DNA of 34,371 nt from Gemmatimonadales bacterium (GTDB lineage Bacteria; Gemmatimonadota; Gemmatimonadetes; Palauibacterales; Palauibacteraceae). Position 1 is the stretch's first letter, and the number at the start of each line of letters is the position of its first letter. The translations under genes and the position numbers were made by a program. Under the pieces are notes generated by a model. The model was given only the letters and a program-made list of their open reading frames with translations, was not told where the DNA came from and ran no database searches. Location: positions 1 to 34,371 of the forward strand of contig VXQX01000005.1 in the NCBI GenBank assembly GCA_009838765.1. Reading direction: 5' to 3'. Below, piece after piece: positions 1 through 34,371 of the stretch.

Positions 1-60
1 CCCCCCCCCCCCCCCCCCCCTTTCCCCCCCCCCCCCCCCCCCTCCGCCCCCACGCCCGGC
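1..60. repeat. Poly-C low-complexity tract at left window edge
   Basis: Nearly every base from 1 to about 50 is C, broken only by a TTT at 21-23 and isolated T/G bases. It lies where the N-terminal part of the delta-subunit gene should be. A poly-C run at the very end of a contig is most easily explained as a sequencing or assembly artefact, but a real homopolymer cannot be excluded. Confidence 0.8.
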
Positions 61-77
61 CCCGGCGGCCCGTCGCT

Positions 78-344
78 GTGACCCCCCCCCCGGGGGGGGC
101 CGGGCCCGAAGCCGCGGCGGAGGCGCACTTCCGCTGGGCGCAGTTCCGCATGAACCGCCTGCAGCCGCAGGAGGAGTGGTGGCACCACGGGGCGGGGTGC
201 GGCGTCTGGTTCTCGACGTGGCGCGACCCGGCCACGAACCGGGAGACCGGGCCCGGCGGCGACGACGCGGGCGATGGCCGCGAGGCGAGCGACGGCCGCG
301 AGGCGAGCGACGGCGGCGACGTGAGCGGGGGAGAGTCGTCGTGA
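78..344 (+). CDS. soxD: Sarcosine oxidase delta subunit, 5'-truncated
   Basis: Delta subunit of heterotetrameric sarcosine oxidase, a small zinc-binding subunit of the cytoplasmic alpha-beta-gamma-delta complex. The recognisable part is the C-terminal half: an RMNRLQPQEEWWHH segment followed by GCGVWF and RDPATNRE, matching the family pattern of a W-x-H block, a GCGxWF motif and an RDTxT-type strand. The N-terminal CPYCG zinc motif expected in the family is missing. The frame stays open upstream into the poly-C tract, so the GTG at 78 is only the first possible start and the gene is probably cut by the contig end. The tail after the conserved core is extended and low-complexity, with an 18-bp in-frame tandem duplication. 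Its stop overlaps the GTG start of the next gene by 3 bases, as expected in a soxBDAG operon; soxB would lie off the window to the left. Confidence 0.72.
   Translation: MTPPPGGAGPEAAAEAHFRWAQFRMNRLQPQEEWWHHGAGCGVWFSTWRDPATNRETGPGGDDAGDGREASDGREASDGGDVSGGESS
276..311 (+). repeat. 18-bp in-frame tandem duplication in soxD tail
   Basis: GGCCGCGAGGCGAGCGAC occurs at 276-293 and again, identical, at 294-311. It encodes two copies of a G-R-E-A-S-D unit in the non-conserved tail of the delta subunit. Confidence 0.9.
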
Positions 345-3300
345 GTCGACTGCCTCCCTCCCCGACGGAGCGGATCGACCGCTCGCGGCCGCTCGGTTTT
401 CGCTGGTGCGGGCGCGCGCTGGAGGGGTTCGGGGGAGATACCGTCGCCTCGGCGCTCTGGGGAGCGGGGATCCGCACACTCGGCCGGAGCTTCGAGTATC
501 ACCGGCCCCGGGGGCTGTACGACCTGGAGGGGGAAGGATCGAGCCAGCTCGTGTCGGTCGACGGCGTGCCGAACCGGTCCGCGGGGACGACGCCGCTGCG
601 CGAGGGGATGGAGGTCGGCGCGCAGAACGTGCGCGGCGACCCGCGCTTCGACGCCTTCGGTTTCCTGGACCGGCTGGACCGGTTCATGCCGGCGGGCTTC
701 TACTACCGGCTCTTCCACCGCCCCGCGTGGGCCGCCCGGTTCTTCCAGGAGCGGATGCGCGGGCTGGCCGGCCTGGGCGTATTGCGGCTCGATGCGGGTG
801 ACCGGTCGGACGCGGAGGAGCAGGCCGAGCGCTACCTGCACGCGGACGTGGCGGTGGTCGGCGGCGGTCCGGCCGGGCTGTCCGCCGCGCTCGCTGCCGG
901 GCAGCTCGGCCTCCGCGTATGCCTGTTCGAGCGCCGTCCGTGGCTGGGCGGGCACCTCGACTGGCGCGTGCGGGATGGTCGCCCGCTCGCGAATGACGTG
1001 TCGGCCCTCGTCGAGCAGGTCGAACGGATGGACTCGATCCGCGTGTTCCGGCACGCTCCGGTCACGGGGGTCTGGGGCGAAAACCTGCTCACCGGCTTCC
1101 AGTGCGGCGGGACGGAGCGCGCGGGTGGCGTCACGGCCGGCGGCTCCGCGACGATGCCGTTCGACCGGGGACCGCGGGAATCGCACTGGGAGTGCCGCGC
1201 GCGAGCGACCGTGGTCGCGACGGGCTCGATCGAGCGGCCGCTCGTGTTCGAGCACAACGACCGCCCGGGCGTGATGCAGGCGGACACGGCGATCCGGCTG
1301 GCGCGGACCTACGGGGTGCGGCCCGGCGAGGCGGCCGTGTTCAGCGTCGGAGACGATCTGGGGCTCGAGGCCGCGCTCGACCTCGCGGGGCTGGGCGTGG
1401 ATGTGCGCGTGGTCGCCGACGCCCGGCGCGAAGGTCACGACGCGGCGCTGGCGGAGGCGCTCGCGGACGCGGGGATCGACTTCCGGCCGGGGTGGGCCGC
1501 GAGCCGCGTGCGCGGGCGGGCCCGTGTGCACGGCGTCGAACTCGCCGCGCGAGCCGGAAACGACGCGCCGCGCTCGTCGCGGTCCGACGCCATGCGGGTA
1601 GGGTGCGACCTGCTGGTGGCGAGCGCGGGACGGCAGCCCGACATCGGCGTCCTCTCGTGCGCCGGCGCGCGCTTCCGCCACGGCGAGCGCACCCGGACCT
1701 TCGAGCTCGAGCGCCTCCCGCCCGACGTGTTCGCCGCGGGCAGCGTCCTTCGGCTCACCGATCTCGAGGCGCTCATATGTTCCGGGCTGATCGCGGGCCT
1801 GGAGGCCGCCGCGGCGTGTGGGGGGAGCGTCGGGGGGGTGCTGACCCGGGAGCGCGCGCGCCTGGCCGACCTGCCGGGGCCCGCCCGGGGCTCCTCGATC
1901 GTACGCGGACCCGCCGCCGGACGGCGTCTCGCCCCCGGCCGCAAGGCATTCCTCGACTTCGACGAGGACGGCACGTGGAAGAACGCGGCCCAGTGCGCCG
2001 CCTACGGCCTCGACGTGCCCGAACTCGCGAAGCGCTACGGCAACTTCGGCCTCGGCCCCGGGCAGTACCGCGTGCCGGGCCAGAACCTCGCCATGGCAAT
2101 GGCCGAGATCGCGGGCCGGCGGGTCGGCAGCTTCTCCACCACCACCGTGCGCCCGCCGGTCATCCCCCCTTCCCTCGCGACGCTCGCGGGTCCGCACCAC
2201 GACATCCACAAGCGGACCCCGCTCCACGACGACCAGGCCGCGCGAGGCGCCGTGTTCCGCCGGGCGGGGCCCTGGCTGAGGGCGCGCTACTTCAGCGCGG
2301 ACCGGGAGTGCCTGGAGGAGATCCGCAACGTGCGCGAGAACGTTGGCCTCCTCGATAGTTCGCCGCTCGGGAAGTTCCGGATCTGGGGACCCGACGCCCT
2401 GCGCGCCCTCCAGCGCGTCTACGTCTCCGACATGACGCGGGCCCGGCGCGGACGCTGCACGTATTCGGCGATGTGCAACGACACCGGCAACATCATCGAC
2501 GACGGCGTCGTCGTGCGGACGGGCGAGGACGAGTTCTACTTCACGACGAGTTCGAACCGGGCGGGGACCACAGTCGAGTGGCTCCGTTTCCACACGCGCT
2601 ACGACGGGTGGGATTACAACCTCGTGAACCTCACGGACGCCCTCGCCTCCATCAACGTGGCCGGGCCGAACGCGCGGCGGGTGCTGGCGAAGATCACGGG
2701 CGCGGACCTGTCCGACGAAGCGTTCCCGTACCTCGGCTGCCGGGAGATCGAGGTGGGAGACGGCGTGGCGGCGCGGTGCCTGCGCCTCGGGTTCGTGGGC
2801 GAGCTGTCCTATGAACTGCACGTGCGCGCAAGCTGTGCCCGGTACGTCTGGGACCTGCTGTGGGAGGCCGGGGCGGAGTACGGCATCCGCCCGTTCGGGC
2901 TCGAAGCGCAGAACTGTCTGCGGGCCGAGAAGGGACACGTGATCATCGGGACGGAGTCGGAGCAGCGCGTTACCCTCCTCGACATCGGCATGGGCTGGCT
3001 CTGGGACCGCGAGGATACGGCTTCCGGCAAGGTGGGCGCCGCGGCGCTACGCCACTGCGAAGGACAGTCCGGGCGGCTGAAGCTCGTGGGACTCCGGCTC
3101 GACGACGCCGGCGATGCGGGTGGCGCGACCACCGGCAACTCGGGCGGCGCGAGCGCTCGTGAGGTCGCCCAACGACCCGAAGACGGGGCGCTCGTCGTGG
3201 ACGGGGACCGGATCGCCGGCTTCGTCTGCACGACACGGCACAGCGAGGCGCTGGGCTGGCAGTACGGACTCGCCCTCGTCGAGGACCGGTTGGCGGTGCG

Positions 3301-4105
3301 GGGCGGTTCGCTCGACCTGTACGAATCGCCGGGCCGGCGAACCGCGCGCTGGACCGCGACCGTGGTGCCTCCCCACTTCTACGATCCGAAAGGAACGCGC
3401 CTGCGGATCGCCCCCGAAGGGCGCCCGCCCCGGGCCGACGGGGCGCCAACGCAGCTGGCGCCCGCGGCCCATCGCCGGTCCCCGGTCCGCTTCGACGCCG
3501 CGCCCGCCCGCACCGAGCGCCGGGCTGGCTGGAACGTCGCGCTCGACTACCAATCCGACCGCACCCCCACCGACGCCCTGCGCCAGGCCTGCCTCATCGA
3601 CCTCAGCCATCGCGCGCGCCGGGATGTCCAGCACCGCGACATCCGGACCGTGCGGCCCTTCGGCCCCGATGTGCCCCGCACGCCGGGAGAAGTCGCGGTC
3701 CGCGACGGGCTGATGATCAGCCGCATGAACGGCACCCAGGCCTCGATCTGGCAAGTCGGCCCCGGCGCGCCCCCACCCATGCCGGACGGCCCGCACTATA
3801 CGGACACGACCGACTCGCATTGCTGGCTCGGGCTCCTGGGTGAAGGGATTCAGGAGGTGCTGGAGGGCGTCACCGACCTCGACCTCTTCGACCCGGCGCG
3901 CGCCCGACCATTCCTGACCCAGGGACCCGTCCTCCACGTCCCCTGCCAGCTCGTCACCTGGCGGGACGACGCGGTCCTTCTCGCGTTCGGCCGCGGGTAC
4001 GGACGGACCTTCGTCGAAGCGCTCCTCGACTCCGGCCGTCACGCGGGGCTGCGCCCGGCTGGAGAGCGGGTCTTCGCCGACTGGGTGCGCGCTTCCGACG
4101 GCTGA
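341..4105 (+). CDS. soxA: Sarcosine oxidase alpha subunit fused to gamma-like domain
   Basis: Oxidative demethylation of sarcosine to glycine, with the methyl group passed to tetrahydrofolate and O2 reduced to H2O2. The GTG at 341 is chosen because it overlaps the soxD stop (GTGA) and starts just before the conserved IDRSRPL segment. Domains in the 1254-residue product: N-terminal ferredoxin-like fold (about 12-135, with SFEYHRPRG); NAD/FAD Rossmann domain with VVGGGPAG near 173; a second dinucleotide-domain segment ending near 600 (NFGLGPGQYRVPG); GcvT-like folate domain (about 640-1035). Alpha subunits normally end near 1000 residues, just after a PxFYDPxGxRL motif, which is present here at about 1010-1020. 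Another 200 or so residues follow (about 1060-1250) and resemble the gamma subunit SoxG, with YTDTTDSHCWLGLLGEG and a terminal VTWRDDAVLLAF segment. No separate soxG is seen downstream. Confidence 0.88.
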   Translation: MSRLPPSPTERIDRSRPLGFRWCGRALEGFGGDTVASALWGAGIRTLGRSFEYHRPRGLYDLEGEGSSQLVSVDGVPNRSAGTTPLREGMEVGAQNVRGDPRFDAFGFLDRLDRFMPAGFYYRLFHRPAWAARFFQERMRGLAGLGVLRLDAGDRSDAEEQAERYLHADVAVVGGGPAGLSAALAAGQLGLRVCLFERRPWLGGHLDWRVRDGRPLANDVSALVEQVERMDSIRVFRHAPVTGVWGENLLTGFQCGGTERAGGVTAGGSATMPFDRGPRESHWECRARATVVATGSIERPLVFEHNDRPGVMQADTAIRLARTYGVRPGEAAVFSVGDDLGLEAALDLAGLGVDVRVVADARREGHDAALAEALADAGIDFRPGWAASRVRGRARVHGVELAARAGNDAPRSSRSDAMRVGCDLLVASAGRQPDIGVLSCAGARFRHGERTRTFELERLPPDVFAAGSVLRLTDLEALICSGLIAGLEAAAACGGSVGGVLTRERARLADLPGPARGSSIVRGPAAGRRLAPGRKAFLDFDEDGTWKNAAQCAAYGLDVPELAKRYGNFGLGPGQYRVPGQNLAMAMAEIAGRRVGSFSTTTVRPPVIPPSLATLAGPHHDIHKRTPLHDDQAARGAVFRRAGPWLRARYFSADRECLEEIRNVRENVGLLDSSPLGKFRIWGPDALRALQRVYVSDMTRARRGRCTYSAMCNDTGNIIDDGVVVRTGEDEFYFTTSSNRAGTTVEWLRFHTRYDGWDYNLVNLTDALASINVAGPNARRVLAKITGADLSDEAFPYLGCREIEVGDGVAARCLRLGFVGELSYELHVRASCARYVWDLLWEAGAEYGIRPFGLEAQNCLRAEKGHVIIGTESEQRVTLLDIGMGWLWDREDTASGKVGAAALRHCEGQSGRLKLVGLRLDDAGDAGGATTGNSGGASAREVAQRPEDGALVVDGDRIAGFVCTTRHSEALGWQYGLALVEDRLAVRGGSLDLYESPGRRTARWTATVVPPHFYDPKGTRLRIAPEGRPPRADGAPTQLAPAAHRRSPVRFDAAPARTERRAGWNVALDYQSDRTPTDALRQACLIDLSHRARRDVQHRDIRTVRPFGPDVPRTPGEVAVRDGLMISRMNGTQASIWQVGPGAPPPMPDGPHYTDTTDSHCWLGLLGEGIQEVLEGVTDLDLFDPARARPFLTQGPVLHVPCQLVTWRDDAVLLAFGRGYGRTFVEALLDSGRHAGLRPAGERVFADWVRASDG

Positions 4106-4106
4106 G

Positions 4107-4124
4107 ACGTTCCCGCGGGAACGT
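4107..4124. terminator. 18-bp perfect palindrome, probable bidirectional terminator (copy 1)
   Basis: ACGTTCCCGCGGGAACGT is a perfect palindrome directly after the soxA stop, in the short gap between convergent soxA (+) and the CGS-type gene (-). An RNA copy can fold as a 7-bp stem with a CGCG loop on either strand. There is no long U tract, so terminator function is inferred from its position. The same 18 bases recur at 22992-23009. Confidence 0.5.
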
Positions 4125-4190
4125 TTCGGGCGGCTGCCGGGCACGGCCGCCGAGCCCGTTGGCGAGAGGCTCAGGCGGTTGGTCGGGAAC

Positions 4191-5318
4191 TCAGGAGGGA
4201 GCGGCCAAGGCCCGGTCCAGGTCCTCCTTCAGGTCGTCCGCGTGTTCGAGGCCGACGGACATGCGGAGCAGGTTCTCCGGGGCCCGGGTCGCCGGTCCCT
4301 CGATGGACGCCCGGTGCTCGATGAGGGAGTGCGTTCCCCCGAGGCTCGTGGCCCGCGCGATGACCTTCACGTTGGCGGCGACCGCGAACGCTTCGTCCCG
4401 GCCGCCCGCGACGTCGAACGACAGCATGCCACCGAAGCCGGACATCTGACGCGCGGCGAGGGCATGTCCGGGATCGTCCTCCAGGCCCGGATAGTGGACC
4501 CGCTCGACGCGCGGGTGGGCGTCGAGGAAGCGGGCGAGCTCCATGGCGTTGGCGCAGTGCATGGCCATGCGCGCGGCGAGCGACTCGAGCCCGCGCCTCG
4601 TGAGCCAGGCGTCGAATGGCGAGGGTACGAGGCCGCCGTCCTTCTGGATCTTCCGCAGCGCCGCGAGCGTCCCGCCCGGCTCGCGCACGATCACCGCGCC
4701 GCCGGTCACGTCGCTGTGGCCGCCGAAGTACTTGGTCGTGGAGTGCATGACGAGGTCCACGCCGAGATCCAGCGGTCGCTGCAGGAGCGGCGTCGCCCAC
4801 GTGTTGTCGCAGCACGAGATTGCCGCGCCCTCCCGTGCGATGCCGGCGAGCGCCTCGATGTCGGAGATGCGAATGAGCGGGTTCGACGGCGTCTCCATCC
4901 ACACGAGGCGGGTGTTCGGCTGCATGGCGGCGCGGACGGCGTCCAGATCGGTCATGTCGACGAAGCTCGCCTCGATGCCGCGCTCCGCGAACGAATCCCG
5001 CAGGAGAACGCCGGTCCCGTAGTACGCGTCGTCGGCGGCGACGACGTGATCTCCCGGCGCGAGCGAGAAGATGACGGCGAACGTCGCCGCCATCCCGGAA
5101 GGGAACGCGACGGCTTCCGGCCCGCCCTCCAGCGTGGCCAGCGCCGCTTCCAGCGCCGCACGGTTCGGGTTCCCGCTGCGGGAGTAGTCGAACCCCCCCG
5201 GGTACGACCCGTCCTCCCCGCGCTCGAAGGTGGTCGAGAGCGTGATGGGGGAGGCGATCGCCCGATTCCCCCCGTCCGGCGCCATGCCTGTCTTCACCGC
5301 CAGCGTCTCGATTCGCAT
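4191..5318 (-). CDS. Cystathionine gamma-synthase / gamma-lyase family PLP enzyme
   Basis: Cytoplasmic PLP enzyme of trans-sulfuration, 375 residues, the usual family length. The PLP lysine is K196 in HSTTKYFGGHSD. Other family marks are YSRSGNPN near the N-terminus, FPSGMAA, WMETPSNP and a C-terminal SLGGTHSLIEHRA segment. The ATG at 5318 follows a GAAGGG-like ribosome binding site. Synthase (acyl-homoserine plus cysteine) and lyase (cystathionine to cysteine) cannot be separated from sequence alone. The nearby metX/metY locus makes a role in methionine/cysteine exchange likely. It lies 26 bases downstream of the membrane-protein gene on the same strand and may be cotranscribed with it. Convergent with soxA. 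Confidence 0.85.
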   Translation of the reverse strand: MRIETLAVKTGMAPDGGNRAIASPITLSTTFERGEDGSYPGGFDYSRSGNPNRAALEAALATLEGGPEAVAFPSGMAATFAVIFSLAPGDHVVAADDAYYGTGVLLRDSFAERGIEASFVDMTDLDAVRAAMQPNTRLVWMETPSNPLIRISDIEALAGIAREGAAISCCDNTWATPLLQRPLDLGVDLVMHSTTKYFGGHSDVTGGAVIVREPGGTLAALRKIQKDGGLVPSPFDAWLTRRGLESLAARMAMHCANAMELARFLDAHPRVERVHYPGLEDDPGHALAARQMSGFGGMLSFDVAGGRDEAFAVAANVKVIARATSLGGTHSLIEHRASIEGPATRAPENLLRMSVGLEHADDLKEDLDRALAAPS

Positions 5319-5344
5319 TTCCGACCCTTCCCCGAACGTTCGGT

Positions 5345-5812
5345 TCAGCGGCGACGGGGCCGCAGGGACCCACCGATGAGGACGCCGACGGGGCCGATGA
5401 CGAGCATCGCGATGGGATACCAGGCGGGCCCGTACGGATCGCCGGACGCCGAGAGGCCGGCGAGCGAGGCGAGGCTGAAGAAGACGAGAATCGCCGCCAG
5501 TACGCCCGCGTGAAGGCGCGGCGCGCGCGGCGCGGCCAGGGCCGCGAGGAAGCCCGCCAGAACGGTGACCGCGAGACGCACGCCGAGGCTCGTGAAGATG
5601 AACGCGGCACCCGGATCCGCCCCCGGGTCGACCCCGAACAGCGACAGCAGCAGCCGGCCGGTGAGAACGGAGCCCAGCGTCAGCGCGACGAACCCCAGGA
5701 TGACGGCGGCGACGCTGCGCAGGATCGAGGCATCGTTCATGCGCGACCACGTCTCGACCGCGTCGTCGAGATCGGGGCGGTAACCCTGGGGCGGCGATCC
5801 GGATTGCGTCAT
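5345..5812 (-). CDS. Hypothetical membrane protein, about four transmembrane helices
   Basis: Family not recognised. The 155-residue product has a soluble N-terminus of about 30 residues. Hydrophobic stretches follow at about 31-56, 70-92, 102-122 and 130-150, and the protein ends in a basic RPRRR tail that should be cytoplasmic. The ATG at 5812 is preferred over a later ATG at codon 26 because GGAGAAG lies 4 bases upstream. It is the first gene of a two-gene minus-strand unit with the CGS-type enzyme and is divergent from the serpin. No function is proposed. Confidence 0.7.
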   Translation of the reverse strand: MTQSGSPPQGYRPDLDDAVETWSRMNDASILRSVAAVILGFVALTLGSVLTGRLLLSLFGVDPGADPGAAFIFTSLGVRLAVTVLAGFLAALAAPRAPRLHAGVLAAILVFFSLASLAGLSASGDPYGPAWYPIAMLVIGPVGVLIGGSLRPRRR

Positions 5813-6049
5813 CCGCTTCTCCCCATGACGGGCAGGACGATGTGCGATGCCCGGTCTCCTGCGTGGTGAATCATGTTCTCCGCAACCTCCCATTCGGCTC
5901 CTGCTGGATTCAACGGCTCGTTGTTCGCGGACGCAAGCGCGCGTCGGCGGGGAGACGGTTGGGTGTCACATCCGTGCGCGTCGGATCGTCTTATCTCCGG
6001 ACCGTCGCTCTCTGCCGGGCCGCCGTTCACCGAACGATCGGGAGGGACA

Positions 6050-7336
6050 ATGACCGAGGCGAGAGCATCCGCATCCGGGTGCCCCCGCGCCCGATCCGGC
6101 GCGCGCCGCCTCCGGTTCATTGGCCCGTGGACCGTTCTCCTGCTCGCCGCCGCGGGGTGCGGCGAATCGCCCACGGGCCCGCCGGGGGGCGTGGACGAGA
6201 TCACCCGGCTTCCGCGTGCCTTGGGCGCCGCGGAAGTCGAGATCATCGGGGCAGGCAACCGGTTCGCCTTCCACCTCCTCGCGCAGGCCAACCACCCCGG
6301 CGACAATCTGTTCCTGTCGCCTTTCTCGGCATCCATGGCGCTTGGGATGACCATGAACGGGGCTGCGGGGGAGACCTGGAGCCAGATGCGCGACGTGCTG
6401 GGATTCGGGGCCCTCGCCGAGGACGAGATCAACGCCGCCTACGCGTCGCTGATGGAGCTCCTCGTCGGCCTCGACCCGGCCGTCGAGACGGCAGTCGGGA
6501 ACTCGGTGTGGATTCGGCAGGGCTTCCCGGTGCACGCGGACTTCCTGACGCGCGTGCGCCGGAGCTTCGAAGCCGAGGTGGTGGAGCTCGACTTCGCGAA
6601 TCCCTCGGCATCCGCCCGGATCAACGAGTGGGTCAAAGCCGTGACGAACGGCCGCATCGAAGACATCGTTCCCGCGGTGATTCCGGGCGGCGTCGTCATG
6701 TATCTGATCAACGCGATCTACTTCAAGGCTCCGTGGACGTTCCGGTTCGATCCGTCCGACACGCGAACCGAGCGTTTCCACCTGGACGACGGATCCACGC
6801 AGACCGTGCCGCTCATGACCCTGCGGAGAGACCTCCCCTATCAGGAGAACGACCGATTCCAGGCCGTGGACCTGCCGTATGGAGGCAGCGCGTTCTCGAT
6901 GACGGTCCTCCTTCCAGCGCCGGATGTGAGCGTGGACGACCTCGCTGCGTCTCTCGACGCGGCGCAATGGGAGGATATCGCCGACAGCTTCGACGATACC
7001 GACCTTACGCTCTTCCTCCCGCGCTTTCGGATGGCCTACGAACGTACGTTGAATGACGATCTGAGCGCGCTTGGCATGGTCGACGCGTTCGATCACCGGG
7101 CGGATCTCACAAGACTCTCTCCAGCCGGAGGCCTTTGGATCTCCAGCGTGAGGCAGAAGTCGTGGGTCGAGGTCAACGAGGAGGGCACCGAGGCAGCCGC
7201 CGCCACCGTGGTCACGGTGGTAGAGAGCGCCGGTCACGTCGTTCGGGCCGACCGTCCGTTCCTGTTCTTCATCCGGGAGCGCCTCTCGGGCACGATCCTC
7301 TTCGCCGGGAAGGTCGCGAGCCCACCCGCGGGCTGA
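6050..7336 (+). CDS. Serpin family protease inhibitor, predicted lipoprotein
   Basis: Suicide inhibitor of serine (or cysteine) proteases, predicted to be anchored on the cell envelope. The start at 6050 follows GGGAGG. A hydrophobic signal ends in LLLAAAGC, with C37 as probable lipid site, then a short G/P-rich linker. The serpin core spans about 60-428 and includes NLFLSPFSASMAL, YLINAIYFKAPW, FLPRF and the C-terminal RPFLFFIRE strand. The hinge of the reactive-centre loop, EEGTEAAAATV, is a textbook inhibitory hinge with small residues from P15 to P9. Counting from the hinge (G379 as P15) puts P1 near S393, inside VVESAG. This suggests a target other than trypsin-like enzymes, but P1 assignment by counting can be off by one or two. 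It stands alone as a transcription unit. Confidence 0.9.
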   Translation: MTEARASASGCPRARSGARRLRFIGPWTVLLLAAAGCGESPTGPPGGVDEITRLPRALGAAEVEIIGAGNRFAFHLLAQANHPGDNLFLSPFSASMALGMTMNGAAGETWSQMRDVLGFGALAEDEINAAYASLMELLVGLDPAVETAVGNSVWIRQGFPVHADFLTRVRRSFEAEVVELDFANPSASARINEWVKAVTNGRIEDIVPAVIPGGVVMYLINAIYFKAPWTFRFDPSDTRTERFHLDDGSTQTVPLMTLRRDLPYQENDRFQAVDLPYGGSAFSMTVLLPAPDVSVDDLAASLDAAQWEDIADSFDDTDLTLFLPRFRMAYERTLNDDLSALGMVDAFDHRADLTRLSPAGGLWISSVRQKSWVEVNEEGTEAAAATVVTVVESAGHVVRADRPFLFFIRERLSGTILFAGKVASPPAG

Positions 7337-7457
7337 CCACGCCAAGCCTCTGCCGCGGACCGCCGGATTTGTCCCTTGGCTCCTTCTCCCCAAGATTCAC
7401 GCGTCCGCCGAGGGTCTCGAAGATGACGCTGCGCTGTGCCACCGAGCGAGTGAGCGA

Positions 7458-7766
7458 GTGACACCAGGTTCCGCCCAAGCCGATACGCTGGAGTTGCAGG
7501 GAATCCCCGGCGTCGGGCCGAGCATCGCCCGCGACCTGACCGAACTCGGCATCCGCCGGGTCGAGGATCTACCGGGACGCGACCCGCACGAACTCTATGA
7601 GCGACTCTCCGTGCGGCGCGGCGTGCGCATGGACCCGTGTGTGCTCTACGTGTTCCGGTGCGCGGTCTACTTCGCGGAGACGGAGAGGCCCGAGGGCGAA
7701 CTCCTCAAGTGGTGGAACTGGAAGGGCCGCGTCCATGCCAACGAGCGCCCAGGCGCAACCGCCTGA
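7458..7766 (+). CDS. Cdd1-like helix-hairpin-helix protein (pathogenicity-locus family)
   Basis: Small (102 residues) protein with an N-terminal helix-hairpin-helix, LQGIPGVGPSIARDLTELGI, the non-sequence-specific DNA-binding motif. It continues with LYERL, a CVLYVFRCAVYFAE segment and a LLKWWNWKG ending, which together identify the family often named pathogenicity locus or Cdd1. Biochemical function is not established. The GTG start is tentative and no strong ribosome binding site is visible. It lies 16 bases upstream of the alkyltransferase-like gene, so a DNA-related role is plausible from both sequence and context. Confidence 0.8.
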   Translation: MTPGSAQADTLELQGIPGVGPSIARDLTELGIRRVEDLPGRDPHELYERLSVRRGVRMDPCVLYVFRCAVYFAETERPEGELLKWWNWKGRVHANERPGATA

Positions 7767-7782
7767 CGCAGGGAAGACGATC

Positions 7783-8124
7783 ATGGCTTCGGACCTCCAC
7801 GAGCGCATCTGCAACGTCGTCGCCCGGATTCCCGCCGGTCGCGTCGCCACCTACGGGCAGGTCGCGCAGCTTGCCGGACTCGGCGGACAGGCCCGTCTCG
7901 TCGGCTACGCGCTCTACGCCTCCGACCGGCCGCTCCCCTGGCACCGGGTGATCAACGCGCGCGGCGAGATCAGCCCCCGCGGCGACTCGTACTCCGAGAT
8001 GATCCAGTACCAGTTGCTGGCGAACGAAGGGGTGGAATTCGACAAGTGGGGACGCATCTCGCTCAAGCGCTTCCGCTGGAACGGGGAGATGCCGCCCCCG
8101 GCCAGCCCCTCGCCCCCCTCCTGA
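7783..8124 (+). CDS. Alkyltransferase-like protein (ATL), MGMT-fold DNA repair
   Basis: ATL proteins bind O6-alkylguanine and hand it to nucleotide excision repair. They share the MGMT fold but lack the acceptor Cys. Here the MGMT PCHR site reads PWHR, with W53 in the Cys position, which is the classic ATL replacement. Other family features are the IPAGRVATYGQVAQLAG helix-turn-helix and the GYAL segment. Length is 113 residues, normal for ATL. The ATG at 7783 follows GGGAAG. Placed between the HhH protein and the carboxylesterase with very short gaps, it is probably part of one operon. Confidence 0.88.
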   Translation: MASDLHERICNVVARIPAGRVATYGQVAQLAGLGGQARLVGYALYASDRPLPWHRVINARGEISPRGDSYSEMIQYQLLANEGVEFDKWGRISLKRFRWNGEMPPPASPSPPS

Positions 8125-8138
8125 CTCCGGAGCATCGC

Positions 8139-9761
8139 ATGCGTCGTGACTTCCGCCATCATCCGGCCCGCGCGTTGGCCCGCGTCCTGCGTGCCGTCCT
8201 GCTCGCGGTCCTGCTCGCCCCGCCGTCCACCGCCGGCCTTGGGGCGCCGCTGCACGCGCAGGAGACCCGCGTCGAGATCGCCAGCGGGAACGTAGACGGC
8301 GTCCTCGTTGACGGCATCCGCTCCTACAAGGGGATTCCGTTCGCGGCGCCGCCGGTGGGGGACCGACGCTGGAAGCCGCCCCAGCCGGTCGAAGCGTGGG
8401 GACGGCGGACGCTGCGCGCGCACAGCTTCGGCCCGGAGTGCATGCAGACCCCCTACGGCGCGGGCTCGTTCTTCGGAGGTCCCCCCGCCCCGACGGCGGA
8501 GGACTGCCTGTACCTGAACGTCTGGACCGCGGCCGCCGACGCCTCGGAGCGGCGGCCGGTCATGGTCTGGATCCACGGGGGCGCGCTCACGCGGGGGTCG
8601 GGCTCCACCGGCATCTACGACGGCACGGCGCTGGCCGAGAAGGGCGCCGTCGTGGTCACGATCAACTACCGGCTCGGACCGTTCGGCTACCTCGCGCATC
8701 CTCTTCTCTCGGCCGAGTCCGAACACGGATCGTCCGGCAACTACGGCGTCCTCGACCAGGTCGCCGCGCTGGAGTGGGTGCGCGACAACATCGCGGCGTT
8801 CGGCGGGGACCCGGAGCGCGTGACGATCTTCGGCGAGTCGGCCGGCTCGTGGAGCGTGAACACGCTGATGGCGACGCCGCTGGCGGCGGGACTCTTTCAC
8901 CGCGCCATCGGGCAGAGCGGGGGGCGGTTCGGTCCCATGATCCGCCTCTCGGAGGCACCGGAGGGCGGACGCTCCGCCGAGGCGATCGGAGCGGCGTTCC
9001 TCGGCGCGCTCGGAGCGGAGACGCTGGAGGACATGCGGCGGCTCTCCGCCGCGAGCGTGATGGCCGGGCTCGATACGCCGGCCGGACGCCGCTTCAGGAC
9101 GGCGGAGAACGTGGACGGCTGGGTGCTGCCGACGGACGTGTCGACGGCCTTCGCCGACGGAACGCACAACAATGTCCCCGTGCTCGTGGGGTTCAACGCG
9201 GACGAGATGACCTCGCTCTCGTCCCCGAGATCCGTGCCGGAGACGCTCGACGCGTGGCGCGAGTGGGTGGCGGGCCGCGTCGGCGACGATGCGGAGCGCT
9301 TCGACGCGGCCTACCCGGTGGTGGAGGAGGGCGAGATCTTCGACGCCTTCATGCGAAGCCGCGGCGACGCGCTGTTCGGCATCCAGATGCGGACGTGGGC
9401 GCGGGCGTCGGAAGCGGCGGGCGCGGCTGCCTGGCTCTACTACTTCACGCACGAGCCGCCCGGACCCGCGAAGGGCTATCTCAAGTCGTACCACGCGGCC
9501 GAGATCGTGTACGCGTTCGGCAACGTCGGTCCCGGCGAACGGGAAGACGTGGACCGCGAGCTGTCGCAGACGATGTCCTCCTACTGGGTCAACTTCGCCG
9601 CGAGCGGCGACCCGAACGGCCCGAGGCTGCCTCCGTGGCCGGCCTACACGCGCGACTCCGAGGCCCACCTCGTGCTGGGGCCGACGGTCGGGGTGGGAAG
9701 CGAACTCCGCGCGGCTCAGCTCGATTTCTGGGAGGGGCGCCTGCGCGCCGGGACGCCCTGA
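8139..9761 (+). CDS. Type-B carboxylesterase, secreted
   Basis: Serine hydrolase of the carboxylesterase/cholinesterase family, predicted to be exported and to cleave carboxylic esters. The 540-residue product begins with a basic segment and a hydrophobic signal ending near the AQE at about residue 43. The catalytic triad is visible: S234 in FGESAGS, E356 in FNADEMTS and H452 in KSYHAAEIVYAFG. The oxyanion-hole HGGA and the EDCLYLNVW signature are present. The start lacks a strong ribosome binding site. Its stop shares one base with the ATG of the peroxiredoxin-like gene (TGATG), so the two are translationally linked. Confidence 0.9.
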   Translation: MRRDFRHHPARALARVLRAVLLAVLLAPPSTAGLGAPLHAQETRVEIASGNVDGVLVDGIRSYKGIPFAAPPVGDRRWKPPQPVEAWGRRTLRAHSFGPECMQTPYGAGSFFGGPPAPTAEDCLYLNVWTAAADASERRPVMVWIHGGALTRGSGSTGIYDGTALAEKGAVVVTINYRLGPFGYLAHPLLSAESEHGSSGNYGVLDQVAALEWVRDNIAAFGGDPERVTIFGESAGSWSVNTLMATPLAAGLFHRAIGQSGGRFGPMIRLSEAPEGGRSAEAIGAAFLGALGAETLEDMRRLSAASVMAGLDTPAGRRFRTAENVDGWVLPTDVSTAFADGTHNNVPVLVGFNADEMTSLSSPRSVPETLDAWREWVAGRVGDDAERFDAAYPVVEEGEIFDAFMRSRGDALFGIQMRTWARASEAAGAAAWLYYFTHEPPGPAKGYLKSYHAAEIVYAFGNVGPGEREDVDRELSQTMSSYWVNFAASGDPNGPRLPPWPAYTRDSEAHLVLGPTVGVGSELRAAQLDFWEGRLRAGTP

Positions 9762-10453
9762 TGGCGCCGCCGAGCCACGGGACTGCTGAGGGGAGTGCCG
9801 AGGTGAGCGGGCCGCTCAACCGGCGACTCGCCGGGATCCGCGCCGAGAAGGAGGCCGTGCGTCCTGCCGCCGCAACGGCGGTCATGGCCGCGGGCACAGA
9901 GGCGCTGCGGACTTCCGGGATCCTCGACCGAATCCCCGGCGTGGGCGACCGGGCGCCGCTCTTCGCGCGGCCGAGCGTGGCCGGCCCCACGATCCGGCTC
10001 GCGACACTGCTCAAGCGGGGGCCGGTGGTGCTGAGCTTCTTCCGCGGCCGCTGGTGACCGTACTGCCGCGAAGAGCAGGTTGCTCTTCAGTCGGTTCTAC
10101 CCGAGATACAGGCGAAGGGGGCCCGTCTCGTCACGCTGTCTCCGCAGCTCCCGGAGTTCGCCCGCGGATGGATCGAGGAAGACGGCATCGAGTTCGACGT
10201 CCTGCTCGATTTCGGGCTCGGCGTGGCGCGCGACTACGGCCTCACGTTCACGGTCCACGGCGACCTGCGAGCCCTGTACCGAGACGGGCTCGGCATCGAC
10301 CTGGCCCGCTTCAACGGCGACGAGTCCTGGGAACTCCCGCTCACCTCCACCTTCGTCATCGACCGCTCGGGAACCATTGTCTACGCCTCCGCCGACGTCG
10401 ACTACACCGTGCGGGCAGAACCGGCCGACATCGTCGCCGCCATCCCGACCTAG
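9761..10453 (+). CDS. Selenocysteine-containing peroxiredoxin-like protein (UPYC), UGA read as Sec
   Basis: Thioredoxin-fold AhpC/TSA-type (peroxiredoxin-like) protein of 230 residues, expected to reduce peroxides or act as a thiol/selenol oxidoreductase. The frame runs from ATG 9761 through an in-frame TGA at 10055-10057 to TAG at 10451-10453. Upstream of TGA the product has the family's N-terminal helix, GVGDRAPLF and VVLSFFRGRW. Immediately after it come PYCREEQVALQSVLPEI and DESWELP, then TFVIDRSGTIVYA and DYTVRAEPADI. Relatives read FYRGGWCPYC, so the TGA replaces the first Cys and gives U99-P-Y-C102. A perfect hairpin just downstream fits a bacterial SECIS. Both halves keep coding quality with no other defect, which argues against a pseudogene. 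A standard gene caller would split it into a 98-residue ORF and a C-terminal fragment. Sec biosynthesis genes are not in the window. Confidence 0.87.
10055..10088 (+). promoter_or_regulatory. UGA codon and SECIS-like hairpin for Sec insertion
   Basis: TGA at 10055-10057 is followed by a perfect 7-bp stem, GAAGAGC (10070-10076) with GCTCTTC (10082-10088), closing a five-base loop AGGTT (10077-10081). The loop G residues lie 21-22 bases after the UGA. Bacterial SECIS elements sit inside the coding region just after UGA and carry a short stem with a G/GU-bearing apical loop, AGGU in the E. coli fdhF element. Spacing, loop and stem all fit. SelB recognition is inferred. Confidence 0.82.
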
Positions 10454-10454
10454 C

Positions 10455-12176
10455 GTGCACGAATCCCTGCGGGAGGTGCGGCTTCTTCATGGGCTCCGGG
10501 GGCGGATGCGCGACGGGGTGCGGCTTTCGGCGGATGTCTATCTGCCCGCTTCCGGAGGTCCCTTCCCCACCATCCTGACACGGACGCCGTACGAGAGCAG
10601 CCGGGACGTGTTCATCGAGAACGGCATCTGGTGGGCGGAACGCGGGTACGCGTTCGTGGTCCAGGACTGTCGCGGCCGGTTCGAGTCCGAGGGCGTGTTC
10701 CACGCGTATCTCCCCGAGATCGAGGATGGGCACGACACCCTGGAGTGGCTGGCGGGGCAGGCGTGGTGCGACGGGAAGATCGGGATGTGGGGGCGCAGCT
10801 ACGGCGCCCTCACGCAGTGGCTCAGCGCGCCGCTCGGAAGCCCGCACCTCACCTGCATGGCGCCGCACGTGATCTGCGACGACCACTTCGGCGACTGTCA
10901 CTACCTGGGCGGCGCCTTCCAGTTGCTCCTCTCGCTCGGCGCGGCCGCGATCTGGGAGACGAACCTCGCGATCGTGACCGGCCCGCAGGCGGCGCGCCTG
11001 TTCCAGAACCCGAAGTTCTGGGCCCACCTGCCGATCATCGAGCTGGACGAGCGCGCCATCGGGCGGAAGATCCCGTACTGGCGCGAGTGGCTGGAGCACC
11101 CGACGCGGGACGAATACTGGCGCCGCCTCAGGGTCACTGATCAATACGGGGGCGTCACGGCGCCCGCGTTTCAGCAGGGCGGGTGGTACGACGCCTACGC
11201 CGGCTCCCTGCTTCGAATGCACGAGGGGATGTCGGGGGCCGCGACGGCGCGCGCCCGGACGCAGAGCCGGAGCCTGCTTGGGCCCTGGTCACACGAAATC
11301 CCGGAGACGAAGACGGTAGGTGACCTCGATTTCGGACCCGACGCCTGGGTGGATGTGCGGGAGGAGGAGCGGCGCTGGTTCGACTGGCAGCTTCGCGGCG
11401 TGGACGACGGGATCGGCGAGGACCCGCCGCTGCGCTGGTTCACGACGGGCGCCAACCGGTGGCGGGAGGGCGTGGAGTGGCTGCCGCCGGGGACGGAGGG
11501 AGTGCCCTGGTATCTGCACAGCCACGGGCGAGCGAACCGGGACGACGACGCCCGGCTCGACCCGGAGCCGCCGGGGGACGAGCCGCCGGATCGCTTCGAG
11601 TACGATCCGCGCGACCCCGCGCCCTCGCTCGGGGGCAACCTCTCGTCCCGGCTGATCACGACCCACGCCGAGACGCCGATGCGTGGTGGTCCGGTGGAGC
11701 AGGCGCCGCTCGAGCGGCGGCCCGACGTGCTCGTCTACACCTCGCGGGCCCTGGAGGACGATCTCGAGGTCACGGGGCCAGTGGAGTTGGTGCTCTACGC
11801 CGAATCGTCGGCGCGCGACACGGACTTCGTGGCGCGGGTGACGGACGTCGATCCGGAGGGAGGATCATTCGTCCTCACGGAGGGGATCCTGCGCGCGCGG
11901 TATCGTGGCGGGCTCGACCGGACGGAGCTTCTGGAGCCGAACGCAGCAACGGAGTTCCGCATCCAGCTCTATCCGATGAGCCACGTGTTCCGCGCCGGAC
12001 ACCGGATCCGGCTTCAGATCACGAGCAGCTGCTTCCCCCGCTTCAGCCGCAACCTTAACACGGGGGAAGACGTGGGGACCGGCACGCGCATGCGGACGGC
12101 GCGAAACACGGTCCTGCACTCCGCGGCCTGTCCCTCGCACCTTCGGCTCCCGATCCGCGCCCCCTCATCCGGCTGA
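10455..12176 (+). CDS. CocE/NonD-type alpha/beta hydrolase (X-Pro dipeptidyl-peptidase S15 family)
   Basis: Serine hydrolase of the CocE/X-prolyl dipeptidyl-peptidase group, 573 residues; the natural substrate (ester, acyl or peptide) cannot be told from sequence. It has an N-terminal hydrolase domain with RMRDGVRLSADVYLP, PYESS and a VVQDCRGR strand. The catalytic residues are S115 in WGRSYGA, D246 in GGWYDAYAG and H280 in GPWSHE. The C-terminal jelly-roll domain covers about 400-570. No signal peptide is seen, so it is probably cytoplasmic. The GTG at 10455 starts one base after the stop of the selenoprotein gene, the end of a five-gene run. Its last 12 bases overlap convergent metX. Confidence 0.87.
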   Translation: MHESLREVRLLHGLRGRMRDGVRLSADVYLPASGGPFPTILTRTPYESSRDVFIENGIWWAERGYAFVVQDCRGRFESEGVFHAYLPEIEDGHDTLEWLAGQAWCDGKIGMWGRSYGALTQWLSAPLGSPHLTCMAPHVICDDHFGDCHYLGGAFQLLLSLGAAAIWETNLAIVTGPQAARLFQNPKFWAHLPIIELDERAIGRKIPYWREWLEHPTRDEYWRRLRVTDQYGGVTAPAFQQGGWYDAYAGSLLRMHEGMSGAATARARTQSRSLLGPWSHEIPETKTVGDLDFGPDAWVDVREEERRWFDWQLRGVDDGIGEDPPLRWFTTGANRWREGVEWLPPGTEGVPWYLHSHGRANRDDDARLDPEPPGDEPPDRFEYDPRDPAPSLGGNLSSRLITTHAETPMRGGPVEQAPLERRPDVLVYTSRALEDDLEVTGPVELVLYAESSARDTDFVARVTDVDPEGGSFVLTEGILRARYRGGLDRTELLEPNAATEFRIQLYPMSHVFRAGHRIRLQITSSCFPRFSRNLNTGEDVGTGTRMRTARNTVLHSAACPSHLRLPIRAPSSG

Positions 12177-13190
12177 ACGAGACAGACTCTCCTTCAGAGC
12201 TTCCTCGTAGTCGGGGGCGTGGAGCAGAAAGGCGTCGTGCCCCGCGTCGGAGTTCAGAATCCGTAGGTGCGAAGGCGCGCCGATCCGGCTTGCGGTCTGC
12301 CGGAGCAGCCAGGGCGGGACCAGGGTGTCCTCCTCCCACCCGATGAGCCAGGCGGGGACTCCGAGTTCTTCCGGGCGCAGGTCGCACAGGTCGACCGAAG
12401 CCGACAGCGTCAGGTAGGTCTCGGCGTCGAACCGGTTTGCAAACTCCCGTCCCTGCTTCTCCAGGTAGCGGCCGACGGCGTAGACCGGGGCGCCATCCTC
12501 CCACTCCCAGACGTGCGGGAAACGGGCGTCGAGTCCCTCCGCCGACTTGTAGGTCGTGAACGCCAGCGCCCTGGCGAGGGCCACGCCTTCGCTCCCCCGG
12601 CCGTGCCGAAGCGCGAACTCCACGATCCAGCGTTGCACCGCGTGTATGCCGATGGCCTGGGGATGGCCGCGGTGCGCCGCGCCGATCGGCACCACGCCGT
12701 CGAGACGCGCGCGATGGCGGATCCCCATCGCCAGGGCAACCATCCCGCCGTACGAGGCGCCCAGCATGCGGTGGGCGCGTTCGACGCCGAGGTAGTCCAG
12801 CGCCACCGCTACGGCGTCCGCCTGGTCGCCGGGCGTGAGATGCATCCGGTCGGGTGAAGGGCCCTTCGAAGGGTCGGCGGGCTCCATCGACTCGAACGTC
12901 CCGGGAGATCCGAGGAAGTCGATCGCGAGCAGCCGCCAGCGGTGCGTGTCGATGGTCTGACCCGGGCCCGCCAGCTTCCTCCACCAGCCGGGCGCGGGAT
13001 CCACCCCGTTGGCGCAGACGTGGCGGTCGGCGGAGATGCCCCCCATCGCGACGAGCAGCGGGGCATCCTCAGGTCCGGCGAGTTCGTAGCGCACCCGGAA
13101 GCGGGAATCGATCCCGGCCATCAGCTCCGGGCTCCACTCCGCCGGCATTGCGACGGTGCCCCTTCGGCCTTCTGGCAGCACGGCGTTCAC
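12165..13190 (-). CDS. metX: Homoserine O-acyltransferase, MetX family
   Basis: Activates homoserine with an acyl-CoA, the committing step of methionine synthesis. The alpha/beta hydrolase fold has nucleophile S146 in GASYGGMVAL, an AWLIGWEEDTLVPP strand carrying the Asp region and H in DAGHDAFLL. It lacks the long lid typical of classical acetyl-CoA MetX and resembles the shorter type (GGISADRHV, AAHRGHPQA, TTYKSAEG) reported to use succinyl-CoA in some proteobacteria, so acyl specificity is uncertain. The GTG at 13190 is chosen for its GGAG six bases upstream; an ATG at 13148 is the alternative. It is preceded by its own promoter and SAM-I riboswitch, so expression should fall when SAM is high. 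Its 3' end overlaps the CocE-type gene by 12 bases. Confidence 0.85.
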   Translation of the reverse strand: MNAVLPEGRRGTVAMPAEWSPELMAGIDSRFRVRYELAGPEDAPLLVAMGGISADRHVCANGVDPAPGWWRKLAGPGQTIDTHRWRLLAIDFLGSPGTFESMEPADPSKGPSPDRMHLTPGDQADAVAVALDYLGVERAHRMLGASYGGMVALAMGIRHRARLDGVVPIGAAHRGHPQAIGIHAVQRWIVEFALRHGRGSEGVALARALAFTTYKSAEGLDARFPHVWEWEDGAPVYAVGRYLEKQGREFANRFDAETYLTLSASVDLCDLRPEELGVPAWLIGWEEDTLVPPWLLRQTASRIGAPSHLRILNSDAGHDAFLLHAPDYEEALKESLSRSAG

Positions 13191-13232
13191 CTGTCTCTCC
13201 GTCTCGGCTCGCGTTCGTGGTTCGCGACGCCA

Positions 13233-13242
13233 ACTCCGGAGT
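13233..13242 (-). promoter_or_regulatory. Possible anti-Shine-Dalgarno element in the metX leader
   Basis: ACTCCGGAGT is a 10-bp palindrome between the aptamer and the ribosome binding site. CTCCG here could pair with CGGAG at the metX ribosome binding site (about 13197-13201), giving a translational off switch. The other leader has the same CTCCGGAGT motif at 13714-13722. Function is inferred from base complementarity. Confidence 0.35.
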
Positions 13243-13268
13243 AGCCGACCGACCCGTGCGGGTGCGAC

Positions 13269-13392
13269 CCTCATCTCTCGGATCCCGTGTCCGGCGTCCG
13301 CAGGAGTTGGCACCGCTGGGCAGGCGCGTGCATGCGCGCGCCCCGGTTGCCCCGGCTTCAAAGGGCCCGTCCCTCAGCCGGTCTCGATGAAG
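13269..13392 (-). ncRNA. SAM-I (S-box) riboswitch upstream of metX
   Basis: Read on the minus strand, the element contains the SAM-I core in order: a P1 strand CTTCATC (13392-13386), AGGGACGGGCCC, GAAGCCGGGGCAACC, GGTGCCAACTCCTGC and the closing P1 strand GATGAGG (13275-13269). P1 can form 7 bp with one G-U pair. The P3 hairpin is GC-rich. The aptamer begins within a few bases of the predicted transcription start and lies about 80 bases before the metX start, so it should sense S-adenosylmethionine and switch metX off. Confidence 0.93.
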
Positions 13393-13401
13393 TAGCGGCC
13401 G

Positions 13402-13430
13402 ACCGTAATGGGTCCGGCGACCGGGGTCAA
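13402..13430 (-). promoter_or_regulatory. Predicted promoter of metX leader
   Basis: On the minus strand TTGACC (13430-13425) and TACGGT (13407-13402) are separated by exactly 17 bases. The predicted transcription start near 13395 is only a few bases before P1 of the riboswitch, which independently supports the call. Confidence 0.65.
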
Positions 13431-13506
13431 GAAACGCGCGACGCTTCTCGCCCGGCGTCGCCCGCCGGATTTCGCCCGCCGGACTTCGAGGTTTTGCTCG
13501 CCAAAC

Positions 13507-13535
13507 TTGACGCGCCGCCCACGACCCCGTAGCCT
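13507..13535 (+). promoter_or_regulatory. Predicted promoter of the aspartokinase leader
   Basis: TTGACG (13507-13512) and TAGCCT (13530-13535) are 17 bases apart. The expected start near 13542 is just before P1 of the plus-strand riboswitch at 13550. The two divergent promoters occupy the roughly 157 bases between the two aptamers. Confidence 0.6.
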
Positions 13536-13549
13536 CCGCGCCCATAACG

Positions 13550-13662
13550 CTCATCGAGACCGGTCGAGGGACAGGCCCGAAGACACCGGGGCAACCTGTG
13601 GAAGGTGGCTCTTCCACTAATGTGCCAACTCCTGCGACGGATGTGATCCGTTGGTAGATGAG
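13550..13662 (+). ncRNA. SAM-I (S-box) riboswitch upstream of aspartokinase
   Basis: The core is conserved: P1 strand CTCATC (13550-13555), AGGGACAGGCCC, GAAGACACCGGGGCAACC, GTGCCAACTCCTGC, a P4 hairpin CGGAT/ATCCG and the closing P1 strand GATGAG (13657-13662), giving six perfect P1 pairs. It sits about 100 bases before the aspartokinase start. It is similar to the minus-strand riboswitch and points the other way. Confidence 0.94.
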
Positions 13663-13713
13663 TCGCCCGCCGCGCTTCATTGCACGGCAGCTGCTGTTCC
13701 CAGGGCGTCGCTT

Positions 13714-13722
13714 CTCCGGAGT
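13714..13722 (+). promoter_or_regulatory. Possible anti-Shine-Dalgarno element in the aspartokinase leader
   Basis: CTCCGGAGT lies about 28 bases before the ribosome binding site GGAGG (13750-13754). CTCC can pair with GGAG of the site, and the following AGT can pair with the ACT at 13742-13744. The same 9-mer occurs at the matching place in the metX leader. Confidence 0.35.
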
Positions 13723-13761
13723 CCGCTGAGTGTGAGCCGAGACTCGGGGGGAGGCGTTTCA

Positions 13762-14541
13762 GTGCGCGAAGTTCGCCGCGTTCACGTACTCAAATTCGGT
13801 TCATCCGTGCTGGCGCGTCCGGCCGCATACCGGTCGGTGGCCGAGGAGATCCGGGCCGAAGTCTCCGGTGGCGCGAACGTCGTCGCGGTCGTGTCGGCCA
13901 TGGGTGACACGACCGACGATCTGCTCGCTGCGGCGCGCGAAGTCGCTCCGTCGCTCCCGGACGATCTCATGGGGTCGCTTCTGGCGACGGGCGAAGAAGC
14001 GTCCGTCGCCCTGCTTCGCCTCGCGCTGGCGACGGCCGGCGTGCGCGCCGTGGGCATGTCGTTCTGGCACCTGCCCGTCCGCACGCAGGGTCCGCTGGGA
14101 TCCGCCGATCCGGTGGCGGTGGATGCCCGCCGGATCGAGACGGCCTTCGCGGCCCACGATGCGATCGTCCTTCCCGGGTTCGTGGGCGTCGACGAGACCG
14201 GGGTCACGTCGCTGCTGGGGAGGGGAGGATCCGATCTCACGGCCCTCTTCCTGGGCCACGCGCTCGGCGCGACAGAGGTTCGCCTCGTGAAGGATGTGGA
14301 CGGGATCTTTCCGGCCGATCCAAAACGGTTCCCCGACATCGCGCCGCTGCGCACGGCGACGTGGAGAGAGGCCCGGCGGACGGCCGGTGGCGTCGTCCAG
14401 GACCGGGCGCTGCGTTTCGCCGAAGACCACCGAATCCCGTTCCGCGTCGCGGCGCCCGGCGGCACCGGCACGTGGGTCGGCCGGCACGACCCGGCACATG
14501 ACCGCAACAGCGGCCGGAAAGCGAGCGCCCGATGCGCATGA
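13762..14541 (+). CDS. Aspartokinase catalytic domain, no ACT domains
   Basis: Phosphorylates aspartate, the first step toward methionine, threonine and lysine. The amino-acid kinase fold has KFGSSVL near the N-terminus, an SAMGDTTD loop, GFVGVDETGVTSLLGRGGSD and KDVDGIFPADPK. The product is only 259 residues, whereas ordinary aspartokinases are about 400 or more with two C-terminal ACT domains. This one stops after the kinase domain, so allosteric feedback by end products is probably absent. The GTG at 13762 is preferred over an in-frame GTG at 13732 because GGAGG lies 7 bases upstream. It is controlled by a SAM-I riboswitch and overlaps the ASD gene, suggesting a copy dedicated to methionine supply. 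Confidence 0.87.
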   Translation: MREVRRVHVLKFGSSVLARPAAYRSVAEEIRAEVSGGANVVAVVSAMGDTTDDLLAAAREVAPSLPDDLMGSLLATGEEASVALLRLALATAGVRAVGMSFWHLPVRTQGPLGSADPVAVDARRIETAFAAHDAIVLPGFVGVDETGVTSLLGRGGSDLTALFLGHALGATEVRLVKDVDGIFPADPKRFPDIAPLRTATWREARRTAGGVVQDRALRFAEDHRIPFRVAAPGGTGTWVGRHDPAHDRNSGRKASARCA

Positions 14542-15572
14542 CCCGTCGCTCGGACGAACGCCTGCCGGTCGCCGTCCTGGGCGCGACCGGGATCGTCGGA
14601 CAGCGGCTGATCCGGATGCTGGACAGGCACCCCTCCCTCCGGCTCGCCTCCGTCGCGGCATCGGAGAGGCGCGCGGGCGAGAGGTACGGCAACGCCGTCC
14701 GTTGGAGCCTCGGCGGCGACCCGCCCCCGGAGGCGGCCGGACTGCCGCTCCGCGTCGTCACGGACCCACCGGAATGCCGGATCGTGCTGTCCGCGCTTCC
14801 GTCGGGGGTGGCGCGCGAACTCGAGCCGGCGCTCGCGGAGGCCGGACACATCGTGAGCACGAACGCCTCGGTTCACCGGCTGAGGGCGGACGTGCCGCTG
14901 CTGGTGCCGGAGGTCAACCCGCAGGCGCTGGCCCTCACCGCCGAACAACCCTGGTCGGAAGGGGGAGGCCGGCTCGTCGCCAACCCGAACTGCGTGGTTG
15001 CGGGACTGGCGCTGGCCCTCGCCCCGCTGCACGACGCCTTCGGGATCGAGGCCGCCACGGTCGTCACCCTCCAGGCGGTGACCGGCGCCGGCTTGACCGG
15101 AGTCGGTTCCGTCCAGATCGGGGGAAACGCCATCCCCTGGATCCCCGGCGAGGAAGAGAAGATCGAACCGGAACTCAACAAGATCCTGGGATCAGACATC
15201 GCCGTGGCGGTGAGCGTCAATCGAGTCGCGGTGCTCGACGGCCACACGGCGAACGTGTTCCTGAAGTTCGCGTCCCCGGCGAGTCCGGGAGACGCGGCCC
15301 GGGCGCTGGCGGAGTTCCGGGCTCCGCCGTCGCTGCCGGCCCTGCCTTCGCTTCCCGAACGGCCGCTCATCGTGCGCTCGGAGCCGGACCGTCCGCAGCC
15401 GCGCCTGGACATCGGCGCGGCCGGCGGGATGGCGGCGAGCGTGGGCAGGATCCGCGCCGCGCCGCCGCACGACCTCGCAATGACCGTGGTCGCGCACAAC
15501 GGCGTCCGGGGCGCGGCCGGCGCCTGTCTGGCCAACGCCGAATTCTGTCTCGCGGGCTGCGCGCGCGGCTGA
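14532..15572 (+). CDS. asd: Aspartate-semialdehyde dehydrogenase
   Basis: NADPH-dependent reduction of aspartyl phosphate to aspartate semialdehyde. The N-terminal Rossmann motif is VLGATGIVGQRL; the catalytic Cys is C154 in ANPNCVV; QAVTGAG and VLDGHTANVFLKF carry the active-site region of the archaeal/fungal-type enzyme. Length of 346 residues is normal. Two starts are possible: ATG 14532, or ATG 14538, which makes an ATGA overlap with the aspartokinase stop. Either way it is translationally coupled to the kinase, whose unstable product it uses. Confidence 0.9.
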   Translation: MRMTRRSDERLPVAVLGATGIVGQRLIRMLDRHPSLRLASVAASERRAGERYGNAVRWSLGGDPPPEAAGLPLRVVTDPPECRIVLSALPSGVARELEPALAEAGHIVSTNASVHRLRADVPLLVPEVNPQALALTAEQPWSEGGGRLVANPNCVVAGLALALAPLHDAFGIEAATVVTLQAVTGAGLTGVGSVQIGGNAIPWIPGEEEKIEPELNKILGSDIAVAVSVNRVAVLDGHTANVFLKFASPASPGDAARALAEFRAPPSLPALPSLPERPLIVRSEPDRPQPRLDIGAAGGMAASVGRIRAAPPHDLAMTVVAHNGVRGAAGACLANAEFCLAGCARG

Positions 15573-15690
15573 TCGACACGGAGTACAGGTCCGCGTTCGA
15601 CGGCCGTCCCGCAGCGACGAAACGATCGGCCGGAGGCGCGGATATTAACCGCCCGAGAGATCGGGCCCCATTGGAGAGAAGACGGAGATC

Positions 15691-16986
15691 ATGAGAGACG
15701 AGACCGTAGCAATCCACCTCGGATACGAATCCGAGCCCACGACGCACGCGGTCGCGGTGCCGCTGTACCAGACCGTGGCGTACGAGTTCGACGACGCGCA
15801 GCACGGCGCGGACCTCTTCAACCTCGAGGTCGAAGGCAACATCTATTCCCGCATCATGAACCCCACGCAGGCCGTCCTTGAGGAGCGGCTCGCCCAGCTC
15901 GAACGCGGCCTGGCGACGCTTGCGCTCTCCTCCGGCAGCGCGGCCGTCAACTACTCGATCCTCAATCTCGCCGCCTCGGGCGACAACATCGTCTCGGTGC
16001 CCCAGTTGTACGGCGGCACCTACACGCTCTTCGCCCACATGCTCCCGCAGCTGGGGATCGAAGTGCGCTTCGCCGAGGGCGACGGCCCGGACGACCTGGC
16101 CAAGCTGATCGATGACCGTACGAAGGCGGTGTTCGTCGAGAGCATCGGGAACCCGGCGGGCAACATCGTGGACCTCGCAGCCGTCGCCGACGTGGCGCAC
16201 GCCCACGGCGTCGCCACCATCGTCGACAACACGGTCGCCACGCCCGCGCTCCTCAAGCCGATAGAACACGGGTTCGACATCGTCGTGCACTCGCTGACGA
16301 AGTACATCGGCGGGCACGGCAACTCCCTCGGCGGCGCGATCGTCGATTCCGGGAAATTCCCGTGGACCGAGCACGCGAGCCGCTATCCGCAGTTCACGAC
16401 GCCGGAGCCCAGCTACCACGGGGTCGTCTACACGGAGGCGCTCGGGCCGGCCGCCTACATCGGGCGGGCGCGCACGGTACCGCTGCGCAACACGGGGTCG
16501 GCGATCTCGCCCTTCAACGCGTTCCAGATCATCCAGGGGATCCAGACGCTGAACCTCCGCATCGAGCGCCACTCCGAGAACGCGCTGGCGGTGGCGAAGC
16601 ACTTGGAGGACCACCCGGCCGTGGAGTGGGTGAGCTACGCCGGACTGCCGGGCGATCCGTACCACGAGCTGGCCCTGAAGTACCTGGACGGCCGGGCTTC
16701 GGGGATCCTGACCTTCGGGGTGAAGGGCGGCTTCGAGGCGGGCGTGAAGTTCTACGACGCGCTGGAGCTGTTCAAGCGGCTCGTGAACATCGGGGATGCC
16801 AAGTCGCTGGCGTGCCACCCGGCCTCCACGACGCACCGGCAGCTCACCGAGGAAGAGCAGATCAGCGTCGGCGTGCGCCCGGAGACCATCCGGCTCTCCG
16901 TAGGCATCGAGCACATCGATGACATCATCGAGGATCTCGACCGCGCGCTGGACACGGCGTCGTCGGCCCGATCAGCCGCCGCATAG
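15691..16986 (+). CDS. metY: O-acetylhomoserine/O-acylhomoserine sulfhydrylase
   Basis: PLP enzyme that makes homocysteine directly from acyl-homoserine and sulfide. It has 431 residues, the longer form typical of MetY rather than CGS. The PLP lysine is K204 in HSLTKYIGGHG. Other marks are YSRIMNPT, LSSGSAAV, the SIGNPAGNIVD strand and SLACHPASTTHRQL near the end. The start follows GGAG. It lies 118 bases after asd in the same direction and is probably part of the riboswitch-controlled unit; that gap shows no clear promoter or second aptamer. Confidence 0.92.
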   Translation: MRDETVAIHLGYESEPTTHAVAVPLYQTVAYEFDDAQHGADLFNLEVEGNIYSRIMNPTQAVLEERLAQLERGLATLALSSGSAAVNYSILNLAASGDNIVSVPQLYGGTYTLFAHMLPQLGIEVRFAEGDGPDDLAKLIDDRTKAVFVESIGNPAGNIVDLAAVADVAHAHGVATIVDNTVATPALLKPIEHGFDIVVHSLTKYIGGHGNSLGGAIVDSGKFPWTEHASRYPQFTTPEPSYHGVVYTEALGPAAYIGRARTVPLRNTGSAISPFNAFQIIQGIQTLNLRIERHSENALAVAKHLEDHPAVEWVSYAGLPGDPYHELALKYLDGRASGILTFGVKGGFEAGVKFYDALELFKRLVNIGDAKSLACHPASTTHRQLTEEEQISVGVRPETIRLSVGIEHIDDIIEDLDRALDTASSARSAAA

Positions 16987-16997
16987 CGGTCCGCCCG

Positions 16998-17041
16998 CCA
17001 CCGGCCCTCCGCGGAGCCACGCGTCCGCGGCGGGCCGGTGG
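16998..17041 (+). terminator. Large GC-rich stem-loop after metY, probable terminator
   Basis: CCACCGGCCC (16998-17007) pairs perfectly with GGGCCGGTGG (17032-17041), 10 bp. The 24-base interior can form a second helix from CCGCGG at 17009-17014 with CCGCGG at 17025-17030. It starts 12 bases after the metY stop and ends before the next promoter. No U tract follows. Confidence 0.55.
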
Positions 17042-17080
17042 GCAGGTCCACACCGGGGCAGGTCGCAGGCGCTGCCGCCG

Positions 17081-17110
17081 TTGACGGTGGGGGCGGCGGC
17101 CCGCTACGGT
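17081..17110 (+). promoter_or_regulatory. Predicted promoter of the SSF symporter gene
   Basis: TTGACG (17081-17086) and TACGGT (17105-17110) with an 18-base spacer. The -10 hexamer is the same as that predicted for metX. A transcript starting near 17117 would exclude an ATG at 17038 and fits a start at 17164. Confidence 0.5.
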
Positions 17111-17163
17111 GGCGTTCGCCCGGCGCCGTCACGGCAACCTCCCTGCAGGAGCGTCTCCATCCC

Positions 17164-18864
17164 TTGAGCGCCCTGGACTGGCTGATCGTCCTCGGACTGA
17201 ACGGCGCGATCATCGCCTACGGGCTGCGCCGCGCGCGCGGCACCGCCACCAGCAGCGAGTGGTTCCTCGGTTCGCGGGCGCTGCCGTGGTGGGCCGTCGG
17301 CCTGTCCCTTTTTGCGACCAACATGGACAACTCGGAGTTCGTGTCGGCCACGGGGACGATCGCGAGCGAGGGCCTGCACTTCCTCTCCGCGCACACGTTC
17401 GGCGGGCTCATCGGGGTGACGATCGCGACGTTCGTCATCGTCCCGGCCATCTACCGGGCCGGGCTGTACACCAACTCCGAGTACCTTGAGCACCGCTTCG
17501 GTCCCGGGACGCGCGTCCTCGGCGCACTCATCCAGATCCAGTATCGGACCTCCGTGCTGGGACTCATGATCTGGGCCGTCCATCTGACCCTCGTCGGGGT
17601 CGGGGGGCTGAGACCGGAGCTGTCCTGGGCGCTGATCGTGTCGCTCGTCGTCCTGTCGGGCGTCTACACGGCCGTGGGCGGATTGCGGGCGGTCGTCGCG
17701 ACGGACGTGCTGCAAAGCGTGCTCGTGATGGCGGGAGGTCTCGCGGTGTGCATCGCCGTGTGGCAGGCGGTGGGCGGCTGGAACGCGATGGTCGCGCAAC
17801 TGGAGAGCCTGGGGACGACGGCCGAGGGACTCGCGCCGGGGCTCGCCGCCGCGGACCTGGTCCATGTGAGCGCCTTTCGGGGACGGGACGGGACCACGTC
17901 GCCAGCCGTCATCTTCATCGCGTGGATTCTCATCTCCTCCGGCTGGTGGACGGTGAGCCACACCTCGACGCAGCGGATGATGGGCGCCCGCTCGCTGTGG
18001 GACATGAAGATGGCGGGGGTCCTGGGCGTCGGCGTGAGCCTCGTCATCCTGCTCTTCACGGACATGCTCGGGCTCTTCGGCCGGGCGCAGTTCCCGGATT
18101 TCGCCCGGCCCGACGAGATGTACCCTCACCTGATCTCCACCTATCTCGGGATCGGCGCCAAGGGACTCGTCGTGGCCGGCGTCGTGAGCGCCGCGGTGAG
18201 CACCTTCGATTCGATGGGCTCGTCGATGTCGGCCGTCTTCACGCGCGACATCTACGCACGCTTCATCTCGCGAGACCGCGACGACGCCCACTACCTCCGC
18301 ACGGGACGCATCGCGACGGTCGCGATCCTGGTGCTGGGGTTCGCCTACCTGCCGCTGATCCTGCGCGCGCCGACGATGCTCGCCGCCTTCCGCTCGGTCA
18401 CATCGGTGTTCGTCACGCCGCTCCTCATCGTCTACCTGGTCGGCGCCGTGACGCGCACGAACCGGCGGGTGGGAATGGCCGGCTTGGCGACGGGAGGGCT
18501 GTACGGCGTCATCGGGTTCGTTGATCGCGAGGTGGTCGACGTCTCGTGGCTACCGACGTGGCTGACCGGACAGTGGGAGGCGTTCGTGTGGGCCGTCGCG
18601 TTCACAGCCGCCGGCTGCGCCTTCGCGGCGCTCCACCCCCGCTGGCGGGAGACGGTCGGTGTCGGGACGGCCGGTGTCGAGGCGGCTGCCGGCGACGCAT
18701 CGCCCCCGGGCGCCGACGACTGGCTGGCGAAGAGCTCCGGCGAGCTCGGTCCGATCCGCCTCCACCCCTTCAGCGAACGCGTGCCGCTGTTGGCCAACCC
18801 CGCGCTCTACACGGGACTTCTCGCCGCGATCTCGGCCTGGCTCGTCTTCGGCGTGTTCTGGTAA
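17164..18864 (+). CDS. Sodium:solute symporter (SSF family)
   Basis: Inner-membrane sodium-coupled transporter of the SSF/LeuT fold, 566 residues with about 13 hydrophobic segments. Family features include SSEWFLGSRALPWWAVGLSL near the N-terminus, TGTIASEG, YTNSEYLEHRFG and AAVSTFDSMGSS in the sodium-site region. Substrate cannot be assigned. A hydrophilic segment at about 490-540 precedes the last helix. The start is uncertain: TTG 17164 comes just before the first membrane segment, with AGGAG 12 bases upstream. The next two genes encode a second, different SSF system on the same strand. Confidence 0.82.
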   Translation: MSALDWLIVLGLNGAIIAYGLRRARGTATSSEWFLGSRALPWWAVGLSLFATNMDNSEFVSATGTIASEGLHFLSAHTFGGLIGVTIATFVIVPAIYRAGLYTNSEYLEHRFGPGTRVLGALIQIQYRTSVLGLMIWAVHLTLVGVGGLRPELSWALIVSLVVLSGVYTAVGGLRAVVATDVLQSVLVMAGGLAVCIAVWQAVGGWNAMVAQLESLGTTAEGLAPGLAAADLVHVSAFRGRDGTTSPAVIFIAWILISSGWWTVSHTSTQRMMGARSLWDMKMAGVLGVGVSLVILLFTDMLGLFGRAQFPDFARPDEMYPHLISTYLGIGAKGLVVAGVVSAAVSTFDSMGSSMSAVFTRDIYARFISRDRDDAHYLRTGRIATVAILVLGFAYLPLILRAPTMLAAFRSVTSVFVTPLLIVYLVGAVTRTNRRVGMAGLATGGLYGVIGFVDREVVDVSWLPTWLTGQWEAFVWAVAFTAAGCAFAALHPRWRETVGVGTAGVEAAAGDASPPGADDWLAKSSGELGPIRLHPFSERVPLLANPALYTGLLAAISAWLVFGVFW

Positions 18865-18984
18865 CCGCAGTCGCTGCGCGAGGCGTGACACTGGCGCGCC
18901 GCCCACCCGGGCCGCAGCCTTGGGCGACGCCGAAGTGAAGTCCTGGCAACCCGCAGAAGTTCGGACCCGCACGCTGGGAGACCC

Positions 18985-19290
18985 ATGAATCATCCCGCAG
19001 CAGGCCGCGATCATCTGGCGTACTGGCGCCGCAATGTCCGCTATGTGGGGATCCTTCTCGCGATCTGGGCTCTGGTGTCCTACGGCGCCGGGATCGTGTT
19101 CGCCGACGCGCTCGACACGATCCGGATCCCCGGGACGGGCTTTCCGCTGGGGTTCTGGTTCGCGCAGCAGGGCGCGATCTACGTCTTCGTCGTCCTGATC
19201 TTCGTCTACGTCTTCCTCATGAACCGGCTCGACCGGGAGTTCGACGTGGACGAGCGTGACGACGTAGCCGGAGAGGAGGGCGCGGCATGA
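18985..19290 (+). CDS. DUF4212 small membrane subunit of sodium symporter
   Basis: 101-residue membrane protein with YWRRNVRYVGILLAIWALVSYG, an FPLGFWFAQQG turn and a second helix ending in NRLDREFD. This is the DUF4212 pattern found with VC_2705-type SSF transporters, where it is thought to be a small partner subunit. The ATG at 18985 follows GGGAG. Its stop overlaps the transporter start by 4 bases (ATGA). Confidence 0.9.
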   Translation: MNHPAAGRDHLAYWRRNVRYVGILLAIWALVSYGAGIVFADALDTIRIPGTGFPLGFWFAQQGAIYVFVVLIFVYVFLMNRLDREFDVDERDDVAGEEGAA

Positions 19291-21008
19291 CGGTCCTCCA
19301 GTGGACGGCGACGCTCGTCGGGCTTTCGTTCGCACTCTACATCGGGATCGCGATCTGGTCGCGGGCCCATTCCACGAGCGAGTTCTACGTGGCCGGCAAG
19401 GGCGTCCATCCCCTCGCCAACGGGATGGCGACGGCGGCGGACTGGATGTCGGCCGCCTCCTTCATCTCCATGGCCGGAATCATCTCCTTCCTGGGCTACG
19501 ACGGCTCGGTCTACCTGATGGGGTGGACGGGCGGGTACGTGCTCCTGGCGCTGCTCCTCGCCCCGTATCTGCGGAAGTTCGGCGCTTTCACCGTCCCGGA
19601 CTTCGTGGGCGAACGCTACTACTCCCAGACGGCGCGGGTCGTGGCCGTCATCTGCGCGATCTTCGTCTCCTTCACCTACGTGGCGGGCCAGATGCGCGGC
19701 GTGGGGATCGTGTTCAGCCGCTTCCTGGAGATCGACATCGTCTGGGGCGTGGTCATCGGGATGGGGATCGTCTTCTTCTACGCGGTGCTCGGGGGGATGA
19801 AGGGGATCACCTACACGCAGGTCGCGCAGTACTGCGTGCTGATCTTCGCGTACATGGTGCCGGCGATCTTCCTGTCGATGATGGTCACGGGGATCCCGAT
19901 TCCGCAGATCGGGCTCGGGGCGGCGGATCAGGAGACGGGGACGTTCCTGCTCGACCGGCTGAACGGCCTGCACCAGGAGCTGGGCTTCACCGCCTACACG
20001 GACGGGACGAAATCGACGCTCGACGTGCTGGCGATCACGGCCGCGCTCATGGTGGGGACGGCGGGGCTGCCGCACGTCATCATCCGCTTCTACACGGTGC
20101 CGAAGGTGCGGGACGCGCGGATCAGCGTGGGCTGGGCGCTCGTGTTCATCGCGCTCCTCTACACGGCGGCGCCGGCGGTGGCCGTGTTCGCGAGGACGAA
20201 CCTGCTCAACACGGTGACGGACCAGCCGTACGCGGAGATGCCGGAGTGGTTCACGAAGTGGGAGACGACGGGGCTGATCTCGTACGAGGACCACAACGGG
20301 GACGGACTCATCCAGTACGTGGGACCGGAGGCGGTGGACGCGGCGGGTGCGCCCGTGCAGAACGAACTCACCATCGACCGCGACATCATGGTGCTCGCGA
20401 ACCCGGAGATAGCCCGGCTTCCGAACTGGGTGGTGGGACTGGTGGCGGCGGGCGGGCTGGCCGCGGCGCTCTCGACGGCGGCGGGACTCCTGCTCGTACT
20501 CTCGGCGGCGATCAGCCACGACCTGCTCAAGCGCAACTGGCGCCCGGACATCAGCGAACGGGGCGAACTTCTGGCGGCACGGTTAAGCGCCGGGTTCGCC
20601 GTCCTCGTGGCGGGCTACCTGGGGGTCAACCCGCCGGGCTTCGTGGCGGAGGTGGTCGCGTTCGCGTTCGGGCTCGCGGCGTCGTCCTTCTTCCCGGTCA
20701 TCATCCTCGGCATCTTCTCGAAGCGGCTCAACCGCGAGGGGGCGATCGCGGGCATGCTGTGCGGGATCACGCTCACGGCCGCCTACATCGTCTACTTCAA
20801 GTTCGTGAACCCGGGCGCGAATGTGGCGGAAAACTGGTGGTTCGGGATCTCACCCGAGGGGATCGGAGCGCTGGGAATGGCGGTGAACTTCGCGGTGGCG
20901 ACCGTCGTGTCCCGCTTCACGCCGGCGCCGCCGCCGGAGGCGCAGAGGCTGGTCGAACGGATCCGCCTGCCGCGCGGCGCGGGCGAGGCGCACGAGATCA
21001 GCGGCTGA
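19287..21008 (+). CDS. VC_2705/ActP-type sodium:solute symporter
   Basis: SSF transporter of 573 residues with about 13 membrane segments, in the group related to acetate permease ActP. It has SEFYVAGKGVHPLANGMATAADWMSAASFI, the YVAGQMRGVG helix and AAALSTAAGLLLVLSAAISHDL in the sodium-binding helix 8 region. A hydrophilic insert at about 310-365 contains DHNGDGLIQY, which looks like a calcium-binding loop. Pairing with the DUF4212 gene supports the assignment. Short organic acids are plausible substrates from the family, not shown by sequence. Confidence 0.9.
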   Translation: MTVLQWTATLVGLSFALYIGIAIWSRAHSTSEFYVAGKGVHPLANGMATAADWMSAASFISMAGIISFLGYDGSVYLMGWTGGYVLLALLLAPYLRKFGAFTVPDFVGERYYSQTARVVAVICAIFVSFTYVAGQMRGVGIVFSRFLEIDIVWGVVIGMGIVFFYAVLGGMKGITYTQVAQYCVLIFAYMVPAIFLSMMVTGIPIPQIGLGAADQETGTFLLDRLNGLHQELGFTAYTDGTKSTLDVLAITAALMVGTAGLPHVIIRFYTVPKVRDARISVGWALVFIALLYTAAPAVAVFARTNLLNTVTDQPYAEMPEWFTKWETTGLISYEDHNGDGLIQYVGPEAVDAAGAPVQNELTIDRDIMVLANPEIARLPNWVVGLVAAGGLAAALSTAAGLLLVLSAAISHDLLKRNWRPDISERGELLAARLSAGFAVLVAGYLGVNPPGFVAEVVAFAFGLAASSFFPVIILGIFSKRLNREGAIAGMLCGITLTAAYIVYFKFVNPGANVAENWWFGISPEGIGALGMAVNFAVATVVSRFTPAPPPEAQRLVERIRLPRGAGEAHEISG

Positions 21009-21010
21009 CG

Positions 21011-21048
21011 CGATCGGCGGGGGGGGGCGACAAGAGCGCCGCCGCGAT
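21011..21048. terminator. Possible bidirectional stem-loop between convergent genes
   Basis: GATCGGCGG and CCGCCGCGATC flank a G-rich centre and can form a 6-bp GC stem plus an outer GATC/GATC extension after a small bulge. It occupies the whole gap between the convergent symporter and outer-membrane protein genes. A run of nine G bases lies inside. Weak evidence. Confidence 0.3.
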
Positions 21049-21827
21049 CATCGGCCAAAGCGGCGAACGAGGACCAGGCGGAGGAGGGCGAACCGCTCGT
21101 CGAAGGCGTAGCGGCAAGGGCTGGGGAGCCCCGCCGGCCCGCAGACGCCGGCGTTGACGCCGAGCCGGTTCTCCGCCTGGTGGACGGTCTCGCCGAAATC
21201 GTTGTAGAGGCCTTCGAGTCGGAGCGTCCAGGCGCCGGCCACCGACGTTTCGATGCCGACCCCGGCGACCCAGCCGACCCGCGTCGGCCGCTCGTCAAAG
21301 GAATCGTCAGGATCCAACTGCGGGCGACCGTCCGTTCCCGGATCGAGGTCGGTGAACGAGTTGGAGATTCGGGCCACCGACGCGCCGCCGGCGACGAACA
21401 CGCTGACGCGCCCGAGGGACCTCCGAAGGCCGATGCGCGCCGTCCCGACCCAATGCAGCTCCGCGGTCGCCGTCTCGTCCATGCCGGCCGGATCCAGTTG
21501 TCCGGGGGACGACGACAGACCGCTGAACGCCCCGTCCGCCTCGAACAGGAGCTGCACGCGCCCCAGGTTGAAGTACCGCCCCGCCATCACACCGGCCGCG
21601 AGTCCGGTGTCACCGTACTCGAACGCCTGGCCCGGGACGCCGTTCGACCCCGTGAAGCCGTCGATGTCGGTCATGCGAACGTCCACCGAGCCCGGCCCCG
21701 CGAATGCGCCGATGTAGCTTCCCGCCTGGCCGGAACCGACCGTGCCGTCCTGCGCCTGCGCGGTGCCCACGACCGCCAGCAGACTCACGAGCGCCGCGGC
21801 GGAACAGCTGGGGCCGTAGGAACTCAC
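21048..21827 (-). CDS. Outer-membrane beta-barrel protein
   Basis: Predicted outer-membrane porin-like barrel of 259 residues. The GTG at 21827 follows GGAG. The signal peptide runs through AAALVSLLAVVGTAQAQ, with cleavage after AQA. The mature part has alternating-residue strands typical of OmpA/OmpX-like barrels (SYIGAFAGPG, GVMAGRYFNLGRVQLLFEADGAF, WVAGVGIETSVAGAWTLRLEGLY) and ends with a RLVLVRRFGR strand. It has two Cys near the C-terminus in a short loop. Function not recognised. Confidence 0.78.
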   Translation of the reverse strand: MSSYGPSCSAAALVSLLAVVGTAQAQDGTVGSGQAGSYIGAFAGPGSVDVRMTDIDGFTGSNGVPGQAFEYGDTGLAAGVMAGRYFNLGRVQLLFEADGAFSGLSSSPGQLDPAGMDETATAELHWVGTARIGLRRSLGRVSVFVAGGASVARISNSFTDLDPGTDGRPQLDPDDSFDERPTRVGWVAGVGIETSVAGAWTLRLEGLYNDFGETVHQAENRLGVNAGVCGPAGLPSPCRYAFDERFALLRLVLVRRFGR

Positions 21828-21862
21828 GCTTCTCCAGGGCGGGCTGACGGACGCTCCACCTC

Positions 21863-22147
21863 TTATGGCGACTGCACCAGCGCAGGCCTCACGGCGTTGG
21901 GATCGTGCTTGATGATGCGCAGAAGCGCCGCAGCCGGGCCGCTGACGCGTCGTCTCCCCTGCTCCCACTTCCGATAGCCGGAGAGGCTCATTCCCATCAG
22001 GGCCGCCATTTGAGCCTGTGTCAGCTTCGCCTCCATACGAACTTCGCGCGGGGAGATCGGGGCGTGAACGATGGCGGGGCCCTCCCCCTTCGCATGGTCC
22101 AAGGCCTCGTTCAAGGACTGGATCAGGTCTTCTCCAAACGTGCTCAT
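21863..22147 (-). CDS. NadS-type XRE antitoxin (HTH), partner of frameshifted toxin
   Basis: 94-residue antitoxin and autorepressor. After an N-terminal MSTFGEDLIQSLNEAL helix it has PREVR, then the HTH LTQAQMAALMGMSLSGYRKWEQGRR, typical of the NadS/HigA-like group. The ATG overlaps the restored toxin stop as ATGA, so toxin-first translational coupling is retained. The antitoxin itself looks intact. Its neighbour on the 3' side is the outer-membrane protein gene, which starts only 35 bases away on the same strand. Confidence 0.85.
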   Translation of the reverse strand: MSTFGEDLIQSLNEALDHAKGEGPAIVHAPISPREVRMEAKLTQAQMAALMGMSLSGYRKWEQGRRRVSGPAAALLRIIKHDPNAVRPALVQSP

Positions 22148-22480
22148 TTCCCCTGCTTTCCTTGAAGCTTGATGGCGGCGACGAGCGCAGCCACCGCTCG
22201 GCGCTCGCTGCGGGTCAGGTCGGTCTTGTCGGACTTCGAGTAGGCTAGAAGCGCGTAGATCGGCACTCCCTCCCCCGAAAAAATAGATCACGCGAACACC
22301 ACTCCGCTTGCCGCGCCCCGAGGCTCCGAATCGCGTCTTTCGGACCCCGCCCGTGCCGCGAATCTCATCGCCCGCCAAGGGATGTTCGGCCAGGTAGTCA
22401 ATCAGTTCGCGTTTCTCGTCCTCGTTGAACAGCTTGTCTGCCTGACGGGAGAAGGTTGGTGTCTCAGCGACGGTGTGCAT
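22144..22480 (-). pseudogene. RelE/HigB-type toxin with a single-base frameshift
   Basis: Ribosome-dependent mRNA interferase family (RelE, HigB-like). From ATG 22480 the first frame gives TVAETPTFSRQADKLF, IDYLAEHPLAGDEIRGTGGV and RKTRFGASGRGKRSGVRVIYFF. The family's C-terminal part continues only in the next frame, as VPIYALLAYSKSDKTDLTRSE and a VAALVAAIK helix ending at the TGA that overlaps the antitoxin ATG. The span is 337 bases, one more than a multiple of three. The break lies in or near a run of six T followed by G-rich sequence; removing one T would restore a normal 111-residue toxin. A true inactivating mutation, a sequencing error or slippage at the T6 run all fit. Confidence 0.8.
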
Positions 22481-22599
22481 GGCGCATAGTAACCCAATGG
22501 GGCACTCACGGCAATCCCGAAAACCCTGCCCACATGCCGGCCCGGCAGGTTGCCTGAAGCGACCCGGCATCGCGCACCGCGCCCCTCACGTCCGCGCTT

Positions 22600-22684
22600 G
22601 ACGGCGTGTACCACAGGTCATGCATCCGGTAAGGCGCCGGAGTCCGACATCGACATCGCACGAAGGCGGGCAAGGGAGTTCGTC
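22600..22684 (+). pseudogene. Possible remnant of a Gp49-like toxin C-terminus
   Basis: Just upstream of the antitoxin at 22685, translation in the antitoxin's frame gives GKAPESDIDIARRRAREF, which resembles the KTPKADIDLAxKRxxEL tail of phage Gp49-like RelE/ParE toxins. Another frame upstream reads LDGVYHRSCIR, resembling the DGVYVLHAFxKK strand that precedes that tail. Together they look like the last 30 or so codons of a toxin with a frameshift and no N-terminal part. The similarity is short and judged by eye. Confidence 0.35.
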
Positions 22685-22972
22685 ATGGTTGAGGAAAGAG
22701 GAGGCGTCGGTTCTTCCTTCGAGGACTACCTGCGCGAGCAAGGGACGCTGGAGGAGGCGACGGCGGCGGCCGTCAAGCGTGTCATCGCGTGGCAATTGAA
22801 GGAGGCCATGGCGACGGAACGCCTGAGCAAGAATGCGATGGCGAGGAAGATGAACACGAGCCGCAGCCAGTTGGACCGGATACTGGACCCCAACAACGAT
22901 CGGATACAGCTCGCCACGCTGATAGGTGCCGCCGAGGCGCTGGGGCGGCGGCTCCGAATCGAGCTCGTGTAG
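22685..22972 (+). CDS. XRE/Fis-type antitoxin, apparently solitary
   Basis: 95-residue HTH protein with GSSFEDYLREQGTLEEAT, then VKRVIAWQLKEAM and the HTH LSKNAMARKMNTSRSQLDRILDP, ending LGRRLRIELV. This is the pattern of antitoxins normally encoded directly after a Gp49-like RelE/ParE toxin. The ATG follows GGGAG. No intact toxin lies upstream, only a possible remnant. It should still bind operator DNA and could repress itself or neutralise a related toxin elsewhere. Confidence 0.83.
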   Translation: MVEERGGVGSSFEDYLREQGTLEEATAAAVKRVIAWQLKEAMATERLSKNAMARKMNTSRSQLDRILDPNNDRIQLATLIGAAEALGRRLRIELV

Positions 22973-22990
22973 GGTCACGAAAGTCTCGGG

Positions 22991-23010
22991 GACGTTCCCG
23001 CGGGAACGTC
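22991..23010. terminator. 20-bp perfect palindrome, probable bidirectional terminator (copy 2)
   Basis: GACGTTCCCGCGGGAACGTC is a perfect palindrome containing the same 18 bases as 4107-4124. Like that copy, it lies between two convergent genes (antitoxin + and cytochrome -), here followed by TCTCTTG on the plus strand. Confidence 0.55.
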
Positions 23011-23043
23011 TCTCTTGTGACGGCTTTCGTACTTCGCGTTGAA

Positions 23044-23718
23044 TCAGCGGATGGTGGGGCCGCCGGTTCGGTTGTCGGGGACGAAGCGGTCGCGGGCGGG
23101 CATGCGCGTGTCGACGACCACCGCAGAGTCGACGACGGCGTCCGCGGGCAGGAGGTCGTTGAAGTAGAGCATGGCCCCGACGACCGCATAGACCTCTTCG
23201 TCCGTCATCGTTCCCGGCAGGTCGAAGGGCATGGCGCGACGGGTGTAGTCGAAGAGCGTCGTCGCGTAGGGCCAGTAGTTGCCGACGGTGGAGCGCAGGC
23301 TGCGGTCGTTCGCGAACGGGAACTCGTCTCCGGGGATGCGGCCCGTGAGGAGGTCGTTCGGCCCTTCGCGCCCCGTGGGTCCGTGGCAGAGAACACACCG
23401 GTGGCGCTCCCACACTTCCAGTCCCTCCGCGACGGTGCCCTGTCCGGGCGGCAGCCCGGCGCCGTCGGGGCCGATGTCGATGTCCCACGCCGCGATCTGG
23501 GATGCCGTGGCGGGCGTGCCGAAGCCGTACACGGGCTCGGCCGCGCCCGCCCGTTGGGTTGTCCCGTTGCCTGGGTCGCTCGGCGCGACCGCGGCCGCCC
23601 CGGGCGCCGCGTTGCCGGCCTCCGCGCCGCCCGCGGAGTCGCCCGGGCCGCAGGCCGCCAGCGCCGGCACGAGGGCTGCCATCGCCAGCCACCGCGAAAC
23701 CCCATTGGCGCGGCTCAT
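23044..23718 (-). CDS. Monoheme c-type cytochrome, predicted lipoprotein
   Basis: Electron acceptor for the adjacent sulfite dehydrogenase, acting in the periplasm. The signal ends with LVPALAACGPG, a lipobox, and is followed by a long Ala/Gly/Pro-rich linker to about residue 60. The heme site is C108-V-L-C111-H112, and M in RRAMPFDLPG is the probable sixth ligand. Length is 224 residues with a single CXXCH, so it is not the diheme SoxD of the thiosulfate-oxidising Sox complex. The ATG overlaps the stop of the upstream molybdoenzyme gene by 4 bases, so the two form one translational unit. Confidence 0.87.
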   Translation of the reverse strand: MSRANGVSRWLAMAALVPALAACGPGDSAGGAEAGNAAPGAAAVAPSDPGNGTTQRAGAAEPVYGFGTPATASQIAAWDIDIGPDGAGLPPGQGTVAEGLEVWERHRCVLCHGPTGREGPNDLLTGRIPGDEFPFANDRSLRSTVGNYWPYATTLFDYTRRAMPFDLPGTMTDEEVYAVVGAMLYFNDLLPADAVVDSAVVVDTRMPARDRFVPDNRTGGPTIR

Positions 23719-24947
23719 ACCGGCGCGAACTCGATCGAGCCGTCGCGGGCCACGCGCCAACCCCGGATCGCGTTGGAGTGATAGCGCGTGCCGGGGCCGC
23801 GCGCGTCGAGCACCTGCTGGCGGACCGGCTGCGTGTAGCCCGTCTCGTCGGTCGCGCGACTCAGCAGGTGCGCCGGGCCGCCGTCCCATTCCCAGCCGTG
23901 GCGGAACCGCGTCGTGCACTTGGGCAGCACGGGCTCCTGCAGCACGGCGTCGTGCCAGGAGTCGCCGCCGTCCGTGCTCACCTCCACGCGCTCGATCAGG
24001 CCGCGACCGGTCCATGCGTAGCCGGAGATCTCGACGAATCCCGGCCCCGGCAGACGCTGCGGGTAGGTGGGATAGGTGATGATCGACTTCGCATCCATCA
24101 CGAAGGAGAACTGCCGCGACGTCCCGTCCGGGAGCGGATCCGTGTACTTGGACGTCTCATCGCGGAACATCGCGGGGCGGTCGGAGAGTTCGATGCGCCG
24201 GATCCACTTCACGCTCGCGTTGCCCTCCCACCCGGGAAGGAATACCCGCGCGGGGTAGCCCTGCTCGGGCCGGATCGCCTCGCCGTTCTGGGCGTAGGCG
24301 ATCATCGCGTCGTCCCACGCCTTCTCCATCGGGATGCTGCGGCCCATGACCGCCGCGTCCGACCCCTCCGCGAGGAACCACGTCGCGTCCGCGTGCGCGC
24401 CCACCTCTTCGAACAGCGTGGAAAGCGCGACCCCGGTCCATTCGCTCGTGCTCAGCAGACCGTCCACCGATTGCGGCGTGTGCTGCGGGCTGGGCGACGG
24501 GGCGTAGGCGCCTCCGCCGTTCCCGGAACACTCGATGAAGAGCAGCTTCGACACCTGCGGGAAGCGCTTCAGGTCCTCGAGCGTGAACAGCGTGGGCCGG
24601 TCGACCATGCCGTGGATGAGGAGGCGGTAGCTCGCCGGATCGATCTGCGGGATCCCGTGGTGGTGCCGTTCGAAGTGGAGGTCGGCCGGGGTCATGATTC
24701 CGTGCAGATCCTGGAGCGGCGTGCGCGAGGAGCCGCCCATGGAACCGGACAGGAGCTTCTCCGGCGTCTCGTGCGGAGAGCGGGACCCGACCGTGACCGG
24801 ACGGGCGCCCGGCACCTTCGTCGGATCCGGCGCCTCCTGGACCAGTCCGCGCGTGGCGCCGGCCGTGATCGCACCCCCGGCGGCTGCAGCCGCCCCGGCG
24901 ATCAGGGCTCGCCGCGTGAGTCCGGAGCGTTCGTCTCGGTCGTCCAC
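23715..24947 (-). CDS. SoxC/SorA-like molybdenum sulfite dehydrogenase, Tat-exported
   Basis: Periplasmic sulfite oxidase-family molybdoenzyme that passes electrons from sulfite (or sulfane sulfur) to a cytochrome c. The Tat signal is TRRALIAGAAAAAGG. The molybdenum-ligand Cys is C140 in FIECSGNGG. Further family segments are GMVDRPTLFTLEDLKRFP, the YPARVFLPGWEGNASVKWIR block and the C-terminal dimerisation domain with ISGYAWTGRG and VEVSTDGGDSW. Length is 410 residues from GTG 24947, chosen because GGAGG lies 4 bases upstream and the start sits just before the twin-arginine motif; an ATG at 25010 has no ribosome binding site. The partner cytochrome overlaps it. Without other sox genes nearby, stand-alone sulfite dehydrogenase is the better reading. 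Confidence 0.88.
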   Translation of the reverse strand: MDDRDERSGLTRRALIAGAAAAAGGAITAGATRGLVQEAPDPTKVPGARPVTVGSRSPHETPEKLLSGSMGGSSRTPLQDLHGIMTPADLHFERHHHGIPQIDPASYRLLIHGMVDRPTLFTLEDLKRFPQVSKLLFIECSGNGGGAYAPSPSPQHTPQSVDGLLSTSEWTGVALSTLFEEVGAHADATWFLAEGSDAAVMGRSIPMEKAWDDAMIAYAQNGEAIRPEQGYPARVFLPGWEGNASVKWIRRIELSDRPAMFRDETSKYTDPLPDGTSRQFSFVMDAKSIITYPTYPQRLPGPGFVEISGYAWTGRGLIERVEVSTDGGDSWHDAVLQEPVLPKCTTRFRHGWEWDGGPAHLLSRATDETGYTQPVRQQVLDARGPGTRYHSNAIRGWRVARDGSIEFAPV

Positions 24948-25076
24948 GTCGCCTCCGCTTCCGTCGGTCTCGTGCCCCGCCTCCGCCTCGTCCCGCGCAC
25001 CATCCTGCATGCGTGCGCCGACACAGTTGCCGCCGCCACGAGGGCCGGCAAGAGCGACCCCCGTCGCGGCCTGCCG

Positions 25077-26225
25077 TCAGCGCGACGCGTGCCACTCCCG
25101 CAGGATCTCCGCCTCCCGCTCCGCGGCGAGTCCCGGCCGCATCTCCGCTTGGCGCTCGGGCGTGCGCGCGAAGTGGAAGTCCAGCGTCGCCTGCGTGGTG
25201 TCCGCCAGCGAGCGGAACGTCATCCCGTGCGCGACTTCGTTGGAGAGGTCGAAGCGCGCGAACCCTTCCGACCCCGGAGTCGGAGGTCGCCACACCGGCA
25301 TCTCGGCGTAGGGCCGCACGCCGCGCTCGGCGAGGAATTCGCGCGGCACCCACGTGAACGTCGTTTCAGCGGTCGTTACGGCGCGGATGCCGTACAGGAG
25401 TTCGGACATCGGCCGCGGCGTCGCGGGTCCCACGAGGTTGAAGATGCCCGTGTGCCCGCGGTCCGAGGAGAGCGCCATGAAGTCGCCGAGATCGCGCACG
25501 TCGATGATCTGCACCGGGTCCGTCCCGTCGCCGGGAGACAGCACCTCGCCGCCCCGGTGGATCCGCACCGGCCAGTACGTGAAGCGGTCCGTGGGATCGT
25601 CGGGGCCGATGATGAGGCCCGGGCGGAAGATCCCGTACCGGTCGGGGAAGATCCGCATCGCCTCGCGTTCGGACTCCGCCTTCGCGAGGCCGTAGGGCAG
25701 CCGCGTGATGTCGGCGGTCGCACGGTCCACGCCGGCGGTCTCGTACGTGTAGGAGGGCACTGCGGACGTCATCGGCACGGTGGAGTGGCTCGCGTACGCC
25801 GACCGTGAGGAGACGTAGTAGAAGTACCCGACCGAGTCGCGCAGGAACTCCCCGATGCTCGTCACCCAGTCGGGACGGGCCGTGGAGTTGTCGACGACGA
25901 CGTCCCACGTGCGGCCCCGCAGCGACTCGAAGTCCCCGTTCCGGTCGCCGACGAGTTCCTCCACGCCCTCGAACATTCCGGGGCGGCTGCCGCGGTTGAA
26001 GATCGTCACTTCCAGCCCCTGAGCGAGCGCCGATCGCACCTGGTAGGGGCCGATGAAGCCGGTCCCGCCCAGGATGAGCAGCGTGCGGGCCTGGCCCGCG
26101 GGCGCCCGGTTCGCGGACGGCCGGGGCGATAGGGCGCGGGCCGCGCCGGGGACGCCGAGCCCGAGGGCAGCGCCCGCCGCAGCCGTGACCTTCAGAAAAT
26201 CGCGCCGATTCGAATCTGTGGACAT
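25077..26225 (-). CDS. Tat-exported NAD-dependent epimerase/dehydratase-like protein
   Basis: Extended short-chain dehydrogenase fold: LLILGGTGFIGPYQV binds the nucleotide, YYVSSRSAYA supplies the Ser region, and YGLAKAE is the Y-x3-K catalytic pair. An N-terminal Tat signal (NRRDFLKVTAAAGAALGLG) means it should be exported folded, probably with its cofactor. Substrate unknown. 382 residues. Two adjacent ATG codons (26228, 26225) follow GAGAGGAG; the second has better spacing. It lies 13 bases after the MBL-fold gene on the same strand. The 129 bases to the next gene downstream show nothing I can name. Confidence 0.85.
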   Translation of the reverse strand: MSTDSNRRDFLKVTAAAGAALGLGVPGAARALSPRPSANRAPAGQARTLLILGGTGFIGPYQVRSALAQGLEVTIFNRGSRPGMFEGVEELVGDRNGDFESLRGRTWDVVVDNSTARPDWVTSIGEFLRDSVGYFYYVSSRSAYASHSTVPMTSAVPSYTYETAGVDRATADITRLPYGLAKAESEREAMRIFPDRYGIFRPGLIIGPDDPTDRFTYWPVRIHRGGEVLSPGDGTDPVQIIDVRDLGDFMALSSDRGHTGIFNLVGPATPRPMSELLYGIRAVTTAETTFTWVPREFLAERGVRPYAEMPVWRPPTPGSEGFARFDLSNEVAHGMTFRSLADTTQATLDFHFARTPERQAEMRPGLAAEREAEILREWHASR

Positions 26226-26238
26226 CATGAAACTCCTC

Positions 26239-27342
26239 TCAGTTCGCGTTGCCGTCGAGCAACTCGAAGATCCGCAGCACCGCGACCGGGTTCGCGCCCG
26301 GGCTCGCAATGCCGCCGAAGTTGTCGGCGTGTGCCGTAAGGTCGATGCGCGCTGCCGCGTCCTCGGCGCTCACCCCCTGACCGTGGAGCGCGACGGACTG
26401 GTTCCACAGGTCCTGCATGTAGGCCTGCAGGTGGTCGATCCGCTCCCGCTCACGGTACGGCTCGCCGTGGCCGGGGATGATCCAGTCGAAGTCGAGCGCC
26501 TTCAGCCGGTCGAGCGTCTCGACCCACTCGTTCACGTACCCGTCGCCCATGTAGGGGAGACCGGCCGTGAGCATGTCCCCGGTGATGATCACGCGGTCAT
26601 CCGGGAGGTAAACGATGACGTCGCCCTCCGTGTGGGCGCGCCCGAAGAAGTGGAACTGGATCTCGCGTCCGCCCTTATGGAGCGTGAGCCGCTCCGAGAG
26701 CGTCGTGTTGGGGGGCGTCGGGACGACCTCCTGCAACTGCGCGTAGTAGGTCCGCTGACGTTCGAGCGTCGTCTCCAGCTCCGCGCGCGCCGCCGCGTCC
26801 GTCATCGTGTCGAGCGTTGCCTCCATCTGCTCGATCCGTCCCGGGATCGATCCCACGAAGAGTTCGTAGGAGCGGCCCGAATTCGAGCGTCCGGCCGCGA
26901 TCGCCGCCCGGGTCGCCTCGTGGCTGATGATCTCGACCTCGGGCGGATACACCTGGTTGCCGTGCGCGTGGTCGAAGTGCCAGTGCGTGTTCGCCGCGTA
27001 GCGCACGGGATTGTCGGTGATCGAGCGCAGGTCCTCGATGAGGGCGCTCGCCGCCGCGGGGGAAATGTGGGAATCGACGAGGAGCACGTCCGCCTCGTTC
27101 ACGACCACACCGGCGTTCGATCCCACGACGAGGTCGCTTGCCCCGCGAGCGTGGTACACCCCCGGCACGACCTCCGTGAACGCGAAGTGGACGGCTTCCG
27201 TCGTCGCTGCCCCGCTCTCCGCGCCGCCGTCAGCCGCTCCGCCCACGTCCCCGTCGCCTTCCGGGGAGCACCCGGCAAAGAGCCACGCTCCGGCGAGGAT
27301 GCCAGCCTGGACCGCCCTCCGGGTTATACGTTTGCTTCCCAC
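26239..27342 (-). CDS. Metallo-beta-lactamase-fold hydrolase, lipoprotein
   Basis: Envelope-anchored zinc hydrolase. The lipobox is WLFAGCS, followed by a G/A-rich linker. The MBL metal motif is THWHFDHAHGN, with further ligands in GRAHTEGDVIVYLP, ITGDML and IPGHGEP. Length 367 residues. The GTG at 27342 is chosen because AGGAGG lies 6 bases upstream; a TTG at 27345 is an alternative. The fold covers lactamases, quinone-linked and thiol hydrolases and many others, so no substrate is claimed. It is the first of two adjacent genes encoding exported proteins, followed by the Tat-exported epimerase. Confidence 0.85.
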   Translation of the reverse strand: MGSKRITRRAVQAGILAGAWLFAGCSPEGDGDVGGAADGGAESGAATTEAVHFAFTEVVPGVYHARGASDLVVGSNAGVVVNEADVLLVDSHISPAAASALIEDLRSITDNPVRYAANTHWHFDHAHGNQVYPPEVEIISHEATRAAIAAGRSNSGRSYELFVGSIPGRIEQMEATLDTMTDAAARAELETTLERQRTYYAQLQEVVPTPPNTTLSERLTLHKGGREIQFHFFGRAHTEGDVIVYLPDDRVIITGDMLTAGLPYMGDGYVNEWVETLDRLKALDFDWIIPGHGEPYRERERIDHLQAYMQDLWNQSVALHGQGVSAEDAAARIDLTAHADNFGGIASPGANPVAVLRIFELLDGNAN

Positions 27343-27479
27343 CAACCGCCTCCTGTAGATCGTGGGGGATACCGCTCCCTTCGATCATACCACGTCGGCC
27401 AACCGCCGCTCAACGAGATGACCCCCCACACCGTGAAGCATGTTTGCCGTTTGACCCGTGATACGTTACAGCTCCCACG

Positions 27480-27764
27480 ATGAAGAACCCGCCGCATCCG
27501 GGCCTGTCCGTGCGCCATGATTGTCTGGAGCCTTTGGGGCTCACCGTGACGGAGGCGGCGCGGAGGCTCGGGGTCAGCCGAAAGCAGCTTTCCGAACTCG
27601 TCAACGGTCGTTCGGGCATCTCTCCCGAAATGGCGATCCGCCTGGACAAGGCGTTTGGGGGTGGAGCTGACACCTGGTATCGCCTTCAGTCGGCCTACGA
27701 CCTCGCGCAAGCCATGAAGAGGGCCGACCGCATCCACGTCGAGCGGATACCGGCCCCCGTCTGA
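27480..27764 (+). CDS. higA: HigA-family antitoxin, orphan
   Basis: 94-residue addiction-module antidote of the HigA family. [21 protein letters not shown] is the typical N-terminus, followed by the [41 protein letters not shown] and a [14 protein letters not shown] helix. The usual order is higB then higA, but the 137 bases upstream hold no recognisable HigB and the downstream gene is convergent. No ribosome binding site is evident. A weak promoter (TTGCCG at 27444, TACAGC at 27467, 17-base spacer) would give a nearly leaderless transcript. It may act as a stand-alone repressor. Confidence 0.88.
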
Positions 27765-27781
27765 TGCTCGACCCGGACTCC

Positions 27782-28594
27782 CTACGCGCCTCGGCCGGGT
27801 AACTGCAGCCTGCCCGGAAGCCCCGCCACATAAGCCCGAACCTCCCGTTCGACGACGCTCATCTCGACCGCGCTTCCCGTGCCGTCGGCTGCCCGAAGCT
27901 CGGTGTAGAGTTCGATCGCGGCCTCGAGCGCGGCCACGCACGCCGCGGCGTCGACGCCTCCAACCGTCCGTTCGAGATCCGTCGCGAAGGCGGGGAGCCG
28001 GTCTTCGATCCGGCGCACGCCGGTGGCCGCCACGCCGGCCCGTCTGAACGCCAGCGGCGCCAGCACCACGGCCCGCCAAAACCCGAGACCGTCCAGCGCC
28101 TCGAAGATCTCGCCACGTTCGATCTTGTCGGCGACGTAATGCGCCCAGATCCAGAAGCGATCCTCGATCCAGCCGGGATCCGCGGCCGGGTAGCGCGGTG
28201 CGGCACGGGCGAACGCGGCGCTCAGGCAGCCGTCGACCTCCCACAGGATGACCGGGTCCTCGATCCGTTCGTGAGCGTCGTCGAGCGACACGAACTTCAG
28301 GTCCACGTGCAGGAGGGGAGGACCGTAGAGGCACACGAGCAGGCGAGGTTCGCCGACGTGTTCCCCGGTGAAGCCCGCCAGGAACGACGGGTCGAGTTCG
28401 GCGGCGACCGCCTGCCCCCGGTCGAGGATCTCCGGCCAGGCCGCCGGTTCCACCGCGAGCACGAGGTCGAGATCGGAAAACTCGTCGATCTCCCCCGCGA
28501 TGAACGAGCCGCCCGCCGCGAGGCCGACGAGGCCGTCGACCCCGGGCACCGCCTCAACCGCGCGCTCGAGAAAGGCACGATGGCGGGCCGGCAT
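27782..28594 (-). CDS. Nucleotidyltransferase-fold protein
   Basis: Minimal nucleotidyltransferase domain with GGSFIAGEIDEFSDLDLVL, the G-S-x(n)-D-x-D signature that binds magnesium-NTP, and a third acidic strand LHVDLKFV. The helical C-terminal half resembles that of aminoglycoside-type nucleotidyltransferases, but substrate is unknown. 270 residues from ATG 28594; a GTG at 28615 just after the PPK2 stop is an alternative. No ribosome binding site is clear, and coupling to PPK2 translation is likely. The 3' end faces higA with a gap of 17 bases. Confidence 0.8.
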   Translation of the reverse strand: MPARHRAFLERAVEAVPGVDGLVGLAAGGSFIAGEIDEFSDLDLVLAVEPAAWPEILDRGQAVAAELDPSFLAGFTGEHVGEPRLLVCLYGPPLLHVDLKFVSLDDAHERIEDPVILWEVDGCLSAAFARAAPRYPAADPGWIEDRFWIWAHYVADKIERGEIFEALDGLGFWRAVVLAPLAFRRAGVAATGVRRIEDRLPAFATDLERTVGGVDAAACVAALEAAIELYTELRAADGTGSAVEMSVVEREVRAYVAGLPGRLQLPGRGA

Positions 28595-28617
28595 GTGGTT
28601 GCAGGTGCGAACCACGA

Positions 28618-29499
28618 TCAGAGTTCGGCGGTGAGGTGGGCGCGGTAGCCCTGGAGTTCGGCGCGCTCGTCTTCGGGTAGCGCGGGATCTGTGAGGTCGA
28701 GGGTGGCGAGCTGGTCGCGCACCAGCCGGGCGACGAGGAGCCGCATCCAGGGCTTCGAGTCGGCGGGGATCGCGTACCACGGCGCCCACGGGCGGGCCGT
28801 CGCGTTGATCGCGTCCTCGTACGCGGCCATGTAGTCGTCCCAGTGCTGCCGTTCCTCGATGTCGGCGCGGTTGAACTTCCAGTTCTTGTCGGGGCGGTCG
28901 ATGCGGCGCAGGAAGCGGCGGGCCTGCTCGTCCTTCGAGATGTTGAGCCAGAACTTCAGGATCACGGTGCCGTTCCGCGCCAGGTGCCGTTCATGGTCCC
29001 GGATCGACTGGTAGCGCTCCTCGCACCGCTCCATGATCGGCAGCCGGCGGGGCAGCTTCTGCCGATCGAGATACTCGGGGTGGACCCGCACGATGAGGAC
29101 TTCCTCGTAATAGCTGCGGTTGAAGATCCCGATCCGGCCCTTCTCCGGGAGCCGGCGCGTCGTCCGCCACAGGAAGTCGTGTCTCGCCTCCAGGTTGGAC
29201 GGGGCCTCGAAGGCGTTGATCCGGAAGCCGGCCGGGTTCACGCCCGTCATGACGGCCCGCAGCGTCGAGTCCTTCCCCGCCGCGTCCATCGCCTGGAAGA
29301 CCAGCAGCACCGCGTAGTGGCGGTGCGCGTGCAGACGCCGCTGGAGCCGCGAGATCCTGCGTACCGTGCGCTTCAGTTCCTTTCTCATCTCGCGCTCGGA
29401 CGGCGCGCCGGGCGGCGGCGCGGTCACCGCGCGGGAGATGTCGAAGTCGCCGTCGTAGCTGATCCTGAACGGACTCTCCGGCGGCGAGAAGTCGATCAT
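28618..29499 (-). CDS. ppk2: PPK2-family polyphosphate kinase
   Basis: Transfers phosphate between polyphosphate and nucleotides (ADP/GDP or AMP). It has Walker A FQAMDAAGKDSTL, GIFNRSYYEEVLIVRVHPE containing the Walker B region, and the lid helix ISKDEQARRFLRRIDRPDKNWKF. Length is 293 residues, a one-domain PPK2. The class (AMP- or ADP-phosphorylating) is not decided by what can be read here. It sits between the TPR lipoprotein (25-base gap) and the nucleotidyltransferase on the same strand. Confidence 0.92.
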   Translation of the reverse strand: MIDFSPPESPFRISYDGDFDISRAVTAPPPGAPSEREMRKELKRTVRRISRLQRRLHAHRHYAVLLVFQAMDAAGKDSTLRAVMTGVNPAGFRINAFEAPSNLEARHDFLWRTTRRLPEKGRIGIFNRSYYEEVLIVRVHPEYLDRQKLPRRLPIMERCEERYQSIRDHERHLARNGTVILKFWLNISKDEQARRFLRRIDRPDKNWKFNRADIEERQHWDDYMAAYEDAINATARPWAPWYAIPADSKPWMRLLVARLVRDQLATLDLTDPALPEDERAELQGYRAHLTAEL

Positions 29500-29524
29500 G
29501 CCAAGCGGGTCGGGGCGCCGGATC

Positions 29525-31165
29525 TCAGAACCTCGAGCTGCGCAGCCAGGTGTCCGCGCGGACCCAGTAACGGTCGAACTCGCGCCGCGCCTCCTGGGCC
29601 TGGGCCGTCTTCTCCTGCGCCTCGAGCGCCTGCGTGAGTCCGAACCAGGCCCAGCCCTGGTTGGGGAGATCTTCGAGCGCGCCGCGGTAGACCTGCTCCG
29701 CCTCCCCGGCCCGGTCGTTCTCGAGCAGGATCGCGCCGAGCGTATGCCGAACCGGCATGTGCCAGGCCCGCGGCTCCGAGTAGATGAGTCCGTCCTCCTT
29801 CTCGATCCCGTGCTTCAGCGCCGCGACGGCGTCCTCCGCCTTCCCCTGGGCGTTCAGGATCTCGGCCGCGAGGATCGAGCGCGGCAGCGCGACGATGTCC
29901 GCGAGCGGGCTGTAGCGGAAGGTGGCGGAGGGATCGGCGTCGGCGAGCGCCTCGTCGATCTCCTCGAGATGGTCCTGCGCAACCTCGAGGTGCCCCATCC
30001 GGAGGTAGGCCAGGCCACGCGAGAAGCTCCACGCGACGAGTTCCATGGGTTGATCCGACTTCGGACCATCGCCCGCCAGGATCTCGCTCCAGCGGCCGAA
30101 CGCGGCGTAGGTGAGCGGGATGTAGGCTCCCCACGGCCCGCGGTGCCCCGACAGATCCTTCGCCGCCTGGATCGCGACGGCGCTCTGCCCGTCCATCACG
30201 GCGGCGTTGAGCAGCATGTGCAGGTTGTGCGAGGGATAGACGCCCGGCGGGCCGCCGTGCGCGGCCTTCTGGTCCGCGTGCCACGCCTGCTGGTTGCCGC
30301 GCACCGCGTCGCCCCAGCGGCCGATGTTCATGTAGATGTGCGTCGGCATGTGGTGGATGTGGCTCACCGCGATCTGGCTGCCGAGGTGGTCCGAACATGC
30401 TTCCGCCAGACCCGGATCCTGCGACGCCTCCACTAGGTGGATGTAGAGGTGGCACGCGCCGGGGTGGCGGATGTCCCGCGCCAGGACGGTCTCGAGGATG
30501 GGACGGATCTTCTTCACATCCTTCGCCTCGAGATCCACGTCGCCGCGCCGGGGGCGCAGCAGCATCCAGGCTTCAGCCTGCAGCGTGAGCACGTCGAGAT
30601 CGTCGGGATGGCGCGCCGCGACCTTGTCCATCTCCCGCGCGTACAGCGTGTCGAGAGCGCGGCGGCGGGAGCGCTCCGGGTCCGCCTCGAAGCGCACCGA
30701 GAAGGCGTCGATCAGCGCCCGTTCGACCTCGGTCGCGCCCGCCTTGTGCTCCTGCGCCTTCTGCATGGCGGCGTGGGCCGAGCGCTCGTTGCCGGGCGAC
30801 ATGCCGCCGTTCAGGTACGGCGCCAGCGACCACGCCTCGCCCCAGTAGCAGGAGGCGCACGTCGGGTCCTCCATCTGCGAGGCGCGGAACGACTCCTCGG
30901 CGACCGAGGTGCCGAACGCGTACATGAAGAGCAGACCCTCGTCGAAGTAGGCCTGCGCCTTCTCCGACTGCGTGGTGATCGGGCGATTGTGCGGTCCGAG
31001 GTTGCCGTAGAGCGGCGTGGAGTTCCCGTCGCCGTTGCCGGCCTGGGCCGCGGCGCCCATGCCCCCGGAGGCGCCCGCCATCCGTGGCGCGTCGCGCTGC
31101 CCGCTCGTACACGCGGCCACCATCGCCGCCAGACCCACCGCCAGGATCAGTTCACGTCGCCGCAT
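29525..31165 (-). CDS. TPR-repeat lipoprotein rich in conserved His motifs
   Basis: 546-residue envelope protein. The lipobox is AMVAACTSG, followed by a Gly/Ala linker, then alpha-helical tetratricopeptide-like repeats: YFDEGLLFMYAFG and ESFRASQMEDPTCASCYWGEA at the start, and GAILLENDRAGEAEQVYRGAL and WAWFGLTQALEAQ near the end. In the middle is a His cluster: CHLYIHLVEAS, SHIHHMPTHIYMNIGRW and SHNLHML. Such His-containing TPR proteins are widespread but lack an assigned activity; metal binding is only an inference. The ATG follows GGAGGAAG. 13 bases separate it from pckA on the same strand. Confidence 0.82.
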   Translation of the reverse strand: MRRRELILAVGLAAMVAACTSGQRDAPRMAGASGGMGAAAQAGNGDGNSTPLYGNLGPHNRPITTQSEKAQAYFDEGLLFMYAFGTSVAEESFRASQMEDPTCASCYWGEAWSLAPYLNGGMSPGNERSAHAAMQKAQEHKAGATEVERALIDAFSVRFEADPERSRRRALDTLYAREMDKVAARHPDDLDVLTLQAEAWMLLRPRRGDVDLEAKDVKKIRPILETVLARDIRHPGACHLYIHLVEASQDPGLAEACSDHLGSQIAVSHIHHMPTHIYMNIGRWGDAVRGNQQAWHADQKAAHGGPPGVYPSHNLHMLLNAAVMDGQSAVAIQAAKDLSGHRGPWGAYIPLTYAAFGRWSEILAGDGPKSDQPMELVAWSFSRGLAYLRMGHLEVAQDHLEEIDEALADADPSATFRYSPLADIVALPRSILAAEILNAQGKAEDAVAALKHGIEKEDGLIYSEPRAWHMPVRHTLGAILLENDRAGEAEQVYRGALEDLPNQGWAWFGLTQALEAQEKTAQAQEARREFDRYWVRADTWLRSSRF

Positions 31166-31178
31166 CGGGCTTCCTCCT

Positions 31179-32786
31179 CTAGATCACGGGGCCCGCCGCA
31201 CACACCTCCGGCGGACAGTCGTCCTTGTATTCCCTGAAGTTCTCCCTGAAGAGCCGAGCCAGGTGCGCGGCCTTCTCATCGTACGCCGCGGGGTCCGGCC
31301 ACGTTGCGCGCGGCCGCAGAATCTCGCCGGGCACGCCCGGCACCTCCGTCACGACGTGGACCCCGAACACCGGGTCCGGCTCCGTCGGCGCCCTGTCGAG
31401 TTCGCCCGCATGGATCGCGTCCACCATCCGGCGCGTGTGCGGGAGGTCGATCCGCGCGCCGACGCCGAACGGCCCGCCGCTCCAGCCCGTGTTCACGAGC
31501 CACACCTTCACGCCGTGCTCGTGCATGCGATCCGCGAGCAGGCGCGCGTACTTCGCCGGGTGCCACACGAGGAACGGGCCCCCGAAGCAGGGCGAGAAGG
31601 TGGCCACGGGATCGGTGACGCCGACCTCCGTGCCCGCGACCTTCGCTGTGTACCCGCTAATGAAGTGGTACATGGCCTGCTCGGGCGTCAACCGGCTCAC
31701 CGGCGGCAGCACGCCGAACGCGTCGGCCGTCAGGAAGATCACGTCCGTCGGGTGACCCGCCACGCACGGCACCTGCGCGTTGTCGATGAACTCGATCGGG
31801 TAGCTGCCGCGCGTGTTCTGCGTGATCGACGAGTCCGACCAGTCCACGCTCCCGTCGTCGCGCAGCACGACGTTCTCCAGCACCGCGCCGTAGCGGAGCG
31901 CCCGGTAGATGTCGGGTTCCTTCTCCTCGGAGAGGTCGATCGTCTTCGCGTAGCAGCCGCCCTCGATGTTGAAGATCCCCGAATCGGTCCAGCAGTGCTC
32001 GTCGTCGCCGATGAGCCGCCGGTTCGGGTCGGCCGAGAGCGTCGTCTTCCCCGTCCCGGAGAGACCGAAGAGGAGCGACGAGGCCCCGGTCTCCGGGTCG
32101 GTGGTCGCCGAGCAGTGCATCGAGAGCACATCCCGCTTCGGCATGAGATAGTTCATGATCGTGAACACGCCCTTCTTCATCTCCCCCGCGTACTCGGTCC
32201 CGAGGATGCAGGCCTCGTTGTCCCCGAAGGAGAGATCGACGCTCGTCGGGGAGGTGACGCCGTCGACCGACAGGTCCGCCGCCTCCTGGCCCGCGTTGTA
32301 GACGACGAAGTCGGGCTCGCCGAACTCCGCCAGCTCCGCGGGCGTGGGGCGGATGAGCATGTTGTGCATGAAGAGGGCGTGGTACGGGCGGTTGCAGATG
32401 ATCCGGACGTTGAGACGGTACTCCGGGTCCCAGCCCGCGAAGCCGTCGATCACGTAGAGGAGATCCTGCGCGTTCAGAAAGGCCCGCGCGCGTTCACGAT
32501 TTCGGCGGAAGCTCTCGCGCTCAAGAGGGAAGTTGACCGGGCCCCACCAGACATCTCGCTCGGTCTCCGGATCACACACCACGTGCTTGTCGTTCGGCGA
32601 GCGGCCGGTCTTGGCGCCGGAGAAAGCCACGAGGGCGCCGTTCGCCGCCCGGACCGCGCCGGGTTCGCGTCCGCTCAGCGCGTCGGCGTAGATGTCCCCC
32701 ACGGGGGGATTACGTTTGATGCGGGTGACGGTGATCCCGTGCCCGCTGAGGTCCATGGTGCCGATTTCGGCCGTTGTAGTCGTCAT
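31179..32786 (-). CDS. pckA: ATP-dependent phosphoenolpyruvate carboxykinase
   Basis: Converts oxaloacetate and ATP to PEP and CO2, the entry to gluconeogenesis. 535 residues, normal for the ATP type. Motifs: GAKTGRSPNDKHV near the N-terminus, the P-loop GLSGTGKTTLSADP, IGDDEHCW holding the metal-binding Asp, NIEGGCYAKTI and the NTGWSGGPFGVG adenine-binding segment. ATG 32786 has no clear ribosome binding site. No promoter was identified with confidence in the 170 bases shared with the divergent deacetylase gene. Confidence 0.95.
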   Translation of the reverse strand: MTTTTAEIGTMDLSGHGITVTRIKRNPPVGDIYADALSGREPGAVRAANGALVAFSGAKTGRSPNDKHVVCDPETERDVWWGPVNFPLERESFRRNRERARAFLNAQDLLYVIDGFAGWDPEYRLNVRIICNRPYHALFMHNMLIRPTPAELAEFGEPDFVVYNAGQEAADLSVDGVTSPTSVDLSFGDNEACILGTEYAGEMKKGVFTIMNYLMPKRDVLSMHCSATTDPETGASSLLFGLSGTGKTTLSADPNRRLIGDDEHCWTDSGIFNIEGGCYAKTIDLSEEKEPDIYRALRYGAVLENVVLRDDGSVDWSDSSITQNTRGSYPIEFIDNAQVPCVAGHPTDVIFLTADAFGVLPPVSRLTPEQAMYHFISGYTAKVAGTEVGVTDPVATFSPCFGGPFLVWHPAKYARLLADRMHEHGVKVWLVNTGWSGGPFGVGARIDLPHTRRMVDAIHAGELDRAPTEPDPVFGVHVVTEVPGVPGEILRPRATWPDPAAYDEKAAHLARLFRENFREYKDDCPPEVCAAGPVI

Positions 32787-32904
32787 CTGTCATCGTCGCC
32801 ATACTCAGGGGAGGGCCGACACCACGGCGACGAGCCCCACGAATCGGGGACGGGCTCTCAGCGCCGAACGGAATCGGCGCCGACCGTCCGATTCACGAGC
32901 AATC

Positions 32905-32913
32905 TGTTAAAAT
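32905..32913 (+). promoter_or_regulatory. Possible extended -10 promoter of the deacetylase gene
   Basis: TGTTAAAAT is an extended -10 type sequence (TGN plus TAAAAT) in an otherwise GC-rich region, about 45 bases before the start codon. No good -35 hexamer lies 16-18 bases upstream, which is allowed for extended -10 promoters. Confidence 0.4.
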
Positions 32914-32956
32914 AAGCCTTCAGACCTGAGATGACTACCGAAACGGAGGAACCCCC

Positions 32957-33949
32957 ATGACCGGCCGGAACCGATCTTCGATCTCTCGCGGACTCGCCGT
33001 CGTGCTTTGCGGCGTGACGGCGGCGGCGGCCGCCATTCCAGCGACGGCCCACGCGGCTCAGGAGGCGGACGACCCGCCGTGGCGCTGGTCCGAGGCGCGC
33101 GTGTTCGAGGCCGTCAACCGGGTACGGGCCGGGCGCGACCTGAACCCGGACTCGTGGCCGGACGGCGGACGGGTGGCCGTGCTGCTCTCCTTCGACGTGG
33201 ACAACGAGACGGTCTGGCTGCGGAACGGCGACACCAACGTGGGCGGGCTCTCGCAGGGGGAATACGGCTCGCGCGTCGCCCTCGGCCGCATCATCGACCT
33301 GCTCGACGAGTACGGGATCGCCGCCTCGTTCTTCGGCCCCGCGCTCAGCTTCAGCCTGGCGCCGCACCAGGTCGACATGATCCAGGCCTCGGGCCGCCAC
33401 GAGATCGGCGTCCACGGCTGGATCCACGAGCGCAACGCCACGCTCCCGCGCGATGAGGAGGAGCGCCTGCTGCGCATGGCCATCGAGCGGCTGACGGAAC
33501 TCACGGGCGAACGCCCGGTCGGCTACCGCGCGCCGTCGTGGAACTTCAGCGACTCGACGCTCGACCTCCTGCTCGAGATGGACTTCCTGTACGACTCCTC
33601 GCTCATGGCGGACGACCGACCCTACGAGATCAACCAGAACGGCGAGCCCACGGGGCTCGTCGAGCTCCCGGTGGACTGGATCCTGGACGACGCCCCGCTC
33701 TTCAACCCCCTCGGCGACCGCTACTCCAACCCGCGCGAGGTGCTGGAGGTGTACAAGGACGAGTTCGACGTGGCCTGGGAGGAGGGGACGATGTTCCTCC
33801 TCACCATGCACCCGCACTACATCGGGCACCGCTCACGGATCGTGATCCTGCGCGAACTCATCGAGCACATGCGCTCGAAGCCCGGCGTGTGGTTCGGCAC
33901 CCACCGCGAAGCCGTCGAATGGGTCCGCACCCAGGCATCGATGCCGTAA
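32957..33949 (+). CDS. Secreted polysaccharide deacetylase (NodB homology)
   Basis: Removes N-acetyl groups from a polysaccharide or peptidoglycan outside the cytoplasm. A Sec signal (ends ATAHAAQ) is followed by the NodB domain: LLSFDVDNETV (catalytic and metal Asp), HEIGVHGWIHE (metal His pair), YRAPSWNFS and a C-terminal FLLTMHPHYIGH. 330 residues. GGAGGA precedes the ATG. Related proteins include allantoinase-like PuuE enzymes, so carbohydrate specificity is not certain. The RHH antitoxin-like gene follows after 4 bases. Confidence 0.9.
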   Translation: MTGRNRSSISRGLAVVLCGVTAAAAAIPATAHAAQEADDPPWRWSEARVFEAVNRVRAGRDLNPDSWPDGGRVAVLLSFDVDNETVWLRNGDTNVGGLSQGEYGSRVALGRIIDLLDEYGIAASFFGPALSFSLAPHQVDMIQASGRHEIGVHGWIHERNATLPRDEEERLLRMAIERLTELTGERPVGYRAPSWNFSDSTLDLLLEMDFLYDSSLMADDRPYEINQNGEPTGLVELPVDWILDDAPLFNPLGDRYSNPREVLEVYKDEFDVAWEEGTMFLLTMHPHYIGHRSRIVILRELIEHMRSKPGVWFGTHREAVEWVRTQASMP

Positions 33950-33953
33950 CCTC

Positions 33954-34265
33954 ATGCGCATCACGATTCGGTTGGACGATGACCTCATGCGCGCGGTGAA
34001 GCGTCACGCGCTCGAGTTGGGAACGACCGTGACCGCCGTCATTACGGAGGCGCTGCGGGAGCAGCTCCAGCGACACGGGGACCGGACTTCGACACCGCTT
34101 GAGCCACTGGCTCTTGCGACCACGGCGGAGGGCGGCCTGCCACCCGGTGTCGACCTTGACGATTCCGCGGTGCTGATCTCATCGCCCCGCGCTTCAGGCT
34201 CACTCCCCGGTGGAAACCCGTCCCTCCTTCAGGCTCATGTGCCGTTGGACAAGATTAGCGGTTGA
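33954..34265 (+). CDS. Ribbon-helix-helix VapB-like antitoxin with altered tail
   Basis: The N-terminal RITIRLDDDLMRAVKRHALELGTTVTAVITEAL is a ribbon-helix-helix DNA-binding domain. GGLPPGVDLDDSAVL matches the toxin-binding tail seen in VapB-type antitoxins, which usually continues LLDLM and is followed at once by a PIN toxin gene. Here the match ends abruptly near 34170 and about 30 unrelated residues follow before the stop, with no PIN gene in the remaining 106 bases. The 3' end appears rearranged. 103 residues as read. Confidence 0.7.
   Translation: MRITIRLDDDLMRAVKRHALELGTTVTAVITEALREQLQRHGDRTSTPLEPLALATTAEGGLPPGVDLDDSAVLISSPRASGSLPGGNPSLLQAHVPLDKISG
34192..34237 (+). repeat. 11-bp direct repeat in the altered antitoxin tail
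   Basis: CTTCAGGCTCA occurs at 34192-34202 and 34227-34237, within the part of the antitoxin gene that no longer matches the family. It could mark a rearrangement or deletion junction. Confidence 0.4.
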
Positions 34266-34291
34266 CAAGAGGGACAATGCTCCGGCATGTT
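34262..34291 (+). promoter_or_regulatory. Weak promoter-like sequence pointing into the terminal repeats
   Basis: A perfect TTGACA (34262-34267) begins in the stop region of the antitoxin-like gene. At 18 bases spacing is CATGTT, a poor -10. If active it would transcribe through the 13-bp repeats and off the window. Confidence 0.25.
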
Positions 34292-34292
34292 T

Positions 34293-34371
34293 CGGGCGTG
34301 AGTCCCGGGCGTGAGTCCCGGGCGTGAGTCCCGGGCGTGAGTCCCGGGCGTGAGTCCCGGGCGTGAGTCCC
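34293..34371 (+). repeat. 13-bp tandem repeat, at least six copies, at right window edge
   Basis: The unit CGGGCGTGAGTCC is repeated six times without change from 34293 to 34370, plus one base of a seventh. Each junction creates CCCGGG. There are no spacers. The array runs off the window, so its true length is unknown and it probably caused the contig to end. Confidence 0.95.

Follow-up and report, generated by a model that had tools for sequence, protein, structure and literature searches.

The locus described here raises the question of whether a reading frame interrupted by a single TGA encodes a selenoprotein or the remains of a broken gene. It lies in a window of 34,371 nucleotides (contig VXQX01000005.1, the whole stretch of DNA that was analysed) from a Gemmatimonadales bacterium, whose nearest named genomes include Candidatus Palauibacter species (Gemmatimonadota). 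The initial annotation proposed one frame whose sole break is the TGA, preceded by SFFRGRW and followed by PYCREEQ. Translation bears out both the frame and the flanking peptides and places the TGA at codon 99 (Table 1). With Cys written for Sec, the product matches two Pfam families, AhpC-TSA (PF00578) with 85.5 bits against a gathering score of 26, and Redoxin (PF08534) with 57 bits. Judged from its sequence, the gene very probably encodes a CPYC peroxiredoxin-like oxidoreductase of thioredoxin fold that carries Sec, at the UGA, instead of the first motif Cys.

Table 1. Features of the selenoprotein locus, with positions counted in the window
Feature	Position	Strand	Remarks
Carboxylesterase gene (PF00135), upstream	8046..9761	+	stop TGA 9759-9761 overlaps ATG 9761 by one base
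Gene for Sec-containing peroxiredoxin-like (Prx-like) protein	9761..10453	+	230 codons from ATG 9761; TAG stop 10451-10453
Alternative start codon GTG, possibly the true one	9803..9805	+	GGGGAG at 9790-9795
UGA almost certainly read as Sec, first residue of UPYC	10055..10057	+	residue 99; residue 85 from GTG start
Cys102, partner of Sec in the UxxC motif	10064..10066	+	invariant in 13 rows of alignment A1
Hairpin of bacterial SECIS type	10070..10088	+	GAAGAGC 10070-10076, loop AGGTT 10077-10081, GCTCTTC 10082-10088
Gene for Peptidase_S15/PepX_C (CocE-type) hydrolase, downstream	10455..12176	+	start taken as GTG 10455, one base past TAG

The protein length of 230 residues given in the initial annotation is correct when counted from the ATG, but translation may in truth start at the GTG, which would yield a protein of 216 residues. 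In three related loci (L059, L060, and L062), the equivalent GTG is overlapped by the stop codon of the esterase gene. Residues 1-16 of the longer form have a pLDDT below 50 in the AF2 model described below. The protein is probably cytosolic, as no leader is obvious by eye.

Conservation of the TGA across relatives bears on the question. Our comparison within the family covered 35 genomes, 17 of them in the source genus. An orthologue with one TGA is found in 15 of these 17 genomes; of the other two, one has a contig end that truncates the gene ahead of the codon, and the other gives a weak match only. One-TGA orthologues (43-44% identity) also occur in two genomes of a second genus of the family, and a 5' fragment from a third genus includes the TGA. 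At the level of the phylum, a search of 298 Gemmatimonadota genomes with the family profile (E 1e-20) matches 39 genomes, 38 with one TGA and one, G261, with none. Each of the 38 has a locus with TGA at the aligned codon. Three of these matches are partial: that in G007 is a fragment next to a contig end, and those in G131 and G280 span about 100-110 residues and are probably other subtypes. Speaking against the Sec reading, G261 carries selA together with a Cys form of the protein, albeit a distant one.

A TGA at this position could also mean that the first Cys codon of a CPYC gene has turned into a stop, either in a pseudogene or through a sequencing error, and the automatic ORF list does end the frame there (8396-10057). 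However, the same TGA in 38 of 39 matching genomes, assembled separately, speaks against this explanation, as does purifying selection on the part after the TGA. In comparisons with seven close orthologues, dN/dS is 0.07-0.22 before the TGA and 0.10-0.17 after it, an eighth pair being saturated. The initial annotation had looked to close strains with a Cys or Trp codon together with other disabling changes as the mark of a sequencing error or pseudogene; instead, the close relatives keep the TGA, with low dN/dS before and after it. In addition, the inner stem of the hairpin that follows the TGA is conserved only in Sec rows. Taken with these observations, a pseudogene or an error is hardly credible.

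The initial annotation also expected Cys to align with the UGA in homologues. A scan of named genomes, which was not TGA-aware and used two peptide patterns, one containing Cys itself, kept 80 of 204 loci; their motif types are 13 UxxC, 66 CxxC, and 1 CxxD. Cys stands opposite the UGA in 67 of the 80 and TGA in the other 13. The Cys homologues (CPYC/CPFC) among the loci kept are mostly from Acidobacteriota and Pseudomonadota; at 31-50% identity they have the FxRGxWC site in common with the protein here, with Cys for Sec. In a tree of 107 rows, from which rows below 150 residues or 60 bits were excluded, 35 Sec rows form one clade (support 100/96). Two further Sec rows (L033 and L076) pair together, another (L169) groups with three Cys rows, and these six rows adjoin the Sec clade with moderate support. 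The minimum number of Sec/Cys label changes on the tree is three, one of which is due to the long-branched paralogue L048. The starred branches alone force one change, the bootstrap being not settled.

The sequence contains the 7-bp stem and AGGTT loop, 12 bases past the TGA, that the initial annotation had described as a SECIS element. Folded as a single sequence, the hairpin is unremarkable (z -1.36; 24 of 200 shuffles fold equally well), and an Rfam search of 401 bases (E up to 1) gives no family match. We therefore turn to the relatives, comparing Sec and Cys rows at matching codon offsets and taking only rows above 95 bits. This selection comprises 105 of 120 distinct rows, 38 Sec and 67 Cys, which give 32 and 67 distinct stretches of 48 bases, respectively; the 15 lower-scoring rows excluded contain four Sec rows (L035, L048, L174, and L175). 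The inner four stem pairs are kept in 32/32 distinct Sec rows, one with a G-U, giving a near-invariant core of GAGC-NGNNN-GCTC, whereas the stem of the Cys rows, counted outward from the loop, has at most two pairs. The second loop base is G in all 32 Sec rows; bacterial SECIS elements commonly share this trait, a guanosine within a small apical loop, according to the available text of PMC1088965. The Ala codon within the stem is GCT in 32/32 Sec rows, as against one of the 58 Cys rows that have Ala there, and in nine long ORFs of the window 5.3% of the Ala codons are GCT. Bases +12 to +36 have a mean folding energy of -8.5 kcal/mol in Sec rows versus -4.2 kcal/mol in Cys rows, the G+C fraction over +9 to +44 being 0.58 and 0.59. 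The core of the stem and the GCT codon also occur in L033, L076, and L169, the three Sec rows that fall beyond the main clade. Pairing at the three outer positions persists in 21/32, 17/32, and 22/32 Sec rows; therefore, the conserved element is a short stem.

Some of this contrast comes from the protein sequence. Cys rows pair in 55% of cells in the hairpin register versus 23-41% when slid by 1-3 bases (84% versus 35-60% for Sec rows), so that part of the stem is favoured by the coding sequence even where the RNA is not under selection. Likewise, the residues encoded at the stem are EQ in most Sec rows and EL in most Cys rows, which makes part of the Sec/Cys difference a coding one; the synonymous choice of the Ala codon is not. 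No compensatory change is seen at the inner pairs of the 32 Sec rows, whose sole variation is the one G-U. Conservation across relatives, with the contrast between Sec and Cys rows, indicates that the hairpin is under selection as RNA.

The source genome has the whole set of decoding genes that the initial annotation had proposed to look for: selA (490.6 bits, cut-off 267.9), selB (370.5 bits, cut-off 242.25), tRNA-Sec (79.7 bits, gathering score 47; anticodon tca by ARAGORN), and selD (369.7 bits, cut-off 125). SelB and Sec-tRNA-Sec would bind the hairpin just past the UGA, and Sec would be inserted there. In Gemmatimonadota, selA is above its cut-off in 219 of 298 genomes, among them 38/38 of those with a one-TGA family match when the two lists are compared by eye. 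The hypergeometric P of this co-occurrence is 3e-6 if the genomes were independent, which, being kin, they are not. The selD of the source genome (G000:C43:6923-7849, L058) is itself a selenoprotein gene, with an in-frame TGA in GAG-U-ACKLG.

UGA-Sec codons generally compete with termination, and the UGA could accordingly serve mostly as a stop, the downstream part being made only when selenium is plentiful. Such regulated truncation would leave residues 1-98 without an active site, and the low dN/dS before and after the UGA also argues against it, so that we consider it very unlikely. The aligned Cys of the homologues, the sel genes, the kept TGA, and the hairpin comparison all support the assignment of residue 99 in the initial annotation, and the internal UGA is almost certainly read as selenocysteine.

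What kind of chemistry Sec99 would perform is less clear-cut. The AF2 model, built from 13 Sec rows with Cys in the place of Sec, reaches a mean pLDDT of 89.5, and the solved structures in the PDB that match it by fold include BcpB, Bcp4, Bcp1, AhpE, and ResA. Sec99 is located just ahead of helix 100-111, the place of the first CxxC Cys in ResA-type proteins, and by sequence, too, it aligns with the initial Cys of CxxC in ResA. When the protein is aligned with Aeropyrum Bcp (2cx3), on the other hand, Cys102 falls on the Cys of a PxxxTxxC-type site, the peroxidatic residue, and Sec99 falls on the Thr/Ser position. Together with the peroxiredoxins that head the fold matches, this alignment would suit a true selenoprotein that acts as a peroxidase with Cys102 peroxidatic and Sec99 resolving. 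The canonical PxxxTxxC/U site is absent, however, as Arg95 and Sec99 replace its Pro and Thr, and the alignment with ResA also points the other way. This peroxidase arrangement is therefore rather unlikely, though a good deal less so than truncation. The name "peroxiredoxin-like" used in the initial annotation thus holds for the fold and the family and does not extend to the catalytic motif.

Since the Pro and Thr of the peroxiredoxin site are missing, we favour a thioredoxin-type cycle. In this cycle, the selenolate of Sec99 would attack a disulfide or hydroperoxide. Sec99 and Cys102 would then form a selenenyl-sulfide, with Cys102 as the resolving residue, and thioredoxin or a similar external dithiol donor might reset it.

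Further candidates for Sec-containing redox proteins occur in the genomes compared. The source genome has a second Prx-like paralogue (G000:C57:107876-108355; L048:3877-4356) with the motif FFYRGHW-U-PYC, a lipoprotein-like leader (SAGC, by eye), and a hairpin, GCAGCTC-GGA-GAGCTGC, past its UGA. Matches of this type, 31-36% identical and with one TGA, are present in 15 genomes of the genus. A genome of the same family contains a redoxin-like frame with an in-frame TGA (G014:C271:6068-6274, L056) and the motif SRGYY-U-PKDRRQL. Prx-like Sec candidates of other types are found in the Gemmatimonadota genomes G131 and G280 (L174:2364-2666 and L175:2283-2606), with the motifs RGDW-U-PYCRSQL and SASW-U-PYCRTQL, respectively.

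The initial annotation drew attention to a link with a carboxylesterase and a CocE-type hydrolase. The link does exist, though only among the closest relatives. The carboxylesterase gene upstream and the S15 gene downstream are both present in 8/8 close named loci (L059-L066), the S15 gene being about 0.8 kb off in L062 and L065, and also in L018, L019, and L024 (0.8 kb off in L024). L021 has the carboxylesterase without S15, although the flank covered there is short. These neighbours are absent at the more distant genus members L067 and L069. Among more distant Sec loci, some of them short, the carboxylesterase is found in 0/14 and an S15 fragment in 1/14 (L169). Given this restricted context, we set aside a function read from the neighbours. 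A gene for a serpin, a protease inhibitor (345 bits), lies upstream of the carboxylesterase at 5873-7336 of the window; L059 and L062 likewise have a serpin close to the Sec gene, and none is in the flanks covered of the other six of L059-L066.

The kind of protein is already known: Prx-like UxxC selenoproteins have been in print since 2005-2008. In the available texts, a Prx-like UxxC family appears in the Sargasso study (PMC1088965), and the GOS study (PMC2398784) lists Prx-like 1 (pfam00578, UxxC) with 225 Sec and 2,740 Cys sequences. A Prx-like thiol:disulfide oxidoreductase (PF00578, UxxC/UxxU) is an entry in the available portions of both a 2022 review (PMC9312934) and a 2026 review (PMC13188914), and the latter also lists Redoxin (PF08534, UxxC) and Peroxiredoxin-like (cd02970, UxxS) selenoproteins. 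The main text of both reviews, as far as available, lacks the name-stem "Gemmatimonad", and the accessible text of the deep-Sep paper (PMC12013277) has no match to "Prx" or "peroxiredoxin". In the description of Palauibacterales (PMC10469786), selenium is not discussed in the available text, where the sole match to "selen" is an author's name. By title, none of the literature matches listed for UPYC, or for Gemmatimonadota with selenoprotein, concerns the CPYC/UPYC family.

We set the CPYC subfamily against the listed Prx-like families by their descriptions rather than their sequences. It belongs to the same Pfam family as the Prx-like (PF00578, UxxC/UxxU) and GOS Prx-like 1 proteins and has a UxxC motif with Sec first; the likeness to the representative WP_010940744.1 is by description only. 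With the Redoxin selenoproteins it has a PF08534 match and UxxC in common, but scores better on PF00578, and it is likened to their representative HEU0032618.1 again by description only. The cd02970 proteins are also peroxiredoxin-like with Sec first in the motif, which is UxxS there and UPYC here. Sec-peroxiredoxins (PF00578, TxxU) have the Pfam family and the fold in common with it; there, Sec is at the other end of the motif, and PxxxTxxU is absent from the protein here. The match to the model of SelL-related redox proteins (NF040769) is significant but weak, at 32.7 bits far under the curated cut-off of 120. The SelL motif is UxxU, and the protein here has one Sec. AhpC-TSA_2 (PF13911), presumably the family of SelU, stays below its gathering cut-off (14.3 versus 27). 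The Cys homologues resemble it in the active site, and the Sec subfamily differs from them in its stem next to the loop as well as in its redox residue.

What we describe is thus a CPYC subfamily of a known kind. Whether this Sec subfamily of CPYC peroxiredoxin-like proteins, present in several Gemmatimonadota families, has so far gone unrecorded as a family of its own is, in our estimate, evenly poised. No NCBIfam model reaches its cut-off on the Sec protein or on three Cys homologues, so the Sec subfamily would escape model-based annotation, and automatic annotation would probably cut the gene at the UGA. The distribution of selA among the genomes searched indicates a widespread capacity for Sec use in Gemmatimonadota. 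The Sec and Cys families form a natural pair in which the contribution of selenium to a CPYC redox site can be tested.
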